DNA from: an uncultured Opitutia bacterium
Lineage (GTDB): Bacteria; Verrucomicrobiota; Verrucomicrobiia; Opitutales; Opitutaceae
DNA: 64,000 nt
Reading direction: 5' to 3'
Assembly (NCBI GenBank): GCA_903896015.1
Contig: CAITWF010000017.1
Coordinates: 1-64,000 of the forward strand
The position numbers were made by a program, and so were the translations under genes. Below the pieces are notes generated by a model, which saw nothing but the letters and a program-made list of their open reading frames with translations, did not search any database and was not told the DNA's origin. Shown here piece by piece: positions 1 to 64,000 of the stretch. Numbering within the stretch: the stretch's first letter is position 1; each line of letters starts with the position of its first letter.

Positions 1-176
1 ATGGCTTCCGCAACCCATTTTCGATTCAACTCCACGCTTCCGACACCCCCAAAAGCCAGGTTATTTGGCAAGGTTGGTTACCCGTTGCGCGAAGAAACGA
101 TATAAAACTTCATCTTTGCGTATAAATCAGGTAGCTGCTGCTAACCCCGCCGCTCGCAATCGATCCACCCAACCCC

Positions 177-1289
177 GTGAAAAAATTTCTCCACCCCGCG
201 CTGTTCGCGCTCCTCTTTCCGCTCACCGCCTTCGCCATGAACTCCCACCTCATCTTCCTCGGCACCTACACGCGCACCACCGGCAAGGGCATCTACGCCG
301 TGCGACTTGACGACGACACCGGCGCGCTCTCCACGCCCTTCCTTGTCGCCGAAACGCCCAGCCCCACGTGGATCACGTTTTCCCCGGATAAAAAATTCCT
401 CTACGCCAATTATCCCTCCGCCGCCCAGGCGATTGGTTTCCGCGTCGCGGACGATAACGGCAAATTGGTTCCGCTCGCGCCACCGCTCACCGTCCCGGCC
501 GCCAACGCACCCTCACACCTCGCCGTCGACGCCACCGGCCGCACGCTGCTCGCCGCGAATTACGCCGACGGCTTCGTCGCCGCGCTTCCGATCAATACCG
601 ATGGCACGCTCGGCGCGCCCAACATCATTCGCCATAGCGGCCACGGCCCCAACCCGCTGCGTCAGGACCGGCCGCATCCTCACTCCGTTACGCTGTCGCC
701 CGACAACCGCTTCGTCATCGTATGCGACCTCGGCCTCGATCGCATCTACAGCTACGCCCTCGATCCTATCGCGGCAAAGCTCACGCCGGCGAATCCGCCG
801 TTCGTCGAAGCGATGCCCACCTCCGGTCCGCGTCACTTCAAGTTCGGCCCCGACGGCCGCCACGCCTACAATCTCACCGAGATGGGCTCGACCGTCGTCG
901 CCTACGATTACGCCGCCGCCACCGGCGCCCTCACGCCGATCCAGACGATCGTCACGCTGCCGCCCAGCTTCGAAGCGCGCTGGGCCGCGGAAGTCCGCAT
1001 CCACCCCAACGGCAAATTCCTCTACGCCTCCAACCGCGGCCACGACAGCCTCGCCGTCTTCGCCATCGATCCGGCAACCGACAAACTCACCTTGGTCGAA
1101 ATCGTGCCGAGCGGCGGCAAGGTCCCGCGTAACTTCGCCTTTTCGCCCGACGGCAAATGGCTCGTGTGCGGCCACCAGGATTCGGAAAATCTCACGGTTT
1201 TCCGCGTCGACGCCGCGACCGGCCGTCTCACGCGCGCGCCTGGCGAGGCATCGGTGTCGATGTGCGTGTGCGTTTTGTTCTACAACTGA
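177..1289 (+). CDS. Secreted lactonase-family (6-phosphogluconolactonase-like) beta-propeller protein
   Basis: The 370-residue product has the repeated pattern of the YkgB/Pgl-type seven-bladed beta-propeller lactonase family: FLGTYTRTTGKGIY near the start, several SPDxxFLY/SPDNRFV blade strands, the family signature GPRHFKFGPDGRHAYN (about 218-233), and an ending VCVLFYN. Family members hydrolyse 6-phosphogluconolactone or related sugar lactones, but many periplasmic homologues have unproven substrates. The GTG start at 177 gives a clear signal peptide (MKKFLHPALFALLFPLTAFA), so export is likely; the internal ATG at 237 would remove it. It stands alone, 120 bases before korA. The family is secure, the substrate is not. 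Confidence 0.85.
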   Translation: MKKFLHPALFALLFPLTAFAMNSHLIFLGTYTRTTGKGIYAVRLDDDTGALSTPFLVAETPSPTWITFSPDKKFLYANYPSAAQAIGFRVADDNGKLVPLAPPLTVPAANAPSHLAVDATGRTLLAANYADGFVAALPINTDGTLGAPNIIRHSGHGPNPLRQDRPHPHSVTLSPDNRFVIVCDLGLDRIYSYALDPIAAKLTPANPPFVEAMPTSGPRHFKFGPDGRHAYNLTEMGSTVVAYDYAAATGALTPIQTIVTLPPSFEARWAAEVRIHPNGKFLYASNRGHDSLAVFAIDPATDKLTLVEIVPSGGKVPRNFAFSPDGKWLVCGHQDSENLTVFRVDAATGRLTRAPGEASVSMCVCVLFYN

Positions 1290-1409
1290 TCGCGGCATTA
1301 TCTTGGCTTCTGCGCCGCAGTCAGGATTTGCGCATCTCTAATCATATTTTGCGATTGCTCGTCCGCTCGTTGACTCCGCCGGCTTTGGCCAACAACTTCT
1401 GCCTTACTC

Positions 1410-3287
1410 ATGGTTAGCCCCAACTCACCCGAAACCCCGGGGAGCGCCGCGAGCGCCTCCGGCTCACCCCGCGCCATTCAAGACGTGGTCATCCGACTCG
1501 CTGGTAACTCGCAAGACGGCATCCAATCCGTCGGCGGTTTCCTTGCCCGCCTCGCGGGCCGCAGCGATCAGGACATCATGACCTACATGACGATCCCGTC
1601 TACCATCTCGGGCGGACCGTCGATTTTCCAGGTCCGCATGGGCACCGGCGACGTCCTGTCCGCCGGCGACCGCGCCGACATGCTCGTGGCGTTTTACCAA
1701 CACAGCTACGACGCCCACATCGGCTCGCTCCGACCCGGCGGCGTGCTCGTCTACGACAGCGATCAAGTCACCCCCGCGGCGGACGACAACCGTTTCACCA
1801 ACGTCGCCGTCCCGATCACTACCGCGACCGTCGAGGCCGTCGGCGGCACCTCGAAGGACAAGGGCAAAAACATCTTCATCCTTGGCCTCATCGCGCGCGT
1901 CTTCGATCTCGATGTCGCGAAACTCTCCGCCCTAATCAAGGAGCGCTTCGGCGGGAAGGACGAAAGCATCGTCCGCAATTCGATGCTCGCGTTCGACGCT
2001 GGCTACGCTTGGCCGCAAAACAACCTCCGCGATCTTTTCTACCGCTTCGAAGCCGTCGATCGCCAGCGCGCCTCCTCCGGCCGCCCTCAAGTCACCCTTG
2101 ATGGCAACACCGCGATCGCTTACGGTCTCATCGCTGCCGGCGTCCGCCACGGTGCGGGTTATCCCATCACTCCATGGTCCTCGATCATGGAGACGCTCCG
2201 CGTCGAATTCCCGAAATACGGCGGCATCTTTGTCCAATGCGAAGACGAGATCGCCTCGATTTCCACCGCGATCGGTTTCTCGTATACCGGCCAGCTCGCC
2301 ATCACCGGCAGTTCCGGCCCCGGCCTCTCACTCAAGATGGAGGCCCTCGGCTGGGCCACGATGGCCGAGATCCCGCTTATCGTCGTCAACGTCCAGCGCG
2401 GTGGTCCGTCCACCGGCATGCCGACCAACGTCGAGCAATCCGATCTCATGCAGGCAATCTACGGCTCGCACGGCGACACGCCGCGTGTCGTCATCGCACC
2501 GAAAAACGTCGAGGATTGCTTCTACGTCGCGATCGAAGCCTGCCGCATCGCCCGCGAATATTCCACGCCGGTAATCATCCTCACCGACATGGGCCTCTCC
2601 AGCCGCATCGAGGCGTTCGACGAACCCGATCTCCCAAAACTCATGGTCGATCCGAAGGCCGATCTCTCCGAGCGCGGCACGGATTTCAAACCCTACCCGC
2701 TTGACAAGATCACCCGACACGCGCCGCCCGGCGCCCGTATCGCTTCCGGGAAGTATCCGACCGTCACCGGCCTCGAGCACGACGAACTCGGCCATCCGAC
2801 CGGCAGCCCGAAATTGCACACGCAGATGACCGCGAAGCGCCGCGACAAAATCAAAAAACTCGCAGCCTCCCTTCCTGCTCCCGAATTCAACGGCGATTCT
2901 TCCGGTGAGGTTCTTCTCGTCACGTGGGGTTCGAGCTGGGGCCCCGGTCTCGAAGCGCTTGGTCGCATTCGCAAGGTCGGCGTCAAGGCCGGCCACCTGC
3001 ACCTGCGCCACATTCATCCGTTGCCCAACGGCCTCGAAGACTCCTTCAAACGCTTTCACAAAATCGTCGTCGCCGAACTCAACGACGAGGGCCTCTATGG
3101 CTATGGCCAGCTTGCGATGATGCTCCGCGCCCGCTACGCCAACCCCTCCATCGTCAGCGTCACCAAGACCGACGGCCTGACCTTCAAGGTGAGCGAGCTC
3201 GTCGCCGGCGTCGCGAAGCACATCGAAAGCACCGAGCTCGATGCCGCCCTCGGCGTCTCCCGCAAGAGCGCTCTCGCCACCAGCTGA
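1410..3287 (+). CDS. korA: 2-oxoacid:ferredoxin oxidoreductase, fused gamma-alpha subunit (KorA type)
   Basis: At 625 residues this is the long form in which the gamma domain (about 25-190, VIRLAGNSQDGIQSVGGFLA) precedes the alpha pyrimidine-binding domain (from about 230, with YPITPWSSIMETL and GSSGPGLSLKMEALGWA). The alpha C-terminal domain occupies the last 150 residues. With KorB it converts 2-oxoglutarate (or another 2-oxoacid) plus CoA to the acyl-CoA, CO2 and reduced ferredoxin in the cytoplasm. The fused layout and the CXXC-bearing partner 29 bases downstream favour the 2-oxoglutarate enzyme, although specificity cannot be read safely from sequence. The ATG at 1410 is the first in-frame start before the conserved gamma domain. 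The pair would serve as an oxygen-sensitive alternative to 2-oxoglutarate dehydrogenase. Confidence 0.92.
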   Translation: MVSPNSPETPGSAASASGSPRAIQDVVIRLAGNSQDGIQSVGGFLARLAGRSDQDIMTYMTIPSTISGGPSIFQVRMGTGDVLSAGDRADMLVAFYQHSYDAHIGSLRPGGVLVYDSDQVTPAADDNRFTNVAVPITTATVEAVGGTSKDKGKNIFILGLIARVFDLDVAKLSALIKERFGGKDESIVRNSMLAFDAGYAWPQNNLRDLFYRFEAVDRQRASSGRPQVTLDGNTAIAYGLIAAGVRHGAGYPITPWSSIMETLRVEFPKYGGIFVQCEDEIASISTAIGFSYTGQLAITGSSGPGLSLKMEALGWATMAEIPLIVVNVQRGGPSTGMPTNVEQSDLMQAIYGSHGDTPRVVIAPKNVEDCFYVAIEACRIAREYSTPVIILTDMGLSSRIEAFDEPDLPKLMVDPKADLSERGTDFKPYPLDKITRHAPPGARIASGKYPTVTGLEHDELGHPTGSPKLHTQMTAKRRDKIKKLAASLPAPEFNGDSSGEVLLVTWGSSWGPGLEALGRIRKVGVKAGHLHLRHIHPLPNGLEDSFKRFHKIVVAELNDEGLYGYGQLAMMLRARYANPSIVSVTKTDGLTFKVSELVAGVAKHIESTELDAALGVSRKSALATS

Positions 3288-3316
3288 GTCCCCTCAAACC
3301 AAATTTCAAAACTCCC

Positions 3317-4261
3317 ATGTCCGCCACCGCCCTCGCCACTCCGCCGCCTGCCCCCGGCGCGCCGCTCACGAAAAAAGCCCTCGTCGCCGATCACCCCACT
3401 TGGTGCCCCGGCTGCGGCGACTTCGCCGTGCTCGCCTCGTTCTACCGCGTCCTCGAGAAGTTGAATTACCCTCACGAAAAGATCGTCACCTTCGCTGGCA
3501 TCGGCTGCTCGTCGCGCTTTCCCTACTTCGTCAACACCCACGGCGGCCACTTTATCCACGGTCGCGCGCTGCCCTTCGCCGCCGGCATCAGCCTCGGCAA
3601 CGACGACCTCCACGTTTTCGTTTTCGGCGGTGACGGCGACGGCTTCTCGATCGGCGGCAACCACCTCGTCCACACCGCGCGCAAGAACGTCAACCTTACC
3701 TACGTCATCATGGACAACTCCGTCTATGGCCTGACGAAGAAGCAGACCTCGCCCACCTCGCCCCTCGGATTCAAGTCAAAGACCGACCCGTGGGGCGCGA
3801 TCGACCAGCCGATCAACCCGATGCGCACGTTGCTCAACAGCGGCGCCACCTTTGTCGCGCGTAGCCACGCCACCCAGGTCAATCACATGACCGACATGAT
3901 GCTCCGTGCCGCAAAACACCCGGGCTTCTCCGTCGTCGAGATTCTTTCCGAGTGCGTCGAGTTTTTCGAAGGCGCCTTCGATGCCGCCAATCCCCGAAAA
4001 GGCGGCGCGTGGAATCTCGTGGACGAAAAGAAGCACGACGGCACGCCCGAGGATGCCAGCCGCCACGACATCACCGACGAAGTCGCCGCTTTCAAGCTCG
4101 CCCAGCAAGCGTGGCCCGGATCGTTTGGCGTCTTCTACGAAAACAACACGCGGAAAACCAAGAACGTCCTCGAGCACGATCTCATTGCCAAAGCGAAAGA
4201 AAAGACGAAGAACGCCAGCGACCTCCAGGTGCTCCAATCGACCTTCGCGCGACTGCGGTAA
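3317..4261 (+). CDS. korB: 2-oxoacid:ferredoxin oxidoreductase, beta subunit
   Basis: The 314-residue beta subunit carries thiamine diphosphate and part of the Fe-S binding site. Visible features are WCPGCGDF (Cys30, Cys33), the TPP/Mg region GGDGDGFSIGGNH followed by MDNSVYGLTKKQTSPTSP, and GCSSRFPYF. Homologues hold one 4Fe-4S cluster through the CXXC pair and further cysteines. It lies 29 bases behind korA and is followed directly by a strong intrinsic terminator, so korAB form a self-contained transcription unit. The ATG at 3317 lies between the korA stop and the first conserved motif; a short Ala/Pro-rich leader (residues 2-20) precedes the conserved core. Confidence 0.93.
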   Translation: MSATALATPPPAPGAPLTKKALVADHPTWCPGCGDFAVLASFYRVLEKLNYPHEKIVTFAGIGCSSRFPYFVNTHGGHFIHGRALPFAAGISLGNDDLHVFVFGGDGDGFSIGGNHLVHTARKNVNLTYVIMDNSVYGLTKKQTSPTSPLGFKSKTDPWGAIDQPINPMRTLLNSGATFVARSHATQVNHMTDMMLRAAKHPGFSVVEILSECVEFFEGAFDAANPRKGGAWNLVDEKKHDGTPEDASRHDITDEVAAFKLAQQAWPGSFGVFYENNTRKTKNVLEHDLIAKAKEKTKNASDLQVLQSTFARLR

Positions 4262-4295
4262 GACTGATTCGCCGCCAAATCTCACGCGAAACCTC

Positions 4296-4321
4296 AGCCC
4301 GGGCGACACCCCGGGCTTTTT
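4296..4321 (+). terminator. Intrinsic terminator of korAB
   Basis: A perfect 8-bp stem, AGCCCGGG (4296-4303) with CCCGGGCT (4310-4317), has a 6-base loop and runs into five T residues (4317-4321). It begins 34 bases after the korB stop. Confidence 0.85.
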
Positions 4322-4501
4322 GCCGGGTGCAGCCACCGCGCCCACCGCCTTCATTTTTTGCGCGAGGAAGCGACCTACTGCGTATTCACTGCGCGCCAAA
4401 CGAGGAAACTAGGTAGCTTCGGACGTATTTTCCACCACCCACACAGTGCACTATTTAATTGTGCGAAAGTCATTACGAGGTAACTCATCCCACTTCCCGC
4501 C

Positions 4502-5473
4502 ATGGCTTCCAGCACTACCCCAGATTCCGCGAATGAACAAGCGCGCCTGGAGGCCCTGCGTCGCTACGCCATCCTCGACACGCCGCCGGAACGCGAATTT
4601 GACGACCTCGCCGCCCGCGCCGCGCGCGACTGCGGCTACTCGACGGCGTTCATCACCCTGATGTCCCAGGATCGCTGCTGGTTTAAGGCCGTAGTGGGCG
4701 CTCCTCCCGCGAACCCGCAAGTCCGGGAAATTCCCCGTGAAGAATCGCTTTGCAACCACGCCTTTCGCAGCAGCGGCATCCTCGTGGTGCCCGACGCCCG
4801 CGCCGATGTGCGCTTTCGCCACCTGCCCATCATCGCTCGGCCTGGCGGCTACCGCGCCTACGCTGGCGCGCAACTCATCACCCCCGACGGCCACTCGATC
4901 GGCACCGTCTGCGTACTCGACACCGCGCCCCGCACGCCCACCCCGCGCCAGGTGGATGCGCTGCGCGTGATCGCCACACGCGTCATGGCGCTTCTTGAAT
5001 CTCGCCAAAGCGATCTGGCACCCGCTCCCCCGGTCTCCGTCGGCGCGCCGCGAGCCACCGCCGTCCCACCCGTCCCGTCGGCGCCACCCTTCGACTCACC
5101 ACGCGCGATCGTGCTGATCGTTGACGACGAAGACCTCGTCCGCGGCGTCACCGCCGCGATCGTCGCACGCCTCGGCTACGAGACGCGCCTCGCCGCCAAC
5201 GGTCAGGAGGCGCTCGATCGCATCGCTGCGCTCGATGGACGCGTCCGACTCGTCATCACCGACGTCAATATGCCGTTGATGGATGAACTCGAACTGGCTC
5301 GCGTCCTCCGCCGCCAGCCCAATGTCCCCGCGATCGCCGCGATGAGCGGCCGGTTTACTCCGGAGATTCGCCGCCAACTCCAGGACGAGGGCGTCACGCA
5401 CTTCATTGCAAAACCCTTCGGCTCGGAAGAAATCGCGAACGCGGTTCGCGCCCTGCTCGCGCCGGCCCGCTGA
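4502..5473 (+). CDS. GAF domain protein with C-terminal receiver domain
   Basis: The 323-residue protein begins with a short helix of the kind found before GAF domains in sensor kinases (LEALRRYAILDTPPEREFDDL), then a GAF domain (about 25-165, with SLCNHAF and TPDGHSIGTVCVLD). A Pro/Ala-rich linker leads to a CheY-like receiver (about 200-323): acidic DDED, phosphoacceptor Asp in ITDVNMP, Lys in IAKPFG. There is no kinase, HTH or cyclase output domain, so it probably relays a signal to a partner encoded elsewhere. In the receiver the usual MDG after the phosphorylation site reads MDE. GAGGTAA stands about 20 bases before the ATG. It is monocistronic, between the korAB terminator and a convergent dipeptidase whose stop codon directly abuts its own. 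Confidence 0.8.
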   Translation: MASSTTPDSANEQARLEALRRYAILDTPPEREFDDLAARAARDCGYSTAFITLMSQDRCWFKAVVGAPPANPQVREIPREESLCNHAFRSSGILVVPDARADVRFRHLPIIARPGGYRAYAGAQLITPDGHSIGTVCVLDTAPRTPTPRQVDALRVIATRVMALLESRQSDLAPAPPVSVGAPRATAVPPVPSAPPFDSPRAIVLIVDDEDLVRGVTAAIVARLGYETRLAANGQEALDRIAALDGRVRLVITDVNMPLMDELELARVLRRQPNVPAIAAMSGRFTPEIRRQLQDEGVTHFIAKPFGSEEIANAVRALLAPAR

Positions 5474-6607
5474 TCAGGCGCAACGCGCCGCCCGACAAAG
5501 CCGCAGCGTGTTTTCGCCCCAAATTTTCGCGAGGGCGTCCTCGCCCCAGCCGCGAGCCACGAGCGCACGCGTGATGTTCGGAAAATCCGCGACATCACGG
5601 AGCCCGTCGAAATGCCCGCCCCCTCCGTCGAGATCGCAACCGATTCCAACATGCGCCGGTCCGATAATTTTCGCCGCGTGTTCGATGTGCGCGATGAAAT
5701 CCGCGAACGCCACCACTGGATTAGGATGCTCGACCGCGACCTGATGATAGTCGCGATCCTCGGCGGCCAGAATCTCGGGAGATATCACTGCGTCCTTGTA
5801 ACGCAGGAGAATCTCAGCCGTCGCCGCCGTGCGCCGGTTGCCGGGCGCATTCACGAGCGAAGCCGGCAACGCGTTGATCTGAATCACGCCGCCCTTCGCG
5901 GCGAGCGCTAGAAGCAGCTCGTCGCCGACGTTGCGCGGATGATCACACACTGCGCGACAATCACTGTGCGATAGCATCACCGGCGCACGCGAGTGGACGA
6001 GCAAATCGCGGAGCACGTCATCGCTCGCGTGCGAGGCATCGAGCACGATGCCGAGCCGGTTGCACTCAGCGACGACCTCGCGACCTATCGGGCTGAGCCC
6101 GCCCCACTCCGCGCCGCGCGGATCGGTCGAGGAGTCGGCGAGATCGTTGTTGAGCATGTGCGTGAGGCCGAGCATCCGCACGCCGAGCTTGAAAAATTTT
6201 TCCACGTTCCCCGGCTCGCGCCCGAGCGAGTAGCTGTTTTCGATGCTGAGGAAGATCGCTCGTTTGCCTTCGCCCTTCAGGCGGAACGCATCCTCGGCCG
6301 TGAGCGCGAGGCCGCATTCGGTTTGATTTCGCCCCAGAATTGCGTGGGTGCGATCGAAGTGCCGCAGCGCGTGTTCATGGATCGCCGCGTGGCCCGCGGG
6401 CGTGCGCGCGAGCTGCGGCACATAGACCGCGAACACCATCGCATCGACGCCGCCCGCACGCATCCGCGGCAGATCGATCTGCGAGCGGTCGACCGCCGGA
6501 TCATGCAGCGCGGAAAAATCCCACCCGTCGCTCGCGAAGCCCGCGGTCGGCGTGTCGCTGTGCGTATCGATCGTGAAGAGGCGCTCGTGCAGCGCGTCGG
6601 CGTTCAC
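5474..6607 (-). CDS. Membrane dipeptidase-family (M19) peptidase, cytoplasmic form
   Basis: A 377-residue M19 (renal dipeptidase-like) metallopeptidase. The binuclear zinc site is visible: His16 and Asp18 in DTHSDTP, bridging Glu123 in FLSIENSYSLG, His193 in LDASHASDD and His214 in MLSHSDCRAV. Family members cleave dipeptides, including D-amino-acid-containing ones. It has no signal peptide, unlike its upstream neighbour, so it probably acts in the cytoplasm on imported or recycled dipeptides. The start is GTG (minus strand, ending at 6607), overlapping the upstream dipeptidase stop as GTGA, so translation is coupled. Its stop codon abuts the stop of the convergent GAF-receiver gene with no intergenic base. 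Confidence 0.9.
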   Translation of the reverse strand: MNADALHERLFTIDTHSDTPTAGFASDGWDFSALHDPAVDRSQIDLPRMRAGGVDAMVFAVYVPQLARTPAGHAAIHEHALRHFDRTHAILGRNQTECGLALTAEDAFRLKGEGKRAIFLSIENSYSLGREPGNVEKFFKLGVRMLGLTHMLNNDLADSSTDPRGAEWGGLSPIGREVVAECNRLGIVLDASHASDDVLRDLLVHSRAPVMLSHSDCRAVCDHPRNVGDELLLALAAKGGVIQINALPASLVNAPGNRRTAATAEILLRYKDAVISPEILAAEDRDYHQVAVEHPNPVVAFADFIAHIEHAAKIIGPAHVGIGCDLDGGGGHFDGLRDVADFPNITRALVARGWGEDALAKIWGENTLRLCRAARCA

Positions 6608-7905
6608 GCTTTTTTCTGCGACTTCGCGTAATCCTCGGCGGCCTTAAGCAGGCGGATGACGTTTCCGCCCCACATGTTCGCGACGTCCTGCTCGGAGTAG
6701 CCTTCCTTGAGGAGGCGCTCGGTGACTTTCGGGTAGCCGGTGATGTCGCGCATGCCTTCGACGCCGCCGCCGCCATCCCAGTCCGCGCCGAAGCCGACGT
6801 GCTCGGGGCCGACGAGCTTCAACGCGTAGTTCACGTGCCGCATGAAATCCTCGAAGGTCGCCTGCGGCACTGGATATTTTTTGTCGAGCTCGGCCATTTC
6901 CTTCATGAACGCATCGCGCTGCTCCGCGGACATATCTCCGCCGCGGCCGCCCCGGCCACCACGGCCCGCGCCTCCGACCGGGACACCCGGCGCCCGCGCC
7001 TGCGGCGCCGGCAAACCAAACTTCGCGTAGAGCTGCGCCAGCGCGGCGTTGCGCTCGGGAATTACTGGCTGCGGGATCAGGTAGGCGCTGAGCGAGTTGA
7101 TTTGGATCACGCCGCCCTTCGCGGCGAGTTTCTTGATGCGCTCATCGTCGATGTTGCGCGGATGGTTGTTCGCGCCCTTCGGACCGGAGTGCGAAAGGAT
7201 CAGCGGCGTCTTCGACAACTCCAGCATCTGATCGAACACGCTGTCAGCCGAGTGCGAGGCATCGAGGATGATGCCGAGCCGGTTGCACTCCGCGACGAAC
7301 TCTTTGCCGAGCGGGCTGAGCCCGTGCCATTCGGGTCCATTCGCATCAGTGGCGGAGTCGGCGAGGTCGCTGTTCGAAGTGTGCGCCGGACTCATCATGC
7401 GCACGCCTAGGGTGTAGAAGGTTTGAACCAACGAAATGTCCTTCCCGATCGGGTAGGCGTTTTCGATGCTCTGATAGACGATTCGCTTGCCGGCAGCGTG
7501 AATGCGCGCGGCGTCGTCGGAGGTGAAGGCGAGTTCGAATTTATCCGAGTGCTTCGCGACCATCTCGCGAATCTCAACCGCGCGGATCAACGCTTTGTCG
7601 CGCGCTGCGGCGAGGCCCTCCGGCGTGCGCGGCCCCTGCGCCGTAAAGATCGCCCAAAAGCCGCCGTCCAACCCGCCTTCGACCATCCGCGGGTAATCCA
7701 CCTGCGAACGATCGGTTTCGTAGGTGTGGCGGTCCATGATATCCCAGCCTGGCCGGGAGAAATTCGCCGGTGTGTCGAGATGCGTGTCGAGCGCGATGAT
7801 GCGCTCGTGCAACGCACGGGCGCGGGCGGAAAATTCAACGTCGGTCTCGGCGCGGGCGAGCCCGAGCGCGAGGGAAAGCAGGAAGAAGAGGGAAACGCGG
7901 TTCAT
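6604..7905 (-). CDS. Secreted membrane dipeptidase-family (M19) peptidase
   Basis: The ATG at 7905 gives a 433-residue precursor with a signal peptide ([19 protein letters not shown]), so the enzyme is exported. M19 zinc ligands are His42 and Asp44 (ALDTHLDTP), Glu148 ([11 protein letters not shown]), His218 (LDASHSADS) and His239 (LILSHSG). A longer open frame extends upstream to 8088 but would bury the signal peptide. Compared with its downstream paralogue it has about 50 extra residues (298-345) that include a Gly/Arg-rich RGG stretch (312-324) and a charged helix. The two genes overlap by 4 bases and are probably a tandem duplication, one copy exported and one retained. Confidence 0.9.
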
Positions 7906-8029
7906 GGGGATGACCTGCGGGAATAGCAGGCGGCGTGCGCGAAGCAATCCCTGGCGTAATTTCGATCGAATTGGTGACATCTCCGCAGTTGCGCTAGGTG
8001 AGACCTTGAACTCAATTTTCCCCATCATC

Positions 8030-8980
8030 ATGTCCAACCCCTCCGTCGAAAACGTCGTCATCATCGGCACCGGCTGCGCGGGCCTCACCGCCGCGATCTA
8101 CACGTCGCGCGCCAGCCTCAACCCGCTCGTGCTGGAAGGCCCGCTGCCCGGCGGCCAGCTCACAACGACCAGCGAAGTGGAAAACTTCCCCGGCTTCCCG
8201 CACGGCGTGGATGGATTTCAGCTTACGCAAAACATGCGCGAGCAGGCCACGCGCTTCGGCACGCGCTTCGAGCAGACGCTCGTCGACAAAGTCGATTTCA
8301 CCACGACGCCGCGCCAGCTCATCTGCGGCGATCGCGTGATTCTCGCGAAGACCGTGATCATCGCGACGGGCGCCTCGCCGCGGATGACAGGCATCCCCGG
8401 CGAGAAGGAACTTTATGGCGGCAAGGGTGTGACGACCTGCGCGACGTGCGACGGTGCCTTTTACCGAAAGATGGAAGTCGCCGTCATCGGCGGCGGTGAC
8501 AGCGCGGCGGAAGAGGCGCTGTTTCTCACGCGCTTCGCGAGCAAAGTTTATCTCGTGCATCGCCGTGATTCGCTGCGCGCCTCGAAAATCATGGCCGACC
8601 GCGCGACGTCGCATGAAAAAATTCAGTGTGTCTGGGACAGCGTGCCGGTCGCGGTCGAGGGCGTCGAAGCGGGCGCGGTGACCGGACTCAAAGTCAAAAA
8701 TGTAAAGACCGGCGCCGAGTCCGTGCTCCCCGTGAAAGGCATCTTCGTCGCGATCGGGCACATACCAAACACCGGCCCGTTCGCGCCACCGATTGACGTC
8801 GACGAAGGCGGCTACTTCAAGCCGCAGCCCGGCTCGCAAGTGCAGACTAATGTCCCCGGCGTCTACGTCGCGGGCGACTGCTCCGATCACGTCTATCGGC
8901 AGGCGATCACGGCGGCCGGCATGGGCTGCCAAGCCGCGATCGAAGCGGAGCGCTGGCTCGCCGAGCACCATGCGAACTAA
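8030..8980 (+). CDS. trxB: Thioredoxin-disulfide reductase
   Basis: The 316-residue flavoprotein transfers electrons from NADPH through FAD to thioredoxin. It has the N-terminal FAD-binding GxGxxG (residues 13-18, GTGCAG), [15 protein letters not shown], the redox-active CATC (137-140) within [11 protein letters not shown], the NADPH site [10 protein letters not shown] (154-163), and the C-terminal GVYVAGDC. The length is normal. I chose the ATG at 8030, whose translation starts the usual [13 protein letters not shown] segment; the frame is open further upstream but without homologous sequence. It is divergent from the dipeptidase pair. Thioredoxin reduced here would also serve the PAPS reductase encoded near the end of the window. 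Confidence 0.95.
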
Positions 8981-8998
8981 GAGCGCGGTGCGGGGCCC

Positions 8999-11164
8999 TC
9001 AGGGCACCTCGTAGATTTCGACGATCGCCGTGCCGCCGCCGCCATCGGCACCGCTCATCTGCACGCTGTAGTTTCCGGGTGCGAGCGTGACGAGCAGCAC
9101 GGAGTCCTTGGTCGCGGCGCTGGCGAGCTTGAACGCGCCGACGCTCGCCGCCGTGTTCGCGATCGGCGTGCTGCCACCCCAGTCGTCGTTGCCAGCGATT
9201 TTCTGGCTGCTGCCGTCGAACAGATCGAGTTTCGGATCGACCATCGCGGTAGGAATGTTAAACGGCGCGGCGCCGAGTGAGGGGCCGACGCCACGCACCA
9301 GCACGGTGCGCGCGGTCGTGCCACCGAGCACAAATCCAACCGTGAGCAGACCACCCGGATCGATTTGGGTGAGCGTCGAAAGATTGATGAGGCGTGGTGA
9401 ACTCGGCGTGCGCGTCGCCGCCGAAGCATCGTAAACTTCCGCGAGCACCGTGCCGGTCGCGTTGCCTTTCCCGGTGATCACGATCGTGTAATTGCCGAGC
9501 GTGAGGCCGGGAGACGGTGGAACGTAAGCGCTATCGAGACTGTTGGCTGGGAGTGCAAACGCACCAACTGAGGCGAACGCGGAGCTCATCGCAGTTGAAC
9601 CGCCCCAGTCATCATTGGTCGCGATCGGCGGCGGGCTGCTCGACGAGTTGACGGAGAGAATCGGATCGGGGAGCACGCCGCCGACACCGAGCGTCGTGAG
9701 CGTGGGTCCCACGGCGCGCACGACGATCGGGAATCCGCCCGACGTGCCGTTGGGTCCGATCACGCAGCCAACGGTGAGCGTCTTCGCCCCCGCGCCAGCG
9801 GTGGTGAGGATCGAGAGGTTGATGAGCCGTCCGACGCTGCTCGCGGCGACGGTGTTGACCGTGAGACCGGCGGCGGGACTGCTCGCGAGGCCAAGCGAGT
9901 TTTGCGCGACGCACGTGTAGGCGCCGGCGTTGGCCGCGGTCGCGCTCTTGATTACGAGCGTGGAATCGGTCGCGCCGACAATCGTGGCGCCGTTGAAGAG
10001 CCATTGGTAAGTCGGCGCGGGCGTGCCAAGCGCGGGCGCGGAAAACACGACGGTGCTGCCGGTCGCGATGGTTTGCGAAACCGGCGGCGAAACGAACACG
10101 GGCGCCGAAGTGGCGGCGTTGACGACCAGCGTGCCAACCGCGCTCGTGGCGAAGCCGACGGAGTTCGAAGCCGTGACCGAATAAGTGCCGGCATCGGCGA
10201 TCTGCACACTCGACAGCGTGAGCGTCGTCCCAAACGCGCCGTCGATCCCTGCGCCGTTCTTGAGCCACTGCAGCGAAGGCGTCGGCACGCCGCTCACTGT
10301 CACAGAGAGTGTGACATTACCGCCTGCCGTGACTGTCAGTGATTGCGGCGAAACGCTGAAACTCGGTGCCGTTGGCGCCGGATTGACGGTAAGTGTGCCG
10401 GGCGAGCTCGTGGTCGTGCCGAGGGAATTGGTGAGCGTGACGGAATAACTGCCCGCGTCACTGGCCGCGACGCTAGCGATCACGAGCGTTGCACCCGTCG
10501 CTCCCGCGATGGCCGTGCCATTTTTTAGCCACTGGTAAGTCGGCAAGGGATTACCAGTATAATTGACGGAAAAAGTCGCGCTCGCTCCCGCGATCGTCGT
10601 GATATCGGAGGGCGCGCGTGTGACGACGGGCGCGGCGTTGGGCGCGGCCGCCACGACGATCGTCGCAGTGGCCGACGTGACGGGGGTGCCGAAATTGGTA
10701 TATTGATAGCCCGAGATGCTGACCGAATAGGTGCCTGCGGTTGTCGGTGTGCCAGAGAGAACAAGTGTGCCGCTCGACGGATTGATCGACCACACGTTGC
10801 CCGAGAGCGTGGCACCCTGCGGGGTGACGCCAGGCGGCAGCGTATTGGCAATTTTCCACGACTGCGCGTAGCTGACGCCCGAGCCAGTAATCACAATTCC
10901 CGCGGAGAACGGCTGCCCGACGGTGGGCTTGGCGGTGACGGACGAATAAGCGAGCTGCGTCGACGCGCCCGCCATTGAGTCCACTACGCCGAGAGCCGCC
11001 AACGGCACAATCGCCCGAAGGAGATTCGTCGCAGGCGAAGAGAGCTCCGACTCCGCGATGATCAGCAGGCGCACGACCGGCGTGCGTTGCAGCAAAACGA
11101 CGAGCGCGCCCACGGCGGGATTGAGCCAGCGGAGGCCCAGAAAAAAACGTGAGAAGATCGGCAT
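8999..11164 (-). CDS. Large Ig-repeat surface protein with duplicated tail repeats
   Basis: With the ATG at 11164 the product has 721 residues. In order: an N-terminal segment with RWLNPAVGALVVLLQRTPVVR and a hydrophobic stretch ending near MAGAST (about 50-67), probably an unusual export signal; a putative Ig/cadherin-like domain (70-172, with LPPGVTPQGATLSG and GTPTTAGTYSVSISG); three Ig-like domains (178-260, 266-349, 354-437), each with YQWLKNG-like and DAGxYSVxxxNS motifs; and two tail repeats of about 130 residues (446-579 and 591-721) sharing RLINLS, VGPxL, NDDWGGS and ASVGAF. A start at 11242 is possible but would overlap the divergent peptidase ORF more. The likely role is adhesion or cell-envelope display. 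No catalytic domain is visible. The gene is convergent with trxB. Confidence 0.8.
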   Translation of the reverse strand: MPIFSRFFLGLRWLNPAVGALVVLLQRTPVVRLLIIAESELSSPATNLLRAIVPLAALGVVDSMAGASTQLAYSSVTAKPTVGQPFSAGIVITGSGVSYAQSWKIANTLPPGVTPQGATLSGNVWSINPSSGTLVLSGTPTTAGTYSVSISGYQYTNFGTPVTSATATIVVAAAPNAAPVVTRAPSDITTIAGASATFSVNYTGNPLPTYQWLKNGTAIAGATGATLVIASVAASDAGSYSVTLTNSLGTTTSSPGTLTVNPAPTAPSFSVSPQSLTVTAGGNVTLSVTVSGVPTPSLQWLKNGAGIDGAFGTTLTLSSVQIADAGTYSVTASNSVGFATSAVGTLVVNAATSAPVFVSPPVSQTIATGSTVVFSAPALGTPAPTYQWLFNGATIVGATDSTLVIKSATAANAGAYTCVAQNSLGLASSPAAGLTVNTVAASSVGRLINLSILTTAGAGAKTLTVGCVIGPNGTSGGFPIVVRAVGPTLTTLGVGGVLPDPILSVNSSSSPPPIATNDDWGGSTAMSSAFASVGAFALPANSLDSAYVPPSPGLTLGNYTIVITGKGNATGTVLAEVYDASAATRTPSSPRLINLSTLTQIDPGGLLTVGFVLGGTTARTVLVRGVGPSLGAAPFNIPTAMVDPKLDLFDGSSQKIAGNDDWGGSTPIANTAASVGAFKLASAATKDSVLLVTLAPGNYSVQMSGADGGGGTAIVEIYEVP

Positions 11165-11326
11165 GAAAAGTGGGCGAGCGTGGAGAGCTTCAACACGGTT
11201 GTCGCGCTTTTGTTCCTCGCTGCCGTCGAGACCGCCCGTCAATCAGCCGGACTAATCGCGCGGCAACCGCCGCGCAGGATTGCTTTCCGCTTGCGACCGC
11301 GGGGATCGCGCACGGACTCGACGGCC

Positions 11327-11839
11327 ATGGGTTCATCTACCACCCACCCAAAGTTTGCCACCCCGCGCGACTATGGCTCCCGCCGCGGGCTGCGGCGGCA
11401 GCGCGAGGCGCGCACCCTCATCTCCGTCGGTCCCGCGCCCGACGATGGCCAGCTCATCCGACTCGCGCCGCGCGCAGCGCAAGCGTGGCGGGCGATGCGC
11501 ACCGCGGCACTGCGCGACGGCCTCATCCTACTGCCGTTATCGGGTTTTCGCAGCATCGCGCGCCAAACCGCCATTGTCCGCGCCAAACTTGCCGCCGGCG
11601 AATCACTCGAAAAAACTCTCGAACGTGTCGCAGCCCCCGGCTTCAGCGAACATCACACCGGCCGCGCGCTCGACATCGGCTCGCCGGAATACTGCGAGCT
11701 CGACGAACATTTCGAGCGCACCGCCGCCTTCCGCTGGCTGCGCCGGCACGCGCCCGACTTTGGGTTTCACCTCTCGTTTCCGCGCGGCAACCGGCATGGC
11801 ATCATCTACGAGCCGTGGCATTGGTGCTGGCGCGCCTGA
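11327..11839 (+). CDS. M15-family D-alanyl-D-alanine carboxypeptidase-like protein
   Basis: The VanY-type peptidase signature is complete: SEHHTGRALDIG (zinc ligands His110 and Asp116) and IIYEPWHWCW (catalytic Glu162, zinc His165), preceded by the substrate-region motif LSGFRSIARQ. Such enzymes trim the peptide stems of peptidoglycan. The ATG at 11327 gives 170 residues. The frame is open back to 11180, but that part overlaps the divergent Ig-repeat gene and has no family resemblance. No signal peptide is visible from the chosen start, which is odd for a cell-wall enzyme; it may use non-canonical export or act on recycled muropeptides. Confidence 0.82.
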   Translation: MGSSTTHPKFATPRDYGSRRGLRRQREARTLISVGPAPDDGQLIRLAPRAAQAWRAMRTAALRDGLILLPLSGFRSIARQTAIVRAKLAAGESLEKTLERVAAPGFSEHHTGRALDIGSPEYCELDEHFERTAAFRWLRRHAPDFGFHLSFPRGNRHGIIYEPWHWCWRA

Positions 11840-11886
11840 CCGCGGCGGGCACCCGCCATCAGCGCGCCGCGGCCCGGTAGTATGAC

Positions 11887-11930
11887 TTGGAATAGTTCTA
11901 AATCGCGCTTGCGACTTAGAACCATTCCAA
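11887..11930. promoter_or_regulatory. Double PerR/Fur-like box in an inverted repeat upstream of the fur-suf cluster
   Basis: Two 15-bp arms, TTGGAATAGTTCTAA (11887-11901) and TTAGAACCATTCCAA (11916-11930), are inverted repeats of each other matching at 14 of 15 positions. Each arm is itself an imperfect 7-1-7 palindrome resembling the PerR/Fur box (TTAGAATnATTCTAA type). The spacer adds four more pairs (TCGC 11903-11906 with GCGA 11911-11914), so the whole could also fold as a long hairpin. It sits 24 bases before the start of the Fur-like gene. Autoregulation and control of suf are inferred. Confidence 0.7.
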
Positions 11931-11954
11931 TTTGTTCAACAACCCTCTCGCCTC

Positions 11955-12383
11955 ATGTCCACCGCCACAATTCACTCCGATGCCCTCGCGCAGCGTCTAG
12001 TCGACAGCGGCCTGCGCTCCACGCCGCAGCGCGAAGTCGTCTATGGCGTGTTGCTGAAAAAACGAGATCATCCGACGGCCGATGAAGTTTTCGCCCGCGT
12101 CAAAGCCGAGCGCCCGGGCATCTCGCTCGCCACCGTTTATAACTGCCTCGAAGCGCTCGTTTCGTGCGATCTGGTCCGCACCGTAAACTTCGAGCGCAGT
12201 CCGACTCGCTACTGCCCGAATCTGCGCCCGCACGCTCATTTTCACGACGTGCAAACCGGCAAGACCCACGACGTCGATCTTCCGCCGCAGCTCCTTGAGC
12301 AAGTCCGCGCTGTCCTCCCCCGCGGCTTCGACGCCAATTCCGTTGAGATCATTTTCCGTGGCAAAGCGCGGCACGCGCGCTGA
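11955..12383 (+). CDS. Fur/PerR/Irr-like transcriptional regulator lacking CXXC zinc motifs
   Basis: The 142-residue protein has the Fur-family winged helix (about 10-85: LRSTPQREVVYGVLL, HPTADEVFARVK, ISLATVYNCLEALVSCDLV) and a short dimerisation domain. The metal-binding region reads RPHAHFHDVQTGKTHDVDLP, with histidines where Fur and PerR have HHH, but neither CXXC pair of the structural zinc site is present. That resembles the Irr/PerR-like branch. It probably senses iron, peroxide or haem and binds the double box just upstream. It is 43 bases before sufC in the same direction, so the suf genes are the obvious targets. Confidence 0.88.
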   Translation: MSTATIHSDALAQRLVDSGLRSTPQREVVYGVLLKKRDHPTADEVFARVKAERPGISLATVYNCLEALVSCDLVRTVNFERSPTRYCPNLRPHAHFHDVQTGKTHDVDLPPQLLEQVRAVLPRGFDANSVEIIFRGKARHAR

Positions 12384-12426
12384 ACCGCTTTCCCATTTTT
12401 CAGCCATCCACCCTTAACTTTCCGAC

Positions 12427-13188
12427 ATGAGCCAACTCGAAATCAAAAACCTGCACGTCGCCATCGGCGAAAAGGAAATCGTCAAGGGCCTCACGCTCAC
12501 GATCCAGAGCGGTGAAGTTCACGCCATCATGGGGCCCAACGGCACCGGCAAATCCACGCTCTCCAAGGCGATCGCCGGCCATCCCGACTACACGATTACC
12601 TCGGGCGAAGTCCTCCTCGACGGCAAATCGATCCTCGAGCTCGAGGCGGATGAGCGCGCGCGCGCCGGCCTGTTTCTCGCATTTCAATATCCGAGCGAAA
12701 TCCCAGGCGTCTCGATCGCCAACTTCCTCCGCGCCGCCCAGCAGGCCCGCATGGCCGAGGGCGAAGAGCTCGACGCCTCCGCCTATTACAAGCGGCTCTA
12801 CTCGAAAATGGATCTTCTGAAGATTGATCGGAAGTTCACCTCACGTTCCGTCAACGAAGGCTTTTCCGGCGGTGAAAAGAAGCGCTGCGAGATTCTCCAG
12901 ATGGCGATGCTCGAGCCGAAGTTCTCGCTGATGGATGAGACGGATTCCGGCCTCGACATTGATGCCCTCCGGATCGTCGCCGATGGCGTCAACACCATGC
13001 GCGGCCCGAATCTGGGCGTGCTCCTCATCACGCACTACCAGCGCCTGCTCGACTACATCGTGCCCGACCACGTCCACGTCATGTGGGATGGTCGCATCGT
13101 GAAGAGCGGTGACAAGTCGCTCGCCCTCGAACTCGAGGCCAAGGGCTACGACTGGGTCAAAAAAGAACTCGCCGCCGCCACGGCCTAA
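12427..13188 (+). CDS. sufC: Fe-S cluster assembly ATPase SufC
   Basis: A 253-residue cytoplasmic ABC-type ATPase that drives conformational change in the SufBCD scaffold. Walker A is GPNGTGKS (36-43), the ABC signature FSGGEKKR starts at 146, Walker B with the SufC-specific DETDSGLD is at 170-177, and the H-loop is [16 protein letters not shown] is also diagnostic of SufC. Length is typical. First of four closely spaced genes (gap 12 bases to sufB) after the Fur-like regulator. SufS and SufU/SufE are not in this window. Confidence 0.97.
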
Positions 13189-13200
13189 CCCGCGCCCGCC

Positions 13201-14643
13201 ATGTCCCAACCTCCCGAATCCGGCACCCTCGAGACCACCACGGAAAATCCCGTCGTCGGCATCGATCAGACCAAGGGCGATTTCCAATACAAGATGGACT
13301 ACGAGTTCGACGCGGGCACCGGCCTCAACGAAAACACCGTTCGCTACATCAGCTCGGTGAAGAAAGAGGCACCGTGGATTCTCGATTTCCGGCTCAAGGC
13401 CCTGAAGACTTTCCTCGAAAAGCCGATGCCCACCCACTGGGCCACGAAGGATCTCGAGAACATCAATTTCGACAAAATCCGTTATTACCTCGCTTCCGGC
13501 CAAAAACCGAAGCGCACGTGGGACGAAGTGCCGGACGACATCAAGAAGACCTTCGAGCGCCTCGGCATTCCCGAGCAAGAGCGCAAATTCCTCGCCGGCG
13601 TCGAAGCCCAATTCGATTCCGAAGCCGCCTACTCCAATATCAAGGATCTCGTCGCCAAACAGGGCGTCATCTTTGCGAACTCCACCGAGGCGCTCCGCGA
13701 GCACCCGGAAATCTTCCGGAAATTTTTCGGCAAGGTTATCCCGACCGGCGACAATAAGTTTTCCGCGCTCAACAGCGCCGTTTTCTCCGGCGGCTCGTTC
13801 ATCTACGTGCCGCCCGGCGTAAAAGTCGCGCAGCCACTCCAAGCCTACTTCCGCATCAACGCGGAAAACTTCGGCCAGTTCGAGCGCACGCTCATCATCG
13901 CCGACGAAGGCTCCGAGGTCGTCTACATGGAGGGCTGCACCGCGCCAAAGTTTTCCACCTCGACGCTCCACAGCGCCGTCGTCGAGCTCGTCGCCCTCAA
14001 GGGCGCCAAGATCCAATACATCACCGTCCAGAACTGGGCGAATAACGTCTTCAACCTCGTCACCAAGCGCGGCGTCGCCCACGAGGAAGCCGAGATCAAG
14101 TGGATCGACTGCAACATCGGTTCGCGCCTCACGATGAAATATCCGGGCGTCGTTCTCAAAGGCCGCAAGGCCCGCGGCGAAGTCATCTCCATCGCACTTG
14201 CCAACGACGGCCAGCACCAGGACACCGGCGCCAAAATGATCCACGCCGCTGATGAGACGACCTCCAACATCGTCGCGAAATCCATTTCAGTTGGCCAGGG
14301 CCGCAGCACCTATCGCGGTCTCGTGCACATCCCGAAAAACCTGAAGGGCTGCAAAAACAACACCGAGTGCGACGCACTCCTCATCAACACCAACAGCCGC
14401 ACCGACACCTATCCCGCGATCACTGTCCGCGGCGATCGCAACGCCACGCAGCACGAAGCGAGCGTCTCGAAGGTAAACGAGGAAATGATCTTCTACATGC
14501 AGCAGCGTGGCCTCACCGAGGGCCAGGCGATGAGCCTCGCCGTCAACGGATTCATCAACGACCTCGCACGCCAGTTCCCGATGGAATATTCGGTCGAACT
14601 CAAGCGCCTCATCGATCTCGAAATGGAAGGCAGCGTCGGCTGA
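13201..14643 (+). CDS. sufB: Fe-S cluster assembly scaffold SufB
   Basis: The 480-residue SufB is of normal length. It forms the right-handed beta-helix scaffold of SufBC2D, on which nascent clusters are built. Recognisable segments are [38 protein letters not shown] and the C-terminal [20 protein letters not shown]. The conserved cysteine in [11 protein letters not shown] is Cys390 and the conserved histidine in QHEASV is His418; both correspond to residues that matter for cluster assembly in characterised SufB. It follows sufC by 12 bases and precedes sufD by 16, consistent with one operon. Confidence 0.97.
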
Positions 14644-14659
14644 AGCCCAGAGCAGAACC

Positions 14660-15961
14660 ATGTCCACTCTCACCGCTCCACAGACCATCGTCGGCAGTTT
14701 CACCGCCGAAGCCTTCGCCGCGCAGCTCGCGAAGCAAAAGTCCGCCCCCGCGTGGTGGCTCGATCGCAAGCGCGCCGCCTACGAAAAATTCGTCTCGCTC
14801 CCGTTACCCAAACGCACCGACGAATCGTGGCGCTTTAGCAACATCACCACGCTCACGCTCGACGGTTTTAACGTCGGCGGACGGGCCGGCATTTCGACGG
14901 AAGCACCGTTCGGCCCCGCCCATCTCGCGTTCGCCAACAACACCCTCACCTCGCGCACGCCACTCGTGGCCGATCTCGTCGGCAGAGGTGTGATTGTTAC
15001 GACGCTCGCCGAGGCCGCCGAGAAGCACACCGAGCTTCTGAAAGCGCACTTCATGGCTCAGCCGCAGAAGCAGGGCTCGGAAAAATTCGCCGCACTGCAC
15101 ACCGCCTTCGTCGCTGACGGCGCATTCGTTTACGTACCCCGTGGGGTCGAAGCCGGCGCACCAATCGTCATCACGCACAGTGCGGCCGGTGCCGGCGCGG
15201 CGGTTTTCCCTCACACGCTCGTCGTCGCCGAGGAGAACTCCAAAGTCACCGTCGTCGATTACTTCGTCTCTGCCGACTCCGCCGCGCACTTCGCCTGCGG
15301 CGCCAACGATCTCTACGCCGGTCACGGCGCGCAGCTTACCTATGTCGCCGCGCAAAACTGGTCGCGCGAAACCCTATCGTTTCAGTTCAACTCCACCGTC
15401 GTCCGCCGCGACGCCCGCGTGCAGTCGCTCAATCTTCACCTCGGCTCCCGTCAGGCGCGTCACGAATCGCTTTCGCAGCTCGCAGCGCCGGGCGCATTTT
15501 CAGAAATGCTCGCGCTCACCGTCACCGAAGGCGCGCAGGAGTTCGATCAACGCACGCTCCAAATCCACCAGGCGCCCAACACCAAGAGCGATCTCCTCTA
15601 CAAGAACGCGCTCCGCGACACCGCGAAAACGATCTTCTCAGGACTGATCGTCGTCGATCCGGACGCGCAAAAGACCGACGCCTACCAGAGCAACCGCAAC
15701 CTCATGCTTTCCGACGCCGCCGAGGCGCAGTCATTGCCCGGCCTCGAGATTCAGGCCAACGACGTCCGCTGCACGCACGGCGCCACGAGTTCGCGCATCG
15801 ATCCCGAGCAGGAATTTTATCTCCAGTCGCGCGGTATTCGCCAAGCCATGGCCGACGAGCTGCTCACGTTCGGCTTCTTCGAAGAAGTGCTCAACCGTCT
15901 CGCGAGTGAGCCGCTCCACGACGCGCTGCGCGAGCTTATCAAAACCAAGTTCAAAAAATGA
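14660..15961 (+). CDS. sufD: Fe-S cluster assembly protein SufD
   Basis: The 433-residue paralogue of SufB has the same beta-helix core (AFVYVPRGVEAGAPIVI, LHLGSRQARHESL, FSGLIVVDPDAQKTDAYQ) and the conserved C-terminal VRCTHGATSSRIDPEQEFYL with His373, the histidine implicated at the SufB-SufD interface. The N-terminal helical region carries DESWRFSNI. It forms SufBC2D and is associated with iron acquisition by the complex. Its stop overlaps the sufT start as ATGA, indicating coupled translation. Confidence 0.96.
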   Translation: MSTLTAPQTIVGSFTAEAFAAQLAKQKSAPAWWLDRKRAAYEKFVSLPLPKRTDESWRFSNITTLTLDGFNVGGRAGISTEAPFGPAHLAFANNTLTSRTPLVADLVGRGVIVTTLAEAAEKHTELLKAHFMAQPQKQGSEKFAALHTAFVADGAFVYVPRGVEAGAPIVITHSAAGAGAAVFPHTLVVAEENSKVTVVDYFVSADSAAHFACGANDLYAGHGAQLTYVAAQNWSRETLSFQFNSTVVRRDARVQSLNLHLGSRQARHESLSQLAAPGAFSEMLALTVTEGAQEFDQRTLQIHQAPNTKSDLLYKNALRDTAKTIFSGLIVVDPDAQKTDAYQSNRNLMLSDAAEAQSLPGLEIQANDVRCTHGATSSRIDPEQEFYLQSRGIRQAMADELLTFGFFEEVLNRLASEPLHDALRELIKTKFKK

Positions 15962-16506
15962 ACCGCGATCGCACGCTCTCCCGCGACGTCACCGCCACGC
16001 AGATTCCATCGGGCGACAAAACCACGTTGCCCGCCGCCACGAAGGTCATGCTCCATCAGACGCTCGGTGGCAGCTACACGGTGCAGACCGACTTCGGCCT
16101 CTTCCGCATCGACGGCAAAGACGGCGACGCAATCGGTGAAGAGGTCGCCGACCATTCGGTCACGGCCGCCACCCTCGCCGACGGCGCGCCCGATCCCGAA
16201 GCGATCTGGGCACAACTCCGCCACGTCTTCGATCCGGAAATCCCCGTCAACATCGTCGACCTCGGTCTTGTTTACTCGATGGACGTTGAGAAAGTCACCG
16301 AACCCGATCCGGGCTACAAAGTTCAGGTCGCGATGACGCTCACCGCCCCAGGCTGCGGCATGGGCCCGGCGATCGCCGAGGACGCGAAATCGAAAATCCT
16401 CCTCGTGCCCGGCGTCAGCGACGCCGATGTCCGTATCACGTGGGACCCGCCGTGGAACCAGCAGATGATTTCCGAAGAGGGGAAGATGAAGCTCGGGCTG
16501 ATCTAA
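15958..16506 (+). CDS. sufT: SufT-type Fe-S maturation factor (MIP18/DUF59 domain)
   Basis: The 182-residue protein has an N-terminal SufT-specific beta region (LPAATKVMLHQTLGGSYTVQTD...GLFRIDG) and a C-terminal MIP18 domain (about 75-175) with DPEIPVNIVDLGLVY, LTAPGCGMGP and WDPPWNQ. SufT proteins act as auxiliary factors in Fe-S delivery or maturation. It overlaps sufD by 4 bases and is the last gene of the cluster. Downstream, the convergent histidine kinase gene ends only 21 bases away, so transcription units meet here with little room for a terminator. Confidence 0.92.
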   Translation: MNRDRTLSRDVTATQIPSGDKTTLPAATKVMLHQTLGGSYTVQTDFGLFRIDGKDGDAIGEEVADHSVTAATLADGAPDPEAIWAQLRHVFDPEIPVNIVDLGLVYSMDVEKVTEPDPGYKVQVAMTLTAPGCGMGPAIAEDAKSKILLVPGVSDADVRITWDPPWNQQMISEEGKMKLGLI

Positions 16507-16527
16507 GAGTCGAGAGCGACCGCCTGG

Positions 16528-17931
16528 TCACGTCTCCGGCAAAGTTACCATAAAGCGCGTGCCGCCACCCGGGCGGTTCTCGACTTCCATCGTGCCATTG
16601 TGAGCGTCGACAATCGCCTTCGCGATGGCGAGGCCAAGCCCCATGTTTCCGGCGCCGGAGCTGCGCGCGTGATCGACCCGATAGAAGCGCTTGAAGACGT
16701 GCGGGAGATGCTCGGGCGCGATGCCCGGGCCGTCGTCGTTCACGGTGAGCGTTGAGTGGCCGTGTTCACGCCGCGTGACCACGTGAATCTCCCCGGCTTC
16801 GCGCCCGTGATGGATCGCGTTCGTCACCAGATTGGTGATCACGCAATCGATCTGTTCGGCATCCGCCAGGCACTTGGTCGGCGCAAGCTCGACGTGGATT
16901 GCGATCCGCCTCCGCTCGGCCAGCGGTCGCAGCCCGGCGACCACCTCCGTCACCCGCGAAGCGAGATCGAAGACCGCACGGCGCGGTGCGGCCTGACCGG
17001 CGTCGAGCCGTGCGAGTTGCAGAAGTGATTCGGTCAGTCGCCGCATCCGCTGGGCCGCGCGTTCGCAAGCCCCGAAGGCCTCGCGGTGTTCCTCGCCGAG
17101 GCCCGGCGCGCTCAGCGCCGCCTGCGCGTGCATGAGAATCACGCTCACTGGCGTGCGCAGTTCGTGCGCCGCGTCCGCCGTGAAACGCGCCTGTTGCGCG
17201 AAGGAGGTTTCAAGCCGGGCAAAGGTCGCATTAAGCACGGCGGCGAGTTCGCCGAGTTCGCTGTCGGCGTCGCGCGTATCAATTCGCTGCGCAAGATTGC
17301 CGGTGGAGATTTTTGCCGCGGTCGCGCCGATGTTTTGAATGGGTCGCAGCACGCGGCCCGCCAGCCCCCAGCCGCAGAGGAGCGCGACGGCGAAAACTCC
17401 CGAGCTGCTCGCCGCGATCAGTAATCCGAGCCGCCGCCACTCCGCAAGTTCGTGCTCCACCGATCGCCCGACCAGCACGCAATCGCCCGGCGCGGGATGC
17501 ACAAACACTTCGCGCCAGACGCCCCGCTGCCGCACACCCACCGCACCCTCGCTCTCCGGACGGACAATTCCGGCCGGGGCGAGCGACGAGGCGAACCGGG
17601 GCGCGTCGCGGTGCCACAGCACAAAATACATCGAGCGCACGCGGTCGCCCTCCTCAAATAGATCGGATTCGCTCGGCACACGCGCGCCCTCCGGACCCGG
17701 CGGCGGTCGCAGCCGCGGCGGTGGCGGCTGGTCGCGCCCCGGCGGGCCCTGCGCCGGACGCAACGAGCCGAGCAACTCGATCACTTTGCGCTGCAACTCC
17801 TCGTCGATCCGCGCCTGCGCCGCGCGCCGCTCCACCTGATAGGCCGCGAAGCCCAGTCCGCCGAGTGCGATCGCGAAAAGCGCGCCATACCAAAACTGCA
17901 GCCGCCAGCGCAGGGAGCGAAAGGCTTTCAT
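16528..17931 (-). CDS. Membrane sensor histidine kinase
   Basis: The 467-residue kinase has TM1 (about 10-32), a Pro/Arg-rich periplasmic sensor region of about 135 residues, TM2 (about 169-190), HAMP (about 190-243), HisKA with phosphoacceptor His256 in FTADAAHELRTP, and an HATPase domain with N box CVITNLVTNAIHHG, NDDGPGI and NMGLGLAI. The sensor region contains the proline runs PPPPRLRPPPGP (about 70-80) and is not a recognised ligand-binding fold. It overlaps the upstream response regulator gene by 4 bases (ATGA), so the two are a cognate pair. The signal is unknown. Confidence 0.92.
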   Translation of the reverse strand: MKAFRSLRWRLQFWYGALFAIALGGLGFAAYQVERRAAQARIDEELQRKVIELLGSLRPAQGPPGRDQPPPPRLRPPPGPEGARVPSESDLFEEGDRVRSMYFVLWHRDAPRFASSLAPAGIVRPESEGAVGVRQRGVWREVFVHPAPGDCVLVGRSVEHELAEWRRLGLLIAASSSGVFAVALLCGWGLAGRVLRPIQNIGATAAKISTGNLAQRIDTRDADSELGELAAVLNATFARLETSFAQQARFTADAAHELRTPVSVILMHAQAALSAPGLGEEHREAFGACERAAQRMRRLTESLLQLARLDAGQAAPRRAVFDLASRVTEVVAGLRPLAERRRIAIHVELAPTKCLADAEQIDCVITNLVTNAIHHGREAGEIHVVTRREHGHSTLTVNDDGPGIAPEHLPHVFKRFYRVDHARSSGAGNMGLGLAIAKAIVDAHNGTMEVENRPGGGTRFMVTLPET

Positions 17932-18578
17932 GCGATCACGTAGCCGTGCCCGCGCCGCGTGGCGATTACATCGGGGCCGAGTTTCTTGCGGAGGTTGAAA
18001 ACATGCACGTCGATCAAGTTGGAGAGCGTGCTGTCCTCGTCGCCAAACAGGTGCTCATACAGCGCGGTGCGCGTGATGACTTCCCCGCGATGCAGCGCGA
18101 GATATTCGAGTAACGCGTATTCGCGCGCCGTCAGCGGCACGACCGCACCCGCGTGCTCGACCGTGCGCGCCACCGTGTCGATGCGAACCTCGCCGATCGT
18201 CAGCGCCGGCCGGGGCTGGTGCGCCCCGCGGCGAATGAGCGCGCGCACCCGCGCCAGCAGCTCCGGCAGATCAAAGGGCTTCACCAGATAATCGTCCGCA
18301 CCACCATCCAATCCGCGCACGCGATCCGTGCTGGCATCTCGCGCCGTGAGCATCAGCACCGGAGTCCGTTTGCGCGCCCGCAGGCGCGCGAGCACGGTCC
18401 AGCCATCGAGGCGAGGCAGCATCACATCGAGCACGACCGCATCGTAGTCCGCGCCCTCGGCCTTGAAGAGACCATCTTCGCCATCCGCCGCAGTATCGAC
18501 CGCGTAGCCTTCCTTGCGCAGAGCCCGCGCAAGCCCCGCCAGCAGATCGGGTTCATCTTCGATCACGAGCAATCTCAT
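17928..18578 (-). CDS. OmpR-family response regulator
   Basis: The 216-residue regulator has a receiver domain (1-115) with acidic pocket EDE (7-9), phosphoacceptor Asp51 in VVLDVMLPRLDG and Lys100 in YLVKPFD, and a winged-helix DNA-binding domain (about 125-216) with LTAREYALLEYLA, SNLIDVHVFNLRKKL and RRGHGYVIA. It is encoded directly before its kinase and divergently from a di-haem cytochrome gene. The shared 158-bp region holds TTAA-rich motifs that could be its binding sites. Confidence 0.95.
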   Translation of the reverse strand: MRLLVIEDEPDLLAGLARALRKEGYAVDTAADGEDGLFKAEGADYDAVVLDVMLPRLDGWTVLARLRARKRTPVLMLTARDASTDRVRGLDGGADDYLVKPFDLPELLARVRALIRRGAHQPRPALTIGEVRIDTVARTVEHAGAVVPLTAREYALLEYLALHRGEVITRTALYEHLFGDEDSTLSNLIDVHVFNLRKKLGPDVIATRRGHGYVIA

Positions 18579-18695
18579 CGTTGGAAAGGAGAGCGCAGAG
18601 TCGCGAGCATAGCGGCCGTTAAATTAAGGCAAGATGAAGGCGCGCGCCCATCGCGTCTTTTTATTTTCGCCGATCGTTCCTGCCATCACCGCAAA

Positions 18696-18711
18696 CTTAA
18701 CGTCCGCTTAA
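18696..18711. promoter_or_regulatory. Candidate OmpR-family direct repeat
   Basis: CTTAA occurs twice with an 11-bp period (18696-18700 and 18707-18711), the spacing expected for OmpR/PhoB-type dimers binding one helical turn apart. Further TTAA motifs stand at 18619-18622 and 18624-18627, nearer the regulator. The repeat is 25 bases before the cytochrome start. The assignment is by pattern only. Confidence 0.35.
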
Positions 18712-18736
18712 TCTCGTTTCGCGTAAGCTCGCGGGC

Positions 18737-20011
18737 GTGAAAACTTCCCATTCGTTTCCTTCCACCTTTCCGCTGCTTTCAGCGTTTCTGCTTCCGGTCG
18801 CCCTCACGCTTGCCCAACCGCCCGCTCCGGGACGCGGCGCACCACCCGCTACCACCCCTCAACCTCCGCCCGCGGCTCCACCCGCTCCCCCTACTCCGCC
18901 TGCCGCACTCGCACCGGCGATCACTGGCGGATCGCTCCCGGGTTTGAGTGACGAACAACTCGCCGACTTTCTCGACGGACGGACCGATTTCGTGACGCCC
19001 GAAACTCCCGCCAGCGGCCTCGGGCCCATCTTCAATGACGTGTCGTGCGTCGCTTGCCACAGCGCGCCGACGACCGGCGGCGCGAGCCGACGGACCGTCA
19101 CGCGTTTCGGCCACACGACCAACGGCTCATTCGATCCGCTGGAAGCGCTCGGTGGCTCACTGCTGCAAGCCCGCGCAATCCGCGGAGTGCCCGTGGAGGT
19201 CGTGCCCGCCGCCGCCAACGTCGTTTCACTTCGCCTGACTACCCCGCTCTTCGGCGCCGGCCTGATCGAAGCGATCCCGGACGCTACGATCATTGCCCAA
19301 AGCCACGCGCCGAAACCTGCCGGTATTCGCGGCAAAGTCTCAGTCGTAACGGAAGTGGCCACAGGCGAGGAGCGTGTGGGGCGTTTCGGCTGGAAAGCCC
19401 AGCAGGCCACGCTGCTCGCGTTTTCCGGCGACGCCTATCGCAACGAGATGGGCATCACCAACCGCCTGTTTCCCACCGAAAACGCCCCCAACGGCAACAC
19501 CGCCGCTATCGCCCGCTTCATCAAACCAACGGGCGTAGACGATGCGATCGACCCGCTCACCGGCCGCGGCGACATCGATCGCGTCGCGATCTACATGCGC
19601 CTGCTCGCCCCGCCGCCAAGCACTCCGGCCCGCGGCACCGCGGTGCGCGGTGCGCAGATCTTCGCTTCAATCGCATGCGCCGCCTGCCACCTCCCGGCCA
19701 TGACGACCGGCCAAAACGCCATCGCTGCACTGAGCGAGCAACGCGTCGAACTTTACTCTGATCTTCTGTTGCACGACATGGGCTCGCTGGGCGACGGCAT
19801 CGCCCAAGGCTCGGCCAGCACGACCGAAATGCGCACTGCGCCGCTTTGGGGTCTGCGCGCCCGTCCCGTCTGGTTGCACGACGGCCGTGCACGCACGATC
19901 GACGAAGCGATCCGCGCCCATGACGGCGAGGCAGCCAATGCGCGCAGCGCTTACGTCCAACTTAACACCGCTGACCGTCAGTCGCTGCTCGATTTTCTCA
20001 ACACGCTCTGA
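18737..20011 (+). CDS. Secreted di-haem oxidoreductase (DUF1111 family)
   Basis: The GTG start gives 424 residues: a signal peptide (about 1-27), a Pro/Ala-rich linker (28-62) and a di-haem cytochrome region. Two haem c motifs are present, CVACH (104-108) and CAACH (314-318). DUF1111/DHOR family segments include VGRFGWKAQ, LYSDLLLHDMG, TAPLWGLRARPVWLHDG and TIDEAIRAHDGEA. Relatives are periplasmic putative di-haem peroxidases or oxidoreductases of mostly unproven substrate. It is divergent from a two-component system that may control it. The proline-rich linker suggests a tethered or extended envelope protein. Confidence 0.88.
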   Translation: MKTSHSFPSTFPLLSAFLLPVALTLAQPPAPGRGAPPATTPQPPPAAPPAPPTPPAALAPAITGGSLPGLSDEQLADFLDGRTDFVTPETPASGLGPIFNDVSCVACHSAPTTGGASRRTVTRFGHTTNGSFDPLEALGGSLLQARAIRGVPVEVVPAAANVVSLRLTTPLFGAGLIEAIPDATIIAQSHAPKPAGIRGKVSVVTEVATGEERVGRFGWKAQQATLLAFSGDAYRNEMGITNRLFPTENAPNGNTAAIARFIKPTGVDDAIDPLTGRGDIDRVAIYMRLLAPPPSTPARGTAVRGAQIFASIACAACHLPAMTTGQNAIAALSEQRVELYSDLLLHDMGSLGDGIAQGSASTTEMRTAPLWGLRARPVWLHDGRARTIDEAIRAHDGEAANARSAYVQLNTADRQSLLDFLNTL

Positions 20012-20112
20012 GCCGTCGGCCGCTGCGGGGCGGGCGCCGATTGAGTTCACGCCCGCTACCGCCTCGGAATTTTTCGTCGCCCCTAAGCGGTTCGTCAGCA
20101 CGCTAGGCGGCG

Positions 20113-20814
20113 ATGAAACGCTTTCTCGTCACCCTTGCCCTGTTCGCCACGTTTGCCCGCGCCGAGACGCCCACGCCCGCAGTCGATTTGCTCGCGGACA
20201 AAAGTCTCGCCGCGTGGGAACTCGTCACATTGCCCGCGACGCCCGCGAAGATCGACGCGGTCTGCAAATTCAACGCCGATGGCTCGCTCGCGGTCGCGGG
20301 CAAACCGGTGAGTTACCTCGCGACAAAAGCCGCCTACAAAAATTTCCGGCTCCACGCCGAGTGGCGCTGGCCAACAAACGCCGCAAAGAACAGCAACAGC
20401 GGCGTGCTTCTCCACATCGCCGGCGGCCCGACCGCCGGCACTGCGTGGCCCGTGTGTTTCCAGGCGCAGATGAAGCTCACGCGCGCCGGCGATCTACTTC
20501 CGATGCAAAGCGCGAAGTTCGCCGAAAGACTGACCACGCCGCCCGACGCAAAAACCCCGCAGCTCGATCGCGCCAACCCCGCCGATCCGGAAAAGCCGAT
20601 CGGCGAGTGGAACAGTTACGACATCGTCTGCCGCGATGGCACGATCGAAGTCAGAGTGAATGGCGTGCTCGAAAACAAAGTCACCGCCAGCGATCCGGCC
20701 GAGGGAAAAATCGGCATTCAGCTCGAAGGCACGCCGTTCGAACTGCGCCACGTGCGGATCGAGCCATTGCGTGCGATCGGCACGAGTTTTCAGGCACCGG
20801 CCAACGGCTACTGA
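20113..20814 (+). CDS. Secreted DUF1080 (3-keto-disaccharide hydrolase-like) protein
   Basis: The 233-residue protein has a signal peptide (MKRFLVTLALFATFARA) and a DUF1080 jelly-roll domain with NFRLHAEWRWP, NSNSGVLLHI, GEWNSYDIVCRDGTIEVRVNGVL and GKIGIQLEGTPFELRHVRI. The family includes enzymes acting on 3-keto-glycosides; the particular substrate is unknown. It is one of four DUF1080 proteins in the window and the only one outside the 38-47 kb carbohydrate region. It follows the di-haem oxidoreductase by 101 bases; a joint role in sugar oxidation is possible but unproven. Confidence 0.87.
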   Translation: MKRFLVTLALFATFARAETPTPAVDLLADKSLAAWELVTLPATPAKIDAVCKFNADGSLAVAGKPVSYLATKAAYKNFRLHAEWRWPTNAAKNSNSGVLLHIAGGPTAGTAWPVCFQAQMKLTRAGDLLPMQSAKFAERLTTPPDAKTPQLDRANPADPEKPIGEWNSYDIVCRDGTIEVRVNGVLENKVTASDPAEGKIGIQLEGTPFELRHVRIEPLRAIGTSFQAPANGY

Positions 20815-20835
20815 GCGTAGCGCAGCCCTCGGCGC

Positions 20836-21636
20836 ATGTCTGACTCGCCCACGTTTTACGAGCAACTCGTCGCGCTTGAGCGCGATGGCAGTGCGTTCGT
20901 GCTCGTGACCCTCGTCGAGGCGCTCGGCAGCGTGCCGCAGGACACGGGCGCGAAGATGCTCGTGACCGCGGCGGGGCTGCACGCGGGCACGGTGGGCGGC
21001 GGGCGCGTCGAGGCGCAGGCGCTTGCGCTCGCGCACGAGATTATCGCGAAAAGCGAAGCCGCGCCGCGCTTCATCTCGTGGACACTCAAAGGCGACGTCG
21101 GCATGACGTGCGGCGGCGCGGTAAAGCTTTATTTCGAGCCGCATCCCGCTGGCGGCGCCACGTGGACGATCGCGATCTTCGGGGCGGGGCACGTCGCGCA
21201 AGCGCTCGTGCCCGTGCTCGCGCCACTCCCGTGCAAGCTCGTCGTTTATGATACGCGGGCCGACTGGCTCGCGCGTCTGCCACGCGCCCGCAATCTCACC
21301 GCCACACATCTCGCCGACCTCGCACCGGCGATCGATACGCTGTCGGCGGACGCGTTCGTGCTGTGCATGACGCAAGGCCACAAAACCGATCGGCCGATCC
21401 TGCACCGGGCGCTCGCGACGAAAAATTTTCCGTTCGTCGGTGCGATCGGCAGCGAGGCCAAGGCCGCGGTACTCCGCCGCGAACTGGTCGTGGACGGACT
21501 GGCGCCGGCGCGCGCGGAGGAGTTTCACTGTCCCGTCGGCCTCGACTTCGGCACGAACCACCCGCACGAGATCGCGTTGAGCATCGCGGCCCAGTTGCTG
21601 ACTGAGCGCGATGGGCTCGCGGAAAAACGCCGCTGA
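20836..21636 (+). CDS. XdhC/CoxI-family molybdoenzyme accessory protein
   Basis: The 266-residue protein has the N-terminal XdhC_CoxI domain (about 10-100: GSVPQDTGAKMLV, GTVGGGRVEAQ, GMTCGGAVKLYFE) and a C-terminal Rossmann domain (from 111, IAIFGAGHVAQAL, later FVGAIGSEAKA). XdhC binds molybdenum cofactor, promotes its sulfuration and inserts it into xanthine dehydrogenase-type enzymes. No such enzyme is encoded in the window, so the client is elsewhere. It lies 21 bases after the DUF1080 gene and may be co-transcribed with it. Confidence 0.9.
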   Translation: MSDSPTFYEQLVALERDGSAFVLVTLVEALGSVPQDTGAKMLVTAAGLHAGTVGGGRVEAQALALAHEIIAKSEAAPRFISWTLKGDVGMTCGGAVKLYFEPHPAGGATWTIAIFGAGHVAQALVPVLAPLPCKLVVYDTRADWLARLPRARNLTATHLADLAPAIDTLSADAFVLCMTQGHKTDRPILHRALATKNFPFVGAIGSEAKAAVLRRELVVDGLAPARAEEFHCPVGLDFGTNHPHEIALSIAAQLLTERDGLAEKRR

Positions 21637-22012
21637 GTTTGGCCGGTCGCTCGGCCCGCTCGTGGCGATCTGCGGTCGCGGCGACGCGAACGGCGGGCAC
21701 CGCTTACTCGGCGGAACGATCCGCCAATCCGTCCAAAGCTTCGTGCCTTTTCCAAGCGCAGGCCTCATGCTCGCGAGATTCGTCACGCCCACGCCCGCCG
21801 CATCCGCGGCTGCCTGGCCGCAGAAGCGCAGCTCAGCTGCTTGCAGGTGCGGGCGGAGTAGCGGTTTTCAACCTCCCTCTGTCCCAGCGGACGCGCTGAA
21901 AAGCGCTCCGTCGTCAAATCCATGCCAGCAACTGAAATGCACCCTGACCGCATCGCGGGACTTTTCCGCGGTTGCACGGAACCCGATCGCGCGCCACGTT
22001 TCTGTCTACTGT
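21637..22012. other. 376-base intergenic stretch
   Basis: No convincing gene or structured RNA was found on either strand. A small GNRA-loop hairpin (GCGCT-GAAA-AGCGC, 21893-21906) is the only clear structure. The frame of the next gene is open through this region but has no signal peptide or conserved sequence before 22013. It probably holds the promoter of the paralogue pair that follows. Confidence 0.4.
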
Positions 22013-22657
22013 ATGGTCCGCCCCGTCCGCTTTTTTCTCTGCCTGCTGGCGCTCGTGAGCGGTGCTTTGCGCGCCCAGCCGCCCGCACCGACCGCCGCGC
22101 CGGCCGCCGTATCACCAGTGGACGGCACGCCCGCTCCCGTCGTCAGCGCCACGCCGAAGCCGCGGGTGCAGCGCGCCATCTCACCGGAGGTGGCCGCCCA
22201 GCTCGCCGCGTCGCGACCGAAATTCACGCCCGTCGCCCCACCGCCGCCGCCGACGAAATCTGAGGAGGAACTCCCCGACATGCGCGAAATCGACAAGCCG
22301 AAGAACACCATCGTGCGCCTCCCGAAATACGTGGTGCAAGAGCAGCGCCCGCCGGTCTTCACGGAACGCGAGATCCACACCAAGCAGGGCCTCGCGAACC
22401 TCGCGATGCGCCGCTATCTCACCGAAACCGATCGCGCGTTGAACCGTTTCACCCTCCCGCTCTTCGGCATCTCCAACGCCGATCGCGCGCTCGCGATGTA
22501 TGCCGAAGACGAACGGCTGAAGAACATGGGCGACGTCGCCGATCAAACCAACATGGTGATGAAGTCCGATGCCGCGGCCGGAAAGAAAGTGCAGGATGTC
22601 TCGCGCCAGACCTTCATGCGCTGGCAGGATTTCGGCTGGCAGGGTGGCAACAAGTAG
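22013..22657 (+). CDS. Secreted protein of unknown function, first of a tandem paralogue pair
   Basis: I do not recognise this family. The 214-residue product starts with a signal peptide (MVRPVRFFLCLLALVSGALRA), then a Pro/Ala-rich linker (22-85) and a conserved block (about 100-214). The block contains VVQEQRPPVFTERE, AMRRYLTETDRALNRF, EDERLKNMGDVADQTNMV and the ending TFMRWQDFGWQGGNK. The neighbouring downstream gene encodes the same architecture; over a 52-residue core (from residue 101) 33 residues are identical by my count. Charged, amphipathic and lacking catalytic signatures, it looks like an envelope structural or scaffold protein. The ATG at 22013 is chosen because it starts the signal peptide. 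Confidence 0.75.
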   Translation: MVRPVRFFLCLLALVSGALRAQPPAPTAAPAAVSPVDGTPAPVVSATPKPRVQRAISPEVAAQLAASRPKFTPVAPPPPPTKSEEELPDMREIDKPKNTIVRLPKYVVQEQRPPVFTEREIHTKQGLANLAMRRYLTETDRALNRFTLPLFGISNADRALAMYAEDERLKNMGDVADQTNMVMKSDAAAGKKVQDVSRQTFMRWQDFGWQGGNK

Positions 22658-22726
22658 TTGGCGGCTAGCTCCTCGACGCGAAAAGAGGAGTAACCGAGCG
22701 AGATTTTGGCTTTCTTCATCGCGCCG

Positions 22727-23338
22727 ATGAGCCGTTGCCCCCTCGCGCTCCTATTCGCATACGCCACCGTTGCCATGGCGCAAACGGCGTCGATCCCTGT
22801 AAAGGACATGCCCGCCATTCAGCCGGCTTTGGCCCAACCGCGCGTGGTGTCGCCAGGCACAGCCGATTTGCTGAGGGCTGCGTTGCCGAAGAGCGCCTTC
22901 GTCAAGCCACCCGAGAAAAAGCCAGTCCCCAATCCGCCCCCTCTCGGCGAAACCGAAAAGCCGCCGGAAGAGGTCTTGCAGCTGAAGAAATTTGTCGTGC
23001 GCGAGGCCCGGCCGCCCATCTTCACCGAGCGCGACCTCAACACACCGCAAGGCCTCCAGGCCATCGCGATGCGCCGCTACTTTCCGGAAATGGATCGCGC
23101 TCTCAATCGCTTCATGCTGCCGCTCTTCGCACCGATCAGCACGAAGGGCACTTCGAACGAAGTGCGCGCGATGACGATGTATGAAGATGAAGAGCGCTTG
23201 AAAAACATGTCGGAGGTCTCCGATCGCACTAACATGGTGAAGAACTCCCTTCCCGCCGCCGGCGCGAAACTGAAGAACGTGGAGCGCGACACGTTCATGC
23301 GCTGGTCCGACATCGGCTGGCACGGCGGCGGAAAATAG
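22727..23338 (+). CDS. Secreted protein of unknown function, second of a tandem paralogue pair
   Basis: The 203-residue product mirrors the gene before it: signal peptide (MSRCPLALLFAYATVAMAQ), proline-rich linker (about 25-82) and conserved block (85-203) with FVVREARPPIFTERD, AMRRYFPEMDRALNRFMLPLF, EDEERLKNMSEVSDRTNMV and TFMRWSDIGWHGGGK. Relative to its paralogue it has a 4-5 residue insertion after LPLF. The ATG at 22727 is preferred over a TTG at 22706 because it gives a cleaner signal peptide. The gap between the two genes is 69 bases. Function unknown. Confidence 0.75.
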   Translation: MSRCPLALLFAYATVAMAQTASIPVKDMPAIQPALAQPRVVSPGTADLLRAALPKSAFVKPPEKKPVPNPPPLGETEKPPEEVLQLKKFVVREARPPIFTERDLNTPQGLQAIAMRRYFPEMDRALNRFMLPLFAPISTKGTSNEVRAMTMYEDEERLKNMSEVSDRTNMVKNSLPAAGAKLKNVERDTFMRWSDIGWHGGGK

Positions 23339-23356
23339 CCGCCGCGCACGGTCGCG

Positions 23357-23659
23357 TCACTTTTCCCCGAGCAACGCTCGCGCAATCTCAGCCCATTCGG
23401 CCTCAAGTTTCACGGACGCCGCGACTCTTGGCCGGCCCGCCCGCGCATACCAGTAGCCCGCGTTTGCGAGATCGCCTTCCTTGCGGTGGAGGTAGGCGTG
23501 GACCCACGCGCACTCCGCGCCGCCATCCTCCTGCGCGCAGGTGTGAGCCTGATCCCAGTCGCCGCGCGCGTCGTGCCAGAGTGCCTGTAACGCAGGGCTC
23601 GCATTCGCCGGGGGCACCCCTTCGCGCGCGATCGATTGCTCGAATTCCGCAAATGACAT
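23357..23659 (-). CDS. Small conserved protein of unknown function (100 aa)
   Basis: The compact 100-residue protein has SPALQALWHDARGDWDQAHTCAQ, then WVHAYLHRKEGDLANAGYWYARAG. The spacing of Trp, His, Tyr and Gly looks like a two-helix TPR-like repeat (GDWDQAH and GDLANAGYWY). Similar small cytoplasmic proteins occur in many bacteria without assigned function; that is recalled, not searched. The ATG at 23659 is divergent from birA, 80 bases away, and the gene converges on the second paralogue. No signal peptide. Confidence 0.72.
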   Translation of the reverse strand: MSFAEFEQSIAREGVPPANASPALQALWHDARGDWDQAHTCAQEDGGAECAWVHAYLHRKEGDLANAGYWYARAGRPRVAASVKLEAEWAEIARALLGEK

Positions 23660-23739
23660 TTGCGCCAGCGTGCGGAACGCGTCTTCCCTTTCAACCTCAC
23701 ACTTACGCCTCCGCGCCTCGCCGCCGTTTTTTCCGTTTC

Positions 23740-24729
23740 ATGTCCACCGCCGAGCACCTCATCATCCGCGAACTTCTCGCCCGCGAGCCGAACTGGCTCT
23801 CCGGCTCCGCCCTCGCCGCGAAACTCGGTGTCAGCCGCGTCGCCGTATGGCAGCACATGGAGAAATTGCGCTCGGCCGGCTTCACTTTCGAGGCGCGCCG
23901 CGCGCTTGGCTACAAACTCACGGCGCGCCCGCCGGGACCGCACGCCGCGCTGATCGAGACGCAGCTCAAGATCCGTCCGCGCGGCTTCTCACTCGTTGTG
24001 CTCGACGAAACCGACAGCACCAACGACGAGGCTGCGCGCCAACTAGCCGCCGGCCGCGCCGCGCCGTTTGCGATCATCGCGCGCCGCCAAACCAAGGGCC
24101 GCGGCCGCCTCGGTCGCGTCTGGCACAGCGAGGCCAACGGCAACCTCTACGTCAGCGTCGCGTTTCGCCCGCGTGTCCCGCCCGAGCGCATGGGCGCGTT
24201 CACGCTCTGGATGGGCCTCAACCTCTGCGAATTGCTCGCCAACTTCGCCAAAGTCACGCCCGGCCTCAAGTGGCCCAACGATCTGCTCCTCGTTGGCCGC
24301 AAGGCCGGCGGCATCCTCACCGAGGCCCGGATCGACGCCGATCAAATCCGCGATCTCGTGTTCGGACTCGGACTCAACATCAACGCTCCCGCCGGCGGCT
24401 GGCCCGCCGACCTCGCGAAGCGCGCTGTCTCGCTCGCGGAGATCACGGGCACGCCGCTCGACTTCAACCGCCTCACCGCCGCGCTCCTCGGACGCGTGCT
24501 GCTCGCCTACGAGAATTTCGCCGACGGCAGCTACACGAAAACCTTTGCCGATCTCTGGCACCGCTACGATGTCCTGCGCGGCCAACCCGTCGCCCTCCTC
24601 GAAGGCGGCCGCCGCCACGCCGGCACCGTCCTCGGAATCGACGACGAGGGCGCGCTCCTGCTGCGCGACGTCCGCGGCCGGACCCAGCGCTTCCGCGCCG
24701 GCGAGGTCACGATCGAGAAGACAAGTTGA
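23740..24729 (+). CDS. birA: Biotin--[acetyl-CoA carboxylase] ligase / biotin repressor
   Basis: The 329-residue bifunctional BirA has an N-terminal winged helix (about 5-60: LSGSALAAKLGVSRVAVWQHMEKL), the central ligase domain with the biotinyl-AMP loop GRGRLGR (120-126), KWPNDLLL and KAGGILTE, and a C-terminal SH3-like domain (about 285-329). It attaches biotin to the carboxyl carrier protein, and the HTH suggests repression of biotin genes when biotinyl-AMP accumulates. No biotin synthesis genes or TTGTAAACC-type BirA operator are visible here. The ATG at 23740 gives the canonical N-terminus. Confidence 0.93.
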   Translation: MSTAEHLIIRELLAREPNWLSGSALAAKLGVSRVAVWQHMEKLRSAGFTFEARRALGYKLTARPPGPHAALIETQLKIRPRGFSLVVLDETDSTNDEAARQLAAGRAAPFAIIARRQTKGRGRLGRVWHSEANGNLYVSVAFRPRVPPERMGAFTLWMGLNLCELLANFAKVTPGLKWPNDLLLVGRKAGGILTEARIDADQIRDLVFGLGLNINAPAGGWPADLAKRAVSLAEITGTPLDFNRLTAALLGRVLLAYENFADGSYTKTFADLWHRYDVLRGQPVALLEGGRRHAGTVLGIDDEGALLLRDVRGRTQRFRAGEVTIEKTS

Positions 24730-24753
24730 GAGTTGAGGGCTCCCGCGCGAGTG

Positions 24754-24766
24754 TTGAGAGTCTCAA
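24754..24766. promoter_or_regulatory. 13-bp perfect palindrome before the ABC transporter operon
   Basis: TTGAGAGTCTCAA (24754-24766) is a perfect palindrome around a central G, ending 5 bases before the ABC ATPase start. GTTGAGAG also occurs at 24725-24732, directly after the birA stop. It could be an operator or a small RNA hairpin occluding the ribosome site; no protein is implicated. Confidence 0.3.
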
Positions 24767-24771
24767 ATCGC

Positions 24772-25776
24772 ATGTCCGATCCGCTTCCGCCAGCCATTGA
24801 AGTTTCGCACCTCGTGAAGAGTTACGGCGGGATCACCGCGGTCAGCGACATCAGCTTCACGGTCGCGCGCGGCGAAATCATCGGCTTTCTCGGCCCCAAC
24901 GGCGCCGGCAAGTCTACGACGATGCGCATCCTCACCGGCTACCTGCCCGCCACCTCCGGCAGCGTGAAGATCTGTGGCATGTCCGTTGCCACGCAGCCCG
25001 ACGAGGTGAAGCGCCGCATCGGCTACATGCCGGAAAATAACCCGCTCCCCGAAGACATGCGCGTCTCGGAGTATCTTTATTTTCGTGGTCGGCTCAAAGA
25101 AATCTCCCGGCGAAATCTCGGGCCACGCATCGACGAAGTCCTCGAACTAAGCGACCTGAAACGCGTCCGCCATAAAATCATCGGCCAGCTCTCAAAAGGA
25201 TTCCGCCAGCGCGTCGGCATCGCCGAGGCGATCTTAGCCGAGCCGCCTGTCATCATTATGGACGAACCGACGATCGGCCTCGATCCGCACCAAATCCTCA
25301 TCGTCCGCGATCTCATCGCGAGTCTGCGCGGACGGATGACGGTCATCATTTCGTCGCACATCCTCCCCGAAATCGAGCAGACCTGCGACCGCGTAATCAT
25401 CATCAATCAGGGCCGCGTCGTCGCCCAGGGCACGCCCGCCGATCTGCGCCACGAAATCCTCGGTCACTCGCGCTACCAACTTCAGGCTGCCGGGGACGCA
25501 GCCGCGCTCCCCGCGCTACTCGCCACGATCGAGCCGACGCTAACGCTCACTGCGCAAACCGACCCTGACGCCGCCGGCTTCCGCACGCTTTCGCTTTCCA
25601 CCGAACGCGACGGCGAACTCGGTGAGGCGATCCTCAACACGCTTCTCGCGAAAAACTATCGCGTTCGCGCGCTCACCCGCGAGCAGCCCACGCTCGAGGA
25701 CGTCTTCCTCGCCGCCACGCGTCGGAGCTGGGACGTCGTTTCCGCGCCCCGCAACGGGAACAAGCCCGCCGCCTGA
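24772..25776 (+). CDS. ABC transporter ATP-binding protein (GldA/NosF-like)
   Basis: The 334-residue ATPase has Walker A GPNGAGKS (41-48), the signature LSKGFRQRVG, Walker B VIIMDEPTIGLD and H-loop IISSHI, followed by a C-terminal extension of about 100 residues typical of ABC-2-type exporters (GldA, NosF, CcmA-like). The ATG at 24772 starts at the conserved region. With the following permease and GldG-like protein it makes the three-part layout known from GldAFG. In non-gliding bacteria the substrate of this complex is unknown. The permease starts 23 bases downstream. Confidence 0.9.
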   Translation: MSDPLPPAIEVSHLVKSYGGITAVSDISFTVARGEIIGFLGPNGAGKSTTMRILTGYLPATSGSVKICGMSVATQPDEVKRRIGYMPENNPLPEDMRVSEYLYFRGRLKEISRRNLGPRIDEVLELSDLKRVRHKIIGQLSKGFRQRVGIAEAILAEPPVIIMDEPTIGLDPHQILIVRDLIASLRGRMTVIISSHILPEIEQTCDRVIIINQGRVVAQGTPADLRHEILGHSRYQLQAAGDAAALPALLATIEPTLTLTAQTDPDAAGFRTLSLSTERDGELGEAILNTLLAKNYRVRALTREQPTLEDVFLAATRRSWDVVSAPRNGNKPAA

Positions 25777-25799
25777 CGGACCATGATTCGCTTCCGCGC

Positions 25800-26561
25800 A
25801 TGAAACACTTCTTCACGCTCCTCAGCCATGAGATCCGGATGCTGCTCGTCAGCCCCGGCACCTACATCGCGGCCACGGCGTTTCTCGCGTTCATGGGTTT
25901 TGTCTTCGTCGGCATTCTGGAGAACTACAGCACCGCGGCGCAGGACGCCTCACCCGCGCAAGTATTCTTCTCGCTGTTTTTTCTTCCGGTTTTTTTCATG
26001 GTGCCGCTGCTCACCATGAAGTGCCTCGCCGAGGAACGTCGCCTCGGCACGATCGAAACGCTGCTCACGACACCGGTCACGACGACCGAGGTGGTGCTCG
26101 GCAAGTTCGGCGCCGCATATTTTCTCTACCTGCTGCTCTGGGGCTCTACCGGCGGGCTCTTCTACATCTTGCAAAAATTCGCCAGCGATCCGCGGCTGCT
26201 CGACTCCGGGCCGCTCATCGGCGGCTACACCTTCATCGCTGTGTCCGGCCTGTTCTTCGTCGCAATCGGCGTGTTAACGAGTTCGTTTTCGCGCAACCAG
26301 TCCGTCGCAGGCATTCTCTCGTTCGTGCTGCTCGCGTTTGTGATTCTCGGCGGCCGCTACCTCTCCGGCGTGTCGTTTCTCGAGCGCGAATCGCTGCGCC
26401 CACTCAAGGACGCGGTCGCTTACGCCCAAATTTTTTCCCACTACGACGACTTCACGCGCGGAGTGATCGATTCGCGGCAGGTGCTGTTTTATCTCAGCGG
26501 CACGGTTATCGCGCTCGTTTTCAGCATCTTCGCCGTCGAGACCAAAGTCCTGCACAGCTGA
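25800..26561 (+). CDS. ABC-2 type permease (GldF-like)
   Basis: The 253-residue integral membrane protein has about six hydrophobic helices: LLVSPGTYIAATAFLAFMGF, FFSLFFLPVFFMVPLLTM, FGAAYFLYLLLWG, FIAVSGLFFVAIGVL, GILSFVLLAFVILGG and VLFYLSGTVIALVFSIFAV. The MKCLAEERRLGTIETLLTTPVT segment is the typical ABC-2 cytoplasmic coupling motif. It pairs with the preceding ATPase. A 6-codon reading frame (25783-25803, MIRFRA) ends in ATGA overlapping this start, which may couple initiation. One base separates its stop from the next ATG. Confidence 0.9.
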   Translation: MKHFFTLLSHEIRMLLVSPGTYIAATAFLAFMGFVFVGILENYSTAAQDASPAQVFFSLFFLPVFFMVPLLTMKCLAEERRLGTIETLLTTPVTTTEVVLGKFGAAYFLYLLLWGSTGGLFYILQKFASDPRLLDSGPLIGGYTFIAVSGLFFVAIGVLTSSFSRNQSVAGILSFVLLAFVILGGRYLSGVSFLERESLRPLKDAVAYAQIFSHYDDFTRGVIDSRQVLFYLSGTVIALVFSIFAVETKVLHS

Positions 26562-26562
26562 C

Positions 26563-28044
26563 ATGGCCGAACTCGACAGCTTCCGCACTACCCGCTGGCT
26601 CCGCACGCTCCACCTCGCGCTGCAAAGTGTACTGCTGCTCACGTTTCTCGCCGGCCTCAACTACGTCGCCCGCGATCACCCGTGGCGTACCGACCTCACG
26701 CGGCACCGCAGTTACTCGCTCTCGCCCGAGACGCTCTCGTTTCTCCATCTGGAGCGTCCCGTCGACATCTACGCCACCTTCACCGACACCACCGAAAATC
26801 CCGAGGTGCGCGGCCTTCTCCGCGAATATGAGACCGCGACCGAATTGGACCGCGGCAAAATTCGAGTCACCTACCTCGACGTCTACCAGGATCGTCGCAA
26901 GGCCGAGGATCTCGGCATCGCCACGCCCAATGCCCTCGTCCTCGTCTGCGGCGATCGCCGCCACGCGCTCCTCGTCGACGAGCTCTACCATCTCAACAAG
27001 AAGAAGGAGCGCGAGAGTTTCGACGGCGAACAGGTCCTGACCTCCGCGATCCTCGATGTGTCTAGCCCCGATCGTAAAAAGATCTACTTCCTCGCCGGCC
27101 ATGGCGAACTCAGCCCCGATCAAGTCGACGCGAAGACCGGCCTCTCCGCCGTCCGCGATCAGCTTCGCGCCCGCAACTTCGAAGTCGATCAACTCGATCT
27201 TACCGTCGCGCGCAAAATTCCCGCCGACGCCTCGCTGCTCGTCGATGTTGCGCCGCAGACGCGCTTCACCGCCGCCGAGCAGGAAGTCTTGCGCCAGTAT
27301 CTCACTGCCAACGCCGGCCGGCTCATTCTGTTTCTCGCGCCCGGCCTCAGCGCTATCCGGCTGGGGGTTGACGACCTCCTCCTTGACTGGGGCGTGCTCG
27401 TCGACGACGACCTCGTGTGCGACACCGGCCCGGAAAATCTCACCGAGGACAACGACCTCCTTATCCGCGCGTTTCAGCCGCACCCTGTCACCCAGTCGCT
27501 GATTGAAGGCTCCGGCCTCGCGTTGCGTTTCGGCCCGACGCGCAGCGTGCGACCCGATCCCGGCCGCTCCTCAGGCAACGGCCTCACCACCGTCGCGCTC
27601 GCCGCCACATCGACCACCGCGTGGGGCGAGACCGGCTTTCGTCTCGGCCGCGTGCCGCTCCGTCGCAACCCGGGTAACATTCACCCGCTCCCCGGCATGT
27701 CGCCGCCCGATCGGCTCGGCGTGGTCGTCGCGTCAGAGCGCGTTGGCGTGCGTGACAAGCTGCCGTTCAGTGTGCGCGGCGGCCGAATCGTCGTCTTCGG
27801 CACCGGCGATCTCATCGCCAACACCCGGCTCCCCGTCGCGGGCAACTGGAATGTTTTCCTCGGTGCCGTGAACTGGTCCGTCGATCGCGAGAGCCAGCTC
27901 AACATCCCCTCCCGCCCGATCCAGCGCTTCCAGCTCTCGCTCAGTGCGGACAGCCTGCTCAACCTCCGCTACACGCTACTCCTCGCGCTGCCTGCGGGCG
28001 CCGCGCTCCTCGGCCTGCTCGTCTACTGGACAAGGCGCTCCTAG
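26563..28044 (+). CDS. GldG-like ABC transport auxiliary protein
   Basis: The 493-residue protein has an N-terminal membrane helix (about 20-42), a large extracytoplasmic domain of the ABC-transport-auxiliary/GldG type (RTDLTRHRSYSLSPETLSFL near the start, KKIYFLAGHGELSPD and NAGRLILFLAPGL later), and a C-terminal helix (about 470-490). Partners of this type sit in the membrane with an ABC-2 permease; the GATase-like domain has no obvious catalytic residues. It starts one base after the permease stop and precedes the DUF4340 gene by 21 bases. Confidence 0.87.
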   Translation: MAELDSFRTTRWLRTLHLALQSVLLLTFLAGLNYVARDHPWRTDLTRHRSYSLSPETLSFLHLERPVDIYATFTDTTENPEVRGLLREYETATELDRGKIRVTYLDVYQDRRKAEDLGIATPNALVLVCGDRRHALLVDELYHLNKKKERESFDGEQVLTSAILDVSSPDRKKIYFLAGHGELSPDQVDAKTGLSAVRDQLRARNFEVDQLDLTVARKIPADASLLVDVAPQTRFTAAEQEVLRQYLTANAGRLILFLAPGLSAIRLGVDDLLLDWGVLVDDDLVCDTGPENLTEDNDLLIRAFQPHPVTQSLIEGSGLALRFGPTRSVRPDPGRSSGNGLTTVALAATSTTAWGETGFRLGRVPLRRNPGNIHPLPGMSPPDRLGVVVASERVGVRDKLPFSVRGGRIVVFGTGDLIANTRLPVAGNWNVFLGAVNWSVDRESQLNIPSRPIQRFQLSLSADSLLNLRYTLLLALPAGAALLGLLVYWTRRS

Positions 28045-28065
28045 TCTTCCCGAAACCGTTTTTCC

Positions 28066-30009
28066 ATGCGCTCGAAAATCACGCTCGTCCTCGTCTTCCT
28101 GAACGTCGCGCTTTTCTTTTTCATTTTTAAGTTCGAGCGCACGTGGCGCACCGAACGCGCTTCGCTCGAAGCCCGCCGCCGCGTGCTCGGGCCGGAGGCT
28201 GCCGACATTCGCTCGCTGGTCGTGCGCAACGGCGCCGGCTCCTTCACGCTCTCACGCCGAGGCGACGCGTGGTGGCTCACCACTCCGCTCGAGTGGCCCG
28301 CGAACCCCGAGGCCGTCAGCCATCTCATCCACGAACTCCAGCTCCTCGAAAACGTCTCCAGTTTCAATGTAGCCGATCTCGCGCAAAACAACCAGCACCT
28401 CGCCGACTACGGCCTCGTCGACGATCCTGTGAAGGCGAAGATGAGCGTTGAGTTCAGCTCCGGCGAAGGCGCCGCCGCGCTCAAATCCACGCTCATTCTG
28501 GGCGACGCCACCAAGGACGGCTCGCGGCTCTACCTCCTCTCGCCCGACGGCAAACGCATCCACGTCGTCAACCACTCCCTCGCCGACGATCTGGCGCTCC
28601 CGCTCGACGCGCTCCGCGCCGACTCACTGCTCACGATTCCCGTCTTCGAGGCCCGCGCCCTCGGCGTGCAAACCTCGGGCGTGCGCGTGCGCATCCGCCG
28701 TGAAGCCGAACGCTGGCGCTTCGACACGATCATCGCCAACGCCAACAAAACCCTCCTCGAAACCACCATCACCGGCCTCAATTCGCTCCACCCGAAATCC
28801 TTCGTGGCCTCGGCCAACGCCCCCGCGACCCTCCCGTCCGCCGCGCCCACGCTCCGTATAATCCTAGAAGGCAACAACCGCACCGAGACCCTCTACCTCG
28901 GCGAGCCACTCGGCCCCACCGCGATCACCACCGGCGCCGCCACGGCCCCCGACATCGAATACTACGCCCAGCTTGATCGCCGCCCGGCGGTCTTCACGAT
29001 CGCGGTGCCCGCCGCGCTTCTCGATTCGCTGCGCAACGCCCTCGTCGCGCTCCGCGAAAAACGCGTCCTCGATTTCGATCCCCGCGCCGTCACGGCCGTC
29101 ACCCTCGCCGCCCCGATCCTCGCGAATCAGCCGCCACTGACCCTCCAACGCCTGGAGCCTCCCGCCGGCAGCGCGCCCGACCTGCCGGCCTCGTGGCAAA
29201 TTCTGCGGCGCGGCGCGGGCGCCGGTGGCCCGCAAACCCTCCCCGCCGATCGCCCCGCGGTGCAGCGGCTGCTCGAGCAGCTCGCACTGCTCTCTGCAAA
29301 AAATTTCCAGACCGACGCCTCCACCAACGCCGATCTCGAAAATTGGGGCTTCAAGCGCCCCGAGCGCGAAGTCACGCTCGCGCTCGCCGGCACCACCCCA
29401 CCCCTCGTGCTCTCGCTCGGCACCGACGCGCAACGCGCCGCCTACGCCCTCGTCGGACCCACGAACGCAGGCTCCTCCATCTTCGCCGTCGATCGCGCGA
29501 TCCTCGACGAGCTCCCAATCGAGGCCCGCGCTTGGCGCGAGCGCCAACTCCCCGAGTTGCCCGCCACCGCGCGCCTCACCGCCCTCAAGCTCACCGATCT
29601 CAACGGCAACCAAACGCTCCTCGACGTATCGCTCGACGCCAACGGCCACGCGCCCGGCGACACGCCCAATCATCCCGCGGTCGAAAAAATCCTCGCGCTG
29701 CTCCCGCACCTTCGCGCGAAGAGTTTCCCGCAGGACGGATTCACCGAAAAAGTCCTGCTCGCCGGCGACGAACGCGCGTGGCGCTTCAAACTCGACTACA
29801 CCGTCGCGCTCCCCGGCGGCGCCGGCGCCGCGCCCACCAGCGTGAAGACCCTGCTCTTCACCGATCGCGGCGGTGGCGCGCAAATGTTCGCCGGCTCCGC
29901 CGAACTCGGCGCCGTATTTGAAATTGAGCAACCGCTGCTCGACGCGCTCTGGGCCATCACCTACCGCGACCCCGGCCCGCCACCGGTGCCGGCCGAACCG
30001 AAGAAATAA
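28066..30009 (+). CDS. DUF4340 domain protein
   Basis: The 647-residue protein is membrane-anchored by one N-terminal helix (about 5-24, LVLVFLNVALFFFIFKF) with the rest outside. DUF4340 repeats are suggested by recurring LxxLxxLSAKNF / LLxxLxxLENVSSF and WGFKRPxxEVTLxL / YGLVDDPVKAKMSVEF segments (about 75-135 and 385-450), each followed by LxLGDxxxDGSRLYLLS-like strands. Proteins of this type regularly accompany GldG-like ABC systems, so it is probably a periplasmic part of the same complex. No enzymatic motif is visible. Confidence 0.85.
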   Translation: MRSKITLVLVFLNVALFFFIFKFERTWRTERASLEARRRVLGPEAADIRSLVVRNGAGSFTLSRRGDAWWLTTPLEWPANPEAVSHLIHELQLLENVSSFNVADLAQNNQHLADYGLVDDPVKAKMSVEFSSGEGAAALKSTLILGDATKDGSRLYLLSPDGKRIHVVNHSLADDLALPLDALRADSLLTIPVFEARALGVQTSGVRVRIRREAERWRFDTIIANANKTLLETTITGLNSLHPKSFVASANAPATLPSAAPTLRIILEGNNRTETLYLGEPLGPTAITTGAATAPDIEYYAQLDRRPAVFTIAVPAALLDSLRNALVALREKRVLDFDPRAVTAVTLAAPILANQPPLTLQRLEPPAGSAPDLPASWQILRRGAGAGGPQTLPADRPAVQRLLEQLALLSAKNFQTDASTNADLENWGFKRPEREVTLALAGTTPPLVLSLGTDAQRAAYALVGPTNAGSSIFAVDRAILDELPIEARAWRERQLPELPATARLTALKLTDLNGNQTLLDVSLDANGHAPGDTPNHPAVEKILALLPHLRAKSFPQDGFTEKVLLAGDERAWRFKLDYTVALPGGAGAAPTSVKTLLFTDRGGGAQMFAGSAELGAVFEIEQPLLDALWAITYRDPGPPPVPAEPKK

Positions 30010-30043
30010 TTTTCTCCGCCTCGAGAAATATTCCCGCCTGATC

Positions 30044-32866
30044 ATGTCCCGACCGCTGAACCTGCTCTGGCACGGCACACGTTTTTGCGTGTCGTGCGCG
30101 ATCTCGTTTGCCGTCTGGACGCTCTGGCTGGCGCTCGCGATCCTGCTCGCGTTTCAAATCTACATCGCGACGCACAACGAGCTTGAGGTGCCCGGTTTTG
30201 TGCTGCGCGCCTTCGAGGAACGCCTTGCCGCGTCGGGCGTGCACGTGGCATTCGGCCGCACCTCGTTCGATCCGACCGGCCGCGTGCTCATCGAGGATGC
30301 GCGCATCTCGCTCCCCGCATTTACCGAGCCGGTCGTCACCGCCCGCGCGATTTACGCCCGCCTCGATCCGTGGTCGCTCGTCGCGGGGAAATTCGATCCA
30401 CGCGAGGTGCGCGTAACGGGCGCGAGCCTCGCGATCCCCGCCATGCTGTCGCGCTCCGGCACCGCCGAGCAGATCCTCGTCGATCTCGATACGACGCTCG
30501 TGCCCGGCGAACACCTGCTCACGCTCGCGCAATTTTCAGCGCGGATCGCGGGCGTCGCCGTCACCTCCCGCGGCTCGATCTATCTGCCCGACGCGGGCAC
30601 CGCGCGCACCGCCCCGCTGCCGGCCGCGGATTTTCTCGCGAAGAATTTCCCCACGCTCTGCCGCGAGCTCGACGCTGCCAATCTCCAACTCGCCGCGCTC
30701 GACCGGCCGCAACTGCACCTCGATCTCTCGCCGTCTGAATCGCGCTCCGCGATCGCCAGCATCACGCTCTATGCCCGAGGCTGGAAGCTCAATCCTCCCC
30801 CCGAGCTCGCCGGCACCCGCGCCGAAGCGATCCAGATTTCGGGCCTGCGCATCGTTACGAAGTTTCCGCTCCTCGGCGATGCGCCCGTCGCCACCCGACT
30901 TGAGTTCACGGCCAACGATCTCGCGCTGCCGTTCGATGCCCACGCCCACGGCGTGCGGGCGCTCGTCCGCGGCACCCTGCGCCCCGCGCAGCTCAGCTTC
31001 ACCCCGCGCTCGCTCGATCTCAGCGCTGAGTCGCTCGCCGCGGCGGACTTGTCGGCGACCGCCGTCGCCGCGCGCCTCGCGCCCGGCCCGTTCCCCGCGA
31101 TCGACGCGGAGCTCACCGGTCGCTTTCTCGGCGAGCCACTGGCGGTGCGCGCCCATGCGAATTTCAAGGCCGAGACCGCGGCCGTGCATTTCGACGGCGC
31201 GATTTCGCCCGCGGTGATGGATGCGATCAGTCTGCGCGTGCACACGAATGCGCGGCGGTTTTTCGATTTTCAGACGCTCGACGCCACCGACGGCCTCGTG
31301 ACGCTCGGGCCCGGCTGGCAGTTTGAAAAGGTTTCCGCGCGCACCGTGCTGCGCGGGGTCGACGCGTATCACGTGCACATGGAAGAGGGCCGCGCCGTGG
31401 TCGAGTTCGACGGCCGCCATTTCAACTCGTCCGAGGCGTGGGCCCGCATCGGTGAGAACTACGCGCACGCCACCTACGAGCACAATCTCACGACGCGTGA
31501 CTACCGTTTTCTCCTCACCGGCCAGTTGCGACCGCTCGACATCGGCGGCTGGTTCGGCGCTTGGTGGCCGGATTTTTTCAAGGATTTCCAATTCCCTGTC
31601 GCGCCGCCGCTGGCGAGCGTCGATGTACGGGGCCGCTGGCTCGATGCGACCCAATCGGCGATCTTCGTCTTTGCCGACACGCGCGGCCCGATCATCCGCG
31701 GCGTGCCACTCGACTTCGCGCGCACGCGGCTGTTCATCCGGCCTGATTATTTCGACGGACTCGAAGTGTTCGCCACCAGCGGCCCGGGCGCCGCCCGCGG
31801 CACATTCACCTACACACTCGACGGCGCCAGCCACACGTGGCGCCGCCTCGATCTCGATCTCGCCTCGACGATCGATCCGGCAATTGCGGTGAAAATGATC
31901 GGGCCGGTGGGCGCGGAGGTGCTCGCACCGTTCGCGTTTGCCCAGCCGCCGGCGCTTAAACTTTCGGGCCGGCTTGATGGCCCCGCTGCACCGGGCGGGT
32001 CGCATGTGGCGCTCGACATCGAAGCGCGATCGGCGGGCGAGTTTCGCCTGCACGATTTTCCGCTGGAGAACATCGCCTTCACCGCGACTGTGCGCGACGA
32101 TGCCGTGAACGTCGACAATGTGCGCGCCGGCTTTGCGGGCGGCGTGGCCACGGGCCGCCTAAAGCTCGCCGGCAACGGCGCCGGGCGCCGGGTGACGGCG
32201 GATCTGGCACTGAAGGATGCGAGCCTCGGCCGCGCAGCGGAGATTTTGCAGGAGTTCGCCGCCCGCAGCCACGGCGCACCGCCGCCGGCGCCGGACAAGT
32301 TCGTGCAACAAAAGGCCAACGTCCGCCTCGATCTCACAGCGTCGACCGAGGGCCGTTACTCGGATCCGTTCAGCTTTCACGGCGACGGCACCGCCACGCT
32401 GCAGGGCCCGGGGCTCGGCGAGGTGCCGCTGCTCGGGTTGCTGTCCGAACTGTTGCGCTTCACGGCACTGCGGTTCACGGCGGCGAACGCGAAATTCAAA
32501 ATCAACGGCACGAAGTTGGACTTCGACGAATTCAACCTCCGCGGCGCCAACTCCGCGATCGAGGCCCACGGCAATTACGCCCTCGATCGCCGCGAACTCG
32601 ATTTCAAGGCGAAGATCCTGCCGTTCCAAGAAAGCGGCAACCTCATTAAAAGCACGATCGGCGTGGTGCTCTCGCCATTTTCCAATGTGTTCGAGGTCGT
32701 GCTGACGGGCACGCTCGACAAGCCGAAATGGGCGTTCGCGATTGGGCCGACGAACTTGCTGCGCTCGCTCGCGCCGGGCGAGGCGTCGCCCAAAACCGAC
32801 GCGTTGCCGGCCGTGCCCCCTGAAGCGAAACCGGCGCCGGTATCCGATCCGAAGCCGACCGGCTGA
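30044..32866 (+). CDS. Large AsmA/TamB-like envelope protein
   Basis: The 940-residue protein starts with an N-terminal membrane helix (about 15-40: FAVWTLWLALAILLAFQIYIA) and continues as beta-rich repeats, with an AsmA-like C-terminal part (about 770-890: GDGTATLQGPGLGEVPLLGLLSELL, ANAKFKINGTKLDFDEFNLRG, YALDRRELDFKAKIL). AsmA/TamB-type proteins bridge the periplasm and are linked to lipid or outer-membrane protein transport. A proline-rich tail follows (about 905-940). The ATG at 30044 lies 34 bases after the DUF4340 stop, so it may belong to the same operon. The AsmA relation is judged from pattern and size only. Confidence 0.75.
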   Translation: MSRPLNLLWHGTRFCVSCAISFAVWTLWLALAILLAFQIYIATHNELEVPGFVLRAFEERLAASGVHVAFGRTSFDPTGRVLIEDARISLPAFTEPVVTARAIYARLDPWSLVAGKFDPREVRVTGASLAIPAMLSRSGTAEQILVDLDTTLVPGEHLLTLAQFSARIAGVAVTSRGSIYLPDAGTARTAPLPAADFLAKNFPTLCRELDAANLQLAALDRPQLHLDLSPSESRSAIASITLYARGWKLNPPPELAGTRAEAIQISGLRIVTKFPLLGDAPVATRLEFTANDLALPFDAHAHGVRALVRGTLRPAQLSFTPRSLDLSAESLAAADLSATAVAARLAPGPFPAIDAELTGRFLGEPLAVRAHANFKAETAAVHFDGAISPAVMDAISLRVHTNARRFFDFQTLDATDGLVTLGPGWQFEKVSARTVLRGVDAYHVHMEEGRAVVEFDGRHFNSSEAWARIGENYAHATYEHNLTTRDYRFLLTGQLRPLDIGGWFGAWWPDFFKDFQFPVAPPLASVDVRGRWLDATQSAIFVFADTRGPIIRGVPLDFARTRLFIRPDYFDGLEVFATSGPGAARGTFTYTLDGASHTWRRLDLDLASTIDPAIAVKMIGPVGAEVLAPFAFAQPPALKLSGRLDGPAAPGGSHVALDIEARSAGEFRLHDFPLENIAFTATVRDDAVNVDNVRAGFAGGVATGRLKLAGNGAGRRVTADLALKDASLGRAAEILQEFAARSHGAPPPAPDKFVQQKANVRLDLTASTEGRYSDPFSFHGDGTATLQGPGLGEVPLLGLLSELLRFTALRFTAANAKFKINGTKLDFDEFNLRGANSAIEAHGNYALDRRELDFKAKILPFQESGNLIKSTIGVVLSPFSNVFEVVLTGTLDKPKWAFAIGPTNLLRSLAPGEASPKTDALPAVPPEAKPAPVSDPKPTG

Positions 32867-33035
32867 GCGCCCAGCGCCCCTCCGGCCCTGCCGCGAGCGA
32901 AGCACGGAGGAGGCCGAGTAAATCACATTGGCTGGTGCGTGTAAGCGATGGCCGCATGCCCACGCGGCTTTTACCCAAAGCGGGAAAACGCATTGCGCAG
33001 CGGAAGCTCTCCCGTTTTCTTGGGGGAAACACCTT

Positions 33036-36000
33036 ATGGATTCGATGCCCACTTTGCCGAGACGCTCCTGGTCGGAGCGCGCCTCGCTCGTCTTCGCGGG
33101 TGCGATTCTGATCCTCGGGCTGGGGAGTTTGTTGGGTTGGTGGCTGCGGTTCGACGAAGTGCTGCGCCCATTTCCGAACTTGCCCGCGATGAAGGCCAAT
33201 CTCGCCGTGGCGTTCGCGCTGCTGGGCGGGGCGCTTTTCGCCGTCGAATTCGGACACCGCGCTTGGTGCAAGCTTGCCCTGCTCCCCGCCGCGATTGGCG
33301 CGGTGACACTGCTGGAGCACGCGCTCGCGCAGCCGTTGGGGCGCGCCGGCTTTTCCATCGATGAGTGGCTGGCTAGCGATTTTCTTTTCGATCGGGAAAC
33401 AGCCAGCCCTGGTCGGATGTCCGCCATGGCTGCGATCTGTGTCGTGCTCGGCGGCCTCGCGCTCGCCTGGCGCGCCACCGAGCGTGGGGCGCGAGCCCGA
33501 TTGTTCACCGAAGCCGTCGCCGGATCGCTGATCGCGTCCGTCGGATTTTCCACTCTCCTTGGCTATGCGGCGACACTATCGGCCGTCTACAAGTGGGGCA
33601 CCCAGACCGCCGTCGAGCCGATCAGCGCGATCGCGCTCATGCTGCTCGGGCTCGCCGTGCTCCTGCTTGCGTGGCGCGACGGCGTGAAAGCCGAGGGCGG
33701 CCCGCCATCGTGGTCACCGATGCCTGCAGTCATCGGCTGCCTCACTCTCACCGTAATTTTGTTTGTCGGCCTCACGGAACGCGAAAGGCTCGCCGTCCTC
33801 GATCGCACACGGATCGCGACGGATGCGTATGCGCAAGAACTCAAGCTCAAGCTGGACGAACAGGTCAGACAGGTGGAGACACTCTCTCGCCATTGGAGCG
33901 ATGATCTTGAGCAAACTTGGTCCGCGAGCGCTGCGGAGCAACTCGCCCAACGCTCCTCTCCTTACGGCGGCGTGACGATCGCCTACGTCGACAGCGCCCA
34001 CCACACGGTGTGGACGCATCCGGTCGACGTCGGCGCGAGCAACTTCGATCACTTCACCATCCCGGAACGCCGCGAAGCCATCCTCGCCGCGAATGAGACG
34101 ACCAACGCGGTCCTCTCCGGCACCACCGAAATTCACATGGCCAGCGGCGCGTCCGAACCCGGCTTCGCGATTTATGCGGCGTTCAGCCGCTCGCGAAAGA
34201 AGAACTCAGGCTACGTGGCCGCGGACTACGTCTACAGCGCCCTCTTCAAAAAAATCGGTGAATTACACCAAGGCACCGAGGCGATCGAGGCCAACTATCA
34301 CATCGACATCTCGATCGGCGGCAAGCGCCTCTACGCCTCGATCGCGCGAGATTCAAGGCGCAGCGAGGCCGACACCTACGAGAAGACCTACACCATCGCG
34401 ACGGATCGCAATCTTCACATCGCCCTCACGCCCTCGATCGAGGCGCTCGCGCAGGATCGCGTCTGGCTGCCGCAGCTCGCGCTCGGCGCCGGCATCGGCA
34501 TCTCAGTTTTGCTCGGCCTGAGCGTGCACCTCGCGCGCAGCGCCCGCGCGGGCCAGCGGGCCGCCGAACTCTCCAACAAAAAACTTTTCGCCGAAAATGA
34601 GGAACGCCGCCGCGTCGAGGCGCGGTTAAAGGTGTCCGACGAGCGCCTCCGCCTCGCGCTCGACTCCACGCAGATCGGCATCTTCGAGTGGAGCGTCGCG
34701 GCCGGCCACGTCTACTACAGTCCGGGCCTGTGGGCCATGCTCGGCTTCGAACACGTCCGCATGCCCTCGACCGTCGAGGCGTGGCAATCGCTCATCCACC
34801 CCGACGACCTCCCTCTCTACCGCCGGCGCATCGAGTCACAGCTCAGCGGTATCGCGACGTTCATCGAGCCCGAGTATCGCGTGCGCTCGCGCACTGGCGA
34901 CTGGCGCTGGGTTTATACGCGCTCGAAATCTGTCGCGACCGCGCCCGACGGCCGGCCCACCCGCATCATCGGCACGGTGCAGGACATCACGGCCCGCCGC
35001 GAAGCCGAACTCGCGTTGCGCGAATCGCAGGCCGAGGCGCGCAAGCTCTCGCTCGTCGCCTCGAAGACCGACAACCCCGTGCTCATCGGCTCGCCCGACG
35101 GACGCATCGAATGGGCCAACGAGGCGTTTTGCCGCGTGATGGAATACTCACTCGACGAGGTCGTCGGAAAAAATCCCGCGCACTTCATTATCGGGCCGGA
35201 GACGAATCCGCGCACCGTCGTCCGCATCCGCGCTGCGATGGCCAAGGGCCACGGCATCAGCACCGATGTCGTCAACTACTCCAAGTCCGGCCGCAAATAC
35301 CACGTCCACGTCGAAATTCAGCCCGTGCGCGGCAGCGACGGCCGCGTGGAAAATTTCATCGCCGTCGAAACCGACATCACTTCCCGCGTTGAGACCGAGG
35401 AGCAACTCCGCCGCGCTAAGCGCGAGGCCGACGATGCGTCCCGCGCGAAGAGCGACTTCCTTGCCTCGATGTCGCACGAAATCCGCACCCCGATGAACGG
35501 CGTCATCGGCATGACGAGCCTACTGATGGAGACCACGCTCAACGCCGAGCAGCGCGACTATATCAACACCATCCGCACCTCCGGCGAGGCGCTCCTCACG
35601 ATCATCAACGACATCCTCGACTTTTCAAAAATCGAGTCCGGCAAGATGGAGCTCGAGCGCGCCCCGTTCGAACTCGCCCTCTGCGTCGAGGAAGCGCTCG
35701 ATCTCTTCGCCTTTCAAGCCTCCGCGAAAAAACTCGATCTCGTCTACCACATCGCGGCCGACGTGCCCGGCTGGATCATGGGCGACGTCACGCGCCTGCG
35801 CCAGGTGCTCGTCAACCTCATCAACAACGCCGTCAAGTTCACGCCCCGCGGCAGCATCGCGCTGGAGGTACGGCGCGTCGTCCGCGAGCCCGATCCCCTC
35901 GGCTTCGTCAATCCGCTGCCCCACGATCCCGCGCACATTACCCTGGAGTTTAACGTGCGCGACACCGGCATCGGCATACCCGCCGATCGCCTCGATCGGC

Positions 36001-37031
36001 TCTTCAAGGCGTTCTCCCAGGTCGACTCCTCCACCACGCGTAAATACGGCGGCACCGGCCTCGGGCTCGCGATCTGCCAGCGCCTCTGCGGCCTCATGGG
36101 CGGCGCAATTCGCGTCCAGAGCAAGGCCGGCGCCGGCTCCGAATTCATCTTCACGATCGCGACCGAACCCGCGCCCGGCTTGATCGACTCCGGGCTACCG
36201 GCGCTTCCCGCGGCGCTCCGCGACCACGGCGTGCTCTGTATCGAGTCGCATCCCGTCACGATGGCGCGCCTCCGCACCCTGTTTGAAAAATGGGGTGCCC
36301 GCTGCACCATCGTTCCCCGCGTCGCCGATGTCCCCACCGCCAAGACGTCCTTCCCCACCCCCGGCCTCATTTTGATCGACGCAGGAGAAATCGGCGGCCC
36401 CTCGCCGCTCGGTCCGCTGGCCCGTTTCAAGTGTCACCGCCTGCTCATGTTTCCGTTTGGCCAGATCGCGCCTGCCGGGCTCGATGACGGACAGCCGACC
36501 GCGAGCATCTCGAAACCCCTCCGCACCACCGCGCTCACCCACGCGATCGCCACGCTCTTCAACCCGCTCGCCGCCGCTGCCGCCGCTGCCGCGAAAAAAT
36601 CCGAGCAACCTATCGCCGAGGAATTCCCTCTCGAGGTGCTCCTCGCCGAGGACAACGCGGTCAACCAAAAGGTCGCGCTGCGCTTCCTTGAGCGCCTCGG
36701 TTACCGCGCCCAGGCCGTCGCCAACGGCCTTGAGGTTCTCACCGCCCTCGAAAACCGCCGCGTCGATCTGATCCTCATGGATCTCCAGATGCCGGAGATG
36801 GACGGCCTCGAGGCCAGCCGTCAAATTCGCGCCAAGTTTCCCTCTGATCGCCAGCCGAAGATCATCGCGCTCACCGCCAACGCGATGCAGGGCGATCGCG
36901 AGCAGTGCCTCGCCGCCGGCATGGACGACTACGTGACGAAGCCGGTGAAGATGCACGAAATCTCCGCCGCCATCCGTCGCCAGTTCGGCCCCAACGCACC
37001 GAAGCCCGCCCTGCCCCAAGTCATCGGTTGA
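33036..37031 (+). CDS. Hybrid sensor histidine kinase with PAS domains and two receivers
   Basis: From the ATG at 33036 the product has 1331 residues: about seven N-terminal membrane helices (to about 250), an extracytoplasmic sensor segment (about 265-480), another helix (about 480-505), a coiled linker, two PAS domains (about 535-660 and 665-785), HisKA with His814 in FLASMSHEIRTPMNG, HATPase with LVNLINNAVKFT and YGGTGLGLAI, a degenerate receiver-like region (about 1060-1180) and a canonical receiver with Asp1249 in LILMDLQMPEMDG and Lys in VTKPVK. No HPt domain or DNA-binding domain is attached, so an external phosphotransfer partner is needed. It stands alone, 169 bases after the AsmA-like gene. 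Confidence 0.92.
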   Translation: MDSMPTLPRRSWSERASLVFAGAILILGLGSLLGWWLRFDEVLRPFPNLPAMKANLAVAFALLGGALFAVEFGHRAWCKLALLPAAIGAVTLLEHALAQPLGRAGFSIDEWLASDFLFDRETASPGRMSAMAAICVVLGGLALAWRATERGARARLFTEAVAGSLIASVGFSTLLGYAATLSAVYKWGTQTAVEPISAIALMLLGLAVLLLAWRDGVKAEGGPPSWSPMPAVIGCLTLTVILFVGLTERERLAVLDRTRIATDAYAQELKLKLDEQVRQVETLSRHWSDDLEQTWSASAAEQLAQRSSPYGGVTIAYVDSAHHTVWTHPVDVGASNFDHFTIPERREAILAANETTNAVLSGTTEIHMASGASEPGFAIYAAFSRSRKKNSGYVAADYVYSALFKKIGELHQGTEAIEANYHIDISIGGKRLYASIARDSRRSEADTYEKTYTIATDRNLHIALTPSIEALAQDRVWLPQLALGAGIGISVLLGLSVHLARSARAGQRAAELSNKKLFAENEERRRVEARLKVSDERLRLALDSTQIGIFEWSVAAGHVYYSPGLWAMLGFEHVRMPSTVEAWQSLIHPDDLPLYRRRIESQLSGIATFIEPEYRVRSRTGDWRWVYTRSKSVATAPDGRPTRIIGTVQDITARREAELALRESQAEARKLSLVASKTDNPVLIGSPDGRIEWANEAFCRVMEYSLDEVVGKNPAHFIIGPETNPRTVVRIRAAMAKGHGISTDVVNYSKSGRKYHVHVEIQPVRGSDGRVENFIAVETDITSRVETEEQLRRAKREADDASRAKSDFLASMSHEIRTPMNGVIGMTSLLMETTLNAEQRDYINTIRTSGEALLTIINDILDFSKIESGKMELERAPFELALCVEEALDLFAFQASAKKLDLVYHIAADVPGWIMGDVTRLRQVLVNLINNAVKFTPRGSIALEVRRVVREPDPLGFVNPLPHDPAHITLEFNVRDTGIGIPADRLDRLFKAFSQVDSSTTRKYGGTGLGLAICQRLCGLMGGAIRVQSKAGAGSEFIFTIATEPAPGLIDSGLPALPAALRDHGVLCIESHPVTMARLRTLFEKWGARCTIVPRVADVPTAKTSFPTPGLILIDAGEIGGPSPLGPLARFKCHRLLMFPFGQIAPAGLDDGQPTASISKPLRTTALTHAIATLFNPLAAAAAAAAKKSEQPIAEEFPLEVLLAEDNAVNQKVALRFLERLGYRAQAVANGLEVLTALENRRVDLILMDLQMPEMDGLEASRQIRAKFPSDRQPKIIALTANAMQGDREQCLAAGMDDYVTKPVKMHEISAAIRRQFGPNAPKPALPQVIG

Positions 37032-37122
37032 GCCGCGAACGACAGACACGACACGCGGCTTTACCTTACTGCGCAGATCCGCAAGGGTAGCGGGTCATGT
37101 TGTCTCCCTCCCTGCTTCACCC

Positions 37123-37779
37123 ATGACGATCGACTGGTGGAAGTTTTTACCCGCGCTGCTCCTGCTCCTCGTGCCCGGCGATCTGTTCAACGGCGGCGAG
37201 AAGGTGCGCTACCGCGACGTCACCCGCGAGTGGCACGGCTACTGGCTGCGCTTGCTCACCCACGGGATGCACACGATCGACCTCGGGCGCGCGGCGCTCG
37301 GAACCTGGCTGCTGCTCGACTCCCTGCACGGGGCGCCCGAAGCACGCGGCCTCCTGCGTTATGCACCGCTCGTCACGCAGGGCTCCATCCGGATCCTCGC
37401 CGTGTTAGTGCAGACGCTCGTCTGCCGGGAGAAGGATGCGATCAACGCGCCGTTCACGTTCGTGGTCGGCCTGCTGTTCGCGGGCATCTCGCCCGTCGTC
37501 GCGCTGTTTGCGGTGGCACTCGCCGTGCCGATCGCAGCAGGGATGCGCGCGCCGGCGGCATTTTTCCCGGTCGTCGCGATCGCGCACATTGGGATCGGCT
37601 TTTGGTTTCGCGGACGCGCCCTGGGCGGCGGCGCGAGCTTCGCCGTGCTGCCCAGCCTCGCCTTGGCCGCAATCGCCGCGATGGTGCCATTCTTGTGGTC
37701 GCTTATGTTCCGTCGCGATTTGGTCGTGGCCTACCGCGCGAAGCCTCGATCCGCCGAGACAAATTCCCCGCTGCGCTAA
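37123..37779 (+). CDS. Multi-pass membrane protein of unknown function
   Basis: The 218-residue protein has roughly six hydrophobic segments (FLPALLLLLVPGDLF, ALGTWLLLDSL, SIRILAVLVQTLVC, FTFVVGLLFAGISPVVALFAVALAVPIAAG, FFPVVAIAHIGIGFWF, FAVLPSLALAAIAAMVPFLWSLMF). The loop YRDVTREWHGYWLRLLTHGMHTIDLGRA is charged and looks conserved-like. I do not recognise the family. Its stop TAA overlaps the stop codon of the convergent sulfatase-like gene. Confidence 0.72.
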   Translation: MTIDWWKFLPALLLLLVPGDLFNGGEKVRYRDVTREWHGYWLRLLTHGMHTIDLGRAALGTWLLLDSLHGAPEARGLLRYAPLVTQGSIRILAVLVQTLVCREKDAINAPFTFVVGLLFAGISPVVALFAVALAVPIAAGMRAPAAFFPVVAIAHIGIGFWFRGRALGGGASFAVLPSLALAAIAAMVPFLWSLMFRRDLVVAYRAKPRSAETNSPLR

Positions 37780-38999
37780 ACCAAGGCCCCGAGTTGCGCG
37801 ATCTCCGCGGCGCACGCCGGATCGGCCGCGAGATTTTTGGTTTCACCCGGATCGCGCTGAAGATCGAAGAACATCCACGGCGTTCCATCGGCGTTGAGCG
37901 CGAGCTTGCGCGTAGCCGTGCGCACGCCGCGCCACACGCGTTCACACTGATGCGGCAATGCGACTACGCTCGGCATGGAGATGCGCGCGAACGACGTTTC
38001 GATTCGCGGACGTCGGTTCTCGATCTCAGCCAACATCAACTCGGGCAGATCAATCAATGAAACGGCGACCCCGCCCCGCGGGCTACCCGTCTTCCAACTC
38101 CCGCCTCCGATCAGCAGCGGCACGCGCACGCTTTCCTCATGCGGCCAGCCTTTGCGAAACAACCCATGCGCGCCGTGCATGTCGCCGTGCACACTGGTGA
38201 AAACCACGATTGTATTTCCCCGTTCGATGTCGCGCAGGAGAACTTCCCCGACCGCGCGATCGGTCGCTTCGAGGTGCGCGTAGTAGCCGGCGAGCTCGCG
38301 GCGGGCTCGCGCCTCGGCTTCGCCACCCCGTGGGACATTTGCCGGTAAAATAATTTCCTCAGGCTCGCGCGGAGCGATCCCGCCGGCCGGCGCATCGTAG
38401 GGCGGATGCGGTGGCTCAAGGCTGACCACGGCGAAGAATGTCTCGATTCCGGAGTTTCGATTTTGGATTTCTGCAAGCCACTCCGCCGCACGTTCACACA
38501 CGACGTCACTCTGATAGCCGGAAAAACGTTTCGGCTCCCGCAACCGCGTCCCATGCAGCCAAGGATCGTTGAGCAAAAATCCGCTCTCAAAACCCTCCCA
38601 CATTTCAAATCCCCCGCGCGCCTCCGGCGGCACAATCGTCGTGGCGTGCGCCTCACCCACGAGCGGCGCGGCCGGATCGCGTTTCCCCAAGTGCCACTTG
38701 CCGAAAAAAGCCGTCGCATAACCCCGCTCGCGCAGCGTGTGCGCGAGCGTCCGCGCCCCTGTCGGCAAAGGATCGAAGTAATCGCGCACGCCGTTTTCCG
38801 GCGACGACACGCCGGTGAACAGCGCGGCGCGCGCGAACGGCCCGAAGGGATGTGGCGTGACGGCCTGCGCGTAATTCACGCTCCTTGCCGCGAGTGCGTC
38901 GATGTGCGGCGTGCGCGCGTTCGGATCGCCCGCGTAGCCGCACGCCGCCGCGCGCCACTGCGTGGTGACGATCCAAAGGATGTTCGGCGGACGGTTCAT
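37776..38999 (-). CDS. Sulfatase-family protein with degraded active site (likely pseudoenzyme)
   Basis: The 407-residue product is clearly a sulfatase/alkaline-phosphatase fold: PPNILWIVTTQWRA, PHIDALAARSVNYAQA, FFGKWHLGK, SLEPPHPPY, FTSVHGDMHGAHGL and EESVRVPLL. However, the formylglycine motif C/S-x-P-x-R reads G-P-F-A-R (Gly53), the metal-binding Asp of the N-terminal TDQ motif is Thr13, and the Asp of the DHGD motif is Val270. Lys101, His103, His198 and His271 remain. No signal peptide is present. Sulfate-ester hydrolysis by the standard mechanism should be impossible, so it may be a pseudoenzyme that binds sulfated glycans, or have a new activity. Confidence 0.85.
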   Translation of the reverse strand: MNRPPNILWIVTTQWRAAACGYAGDPNARTPHIDALAARSVNYAQAVTPHPFGPFARAALFTGVSSPENGVRDYFDPLPTGARTLAHTLRERGYATAFFGKWHLGKRDPAAPLVGEAHATTIVPPEARGGFEMWEGFESGFLLNDPWLHGTRLREPKRFSGYQSDVVCERAAEWLAEIQNRNSGIETFFAVVSLEPPHPPYDAPAGGIAPREPEEIILPANVPRGGEAEARARRELAGYYAHLEATDRAVGEVLLRDIERGNTIVVFTSVHGDMHGAHGLFRKGWPHEESVRVPLLIGGGSWKTGSPRGGVAVSLIDLPELMLAEIENRRPRIETSFARISMPSVVALPHQCERVWRGVRTATRKLALNADGTPWMFFDLQRDPGETKNLAADPACAAEIAQLGALV

Positions 39000-39139
39000 G
39001 CGCTACAGCCGGCGAGCATGGATCGATTTGCGGGCGGACGTCGAAAACCATTTGCCACGGCGCGCCCGGCGGCTTGGCTCACGCACGAACGCCTTCGCGC
39101 CCCGCGAGGCGGCCCTTCACCCCGCGTTTGCTTGATGCC

Positions 39140-40357
39140 ATGAAAGTCCTCCCCGCTCTCACCGTTTCCCTCTTGTTCGCCGCGGTCGCTTCGGCCGGGC
39201 GCAGCGCGCCGTCGACCGGCATGCCGTTCTACGGCGATCCGCCGGATGCCCACCATCCCTGGGCCGTGCATGATCAAAACCGGCCGCAGCCGAAACGCGT
39301 TGAGCCCGGCACCTTTAGCACGCCGGAGCAGCCCGGCCAGCCGCCGTCCGACGCGATCGTGCTGTTCGACGGCACCACAGCATCGCTCACCAATTGGGAG
39401 GCCGACACCAAAGCCGGCGAACCCAGTGCGCCGACGAAGTGGGTCGTCAACGATGGTGCACTCGAGTGCGTGCCGAAGTCCGGCTACATCCGCACCAAGG
39501 ATGAATTCGGCGATATCCAACTCCACGTCGAATGGGCGGCGCCGAAAAACGTGAAGGGCGACAGCCAGGGCCGCGGCAACAGCGGCATTTTCTTGCTGGG
39601 TCTCAAAGGCACGGCCGACGGCCCCGAGGTTCAGGTACTCGATAACTACGACAATGCCACCTACGCCGATGGCTTCGCCGCCTCGGTCTACGGCACCAAC
39701 CCGCCGTTCGCCAACGCGCTCCGCCCGCCGGGGACGTTTCAGGTGATCGACATCGTTTTCCGCCGCCCCGTCTATCGCGACGGCAAACCGATCGACGCTG
39801 GTTACGTGACGGTATTCTGCAACGGAGTCCTCATGCAGGATCACACGCCGCTGGAAGGCCGCGGCGGTCACATGAAGCGGACATTCGCGGGCGAGTTCCC
39901 GGAAAAGGGCCACCTCAAACTACAGGACCACGGCAATCCCGTTCGCTTTCGCAATATCTGGCTCCGGCCGCTGCCAGCGCGCACCGTCGAGGGCGGCACC
40001 AATGGCTATCTCGATGCCGCCGCCACCACGGCGAAGCGCAAAGAGATCGCCGCCACCGTCCGCGCCGATGCCGCCCATCTCACCGGCACCGCGCAACTCC
40101 TTCGGCTCGCCGAATCGCTGGTTTACGAATCTGATGCCGCGACCGCGGCCCGAGTCACGCAACTGGGCGCCGCCTACGCCGCCGATCTGAAAAAACTCTC
40201 GGGCGCTGTGCTCGACGCGAAAAAGGACGAGGCGAAATCCGTCCAACGTGCGTGGCAGTATCTGGCGAAATGGAATTTCGTTTCCGCCGACTACGCGCCC
40301 AAGAGTGCGCTCGACGCCGTGATCAAGGCGCAGGGCTGGGATGCCGAGAAGAAATAA
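39140..40357 (+). CDS. Secreted DUF1080 (3-keto-disaccharide hydrolase-like) protein with C-terminal extension
   Basis: The ATG at 39140 gives 405 residues: signal peptide (MKVLPALTVSLLFAAVASA), a segment of about 50 residues with GMPFYGDPPDAHHPWAVHDQNR, a DUF1080 domain (about 70-285: VLFDGTTASLTNWE, FGDIQLHVEWAAP, GNSGIFLLG, PVRFRNIWLRPL) and a helical tail (about 300-405) rich in Ala/Lys. The helical tail is absent from the other DUF1080 proteins here. It precedes the TonB-dependent receptor but is separated by two terminator-like hairpins. Confidence 0.87.
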   Translation: MKVLPALTVSLLFAAVASAGRSAPSTGMPFYGDPPDAHHPWAVHDQNRPQPKRVEPGTFSTPEQPGQPPSDAIVLFDGTTASLTNWEADTKAGEPSAPTKWVVNDGALECVPKSGYIRTKDEFGDIQLHVEWAAPKNVKGDSQGRGNSGIFLLGLKGTADGPEVQVLDNYDNATYADGFAASVYGTNPPFANALRPPGTFQVIDIVFRRPVYRDGKPIDAGYVTVFCNGVLMQDHTPLEGRGGHMKRTFAGEFPEKGHLKLQDHGNPVRFRNIWLRPLPARTVEGGTNGYLDAAATTAKRKEIAATVRADAAHLTGTAQLLRLAESLVYESDAATAARVTQLGAAYAADLKKLSGAVLDAKKDEAKSVQRAWQYLAKWNFVSADYAPKSALDAVIKAQGWDAEKK

Positions 40358-40378
40358 CCTGCGACCGCCGCAGCCTAG

Positions 40379-40415
40379 CGCACCCGGGAGGATTCTCCTC
40401 TGGGTGCGTTTTTTT
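40379..40415 (+). terminator. Intrinsic terminator of the DUF1080 gene
   Basis: The stem CGCACCC (40379-40385) with GGGTGCG (40402-40408) is extended inside by GGAG/CTCC (40387-40390 with 40395-40398) and followed by seven T residues (40409-40415). It lies 21 bases after the stop codon. Confidence 0.85.
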
Positions 40416-40450
40416 GCATCGCGCCCGGGCGAACAGTGAGCGCAACGGAC

Positions 40451-40497
40451 GCCTGACGGTCAGGCTCTCATCGCACGGACAGCTGTCCGTTTTTATT
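40451..40497 (+). terminator. Tandem hairpins with T-rich tail in the TonB receptor leader
   Basis: GCCTGA-CGG-TCAGGC (40451-40465) is followed by the perfect palindrome ACGGACAGCTGTCCGT (40475-40490) and TTTTATTTG. The second hairpin with its T-run resembles a terminator. Coming about 35 bases after another strong terminator it may end a short RNA, or act as a leader attenuator. Confidence 0.5.
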
Positions 40498-40661
40498 TGA
40501 CTGCGCCGCCGAGCGCAAGACTCTCGTCGACGCCCCACTGCATTGCCCCTCGTCGCCCTCGGTCGTGCCTTCCCCTCGCACCGCGGCCGCAAAGCTTCCC
40601 TTCCCTCACGTCGACGCACGAAAGAGTGTTACGTGCAGGCCCTCCGCAAAATTCCCCGACC

Positions 40662-43600
40662 ATGATTAGCTCAAACCCTGACCGTCATTCCCTCGGCGGA
40701 TGGCTCGCCATCAGCCTGTCCCTCGCCCTGCTCGCGTTTTCCCCCGCAGCGCTTTTTGCGCAATCCACCACCGGCAGCGTCAGCGGCAGCATCGTTGACG
40801 CTTCGACCGGAAAATACCTCGAAGGCGCGGAAGTCTCCATCAACGGCACCGAACTTCACGACGTCACCGCGCGCGAAGGCACCTTCACTATCAACGGTGT
40901 TTCCGTCGGTGCGCACACCGTCACCGTCACGTATCCCGGCCTCGAGACTAAGAGCACCTCGGTCAACGTTGTCGCCGGTCAAGTCGTGACGGCCCCGTTT
41001 CGCCTCGGGACGAGCGAAGTCGTAACGCTTTCGGAATTCAAGGTCGCCGGCACAAAAGAAGGCATGTCGCAGGCGATCGCGCTCCAAAAAACCGCCGCCA
41101 ACTCCAAAGTTGTCGCCGCCGGCGATCAATACGGCGACATCGCCGAGGGCAACGCCGCCGAATACCTGAAGTTCCTTCCCGGTGTTGGCATCGACTACAA
41201 CGCCAACGACGCCCGCGCCGCCACGCTGCGCGGCATGAGCACCGCGTTCACGAACGTCACCATGAACGGCAACCCGCTCGCGAGCGCCACCTCGGGCAAT
41301 CTCAACCGCCGCTTCGAATTTGAGCAGGTATCGATCAGTAACGTCGAAACGATCGAAGTCTTCAAGACCCTCACCCCGGAAATGCAGGCGACCAGCACCG
41401 GCGGCGCCGTCAATCTCGTCACGAAGAGCGCCTTCGATCGCGAAGGCACCCTCGCCACCTACCGCGTCTACCTCCAGGCGATCAGCGACGACCTCACCAC
41501 CGCCAAGACTCCCGGCTGGGGCCAGGAACTCACCCGCAAAATCCTCCCCGGCATCGATGTGAACTACGCCACCCGCCTCACGCCGAACCTCGGCATAAAC
41601 GTCAGCTATAAAAATTCCCAGCTCTTCAACGACTATCCGCGCTCCTCGTATTCCTGGGACTACAATCCCGCCGACGGCGGCACGCCCACTCACCCGATCC
41701 TCACTTCGTGGAATTTGCAGAACGAGCAGAAAGACACCCGCCGCCAGGGCTTCTCCACCCAACTCGACTACCGCCTCGGGGAGCACACCAAGCTCTCCTT
41801 TCTCGGTGACTGGACCTACTACGATCTGATCTTCACCGATCGCACGACGACGGTAAACACCGGCACGGTCGCCGCGCTGGCCACCACCTCGACGCCGTTC
41901 TCCGGCACGACCTTCAACGGCCTTGCTGGCAAAGGCTCCGTCACCTTCCAGGAAATCAACCGCTGGAAGTCCGGCGTCACCTGGGATTTCCCGCTCAACT
42001 TCACGCACGATTTCGCCGACGGCTCCAAGCTCGAGGCCAGCACTTTCTGGAGCCAGGCCTACAGCAAATACCGCGACACGACCGGCTCCTGGTATTCCGA
42101 TGTCACCATCCAGCGCGGCGGCACCAGCCCCCAGACCAACACCGTCACCGATCCCATCACGGTCGGGTTCGATAACATAGGCGGCATCGTCCCTTCCTAC
42201 CGCGTCACCGACGGCACCGGCGCCGCCGTCAACCTCAACGATATCAGCAAGGATCAAGTCACCCAAATCCGTAGCCGCCCGCAAACCGGTGTCGATACGC
42301 ACGACGGCGCGAGCCTCGACTACAAGAAAGTTTTCGCCACCACGATCCCGTTGTCGCTCAAGTTCGGCGGCCGCGTGGATGACACCACCCGCAACATCGC
42401 CGACCCGATCTTCAACCGCACGGGCACCTCTGCCGCGACCGGCTTCGGTGGCGCTTCCGCCATCACCGGCACGACTCTCGCCGGCCTCGCCGACACCGCG
42501 TTCGTCAACCACTCGATCGGCTACGGCCTCCCAGCCTATACGTTCCCGAGCGTCTATCGCGCCTTCTCTGCGCTCGGCGGCAACAACTACCTGCCCTACA
42601 CTCCGGCCAGCGACACTCAGGCGCGCTTCGACGACACCACCAGCGCCGGCTACGTCCGCGCCGATATCACACCCGTCGACCATCTTCTCGTCGTCGGCGG
42701 CATCCGCTACGAAGACCGCCTCACCAAGGTGCAGAACCGCCTGCTCACCCTCCCGGCACCGATCAACAGCCAATTCGCCGACAAGCGCTGGTTCCCCTCG
42801 CTCAATCTGAAATACACGCCCACCAGCGAACTCGTCTTCCGCTTCGGCTACGCCAAATCGATCGGCCTGCCCGACTACAGCGATCTCCTCCCCGGGCCCG
42901 CCACCTTCACCGATCCTGCCGGCGGCAATCGCGGCAAAGTCAGCGTCTACAATCCCACTCTCCAAGCGTATCACGTCGACAATTTTGACGCCGGCGTAGA
43001 ATACTACTTTAGCCGCTCCGCTTTCGCCTCCATCTCGGTTTTCCGCAAGACGCTCACCAACTTCATCGTCACCGGTTCGCAGGCGCTCACCGCCGCCTCC
43101 GCCGCCTCGCTCGGCATCAGCCAAAATTCCCTCGGCGCCACCTTCGACCAATACGACATCACGACGAAGTTCAACGTGCCCGACGCCGGCCACTACAACG
43201 GCATCGAGGTCGGCTACTCGCAAAATTTCACGTTCCTCCCGAAGCCGTTCAACACCCTCGGCCTACAGATCAACGGCACCCTCCTCACCATCGATCCTAT
43301 CAAGACCAACATGGTCTTCAGCTCGACCGACGCGAATCTCAACGCCGCGATTCTCCAACAGGTCAACAAGACGCTAGAATTCGCATCCGTGAAGCAAGCC
43401 CTCAATGTCACGCTCAACTACAGCATCGGCAAGTTCGGCTTCAACGTCTCGACCAACTACACCGGCCATGTCCTGAAGGCCTTCTCGCAGAAGACGATTC
43501 AGTACAGCGATCTGATTCCCGGCACAGCGACGAAAATCCCGGCCCAATACTACAACGAGTATCAGTATCAGGCCCCACGTGAGCTCGTCGACGTGCGCAT

Positions 43601-43751
43601 CGACTACAAGTGGAGCCGAAAATTCACGCCCTATTTCCAGGCGCGAAACATTTTCGGCCGCCCGATCATCATGTCCACGCCGACGCTCCCCTTCAACCAC
43701 GCCGAATACGGCGACCCCATCTTCGAACTCGGCGTCCGCGGCGTGTGGTGA
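40662..43751 (+). CDS. TonB-dependent receptor with carboxypeptidase-regulatory-like domain
   Basis: The ATG at 40662 gives 1029 residues. Order: signal peptide (about 1-33, ending LFAQ), carboxypeptidase-D regulatory-like beta domain (about 36-116: SGSIVDASTGKYLEGAEVSI), a TonB-type linker (VVTLSEFKVAG), plug domain (about 135-270: LPGVGIDYNANDARAATLRGM, VTMNGNPLAS, IEVFKTLTPEM, GGAVNLVTK) and a beta-barrel to the C-terminus, ending FELGVRGVW. Such outer-membrane receptors import oligosaccharides or metal chelates with TonB-ExbBD energy. Adjacent glycoside hydrolase and DUF1080 genes make a carbohydrate ligand likely. There is no SusD partner. A terminator follows. Confidence 0.92.
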   Translation: MISSNPDRHSLGGWLAISLSLALLAFSPAALFAQSTTGSVSGSIVDASTGKYLEGAEVSINGTELHDVTAREGTFTINGVSVGAHTVTVTYPGLETKSTSVNVVAGQVVTAPFRLGTSEVVTLSEFKVAGTKEGMSQAIALQKTAANSKVVAAGDQYGDIAEGNAAEYLKFLPGVGIDYNANDARAATLRGMSTAFTNVTMNGNPLASATSGNLNRRFEFEQVSISNVETIEVFKTLTPEMQATSTGGAVNLVTKSAFDREGTLATYRVYLQAISDDLTTAKTPGWGQELTRKILPGIDVNYATRLTPNLGINVSYKNSQLFNDYPRSSYSWDYNPADGGTPTHPILTSWNLQNEQKDTRRQGFSTQLDYRLGEHTKLSFLGDWTYYDLIFTDRTTTVNTGTVAALATTSTPFSGTTFNGLAGKGSVTFQEINRWKSGVTWDFPLNFTHDFADGSKLEASTFWSQAYSKYRDTTGSWYSDVTIQRGGTSPQTNTVTDPITVGFDNIGGIVPSYRVTDGTGAAVNLNDISKDQVTQIRSRPQTGVDTHDGASLDYKKVFATTIPLSLKFGGRVDDTTRNIADPIFNRTGTSAATGFGGASAITGTTLAGLADTAFVNHSIGYGLPAYTFPSVYRAFSALGGNNYLPYTPASDTQARFDDTTSAGYVRADITPVDHLLVVGGIRYEDRLTKVQNRLLTLPAPINSQFADKRWFPSLNLKYTPTSELVFRFGYAKSIGLPDYSDLLPGPATFTDPAGGNRGKVSVYNPTLQAYHVDNFDAGVEYYFSRSAFASISVFRKTLTNFIVTGSQALTAASAASLGISQNSLGATFDQYDITTKFNVPDAGHYNGIEVGYSQNFTFLPKPFNTLGLQINGTLLTIDPIKTNMVFSSTDANLNAAILQQVNKTLEFASVKQALNVTLNYSIGKFGFNVSTNYTGHVLKAFSQKTIQYSDLIPGTATKIPAQYYNEYQYQAPRELVDVRIDYKWSRKFTPYFQARNIFGRPIIMSTPTLPFNHAEYGDPIFELGVRGVW

Positions 43752-43811
43752 TCTCCGATCGATGGTGAATGGGGAGGCGGCACGATCGCCATGTCTCCCA
43801 TCGCTCTGCTC

Positions 43812-43843
43812 AAGGCCCGCCGTCCGGCGGGCCTTTTTCTTTT
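43812..43843 (+). terminator. Intrinsic terminator of the TonB receptor gene
   Basis: An 8-bp stem GGCCCGCC (43814-43821) with GGCGGGCC (43826-43833), loop GTCC, extended by AA/TT and followed by TTTTTCTTTT. It lies about 60 bases after the receptor stop. Confidence 0.9.
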
Positions 43844-43888
43844 CACTCTCGTCTCCGTCTCGCCCGCGCGCTCCATTTCTCATGCTCC

Positions 43889-45442
43889 ATGAAAGCCCCA
43901 TTGCTCGTCTTGCTCCTTTTGGCCCTGTCCCAAATCGCCTCGGCCCAGCCCACCGTCGAACGCTGGGGCCTCTTCGAAGCCGGCTTCACGGGCCCGAGCA
44001 CAGGCAACCCGTTCACCGACGTCGCGCTCAAGGCGACATTCACGCAGGGCAATGCGTCTCACGACGTGACGGGTTTCTACGACGGCGGCGGGAAATATTT
44101 CGTCCGCTTCATGCCCGAAACGATCGGCGAATGGCGCTTCGTCACGCACAGCAATCGCCCGGAACTTGACGGCAGTTCGGGCACGTTCACCGCAGTCGCA
44201 CCCTCCGCCGCGAACCACGGCCCGGTGAGTGTCGCGCACACGTTTCATTTTGCCTACGCCGACGGCACGCCCTTCCGCCAAGTGGGCACCACCTGCTACG
44301 CGTGGATTCACCAGGGCGACGCGCGCGAGGAGCAGACGCTCAAGACGCTCGCGAGTTCGCCGTTCAACAAACTCCGGATGTGTATTTTCCCGAAATTCTA
44401 CGAGTGGAACAAAAACGATCCCGCTTACTTTCCCTTCGAAGGCACGGCCAATCACTGGGACACCACGCGCTTCAACCCCGAGTTTTTCCACCACCTCGAG
44501 AAACGCCTTGCGCAGCTCCGTGACCTCGGCATCGAGGCCGATCTGATTTTGTTTCATCCCTACGACAAAGGCCACTGGGGCTTCGATCGGATGGACGCGG
44601 CGAGCGACGATCGCTACCTTCGCTACGTCGTCGCGCGGCTCGCGGCGTTTCGCCACGTCTGGTGGTCGATGGCCAACGAGTATGATTTCATGAAGGAGAA
44701 AACCGAGGCCGATTGGGATCGTTTTTTCCACATCGTCCAGTCCTCCGACCCCTACGCGCACCTCCGCTCGATCCACAACGGCTCGAAAATCTACAACCAC
44801 ACGCAGCCTTGGGTCACGCACGTCAGCATCCAGGACGGCGCCGCCGTCGGCGATCCCGAGCGCGCGATGCTGCTGCGCGATGTTTATCGCAAGCCGATTG
44901 TTTACGACGAAGTGAAATACGAGGGCGACATCCCGCAGCGCTGGGGCAAGCTCTCCGCGGACGAAATGGTTTTCCGTTTCTGGAACGGGCTCATCGGCGG
45001 CACCTACGTCGGTCACGGCGAAACCTACGCGAATGCCGACGAAATTCTCTGGTGGTCAAAAGGCGGCGTGCTCAAGGGGCAGAGCCCCGCGCGTCTCGCG
45101 TTTTTGCGGAAGGTCATGGACGAGTCACCGGCCGAGGGCATTGATCCGATCGACAAATGGCAGGACGAAAACACCGCCGGAAAAGCAGGAGAATATTACC
45201 TGATCTATTTCGGCAAGAGCACGCCGAAGGAATGGCCGTTCACGCTCTACAAGGACGCGCTCAAGGACGGCCAGAAATTCCAAGTCGAGATCCTCGACAC
45301 GTGGGCGATGACCGTCACGCCCGTGGGGAGCACCTTCACCACGAAGAAACGCGACAACTATTTCTTCGAGGACGCCGCCAAAAAATCCGTCGCGCTCCCC
45401 GGCAAGCCTTACTTGGCGCTTCGCATACGGCGCGTTCCGTGA
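43889..45442 (+). CDS. Secreted DUF5060/apiosidase-like glycoside hydrolase
   Basis: The 517-residue product has a signal peptide (MKAPLLVLLLLALSQIASA), an N-terminal DUF5060 beta domain (about 22-105: FVRFMPETIGEWRFVTHSN), a TIM-barrel of the DUF4038/apiosidase-like class (about 115-400) and a C-terminal beta domain (DUF5605-like). Candidate catalytic glutamates are Glu264 in WWSMANEYDF (acid/base position) and Glu341 in IVYDEVKYEG (nucleophile position). Characterised relatives release apiose or other side-chain sugars from plant pectin. It lies downstream of the TonB receptor, separated by a terminator, so it has its own promoter. Substrate specificity is inferred only to the level of plant or algal glycans. 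Confidence 0.87.
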   Translation: MKAPLLVLLLLALSQIASAQPTVERWGLFEAGFTGPSTGNPFTDVALKATFTQGNASHDVTGFYDGGGKYFVRFMPETIGEWRFVTHSNRPELDGSSGTFTAVAPSAANHGPVSVAHTFHFAYADGTPFRQVGTTCYAWIHQGDAREEQTLKTLASSPFNKLRMCIFPKFYEWNKNDPAYFPFEGTANHWDTTRFNPEFFHHLEKRLAQLRDLGIEADLILFHPYDKGHWGFDRMDAASDDRYLRYVVARLAAFRHVWWSMANEYDFMKEKTEADWDRFFHIVQSSDPYAHLRSIHNGSKIYNHTQPWVTHVSIQDGAAVGDPERAMLLRDVYRKPIVYDEVKYEGDIPQRWGKLSADEMVFRFWNGLIGGTYVGHGETYANADEILWWSKGGVLKGQSPARLAFLRKVMDESPAEGIDPIDKWQDENTAGKAGEYYLIYFGKSTPKEWPFTLYKDALKDGQKFQVEILDTWAMTVTPVGSTFTTKKRDNYFFEDAAKKSVALPGKPYLALRIRRVP

Positions 45443-45457
45443 ACAGCGCCGAGCCGC

Positions 45458-46312
45458 TTATTTCTCCGCAAACTCCGCCGGGACCGCCGTAATTCGCTGC
45501 ACGGCGACATCGCGGTAAAACACTTCCGCGCCTTCTGTCTGCAAACTGATCTGGCCCGACGCGAGCGGCGCGGGCGCCGGGCCATCGAGTCGCTGCGCGC
45601 CGTGCAACCGCATCACGACCACGCCATTCACGACGTGGATCGAGTCGCCGTTGAAACAGATCAGATCGAGCGTGTTCCACTCGCCCTTTGGCTTCTCCGG
45701 ATCGCCGAGCTTCACGCAGCGGTTCCCGATCGGCGCCTTCTGCACGAAGAGCACCGGCGCGCCCTTCGGCTCGAAGAGCCAGAGCCGGCCTTCCTGTCGC
45801 GCGTTCACAATGATCTGCGCGCCGAGCGCGTAGAGATCTCCCATGTCGTGTTCCTGAATTTGAAATTCGATCGAGCGTGGCCACGTCTCATGATCGAAGC
45901 CACCCTCGCTGTGCACGAAATAAAGCAGCCCGCAGTCACGCGGCGCGTTGAGCTTCGAGCCCCATTTCTTTTCGCCCCACTTGATCTGCACGCGGACGTG
46001 ACAGTTGCCGAACGATTCGTTGGTCGTCATCACCCCGAAACCCTGCCCCGTGATGTAAATTGCCGGCCCGCCATCGACCTCCTTCACGTTGAAAACATGC
46101 AGCGGATCCCGGTTTTTTCCGATTACCTCAAGGTATTTTCCATTCGCGTCGCGCTTCAGGCCCGGCACGTCCCACGACTGATCGGGTCGCGTGAGAAACG
46201 TCGTCCAGCCGTCGAAATCTTTTCCGTTGAAGAGCGGCCGCCACGGTTCGTCCGCCCGCAAGCCGATCGAACAAAGCAACGCACAGCCGAGTAGACACGT
46301 GGGGTAACGCAT
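45458..46312 (-). CDS. Secreted DUF1080 protein, second of a tandem pair
   Basis: The ATG at 46312 gives 284 residues: signal peptide (MRYPTCLLGCALLCSIGLRA), then DUF1080 with PLFNGKDFDGW, FGNCHVRVQIKWGEKKW, DCGLLYFVHSE, PRSIEFQIQEHDMGDLYALG, KGEWNTLDLICF and a C-terminal EGAEVFYRDVAVQRITAVPAEFAEK. It is the minus-strand neighbour of the next DUF1080 gene and shares its C-terminal sequence almost exactly (AVPAEFAEK). It converges on the glycoside hydrolase gene with 15 bases between the stops. Confidence 0.88.
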   Translation of the reverse strand: MRYPTCLLGCALLCSIGLRADEPWRPLFNGKDFDGWTTFLTRPDQSWDVPGLKRDANGKYLEVIGKNRDPLHVFNVKEVDGGPAIYITGQGFGVMTTNESFGNCHVRVQIKWGEKKWGSKLNAPRDCGLLYFVHSEGGFDHETWPRSIEFQIQEHDMGDLYALGAQIIVNARQEGRLWLFEPKGAPVLFVQKAPIGNRCVKLGDPEKPKGEWNTLDLICFNGDSIHVVNGVVVMRLHGAQRLDGPAPAPLASGQISLQTEGAEVFYRDVAVQRITAVPAEFAEK

Positions 46313-46390
46313 AATGCCGCGCACGCTGTTCCGCGCGCAGTGCCGGCTCAAAACCTTCGTTGCCGGTCAGTCCGCCGTCGGCGCCGCGTT

Positions 46391-47272
46391 TCACTTCTCG
46401 GCAAACTCCGCCGGCACGGCCGTAATCGATCGAATCTCGACCGCACGGTAGAACACTTCCGCGCCTTCCGACTGCAAGATGATCGGACCGGAAGTCACCG
46501 GCTGAGGCGTCGGGGTGTCGATGCGCAGCGGTTGGTGCAGGCGCATGACGACCACGCCGTTGACGATGTGGATGCTGTCTTCGCCGAGGCAGACGAGTTC
46601 GACGGTGTTCCACTCACCGGACGGCTTTTCAGCATCGGGCTGCTTCACACAACGGCCGTCCTGACCCGGCACCTGGGCGAACACGTTCCACGCCCCTGCC
46701 GGATCGTAGTCGTAGAGCGGTCGCACCGTCGCGGTTCCCGTGCCAAGGCGGAGATGCGAACGCACAAGAATAATTTCACCGATCGCGTAGAGATCGCCGA
46801 CGTCGTGCTCCTGGATTTGCAGCTCGGTCGAGCGCGCCCAGGTGCGCCCCTCGGCACCTGGCGCAGCGTGCACGTGATAGAGGAGTCCACTGTCGCGCGC
46901 GGTCGTCGCGCCATCGCGCGGCGGCCACTTCCTCTGACCCCATTTGAATTGGAGGCGCAGGTGATAGTTTTGAAACGACGCCAGCGATCGCAGTTCGCCA
47001 AACACCTGTCCCGAAATGCGAATCGCCGGCTGGCCGTCGATGTTCGGTGCGACGGTGAAAACCCCCAGCGGATCGCGCGCGCCAATCGGCTGCGTGTAGT
47101 TCCCTCTTTCGTCCTTCGCAAGTGAGTCCACGACGACACTCGCGTGCGGCTTGCTGATCCACACGGACCAGCCGGAAAGATCTTTGCCATTCCAGAGCGG
47201 TTTCCAGTCGTCGGCGCGCAGCACGGCGCATAGGAGAAACGCCACCGTCAGCAATAATGTTCGGGGTTGCAT
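46391..47272 (-). CDS. Secreted DUF1080 protein, first of a tandem pair
   Basis: The ATG at 47272 gives 293 residues: signal peptide (MQPRTLLLTVAFLLCAVLRA), then DUF1080 with PLWNGKDLSGW, FQNYHLRLQFKWGQRKW, DSGLLYHVHAAPG, QIQEHDVGDLYAIG, GEWNTVELVCLGED and an ending ITAVPAEFAEK. The QIQEHDxGDLYAxG segment is common to both members of the pair. Divergent from the membrane/TPR gene, with 95 bases between starts. The pair likely handles related substrates. Confidence 0.88.
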   Translation of the reverse strand: MQPRTLLLTVAFLLCAVLRADDWKPLWNGKDLSGWSVWISKPHASVVVDSLAKDERGNYTQPIGARDPLGVFTVAPNIDGQPAIRISGQVFGELRSLASFQNYHLRLQFKWGQRKWPPRDGATTARDSGLLYHVHAAPGAEGRTWARSTELQIQEHDVGDLYAIGEIILVRSHLRLGTGTATVRPLYDYDPAGAWNVFAQVPGQDGRCVKQPDAEKPSGEWNTVELVCLGEDSIHIVNGVVVMRLHQPLRIDTPTPQPVTSGPIILQSEGAEVFYRAVEIRSITAVPAEFAEK

Positions 47273-47367
47273 GACGCCATCACGCTGCCGTCGACGCCCG
47301 GAAACGCGAGTCGGAACCGGGTGCGAAAAACATTTCCCCCACGCTGCGCCGCGTTTGAATTGCCACC

Positions 47368-49281
47368 GTGGATTCCCCAGCTCCATCGCAATTATCCGCC
47401 TCGCGCTGGCCGGTGATCGGCGCGCTCGTGCTCATCGTCGCTGGGTTCGCGGCCTACTCGAACACGTTTTCCGTCCCGTTCGTGCTCGATGACACCGTCT
47501 CGATCGTCGACAACGAATCGATCCGATCGCTGTCGGCAATCGGACGGGTCTGGTCGCCACCAGAGGATGCCGGCGTTGGCGGTCGGCCGCTCGCGAATTT
47601 TTCCTTCGCGCTGAACTACGCGATCGGCGGGACAGACGTGCGCGGCTATCATGTCGTGAATCTCGCGATTCATCTCGCGGCAGCGCTGGTATTGTTCGGT
47701 CTCGTGCGGCGCGCGCTCGCCGCCGCGGTGCTCGCGCCACAGTTTCGTGAAGAACTGCGCGCGCCGCTCGGGTTGGCGATCGCGCTTTTGTGGCTGCTGC
47801 ATCCGCTACAGACCGAGGCAGTCACCTACGTTTCGCAGCGCACCGAATCGCTTATGGCGTTTTTCTATCTGCTCACGCTCTACGCGTTCGTGCGGCTCGC
47901 GGAAACTTCGTCGCGCGCCTGGTGGGCGACCGCAGTGGGCGCATGCGCCTGCGGCATGGCGACCAAAGAAGTCATGGTGACGGCACCGTTGATCGTGCTG
48001 CTAGTCGATCGAACGCTGATCGGCGGGAATTTTCGCGCGGCGTGGCAACGGCGCCGCTGGTTCTATCTCACCCTCGCGTCGACGTGGCTCGTGCTGGTGC
48101 TTCACCTCTCGGGCATCACCCAGCGCGGCGTCACCTACGCAACGGTTACGTGGTGGCAATACGGCCTGACCGAGTGCACTGCCCTGCAGACTTATTTGCG
48201 CCTCGCGTTTTCGCCCACACCACTGGTTTTCGACTACGGCGCCGAGTTTCCAACCTCGCTGGCCGGCACGGTGCTCCCCGCGGCGACGATTCTCGCGCTG
48301 CTCGCGGGCACGGTGCTCGCACTGCGTTTTCGCCCGCAGCTCGGCTTGGCCGGAGCGTGGTTTTTCGTGCTCCTCGCGCCGACGTCGAGCATAATTCCGA
48401 TCGCCGGGCAACCGATCGCGGAGCACCGGATGTATCTGCCGCTCGCGGGACTGATCTGCGTGGTCGCACTACCGGCGACGGCGCGTTTTGGACGCAATGC
48501 CCTCGTCGTGCTCGTCGCACTCGCCGTGCTGTGTGGAGTGATCACGCATCAACGAAATCTCGACTACGGCAGCGTCGACGGTCTCTGGCGCGACACGATC
48601 GCGAAACGACCCGACAATGCTCGCGCCCACGCCACACTCGGTGCAGCGCTGCTGCGCCAGAGCCGGCTGCCCGCGGCCATCGCCGAATTCGAAATCTCGC
48701 TCACGCTCCAGCCCAACGACGCCAAGACGCACAACAACCTTGCGGCTGCGCTGCAGGACGCCGGCCGTCCGGCGGACGCCCTCGCCCACTATCGGGCGTC
48801 GGTGCGGCTTGAGCCAGCCTCCTCCAGCACCTACTACAATTTAGGCAATGCGCTCCTCGAACTAGGCCGCACGACCGAGGCGATCACGGCGCTGGATCGG
48901 GCGGTCGCCCTCCGGCCGACCCTCGCCGTCGCCCACGCGGCGCTCGCCAACGCCTTGGTCAGCACCGACCGCGCGGCTGATGCCATCGCGCACTACACCG
49001 AAGCCCTGAGCCTCGACCCGACGCTCGCGCCTGCGCATTTCGCGCTTGGCAATCTGCTCGCCAGCGCGGGTCGCTTTGCCGAGGCGCTCCCGCACTACGA
49101 GGCGACGCTCGAAACCTATCCCAACGTGCCGGAGGCCCAGTGCAATTTCGCCACCGCGCTCGCGATGACGAGCCACGTCGCCGAGGCGATCGCGCACTAC
49201 GAGATCGCGTTGCGGCTCAAGCCGGATTTTTCCGCGGCCCGCGAAAATCTTGCGCGTCTGCGCAGCCCTGCCCCGCCATGA
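47368..49281 (+). CDS. TMTC-like polytopic membrane protein with C-terminal TPR repeats
   Basis: The GTG start gives 637 residues. The first 410 or so form many membrane helices with features of the GT-C/TMTC-like superfamily: an acidic loop (VPFVLDDTVSIVDN), GRPLANFSFALNY, HPLQTEAVTYVSQRTESL and AEHRMYLPLAGL. The last 220 hold about six TPR repeats (RAHATLGAALLRQSRLPAAIAEFEI and similar). Eukaryotic TMTC proteins are O-mannosyltransferases of this layout; bacterial relatives are mostly uncharacterised. A protein glycosylation role is inferred. It converges on the coiled-coil protein gene, with 10 bases between. Confidence 0.8.
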   Translation: MDSPAPSQLSASRWPVIGALVLIVAGFAAYSNTFSVPFVLDDTVSIVDNESIRSLSAIGRVWSPPEDAGVGGRPLANFSFALNYAIGGTDVRGYHVVNLAIHLAAALVLFGLVRRALAAAVLAPQFREELRAPLGLAIALLWLLHPLQTEAVTYVSQRTESLMAFFYLLTLYAFVRLAETSSRAWWATAVGACACGMATKEVMVTAPLIVLLVDRTLIGGNFRAAWQRRRWFYLTLASTWLVLVLHLSGITQRGVTYATVTWWQYGLTECTALQTYLRLAFSPTPLVFDYGAEFPTSLAGTVLPAATILALLAGTVLALRFRPQLGLAGAWFFVLLAPTSSIIPIAGQPIAEHRMYLPLAGLICVVALPATARFGRNALVVLVALAVLCGVITHQRNLDYGSVDGLWRDTIAKRPDNARAHATLGAALLRQSRLPAAIAEFEISLTLQPNDAKTHNNLAAALQDAGRPADALAHYRASVRLEPASSSTYYNLGNALLELGRTTEAITALDRAVALRPTLAVAHAALANALVSTDRAADAIAHYTEALSLDPTLAPAHFALGNLLASAGRFAEALPHYEATLETYPNVPEAQCNFATALAMTSHVAEAIAHYEIALRLKPDFSAARENLARLRSPAPP

Positions 49282-49291
49282 CGGGCGCGCA

Positions 49292-50704
49292 TCACTGAAG
49301 CTTCGGCGGCAGGGCGAGCACGCGCGCACCGAGGCCGTCGAGCAGCGCGCCGGTTTGCTGCCCGAGCACGTCGTCGCCGGTGCGGATCGTTTTGGCGGGC
49401 GTGAAATCTTTCAGCAGCGCGCAATAGTCGCTGTTAACCATGATACCGAGCAGTTCGCCGGTCTTCGCGAAGACCAAGTCACCGCGTGAAGGCGCGAAAT
49501 CGCCGAAGAGTCGCTTGAAAAAACGGTTGTCGACGCGCACGAAATTCGGTTCGGAGGCGTCGAGCTTGAAGCCGACTTCGCCGTAGCCCTTGCCCCCGCC
49601 GTTGACGAGCACCGCCTCGGGAAACTTGAACGGCTCTGTCGCGAGCGGATAGACTTTCGCACCAAGTGCCGCCGCCTGCGAAGCATCGATCGGAATCACC
49701 GCGATGCGCGGGTCGTGGGCGAGGAATTGGAGCGTGCCCGCCGCACTGCGGTAGCCGGGCGGATGCGAGAACTCGATCGAGAATTTCTCCCAGTTGTCGC
49801 CAATTTCGTTGTAGGAAAAGATCGTGTCGGCCACGTGCAGGAGCGCGTAAATCTGGCGGCCGTCGGTGACGAGCACGGTGCGCGCTTCCTTCGTGCGGTT
49901 GACGGGACCGAGCAGGCCTTTCCGCGTCGCGGAGAAATTCGTCGTCACGCGGTTCGCGAGAAACTCGTTGAAGAGCACGTTCGCGTTGATCGGGCGGTTG
50001 TCGCGGATTTCCTTCGTGAGTTCGCCAGATTTCTCGGCGAGCTGGCCGACGCCCTGCGCGAGCTGCGTCGCGGTCTCCTGCACTTTTGCTTTCTCCTGGC
50101 GCTCCGTCTCGACCTGCACCTTGAGGGTGTCGGCGGTTTCCCGAAGGCTTTTCTTTTCCTGCTCAGAGACGACGACCGCGAGAGTGAGGCCCTGAATCTG
50201 TTTCAACGCATCCGCTTGCTTCTGCTCAAGCGTGGCGAGCGCTTGTTTTTGTCGCTCGGCTTCCGACTGCTTGTCGGCGAGGTCGCGCTGGAGTTGCGCG
50301 AGCTGCTCCTTGGTGAGCGTCGCCTCCTGCGTGGCCGAGCTGAGCTTTTTGCTAAGATCGGCGAGGGTGCGCTGCGAGGTGTTGAGCGAAACGGCGAGCG
50401 TGTTCTTCTCGGCGGCGAGCGCGTTTTTCTCCGTTTGCGCCGCAGCAAGGGTTTGCTCGCGCGCAGCAAGCGCGGCGTCCGTTGTGGAAAGTTTTTCAAC
50501 AAGCTGCTGGCGTTGCGCGGACTCATCGGCAAGCGACTGCCGCATCACCTCGACCAAATCCTGATCCTTGGTGACGGCGTTGGCGGCGAGCTCGGGGACG
50601 GGCGCCTGCACGGCACGCGAGGGCTCCGCCTTCTCCCAGCGCGTGAGCGCAAGGAGATTAAGCAGGAGAAAATCGCAGAGAATGAGGAGGAGCGTCTTAT
50701 TCAT
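49292..50704 (-). CDS. Single-TM coiled-coil protein with MotB/TolR-like helix and trypsin-like C-terminal domain
   Basis: The 470-residue protein has one N-terminal membrane helix, MNKTLLLILCDFLLLNLLAL, with a buried Asp11 as in MotB/TolR/ExbD helices. A long coiled coil follows (about 48-235, many Gln/Lys/Glu heptads). The C-terminal domain (about 255-440) is beta-rich with GDLVFAKTGELLGIMVNSD, reminiscent of a trypsin-like fold but without an evident Ser-His-Asp triad. Its gene follows a polytopic membrane protein gene by 4 bases. By analogy the pair could be a proton-driven stator with an extracytoplasmic arm. This is inference; the family name is not known to me. Confidence 0.8.
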   Translation of the reverse strand: MNKTLLLILCDFLLLNLLALTRWEKAEPSRAVQAPVPELAANAVTKDQDLVEVMRQSLADESAQRQQLVEKLSTTDAALAAREQTLAAAQTEKNALAAEKNTLAVSLNTSQRTLADLSKKLSSATQEATLTKEQLAQLQRDLADKQSEAERQKQALATLEQKQADALKQIQGLTLAVVVSEQEKKSLRETADTLKVQVETERQEKAKVQETATQLAQGVGQLAEKSGELTKEIRDNRPINANVLFNEFLANRVTTNFSATRKGLLGPVNRTKEARTVLVTDGRQIYALLHVADTIFSYNEIGDNWEKFSIEFSHPPGYRSAAGTLQFLAHDPRIAVIPIDASQAAALGAKVYPLATEPFKFPEAVLVNGGGKGYGEVGFKLDASEPNFVRVDNRFFKRLFGDFAPSRGDLVFAKTGELLGIMVNSDYCALLKDFTPAKTIRTGDDVLGQQTGALLDGLGARVLALPPKLQ

Positions 50705-50708
50705 GGCG

Positions 50709-52382
50709 TCACGCCACCTTCGCCTCGGCCTGTGCCTCCATGATGAGCTGGCGTTTGTAGTCGCGCACGTGACGGATTTTCACGAGCGCCACACACAGGA
50801 TGCCGAAGAGGTTCGAGGCGTAGGCGGCCAAGAGGTTCGGCTCGATCACGCGAAGGACCTGCAGCACGAGCGCCGTCGCGGTGCCGGCGATGCCAACATA
50901 GAGGCCACCGTCGAAGAGGTTCTCCTCGTTCTCCATGAGCCTCAGCTTCACGAGTGGCGGCACCGACTGGTGCGAAATCTCGCGAATTTTCACGAGGCAG
51001 ATGAGATACATCGCGACCTGCAGCGAGGCAAAGAGGCCGATGGAAAGGAGCGTGGACGTGTCCATGATCATGGTGGGTTGAGATTTTTCGGGTGATGAAA
51101 TTTCGGAGGAGGCAACGAGCACCGGTAGGCGCAGGTGGAGCTGAAACTCGGACGGCGGCGCGGCCCGCAACAAGAAAGGCTCCGTCGCCACGACGAGCAT
51201 CCCCGCCGCCACGATCGACAGCGCGCCGGTGCGCAGATGCGTGAGCGCTGGCAGCGGCAGCATCCGTTCAAAGGGCCCGACGATCGCGCGATCGAGTCCG
51301 CGCAGCACGAGCCAGACCGCGAGCGCGTAGCCGAGATATTTGAACGCAAGCGTCAACTGCTGGTGCAGGAGCGCGAACGACGCCATCGCGGTGAGCGCCT
51401 CGCTGGCGCCGCGATTCACTGGCACCTGGCGCGTGAGCAACTGTTTCACCGCGCCCTGCCCGTCCGCAAGCGCAAGCTGTAGATCGGCGAGGCCGTTTTT
51501 ACCAAATTGGATCAGATAACTCGCCACATGATCGGCGGAGTCGGAAAACAGCGCCGCCGAATAAATAATCGGTAACTGATCGGGCGTCACGCGCGCGAGG
51601 TGGGCAAATTCACCAACCGTCTTCGCGCTGTCGGTGCGCTTGAGGAGTTCGCTGAGCTGCGTCCAGTCGAGCCGCCGGCCTAGCGAGAGCAGATCTATGA
51701 AGAAGGGTTCGAGTTCGCCGAGTTCTTTTTTCTCCAGCGCGGCCTCAGCGAGCGCACGGAGTTCACGTTGGAGTGACGGCGAGAAACGCTCGCCCTGGTA
51801 AAGCAGCGCGCTCAATGCGATGAGCGCGTCGAGCGGCTGGCCACCGGCGCGGGCCGCGGGCACGAAGCGCCCTGTCGTGGTGAGGTCGCGCAGCTTCAGG
51901 AGCGACTGCACGCCGAGAGATCCGGAATTGGCGAGCGAGGCGCGGAGTTTTTCACGCGCTTTTTCCGGCAGCAGAAACGTCAGCACCGGCGTGCTCACGC
52001 GCCGGCCCGAGTCGGCGCGCAGGTTGAAGAGCGGATCGAGAAAAGGATCCCAGCCGCCCCAGGCGACGAGCGCGGGCTGCTTCGCCGCATAACCCTCAAT
52101 CGCGCCCGCCAGTGCGGGCGCCCGCGGATCATCGATCGTGCGCGCGGCCGTCAGCACCAGCGCGGCGGGCCCAATCTTTTCCAAGTCGACGAGATCGCGG
52201 CCGAAGGCGCCGAGTGTCGGGGTGTCGGCACCCGCCGCGCGGAGGAGCGCGGGATTGGTCGATTTCAGGTTCGCCGGCACCGACCACGCAAGAAACGCCA
52301 CGATCAATCCCGCAAGGACCAGCGAAAGCGCGGCGAGCGGCGAACGGGAGACGGCGGCGGGAGCGCTCATCGAGTTGGACAT
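50709..52382 (-). CDS. Polytopic membrane protein with MotA/TolQ-like C-terminal helices
   Basis: The 557-residue protein has TM1 (about 16-36), a helical soluble region (40-335) and about five further helices (344-362, 385-405, 445-465, 490-510, 516-536). The last two, FDGGLYVGIAGTATALVLQVL and LLAAYASNLFGILCVALVKI, resemble TM3-TM4 of MotA/TolQ/ExbB/ZorA proteins (GxxGT and a small-residue-rich AYxSNLFGI helix), followed by a basic cytoplasmic tail. It is the first gene of the pair, as motA is before motB. The ATG at 52382 is 50 bases from the divergent def start; ATG 52370 is an alternative start. Confidence 0.8.
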   Translation of the reverse strand: MSNSMSAPAAVSRSPLAALSLVLAGLIVAFLAWSVPANLKSTNPALLRAAGADTPTLGAFGRDLVDLEKIGPAALVLTAARTIDDPRAPALAGAIEGYAAKQPALVAWGGWDPFLDPLFNLRADSGRRVSTPVLTFLLPEKAREKLRASLANSGSLGVQSLLKLRDLTTTGRFVPAARAGGQPLDALIALSALLYQGERFSPSLQRELRALAEAALEKKELGELEPFFIDLLSLGRRLDWTQLSELLKRTDSAKTVGEFAHLARVTPDQLPIIYSAALFSDSADHVASYLIQFGKNGLADLQLALADGQGAVKQLLTRQVPVNRGASEALTAMASFALLHQQLTLAFKYLGYALAVWLVLRGLDRAIVGPFERMLPLPALTHLRTGALSIVAAGMLVVATEPFLLRAAPPSEFQLHLRLPVLVASSEISSPEKSQPTMIMDTSTLLSIGLFASLQVAMYLICLVKIREISHQSVPPLVKLRLMENEENLFDGGLYVGIAGTATALVLQVLRVIEPNLLAAYASNLFGILCVALVKIRHVRDYKRQLIMEAQAEAKVA

Positions 52383-52432
52383 TATGTTTGCGGGCGCGCG
52401 GATGCAAACCCACGCTTACCACCCTTCGACCG

Positions 52433-53014
52433 ATGTCCCTGCCGATTGTTCGCTATAACGACCCCCTTTTGCGCAAGAAAGGCGCGCCGGTAAAAACTTT
52501 CGATGCCGCGCTCGCCACGCTCGCCCGCGAGATGATCGACACGATGCACGAGGCCGCCGGCATCGGACTCGCAGCCCAGCAGATCGGGCGCGCGCTCCAG
52601 TTTTGCGTCGTCGACCTGCGCGAGGCCGAGGCTGATTTTTCGTGGAAACTCGATGGCGCGAGCCCGCCGCTGGAGTTGTTCATGCCGATGGCGGTCGCCA
52701 ACCCGGTCATCACGCCCGTGCGCGGCACGAAGGAACTGCCCTACGAAGAGGGCTGCCTGTCGTTTCCCCAGATCCGCGGCGACGTAACGCGGCCCGACGC
52801 AATCACGGTGAATTTCATGGACGAAAAAGGCGTGCCCCATACCCTCGAATGCAACGGCCTCTTCGCCCGCTGCCTCCAGCACGAGAGCGATCACCTCAAC
52901 GGCGTCCTCTTCATTGATCGCATGGACAAAAAAGTCCGCGCCACGATCGACGATGCCGTAAAAGCCCTCGCGAAGGAAACGCGCGAAACCGCGAAAGAAA
53001 AAAAATCTCCATGA
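52433..53014 (+). CDS. def: Peptide deformylase
   Basis: The 193-residue enzyme removes the N-formyl group from nascent proteins. All three motifs are complete: GIGLAAQQ (43-50), EGCLS (106-110) and the metal-binding HESDH (150-154), with a Fe/Zn site formed by Cys108, His150 and His154. Length is normal, with a Lys/Glu-rich C-terminal tail. The ATG at 52433 is the start of the conserved N-terminus (MSLPIVRYNDPLLRKKG). It overlaps the following oxidoreductase gene by 4 bases (ATGA). Confidence 0.96.
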   Translation: MSLPIVRYNDPLLRKKGAPVKTFDAALATLAREMIDTMHEAAGIGLAAQQIGRALQFCVVDLREAEADFSWKLDGASPPLELFMPMAVANPVITPVRGTKELPYEEGCLSFPQIRGDVTRPDAITVNFMDEKGVPHTLECNGLFARCLQHESDHLNGVLFIDRMDKKVRATIDDAVKALAKETRETAKEKKSP

Positions 53015-54087
53015 GCCAAAAATCCGACGGGATGAACTATGCGCCGCAAGGCAAGCCGAGCCCGGTCGTGAAGCCCGGCGAATTCGTTTTTGCCGCCGCG
53101 CATCTCGATCACGGCCACATCTACGGCCAGTGCAACGGCCTGATCGAGGCCGGCGCCGAGCTGAAGTGGGTCTATGATCCCGATCCGAAAAAGGTGGAGG
53201 CGTTTCGCGCGAAGTTTCCGCAGGTGCAGGTCGCTCGATCGCTCGACGAAATCCTCGCGAACAAAAACGTGCACCTAGTCGCCGCCGCCGCCGTGCCCTG
53301 CGATCGCGGACCGCTCGGCTGCCGGGTGATGGAGGCGGGCAAGGACTACTTCACCGACAAGACACCCTTCACCTCGCTCGCCCAGCTCGATCAGGCGAAG
53401 TCCGCCGTCGCGCGCACCGACCGCAAATACATGGTTTATTTCTCCGAGCGCCTGCACGTCGAGTCCGCAATGCACGCGACCGATCTCGTCGCGGGCGGCG
53501 CGATTGGCCGCGTCATTCAAGTCATCGGTCTTGGGCCGCACCGACTCGGCAAGGCGGGCCGGCCCGCGTGGTTCTTCGAACGAGCGAAATACGGCGGCAT
53601 CCTCACCGACATCGGCAGCCACCAATTTGAGCAATTCCTAACTTACACCGGCGCGACCGATGCGAGCGTCACGCAGGCGGCAGTCGGCAACTACGCGAAC
53701 CCCGACAAACCCGAGTTCGAGGACTTCGGTGAGGCCTCACTCCTCGGCGACAACGGCTCGTCGAACTACATCCGCGTCGACTGGTTCACGCCCGACGGCC
53801 TTGGCACCTGGGGCGACGGGCGCACCGTAATCCTCGGCACCAAGGGCTACATCGAGCTGCGGAAATACGTCGACATAGCCCGCGACAAGCTCGGCGACAA
53901 CGTCTACATCGTCGACGCCGTCGGCGAGCGCCACGTCAACGTCACCGGCCAGGTCGGCTTCCCGTTCTTCGGCCGCCTGATTCTCGACTGCCTCAACCGC
54001 ACCGAGACCGCGATGACGCAGGCGCATGCGTTCAAGGCCGCCGAACTCTGCCTCCGCGCCCAACTCGCGGCGCGCAAGATCGCTTGA
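53011..54087 (+). CDS. Gfo/Idh/MocA-family oxidoreductase
   Basis: The 358-residue protein has the two-domain layout of the Gfo/Idh/MocA family: N-terminal Rossmann half (to about 140) and C-terminal beta-sheet half with HLDHGHIYGQ, GGILTDIGSHQFEQFL, VILGTKGYIELRKY. The nucleotide-binding loop is AAAHLDHGHIYG rather than GxGxxG, and the EKP motif reads DKTPF. Family members are NAD(P)-dependent sugar or inositol dehydrogenases; this branch may bind the cofactor differently. No signal peptide. Substrate unknown; the DUF1080 proteins in the window suggest 3-keto-sugar chemistry. Confidence 0.88.
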   Translation: MSQKSDGMNYAPQGKPSPVVKPGEFVFAAAHLDHGHIYGQCNGLIEAGAELKWVYDPDPKKVEAFRAKFPQVQVARSLDEILANKNVHLVAAAAVPCDRGPLGCRVMEAGKDYFTDKTPFTSLAQLDQAKSAVARTDRKYMVYFSERLHVESAMHATDLVAGGAIGRVIQVIGLGPHRLGKAGRPAWFFERAKYGGILTDIGSHQFEQFLTYTGATDASVTQAAVGNYANPDKPEFEDFGEASLLGDNGSSNYIRVDWFTPDGLGTWGDGRTVILGTKGYIELRKYVDIARDKLGDNVYIVDAVGERHVNVTGQVGFPFFGRLILDCLNRTETAMTQAHAFKAAELCLRAQLAARKIA

Positions 54088-54090
54088 GCC

Positions 54091-54633
54091 ATGAGCCGCT
54101 CGATCGCCACCCGCACCGGCGACCTCGGCACCACCGGCCTGCTCTACGGGCAGCGCGTGCAGAAAGACCATCCGCAGGTCGAGGCCGTCGGGGCCTGCGA
54201 TGAACTCAACGTCGCCCTCGGCGCGATCAAGCCGCTGCTCGGCCGCGCCGCCCGCGATCGCGCGATTCGCGAACTGCTGCTCAGCGTGCAGAAGAATCTC
54301 GTCGCGCTCATGGGCGAACTGGCGTGCGCAGAAAAAGACGCCGTGCGTTACGCGAAATCGAAATTTGAAAAGGTCTCGGCACTCGATGTCGCCCGGCTCG
54401 ACACCTCGCTCGAAAAACTCGAGGCGCGCGGCCTGAAGTTCGACGGCTGGGCCACACCCGGCGCCAACGCCCGCGCGGCCGCCTTCGATCTTGCGCGAGT
54501 GACCGCGCGCCGCACGGAACGTCGGATCGCCGCGCTGCCTGCCGCCGGCCGGCGCGTGCGCTCCGAGGTGCGCCAGTTCGTGAACCGCCTCTCCGATTTG
54601 CTCTGGCTCCTCGCGCGGGAGGCGGAGCAGTGA
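54091..54633 (+). CDS. PduO-type cob(I)alamin adenosyltransferase
   Basis: The 180-residue enzyme adenosylates cob(I)alamin with ATP. It carries the N-terminal ATP-binding TRTGDLGTTGLLYGQRVQKD and the C-terminal VRQFVNRLSDLLWLLAR motif typical of PduO-type enzymes, with the ARRTERRIAALP segment before it. Length is normal. It starts 3 bases after the oxidoreductase stop, so def, oxidoreductase and this gene form one transcription unit. The DUF6580 membrane protein follows 83 bases downstream. Confidence 0.93.
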   Translation: MSRSIATRTGDLGTTGLLYGQRVQKDHPQVEAVGACDELNVALGAIKPLLGRAARDRAIRELLLSVQKNLVALMGELACAEKDAVRYAKSKFEKVSALDVARLDTSLEKLEARGLKFDGWATPGANARAAAFDLARVTARRTERRIAALPAAGRRVRSEVRQFVNRLSDLLWLLAREAEQ

Positions 54634-54716
54634 TCGTCGCGAGTGCGCTAGTTTTGCACTGAGGCTGACTCACCTGACGCTTGTCTTCGCGCGATTCGCA
54701 GCCAAAGACTCCTTCC

Positions 54717-55295
54717 ATGCCTCTCGCCCTCACGCTTTTTTTGTTTGCCGCTGTCTGGCGCGTCGTAGGCGCCCATGTGCCCGCGCTCGCCAATTTCGCC
54801 CCGGTCATGGCGCTGACGTTTTGCAGCGCCGTCTATTTTCGCGACCGGCGGATGTGGCTAGTGTCCTTCGCCGCGCTGACGCTCTCCGATCTCTACCTTG
54901 ATCACTATTACGCGGTCGCGTTTAACGAAACGTGGAGTTGGCCGAGCGCGCTTGCCCGCCTCGCGTGCTTCGCCCTCGCGCTGCCGATCGGCGCGTGGAT
55001 CGCGTCGCGCAAAAACTGGCTCACGCTCCTCGGCGGCACGCTCGCGAGCTCGCTCGCGTTCTACGTCGTCACCAACTCGGACGCCTGGCTACGCGATCCG
55101 TATTACGCAAAGTCCCTCGCCGGCTGGGTGCAGGCGCTGACTACCGGTCGCCCCGAATTTCCGCCAACGATCTGGTTTTTCCGCAACACCCTCGCGAGCG
55201 ACCTCGCGTTCACTGCGGCGTTCGCGTTCGCGATGGAGTCGGCGGCGCGCCGCCGCGGCGAGTCGAGCCTGCTGGCGAAGTCCGTCGCGGCCTGA
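54717..55295 (+). CDS. DUF6580-family putative membrane transport protein
   Basis: The 192-residue protein has about five hydrophobic helices and the family-typical LANFAPVMALTFCSAVYFRD and SDLYLDHYY segments, with DAWLRDPYYAKSLAGWVQALTTGRPEF later and a final helix with NTLASDLAFTAAFAFAMES. Members of this family are annotated as putative transport proteins. The neighbouring cobalamin adenosyltransferase suggests cobalamin or precursor uptake; no ECF or Btu partners are visible. The ATG at 54717 is in the best position before the first helix. Confidence 0.8.
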   Translation: MPLALTLFLFAAVWRVVGAHVPALANFAPVMALTFCSAVYFRDRRMWLVSFAALTLSDLYLDHYYAVAFNETWSWPSALARLACFALALPIGAWIASRKNWLTLLGGTLASSLAFYVVTNSDAWLRDPYYAKSLAGWVQALTTGRPEFPPTIWFFRNTLASDLAFTAAFAFAMESAARRRGESSLLAKSVAA

Positions 55296-55447
55296 GCGAC
55301 GAACGGGAAACACTTCGCGCGATCACGCGTCTGGAGGGCTGCCGGCAACGACTGCCCCCATCTGGCGCCGAAGCGCGCGTGGCGTTTGATTTTTACCGCG
55401 ACTTCCCCCCCAAGCCCGGGTCATAGTGCGCGCGCACGGGCGCCCTG

Positions 55448-55990
55448 ATGAAAATCGCACTTCTCCTCGCCGGCTTTCTACTTTTCGCGGACGCCAGTCT
55501 CCAGGCAGGCGCACCAACAGCGGACGCGCAGTTTTCCACCGGCGATAAGAAGGACGCATCGGCAAGTGCGGACAAGAGCCGCTCACCCACCCCCGCCGGA
55601 CCGCAGATCGACAGCGGACGCCGCGGCGGAATCGAGGACTTGGTTGAAATCGCCGGCGTCACCCAGCAAAAACCCAACGCCGACGGCAGCCGCAAGGTGA
55701 TCGTGCGCGTGCATTACGTGCTCGTGCATTACCCGAAAGGCGTGCTGAGCCTCGGCTTCAACCTCAAATCCGCGACCAAGTTTGCTCAAGTGACGAGCCA
55801 GTCCGTGCTCGCGGGAGAGGATGAGTTAGAACTGTCCGCCACGATTGCACCCGTCGCGTGGCCGAAGGGGCAGCCGTTCAAGCTCTCCGTCAGCTTGTCC
55901 GCGGAGCCCCATCCCGGAGAGTGGTCGTTGCTCGCGGCGTCGGCGCAGGCGCTGAAGCCTGGCGCCGCGCCCGCTGTGACCAAGCCGTGA
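55448..55990 (+). CDS. Secreted protein of unknown function
   Basis: The 180-residue protein has a signal peptide (MKIALLLAGFLLFADASLQA), a Ser/Asp/Pro-rich segment (about 23-60), then a beta-rich region (about 64-165) containing RKVIVRVHYVLVHYPKGVLSLGFNL and KPFKLS-like strands. No catalytic motif is visible and I do not recognise the family. It ends 21 bases before a convergent secreted-protein gene. Confidence 0.7.
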   Translation: MKIALLLAGFLLFADASLQAGAPTADAQFSTGDKKDASASADKSRSPTPAGPQIDSGRRGGIEDLVEIAGVTQQKPNADGSRKVIVRVHYVLVHYPKGVLSLGFNLKSATKFAQVTSQSVLAGEDELELSATIAPVAWPKGQPFKLSVSLSAEPHPGEWSLLAASAQALKPGAAPAVTKP

Positions 55991-56011
55991 ACGCGGCAAA
56001 AACGCTTCCAC

Positions 56012-56827
56012 TTACTTAACGATCGCACCGGCCGCCACCGGGCCGAGACGGTGTTTGCCGACCGCGATATCGTCGATCCACACGGTGAAGCCTTCGCCGG
56101 TCGCAGCCTGATAATTTGTCCAGCCGATTGAGAGCGCCTGAAATGTGGCGGGCAGTTCCACGCCTTCATATTTTCCCGCGCCCTTGTGCAGGGCGAGGTC
56201 CGTAACCTCCTGGCCGTTCACGAAAAACTGGTAGGTCTGCGACGCCGCATCCGCGTGCCACTCTAGGAGCGTCCACTCGTCGGTAAATTTCTGCGTGGTC
56301 TTCGCCGACACGCCGAATTCCTTGCGCGGCGCCTTCGGCTGCACGTTGTAAAGATACTTAAATTCGCCAGCGCCGTTGAGCGAGAGCCCGGCGAGGCGCA
56401 CCTCGATCGGATCGTGAGCGAGCGGACTCGTAGCTTTGGCGGCGACGAACGTCGTGTGGATGTTCGCGGTCTTCTTGCCCTCGGGCACGAGCGGGAGCGG
56501 CGTGGGCGTCTTCACTTTGAAATAGAGCCGGCCCCAGTGCTCACCGCCGAGGGCCGTGACTTTGTCGGGCGCAAGGCTGATGAAGCGCCCGCCCTTGACC
56601 GCCGGCTCGATCTGCAAAGCCCGCCGGCCGCTGTGCGCCACTCCCTCGGCGACGGCGATCGCGCCGGTCTTGGTAAAGCCAGCCGGGATCGCGCCAACGG
56701 CGGTGGACTCGAAATCTTCGGCCACGATCACGTCGGATGCGGGGCCTTGAGCAAAGGTGGACGCGGCAGCGAGCGCGAGCAGCAGAGTAAAGGCAGCGGG
56801 GCGGAGGGGCATCAGGGAAAGAAGCAT
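56012..56827 (-). CDS. Secreted concanavalin-A-like jelly-roll protein (putative carbohydrate-binding)
   Basis: From the ATG at 56827 the product has 271 residues with a signal peptide (about 1-26, ending STFAQ). The mature part starts VIVAEDFESTAVGAIPAGF, a typical opening of LamG/polysaccharide-lyase-like jelly rolls, and ends with FTVWIDDIAVGKHRLGP. EWHADAASQTYQFFVNGQEV is the usual back strand. A GTG at 56842 or the ATG at 56812 are alternative starts. No catalytic residues can be assigned, so glycan binding or lyase activity is only suggested. Confidence 0.72.
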   Translation of the reverse strand: MLLSLMPLRPAAFTLLLALAAASTFAQGPASDVIVAEDFESTAVGAIPAGFTKTGAIAVAEGVAHSGRRALQIEPAVKGGRFISLAPDKVTALGGEHWGRLYFKVKTPTPLPLVPEGKKTANIHTTFVAAKATSPLAHDPIEVRLAGLSLNGAGEFKYLYNVQPKAPRKEFGVSAKTTQKFTDEWTLLEWHADAASQTYQFFVNGQEVTDLALHKGAGKYEGVELPATFQALSIGWTNYQAATGEGFTVWIDDIAVGKHRLGPVAAGAIVK

Positions 56828-56955
56828 GGACACCAGACGCACGACGCCGCGGGCAGGTTTCCACGCTGCTCGATTTGGGCGTGCCGACGGGTGGCGAGGA
56901 GTGTCCAGATTCGCCCTTTCCCCGCAGGGAGAATTTACCAGCCAACCGGCAAGAC

Positions 56956-58497
56956 TCAGAGCAGATCTGCGGCGAGCTCGGCGAGCTTCGAGCGCTCACC
57001 CTTCGTGAGCTTCACATGAGCGTGGATTGCCTGACCCTTCATTCGGTTGTGGCAATACACGAGACCGTTGCTGCGCGCATCAACATACGGGTTGTCGATC
57101 TGAGCCGGGTCGCCGATGAGGACGATCTTCGATCCTTCGCTGATGCGCGTGATCACGGTCTTCACCTCGTGCGGCGTGAGCTGCTGGGCTTCGTCGAGAA
57201 TGAAGAAGCGACGTGCGATCGAGCGGCCGCGGATAAACGCCAGCGCCTCAATCTCAACGAGGCCGCTCTTCAGCAGGCGCTCGTAGGGCTTCACGAGACC
57301 GTTCGGGCCGTTGCCGTTGCCGTTGTGGCCGTTGTGCGCGGGGGGCGGCGGCGCGGCTCCAATAAACTGATCGTCGCGGTGCTTGTTTTTCTTTTTGGAA
57401 ACTTTCTTCGAGGCGAACTGCGGATCCTTCGGCGGCTTGGAGGGAATGAGCACTTCCAGCGCGTCGTGGTAGGGCTGGAGCCACGGCTTCATCTTTTCTT
57501 CCAGCGTGCCGGGGAGAAAACCTATGTCCTTGCCGAGCGCCATCACGGGCCGCGAGATCGAGACACCGTCGTAGCGCGAGTGGTCATCGTGCGTCTGGTG
57601 CAGCGCACATGCGACCGAGAGGATGGTCTTTCCGGTGCCGGCCTTGCCGAAGCACGTGAGCATGTGGATGCTGTCGTCGAGGAGCGCATCCATGAAAAAC
57701 TGCTGCTCAAGATTGCGCGCACGCACGGGGACGCCGCCGGGCGCCTTCACGAAATCAGGAATCTTCAGCCGGCGCACGAGGCCGTCGCCATAATACCGCG
57801 CGGGCATTGTCTTGCCCTCATCGGAACGGAGGAGGACGTATTCGTTGAGCGAGAGAATTTTTGCCGTCTCGGGCTCAACCTCGAACATCCCCTCGGAAGC
57901 GAAGCGCTGCAGTTCGTAGATATTGACGGCGATTTCGGCGTAGCTCGCCTCCTCATCGGTTTCAGGGACTTTGTCGTTGAGGTAATCCTCGGACTCAAGG
58001 CCCACCGCGCGCGCCTTGAGCTGCACGTTAACGTCCTTCGTCACGAGGATCGTCGGAGGCGGAAACCGCTCCTGCACGAAGATCGCCGCCGCGATGATGC
58101 GGTTATCCTTCTTCGAGAGATCCGGGAGGATCGCCTTCAGCCGGTCCATCGCGGGCGACTTGCGACCGCCATCCATGAGATACGGATTGATGATGATCGA
58201 GAGCGTGCCGCCGTTGGGCAGCTCAACGCCCTCGTGCATCGAACGCGAATCCGGCAAAAGCTCCTGTAGAATGCGGTGCACACGACGCGCACTGCGGCCG
58301 CGCTCAGTGGACTGCTCGCCCTTGATGGCGTCGAGTTCCTCGAGCACCTCCACGGGGATGGCGAGGTTGTTGTCCTCGAATTTGAAAATGGATTGGGGGT
58401 CGTGGAGGAGCACGTTCGTGTCGAGCACGAAGGTCTTCACCTTGGCCGTAACCCTCATCCGCGAAGTTGGGGCCGCCGCCCCGCGCGTATTTTCCAT
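56956..58497 (-). CDS. PIN domain-PhoH ATPase fusion
   Basis: The 513-residue protein has an N-terminal PIN nuclease domain (about 20-180: FVLDTNVLLHDP with the first acidic residue, VLEELD, and RIIAAAIF) and a PhoH ATPase (about 265-510): P-loop GKAGTGKT (284-291), Walker B FFILDEAQQ (431-439), and GDPAQIDNPY. Such PhoH2 proteins act as RNA helicase/ribonucleases. Between P-loop and Walker B there is a Lys-rich then Asn/Gly-rich low-complexity insert (about 353-400). No antitoxin partner gene is adjacent. The gene is divergent from cysE. Confidence 0.93.
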   Translation of the reverse strand: MENTRGAAAPTSRMRVTAKVKTFVLDTNVLLHDPQSIFKFEDNNLAIPVEVLEELDAIKGEQSTERGRSARRVHRILQELLPDSRSMHEGVELPNGGTLSIIINPYLMDGGRKSPAMDRLKAILPDLSKKDNRIIAAAIFVQERFPPPTILVTKDVNVQLKARAVGLESEDYLNDKVPETDEEASYAEIAVNIYELQRFASEGMFEVEPETAKILSLNEYVLLRSDEGKTMPARYYGDGLVRRLKIPDFVKAPGGVPVRARNLEQQFFMDALLDDSIHMLTCFGKAGTGKTILSVACALHQTHDDHSRYDGVSISRPVMALGKDIGFLPGTLEEKMKPWLQPYHDALEVLIPSKPPKDPQFASKKVSKKKNKHRDDQFIGAAPPPPAHNGHNGNGNGPNGLVKPYERLLKSGLVEIEALAFIRGRSIARRFFILDEAQQLTPHEVKTVITRISEGSKIVLIGDPAQIDNPYVDARSNGLVYCHNRMKGQAIHAHVKLTKGERSKLAELAADLL

Positions 58498-58709
58498 CGT
58501 GTGGATTTCTTGTGAAAAGATGTGAACAACTCCCGGGGCTTTGTCGAGAATGACTTGCCGACGCCATGTGAAAACAACGTCACGATTTCACTACGCCTTG
58601 AGCAGAAACCCCGCCATCCGCGCAAAACGATCCGCGCGATTTGCCTCGGTCGCGATTCAGGCTCGCGTGCGCCGCGCCGATTCTATTCACCGCTCGCTGC
58701 GCTAGCGCC

Positions 58710-59669
58710 ATGCACCTCGACGCCATCAAGCAGGCCCTCCTTGATTCCTACCGCCATGACGGCGGCATCAATCACGTCGACGGCGCCAACCTCCCCTCAC
58801 AGGAATCGGTCAACCAGCTCGCGGCCGACTGCATGCACCTGCTCTTCCCTGGCTACTTCGAGGAGCAAGGCCTGACCGAAAGCGTGCTGCCCGCGCACGT
58901 CGATCAACTCTTGCGCAAAATCGATCAGCGCCTCGTCACCGAGATCGAAAAGTGCCTGCGGTTCGCGAAGACGGAGCACGCCGCCACGCAGGCCCGCGAG
59001 CGCACCACGGCGTTTCTCGCGCAACTCCCCGCGCTGCGAAAACTAATCCAGACCGACGTCACTGCCGCCTACCAGGGCGATCCCGCCGCGCGCAGCGTCG
59101 AGGAAATCATCGTCGCCTACCCGTGCGTGCTCGTCATCTCGCTGCAACGCATCGCGCACGTGCTCTATCACCAGCGCGTGCCGCTGCTCCCACGCATGCT
59201 CACGGAATTCGCGCACGAACGCACCGGCTGCGACATCCATCCCGGCGCGCGCCTCGGTGATCACTTCTTCATCGATCACGGCACGGGCGTCGTCATCGGC
59301 GAGACTGCCACGATCGGTTCGCACGTGAAACTCTACCAGGGCGTGACGCTCGGCGCAAAATCCTTCGAGACCGACCCGGACGGCAATCCGGTGAAAGGAA
59401 TCAAACGCCACCCCGACATCGGCGATCACGTGACGATTTACGCGCACGCGACCGTGCTCGGCGGCGACACCTCCGTGGGCGCGCATTCAATCATCGGGTC
59501 CAACGTGTGGCTGATGAAATCGATCCCCGCTGACTCGGTCGCGCTATTCAAGGGCGATAGCGTCGTCGTGCGCTCAAGGCGGAAAAACGAAAGCATGGTC
59601 GGCCACGGCGGAGCCACGAACGGCGCGGGCAACGGCTCCGATGTGCCGGAGGGCGAGTGGCAGATTTAG
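58710..59669 (+). CDS. cysE: Serine O-acetyltransferase (CysE/EpsC-like)
   Basis: The 319-residue enzyme makes O-acetylserine for cysteine synthesis. The N-terminal helical half (1-170) has the LPALRKLIQTDVTAAYQGDPAA segment, and the left-handed beta-helix half has hexapeptide repeats: DIHPGARLGDHFFIDHGTGVVIGE, HVKLYQGVTLGAKS and GDHVTIYAHATVLGG. Catalytic His-containing motifs are intact. The ATG at 58710 is chosen; an upstream TTG would add a spurious signal-like segment. A tail of about 35 residues rich in Gly/Asn/Ser is unusual. It opens the sulfur-assimilation region. Confidence 0.92.
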   Translation: MHLDAIKQALLDSYRHDGGINHVDGANLPSQESVNQLAADCMHLLFPGYFEEQGLTESVLPAHVDQLLRKIDQRLVTEIEKCLRFAKTEHAATQARERTTAFLAQLPALRKLIQTDVTAAYQGDPAARSVEEIIVAYPCVLVISLQRIAHVLYHQRVPLLPRMLTEFAHERTGCDIHPGARLGDHFFIDHGTGVVIGETATIGSHVKLYQGVTLGAKSFETDPDGNPVKGIKRHPDIGDHVTIYAHATVLGGDTSVGAHSIIGSNVWLMKSIPADSVALFKGDSVVVRSRRKNESMVGHGGATNGAGNGSDVPEGEWQI

Positions 59670-59838
59670 GCTTCTTGCGAAGAGAAAGTTCAACCGGTTC
59701 TACGTCGTCATCGTTCTCAGTGGAGTAGTGATTTGGGCGGCCGTTCATTTCAGCACTGCGTTCCTTTCTCCGAAACAACGGGGAAAAATTGCAAGGGCGG
59801 CTCCGGCTGCCGGAGTGAAGACATCGCGCGCGAGTTGA
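59641..59838 (+). CDS. Possible small single-TM membrane protein
   Basis: A 65-residue frame begins within the last 29 bases of cysE in another frame. It has a basic N-terminus (RRASGRFRLLAKRKFNRF), a hydrophobic helix (FYVVIVLSGVVIWAAVHF, about 20-37) and a basic tail. Composition is that of a small membrane protein and the region is not otherwise used, but there is no recognisable family. Low to moderate confidence that it is translated. Confidence 0.35.
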   Translation: MCRRASGRFRLLAKRKFNRFYVVIVLSGVVIWAAVHFSTAFLSPKQRGKIARAAPAAGVKTSRAS

Positions 59839-59846
59839 TACCCAAG

Positions 59847-59885
59847 AAAAAAAACCTTCTACGATCGGTCGATCTGGTTTTTTCT
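59847..59885. terminator. Probable bidirectional terminator between cysE side and LysR gene
   Basis: A-rich AAAAAACC (59849-59856) can pair with GGTTTTTT (59876-59883), around a GATC-containing loop. On either strand the hairpin ends in a T-rich tract. It sits between two convergent genes in an AT-rich island of an otherwise GC-rich region. Confidence 0.45.
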
Positions 59886-59925
59886 AAAAATTTGAAAAAA
59901 GACTGACAGGACTCCACTTCCCCCC

Positions 59926-60861
59926 TCACGCCACCGCCCGCGGTGATGTGAGCCCGAGCGTCTCGGCCACGGATTCGCACAGGCCGACGAACGTTTCCTC
60001 TGCGAGCGCGAGCCGGCGGCCCTTCAGGTGGGCGATGCCCCAGTGGCGTTTCAGTTTGCGCGGTCCGAGCGGGAGCGACACGAGCGCACCGCTCTCCAGC
60101 TCCTCGCGCGCGATCCACGGCGCGAGCACGCCGGCGCCGAGTCCGATTTTCACGAGTTCCTTGATCGCCTCCATGCTGCCGAGCTCGATCACGTTGCTCA
60201 GCGGGATTTTTTCCTCGCGGAAATAGTCGTTCACCATCCGGAAGGTCTGACTCGATTTGTTGTAAAGAATGAGCGTTTCTGCCTCGATCGCTTCGCGCGG
60301 GGCGCAGCCGAGCTTGGCCCATGGATGGAGCGGCGAGACGAGAAAGCGCAGCTCGTCGTGGAAGAGCGACACGAAGGAAAACTCCTGCTGTGCCTGCGTG
60401 GACGACTCGAGCGCGAACGCCAGATCGACATGTCCGCCGCGCAGCAGCTCCACCTGCGCGCCATGGTCGCCGGGCTCAATGCGGATGACGCACTTCGGAT
60501 AGCTCTGGCGGAATTCGCGCAGCACGGTTGGCAGGATGTGCTGGCACGCGGTCGTGCTCGCGCCCACGCGCAGTCGACCGTGGCCCCACTTCGAGAGATT
60601 GTCGAGGCCCGCGCGCGCGGCCTCCATCTCGCGCAGGATTTTTTCCGTGTGCCGGAGAAATTGTTCGCCCGCCTGCGTGAGCAGCACGCGCCGCCCGACG
60701 CGATCGACGAGCCGCGTGCCCAAATCGTCTTCGAGCGCCTTCATCGCGTGGCTGACGGCGGACTGCGTGAGAAACAGATCCTTCGCCGCGAGCGTGAAAC
60801 TGCCGCGCCGCGCAAGCGCGGAGAAAGCGTGGAGCTGCCGGCTGTCGAGCGTCGGCTTCAT
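59926..60861 (-). CDS. LysR-type transcriptional regulator
   Basis: The 311-residue regulator has a typical N-terminal HTH (about 5-65: LHAFSALARRGSFTLAAKDLFLTQSAVSHAMKALE) and a two-lobe effector-binding domain (about 95-300: GRLRVGASTTACQHILP, LILYNKSSQTFRMV, VKIGLGAGVLAPW). It resembles the CysL/CbbR-like group. It is divergent from the NrtA-like gene and upstream of cysH, so sulfur assimilation genes are plausible targets. The ATG at 60861 fits the canonical N-terminus (MKPTLDSRQLHAF). Confidence 0.92.
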   Translation of the reverse strand: MKPTLDSRQLHAFSALARRGSFTLAAKDLFLTQSAVSHAMKALEDDLGTRLVDRVGRRVLLTQAGEQFLRHTEKILREMEAARAGLDNLSKWGHGRLRVGASTTACQHILPTVLREFRQSYPKCVIRIEPGDHGAQVELLRGGHVDLAFALESSTQAQQEFSFVSLFHDELRFLVSPLHPWAKLGCAPREAIEAETLILYNKSSQTFRMVNDYFREEKIPLSNVIELGSMEAIKELVKIGLGAGVLAPWIAREELESGALVSLPLGPRKLKRHWGIAHLKGRRLALAEETFVGLCESVAETLGLTSPRAVA

Positions 60862-60873
60862 GGATGAGCTAGC

Positions 60874-60890
60874 TTCATTGAATCGATGAA
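60874..60890. promoter_or_regulatory. Candidate LysR-type operator between divergent genes
   Basis: TTCAT-N7-ATGAA (60874-60890) is a 17-bp inverted repeat, consistent with the T-N11-A LysR motif, located 13 bases from the LysR start and 74 bases from the start of the divergent NrtA-like gene. Autoregulation and control of the sulfur genes are inferred. Confidence 0.45.
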
Positions 60891-60963
60891 AGGTTTGAGA
60901 AGCAGTAATTGCGCCAGTCGCGGGCACTGGCACACCGGCAGCTTGGTAGCCGGGATCGAAATA

Positions 60964-62031
60964 ATGTCCGCTGCCGCACCCACGACTTTTGCACCGGTCA
61001 CGAGTGCCCGCCCCCTGCGTGTGGGCTTTCTCTCCCTGACCGACGCCGCGCCGTTCGCAGTAGCCGATCGACACGGGCTGTTCGCCCGCCGCGGGCTCCG
61101 GGTCGCGCTTCAGCGCGAAATCGGCTGGGCCACCATCCGCGAAAAAATCATTTACGGTGAACTCGATGCCGCCCAGGTGCCCGCACCGATGCTCTGGGCC
61201 ACGCAGCTCGGGCTCGCGAGCCCGCCGTGCGACGTGCTCACCGCACTGGTCCTCAGTCTCCATGGCAACGCCCTCACGTTGTCGAACGCGCTCTGGACCG
61301 CCGGTGTGCGCGATGCCGCCACCCTACGTACCCACGCGCGCACCCACCGCGCGCGCCAGCCGCTCACGTTCGGCGTGGTATTTCGCTTTTCGTCGCAACA
61401 TCTACTGCTAATCGAGTGGCTGCGCGCCGCCGGCCTGGATCCCGAGTGCGACATTCGCATCGTCATCGTGCCGCCCGCGCAGATGTTTCGCCACCTCGCC
61501 GCCGGCACGATCGACGGCTATTGCGCCGGCGAACCATGGAACACCCTCGCCGTCCGCGAAGGCACCGGTTGGTGTCCGACCTGGAGCGCTGCGCAATCAG
61601 CGGGTCACATCGAAAAAGTCCTGATGGTCACCCGGCGCTTTGCAGAGACTCGCTTGGCCGAACACGCGCTGCTCGTCTCCGCGTTGACCGAGGCCGGCGC
61701 GTGGTGCGACGCTCCGCAGAACCGTGAGCCGCTCGCGCAACTCCTTGCCGAAGCCTGCTATCTTAATGTCTCCGCCCGCGTCATCGCGCCCGCGCTCCTC
61801 GGGAAATTCGACTGCGGCCATGGCCGCGTCGAGAGCGTGCCGGACTTCCACGTGTTTCACCGCGGCGACATCAACGCACCCACCGCCGCCAAGGCCGCTG
61901 TGCTCCAACGCGCGCTCGGAGCCGCCGGGCTCCTATCGCCAACGGCAGCCAGTGATTCCGAGATGCCTCGCCGGCTGTTTCGAGAAGACCTCTATCGCGA
62001 TGCCACCATGATCACGCTGGCGGCCTCATAG
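60964..62031 (+). CDS. CmpA/NrtA-like substrate-binding protein without signal peptide
   Basis: From the ATG at 60964 the product has 355 residues and the CmpA/NrtA signature: RPLRVGFLSLTDAAPFAVA, REIGWATIREKIIYGELDAAQVPAPML, LTLSNALW and IDGYCAGEPWNT. ABC-type nitrate/bicarbonate/sulfonate binding proteins are usually exported, but no signal peptide or lipobox is visible, from this or the upstream start at 60886. A cytoplasmic ligand sensor like NasS is therefore possible. There are no ABC permease or ATPase genes adjacent. Divergent from the LysR gene, 198 bases before cysH. Confidence 0.87.
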   Translation: MSAAAPTTFAPVTSARPLRVGFLSLTDAAPFAVADRHGLFARRGLRVALQREIGWATIREKIIYGELDAAQVPAPMLWATQLGLASPPCDVLTALVLSLHGNALTLSNALWTAGVRDAATLRTHARTHRARQPLTFGVVFRFSSQHLLLIEWLRAAGLDPECDIRIVIVPPAQMFRHLAAGTIDGYCAGEPWNTLAVREGTGWCPTWSAAQSAGHIEKVLMVTRRFAETRLAEHALLVSALTEAGAWCDAPQNREPLAQLLAEACYLNVSARVIAPALLGKFDCGHGRVESVPDFHVFHRGDINAPTAAKAAVLQRALGAAGLLSPTAASDSEMPRRLFREDLYRDATMITLAAS

Positions 62032-62229
62032 TCCGACGCGGGCTCGCCGCCCACCACACACGGTCCTCGCGACCGTCCGCGCCCCGGGGATATGACAGCA
62101 AACCGATTTGCCCGGCTCATGCGCGCCGCGCACGGTGCACATTTCGTGAAATCCTTTCGCACCGACGCCACCACGAACGCTGTCCCCGGGACCGCCTCCG
62201 ACTGCGTATGCTGCTGCTTCGACTAACCG

Positions 62230-62958
62230 ATGGCCACTGCGGAAAAAGTTTCACCCGCGGTCGACCTCGCCGCGGTGAACGCCTTGCTTGCGTCCGCTTC
62301 GGCTGAAGACCGCCTCGCCTGGGCGGGGAAAAACTTCCCCGGCACTCTCGTCCTGAGCACGAGCTTCGGCGCGCAGGCCGCCGTCATGCTCAGCCTCGCG
62401 ACACGCATCGTGCCGCAGGTGCCCGTCGTGTTCATCGACACCGGCTACCTCTTTCCGGAAACCTATCGTTTCGCCGACGAGCTCACGGCGAAACTCGGCC
62501 TCGACCTCCGCGTGTATCGCGCCGACCTCACGCCGGCCTGGCTCGAAGTCCGGCACGGCAAACTCTGGGAGCAAGGTGCCGAGGGCCTCGCGCACTACAA
62601 TCGCCTCGTCAAAGTTGAGCCGATGCAGCGCGCCCTCAGCGAACTAGGCGCGAGCGCGTGGCTCGCCGGCCTCCGCCGCGTGCAATCGTCGTCCCGCGAA
62701 AATCTGCCGATCGTGGGCACGCAGGATGGCCGCGTGAAAATCCATCCGATCCTCGACTGGACCGATCGCGAGGTGCACCGCTACCTTGAAAAACACGGCC
62801 TGCCCTACCACCCGCTCTGGGAAAAAGGCTACGTTTCGATCGGCGACACGCACACCAGCCGGCCGCTCAGCGCCGATCTCACGCCCGAGCAGACACGTTT
62901 CTTCGGCCTAAAGCGCGAGTGCGGCCTCCACGAGGAGACCGGCGGCACCGGCATTTGA
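62230..62958 (+). CDS. cysH: Phosphoadenylyl-sulfate reductase (thioredoxin-dependent type)
   Basis: The 242-residue enzyme reduces PAPS to sulfite. The PP-loop STSFGAQAA (43-51) and the C-terminal ECGLHE (230-235) with Cys231 are present. Only this one cysteine exists in the whole protein: the two cysteine pairs that bind the 4Fe-4S cluster in APS reductases are missing (the position reads [10 protein letters not shown]), so it should use PAPS. Thioredoxin, reduced by the TrxB encoded in this window, would be the electron donor. It is followed by cysD and cysN. Confidence 0.93.
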
Positions 62959-62999
62959 CCGTTTCCCCATTTCCCGATTTTGTCCTTTCCGAATTTCAG

Positions 63000-63803
63000 A
63001 TGACCCACCTCGACGAACTCGAATCCCAAAGCATTTACCTTCTGCGCGAGGCGTATCACGCTTTCGGCAAGGTCGGCATGCTCTGGTCCATGGGTAAGGA
63101 CTCCAACGTCCTCCTCTGGCTGGCGAAGAAGGCCTTCGCCGGCCACATCCCGTTTCCGGTCATCCACGTCGACACGACGTATGAGTTTCCCGAGATGCTG
63201 GAGTTTCGCGCCTGGGCGAAGCAGCACTACGGCCTCGAACTAATCGTGCACGTCAACGAAGAGGCCCGCGCCCGCGGCATCGGCTACGAGACGACCGATC
63301 CCGTCACCGTCACGCATGAGCTGAAATCCGTCGCGCTCCAACAGGTGCTGGGGCTGCACAAGTTCGACGCGCTCGTAACGGGCATCCGCCGCGACGAAGA
63401 TTCCACGCGCGCGAAGGAGCGCTACTTCTCCCCGCGCAACGCCGAGTTCGAGTGGGACTACAAGGACCAGCCGCCGGAATTTTGGAATCACTTCACCACC
63501 GAGGTCGGACCGGGCGAACACGTCCGCGTGCAACCCCTCCTCGACTGGACCGAGATCGACATCTGGCGTTACTGCGACCAGGAGAAAATTCCGCTGCCGG
63601 GCATGTATTTCGCCCGCAACGGCCGCCGCTTCCGCTCGCTGGGCTGCATGCCGATCACGAAGGACGTGCCCAGCACCGCGACCACGATCGACGAGATCAT
63701 TGAAGAATTGAAAGTGACTCGTACCTCCGAGCGCGCCGGCCGCGCCCAAGATCACCACGAGCGCAACGCCATGCAGAAGCTCCGGGCGAAAGGCTTCATG
63801 TGA
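63000..63803 (+). CDS. cysD: Sulfate adenylyltransferase subunit 2
   Basis: The 267-residue small subunit activates sulfate to APS with CysN. It has the PP-loop SMGKDS (30-35), VTGIRRDEDSTRAKERYFS, QPLLDWTEIDIWRYC and CMPITKDVPSTATTIDEIIEEL. It is a little shorter than the E. coli protein. The ATG at 63000 is 41 bases after the cysH stop. The stop overlaps the cysN start as GTGA. Confidence 0.95.
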   Translation: MTHLDELESQSIYLLREAYHAFGKVGMLWSMGKDSNVLLWLAKKAFAGHIPFPVIHVDTTYEFPEMLEFRAWAKQHYGLELIVHVNEEARARGIGYETTDPVTVTHELKSVALQQVLGLHKFDALVTGIRRDEDSTRAKERYFSPRNAEFEWDYKDQPPEFWNHFTTEVGPGEHVRVQPLLDWTEIDIWRYCDQEKIPLPGMYFARNGRRFRSLGCMPITKDVPSTATTIDEIIEELKVTRTSERAGRAQDHHERNAMQKLRAKGFM

Positions 63804-64000
63804 GCACACCGCACGATCACCTTTACCTCGTCGTCGTCGGTCACGTGGACCACGGCAAATCAACCCTCATCGGGCGACTCCTATTCGACACCAACAGCGT
63901 GCCCGACGGCAAGAAGGAGCGCATCGAGGCCGCCTGCAAAGCCGAAGGCATGGACTTCGAATATGCGTTTCTGATGGACGCGCTGCTCGAAGAGCAGGCT
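63800..64000 (+). CDS. cysN: Sulfate adenylyltransferase subunit 1 (partial, runs off the window)
   Basis: A GTG start at 63800 overlaps the cysD stop as GTGA. Sixty-seven residues are visible to the window end. The GTPase P-loop GHVDHGKST (14-22) is followed by LIGRLLFDTNSVPDG, the usual CysN N-terminus, and the frame stays open to base 64000. CysN couples GTP hydrolysis to APS formation by CysD. Whether an APS kinase domain is fused at the C-terminus cannot be seen. Confidence 0.95.
   Translation, partial: MSTPHDHLYLVVVGHVDHGKSTLIGRLLFDTNSVPDGKKERIEAACKAEGMDFEYAFLMDALLEEQA

Follow-up and report, generated by a model that had tools for sequence, protein, structure and literature searches.

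Introduction

Ion-driven motors with 5:2 architecture are a small set (Mot/Pom, Exb, Tol, Gld, Agl, Zor and Sii), and more are expected (PMC12204202). In ExbBD, Asp25 of ExbD and Thr148 and Thr181 of ExbB are essential, the axle aspartate facing the pore threonines and carrying the ion (PMC12905483), and the aspartate of MotB serves as ion carrier in the axle helix of 5:2 motors (PMC9389320). A precedent for a divergent member is GldLM, a 5:2 motor that resembles MotAB little in sequence and has a long periplasmic shaft (PMC9389320). Verrucomicrobia also contain TolQ-like motors with a vWA partner, predicted to be 5:2, in which a helix carries an Asp and the periplasmic head is of an unusual kind (PMC12204202).

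The window analysed here, a stretch of 64,000 nucleotides of contig CAITWF010000017.1 from an uncultured Opitutia bacterium (GenBank assembly GCA_903896015.1), carries a pair of genes, here designated A and B, which recalls several of these systems. ExbBD and TolQR are likewise two-gene units in which one protein has an N-out helix followed by a transmembrane hairpin with GLxGT and TxxG motifs, and the other, like B, combines a periplasmic domain with a single helix that places an N-terminal Asp within the membrane. A/B differs from them in having no PF01618 or PF02472 match, a loop of about 28 residues in place of the helical cytoplasmic domain, and a B protein in which a long coiled coil with a trypsin-fold head takes the place of the ExbD/TolR domain. 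With MotAB and PomAB the pair shares the A-B gene order, the four helices of a compact form of A with T-x-x-G in the last and, in the B helix, the Asp-Phe of MotB, whereas A is devoid of a torque-generating cytoplasmic domain and B matches no peptidoglycan-binding domain or plug model. GldLM has different periplasmic domains. The Zorya defence proteins ZorAB are also a stator with a specialised partner, but A/B gave no PADLOC Zor match and is flanked by def, gfo and cobO, not by defence genes. In the vWA-partner motors the TolQ homologue is detectable and the head is a vWA domain, in contrast to the hidden putative hairpin homologue, coiled coil and pseudoprotease head of A/B. Finally, HtrA and DegS (Trypsin_2) share the fold of the B head and, by inference for B, its membrane-anchored periplasmic placement; unlike them B is without the catalytic Asp and GNSGG, has a long coiled coil, and yielded no PDZ domain. 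Judged by the defining profiles, A/B falls outside PF01618, ExbD, MotB and Zorya.

A conserved gene pair

The two genes lie on the minus strand:

50709..52382, minus strand: gene A, 557 aa, candidate ring subunit (open reading frame and homologues)
49292..50704, minus strand: gene B, 470 aa, candidate axle and arm (open reading frame and homologues)

A check of the open reading frames bore out the positions and lengths first given for the two genes, and the spacing of 4 bases between A and the following B. Of 173 relatives of A obtained from public species genomes, 80 loci were kept, with protein identities of 53–85% across these homologous A loci; the nearest relatives indicate an Opitutaceae-type host. 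B follows A in 77/77 Opitutaceae loci in which the contig runs past A (80 loci in all), the B start often overlapping the A stop codon. From the 80 homologous loci and the constant position of B after A, the coding status of both genes is beyond doubt. The neighbourhood survey suggested with the original prediction found the pair kept as a unit across many families, A and B being adjacent in nearly all loci of the other families examined, and the six Opitutaceae genomes without A were also without B. A and B are a conserved two-gene unit without a named protein family.

The arrangement varies at two loci: a 119-aa open reading frame stands between A and B in L132, and the genes are about 70 kb apart in the genome of L135. 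At another locus (L078) the N-terminal part of B is broken. In one Opitutaceae genome a copy of A has decayed, several stop codons interrupting it (G311:C12:288529-289243), so the unit can be lost.

The A protein and its distribution

An AlphaFold2 (AF2) model of A, built on 54 sequences, predicted six membrane helices, at residues 15-34, 341-367, 378-400, 442-466, 492-509 and 518-540. A had been described as ending in two membrane helices; both are present in the model as the last of six. The stator-like unit, placed originally in these two, comprises the last three helices, the two among them. The following features were recognized:

52281..52340, minus strand: residues 15-34, first membrane helix (AF2, hydropathy)
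51423..52253, minus strand: residues 44-320, helical solenoid-like domain (AF2 pLDDT mostly 85-94)
51183..51362, minus strand: residues 341-400, two helices with an Arg-rich turn, predicted cytoplasmic (AF2)
50715..51059, minus strand: residues 442-556, core with three MotA/ExbB-like membrane helices, conserved phylum-wide
50880..50882, minus strand: Thr501 in GIAGT, aligned with GT of ExbB/TolQ TM2 and MotA TM3
50811..50816, minus strand: Ser523-Asn524, aligned with T-x-x-G of ExbB TM3 and MotA TM4

The helical domain of about 280 residues is situated between membrane helices 1 and 2. Turns rich in Arg and Lys follow residues 360, 465 and 535, and by the positive-inside rule they most likely place the C-terminus in the cytoplasm and the helical domain on the periplasmic side. 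The loop of about 28 residues that precedes the terminal hairpin has one short helix (476-485) in the AF2 model and no helical cytoplasmic domain.

A profile of A matched over the full length in other families of the order; in other classes it matched the last ~115 residues only, because A there is mostly ~180 aa long. Such a compact A, with four membrane helices and without the helical domain 44-320, was found in most of the other-class loci read, and the B protein encoded after it has the same N-terminal helix, coiled coil and head. The core therefore needs no more than about 180 aa and four helices. A profile of the core detected it in 125/388 sampled genomes of the host phylum (103/312 genomes of good quality) and in 56/199 genera of the phylum, the accepted matches being set off from the rest by a clean gap between E 1e-28 and 0.003. 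Weak core matches in two genomes (G147 and G009) were discarded as likely unrelated subunits of the redox-complex type, in which one helix was matched. The phage and plasmid records contained no A homologue.

Relation of the A hairpin to MotA, TolQ and ExbB

Neither A nor 54 of its homologues and 25 core sequences matched PF01618 above the cut-off, and gene A is not among the genes of its own genome that match this model, seven others being found. Pfam, NCBIfam and PADLOC scans, by single sequence and by family, gave nothing for A, and the sequence search of solved structures gave no match for the pair. Foldseek and VIA-align searches with the whole A model gave no stator and no significant match, although one domain of this 557-residue model of pLDDT 78 may be missed by them.

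Profile-profile alignment was more informative. The last two helices of A proved co-linear with TM3/TM4 of ExbB/TolQ/MotA, GLxGT falling on GLLGT and STxxG on TxxG. With the family-balanced A profile against same-phylum ExbB/TolQ/MotA, hhalign gave a probability of 56%, an E value of 1e-4 and a score of 26.1, a score attained by 0/1000 block-preserving shuffles in which the composition of helices and loop was kept (null 11.7 +/- 2.6), while nine control windows from unrelated membrane families scored at most 13.5. The result depends on how the profile is prepared: when trimmed only, 1/400 shuffles was as good, against 0/1000 when trimmed and diversity-balanced, and profiles left untrimmed and dominated by Opitutaceae yielded alignments that were short or spurious. 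Position 501 is Thr in the Opitutaceae protein studied and Ser in some families; positions 523-524 are Ser-Thr in most other families, the second being Asn in Opitutaceae.

The case that the A hairpin is distantly homologous to that of ExbB/TolQ/MotA is good, not conclusive. The MotA/TolQ/ExbB/ZorA helix pattern first noticed in A thus stands at the level of the hairpin profile, but not at that of the PF01618 model. As neither protein is matched by the PF01618, ExbD or MotB models, the label 'MotA/MotB or TolQ/TolR' expresses analogy together with distant hairpin homology and is not a family assignment.

The B protein

The single N-terminal helix and the coiled coil of nearly 190 residues anticipated for B were both seen in its AF2 model, the latter as helices 46-175 and 183-235, and they are followed by a beta-rich head. 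The features of B are:

50633..50701, minus strand: residues 2-24 (about), single N-terminal membrane helix (AF2, conservation)
50672..50674, minus strand: Asp11, invariant intramembrane acid (113/113 sequences)
50000..50569, minus strand: residues 46-235, coiled-coil arm (AF2)
49316..49987, minus strand: residues 240-463, trypsin/HtrA-fold head, catalytically degenerate (VIA-align, residue checks)
49835..49837, minus strand: His290, on the HtrA catalytic His in the Trypsin_2 profile alignment, kept in 72/83
49478..49489, minus strand: Ser406-Asp409 (SRGD), where HtrA has the GNSGG nucleophile loop

The arm spans about 190 residues in the protein studied and is longer in several other families. 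Scans of B against PF02472 and PF13677 in Pfam gave no match, the locus is absent from the PF13677 results of the genome search, and matches to B in Pfam, NCBIfam and PADLOC amounted to coiled-coil noise only.

When the head was compared with solved structures by VIA-align, the 50 matches listed were all of the trypsin fold (Z 10.3-12.2, 150-180 residues), HtrA, DegP, DegS and viral 3C and TEV-type proteases among them. The B heads of other families are homologous to one another and to the Opitutaceae head. The residues were placed by a profile alignment with same-phylum Trypsin_2 domains, which has no statistical weight on its own. In it a DPR motif of B falls on the DPxTD loop of HtrA, the catalytic Asp being missing. 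Ser406 is kept in 59/83 sequences and is Lys, Thr, Asn, Gly or Arg in the remaining 24, the Gly-Asp that follows it being nearly invariant. No PDZ domain was found in B.

It is very improbable that the head still cuts substrates as a divergent protease moved or placed by A, which would make B a membrane-anchored DegS-like enzyme: the trypsin/HtrA fold and the placement of His290 on the catalytic His in 72/83 sequences agree with such an enzyme, but the catalytic Asp is absent, Ser406 is replaced in 24/83 and SRGD occupies the place of GNSGG. Lacking both catalytic Asp and GNSGG, the head is to be regarded as a pseudoprotease, most likely a non-catalytic binding module. Of the trypsin-like C-terminal domain initially ascribed to B, the fold is upheld (Z 10-12) and the catalytic residues are degenerate.

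The membrane helix of B, only 24 residues long, is too short for statistical evidence of homology to be obtained from it alone. Its profile was not above the null against ExbD (178/300 shuffles as good) and related weakly to MotB (27/300 as good). Conservation of Asp11 had been named at the outset as a test of the proposal, and Asp is present in 113/113 homologous B helices, from two classes, every other position of the helix being variable; even where CDF becomes LDV around it, in the most distant families, the Asp is kept. A signal peptide was considered for this helix and rejected, Asp being both invariant and within the hydrophobic core.

Short membrane helices can contain an Asp for structural reasons. 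Since the B helix is no closer to ExbD than are shuffles, and only weakly to MotB, Asp11 could be such a residue. A/B would then be a stable scaffold of the inner membrane and not a motor, Asp11 packing B on A, or on a second B, via hydrogen bonds, and the role of the coiled coil with its head would be only to display a periplasmic binding platform. The same anatomy, the non-catalytic binding fold of the head and the lack of a statistical match of the helix to ExbD all fit this scaffold, which nevertheless seems unlikely: Asp11 is invariant while all its neighbours vary, and A has the GLxGT/STxxG hairpin, which lines the ion path in 5:2 motors. A scaffold would not need both.

Proposed mechanism

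A/B is probably an undescribed family of ion-driven motor of the stator type, located in the inner membrane, the pair acting like a stator. A stator-type complex was the core of the original prediction, and Asp11 in 113/113 sequences, the hairpin score unequalled in 1000 shuffles and the conservation of the unit speak for it, whereas the helix of B has no ExbD match, the curated models matched nothing, the second Thr is Asn in Opitutaceae, and the cytoplasmic loop does not have the length that a torque domain requires. Asp11 lies ~10 residues from the cytoplasmic end of the B helix, Thr501 lies 10 residues into the penultimate helix of A and Ser523-Asn524 near the middle of the last, so that the ingredients of 5:2 motors, an Asp and Thr/Ser positions of the ring, are found at comparable depth in A/B.

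By analogy with these motors, several A subunits, probably five, would surround two B helices. Protons or Na+ may pass at the level of Asp11 with the polar Thr, Ser and Asn positions of A, and the ion cycle would turn or shift B relative to A. The very short cytoplasmic loop of A makes a cytoplasmic torque output of the flagellar type unlikely; output through the arm of B is likelier, as proposed for GldLM. The coiled-coil arm would relay the motion of B across the periplasm to the head at its end, and this pseudoprotease may bind, instead of cut, a partner, either a peptidoglycan-associated, an outer-membrane or another periplasmic protein. The helical domain of the Opitutaceae A, most likely periplasmic, could gate or dock the motor.

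A/B is best described as a minimal, phylum-wide variant of an ion-driven stator. If so, the pair adds a stator family that is spread across a phylum and missed by standard profiles. Its arm would be of a new kind and its ring subunit very small, the compact form having ~180 aa and hardly any cytoplasmic domain. Two questions would then come within reach of experiment, namely the minimal set of stator parts and the range of attachments that an axle can bear; the compact A has a size suited to rapid multimer modelling and to cryo-EM.

Gene context

In nearly all Opitutaceae loci a divergent peptide deformylase gene (def) stands beside A, and beyond it are an oxidoreductase gene (gfo) and then a cobalamin adenosyltransferase gene (cobO). 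This conserved housekeeping synteny argues against a mobile or defence element. In PADLOC the A core had no Zor match, and other systems were matched at the coiled-coil level only; a defence system was rejected on the lack of Zor genes together with the synteny.

A different context was seen in family f22, a large family of another class which has the compact A. There a gene for a Ser/Thr kinase with an FGE-sulfatase-type domain lies directly 3' of B in 13/14 loci, and the same type of kinase follows B in 1/2 loci of family f46 (examples from the f22 and f46 loci are L121:7001-9685, L119:861-3440 and L127:7138-9729). None of the 80 Opitutaceae loci has such a kinase near the pair, nor do the remaining families that were examined. 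The link is therefore specific to these lineages and not a general part of the system, and the kinase suggests a signalling role in f22.

Two readings give weight to this kinase. In the first, the pair is a sensor-transducer, with or without ion flux, which signals ion-motive force, stress on the envelope or a head-bound ligand to the transmembrane Ser/Thr kinase. The resemblance of the head to a ligand-binding pseudoprotease and the kinase position in 13 of the 14 f22 loci favour it, but the absence of the kinase from all 80 Opitutaceae loci and the other families examined renders this reading distinctly improbable. In the second, judged unlikely, the pair is a stator motor that puts out a signal in place of work on the outer membrane, ion flow moving the arm with its pseudoprotease head and the f22 kinase turning motive force or envelope load into phosphorylation.

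An LptF/LptG permease gene adjoins the pair in several f22 and f26 loci (L119, L121, L124, L130 and L125). In the window itself, the gene at 47368-49281, which ends 10 bases from the end of B, encodes a protein whose N-terminal membrane part is mannosyltransferase-like (PMT_2) and which has TPR repeats at its C-terminal end. A glycan-degradation cluster at 37776-47386 includes a sulfatase, a TonB-dependent receptor (40497-43751), an apiosidase-like enzyme (43769-45442) and 3-keto-disaccharide hydrolases (39074-40357, 45458-46351 and 46391-47386), the last two of which are in tandem.
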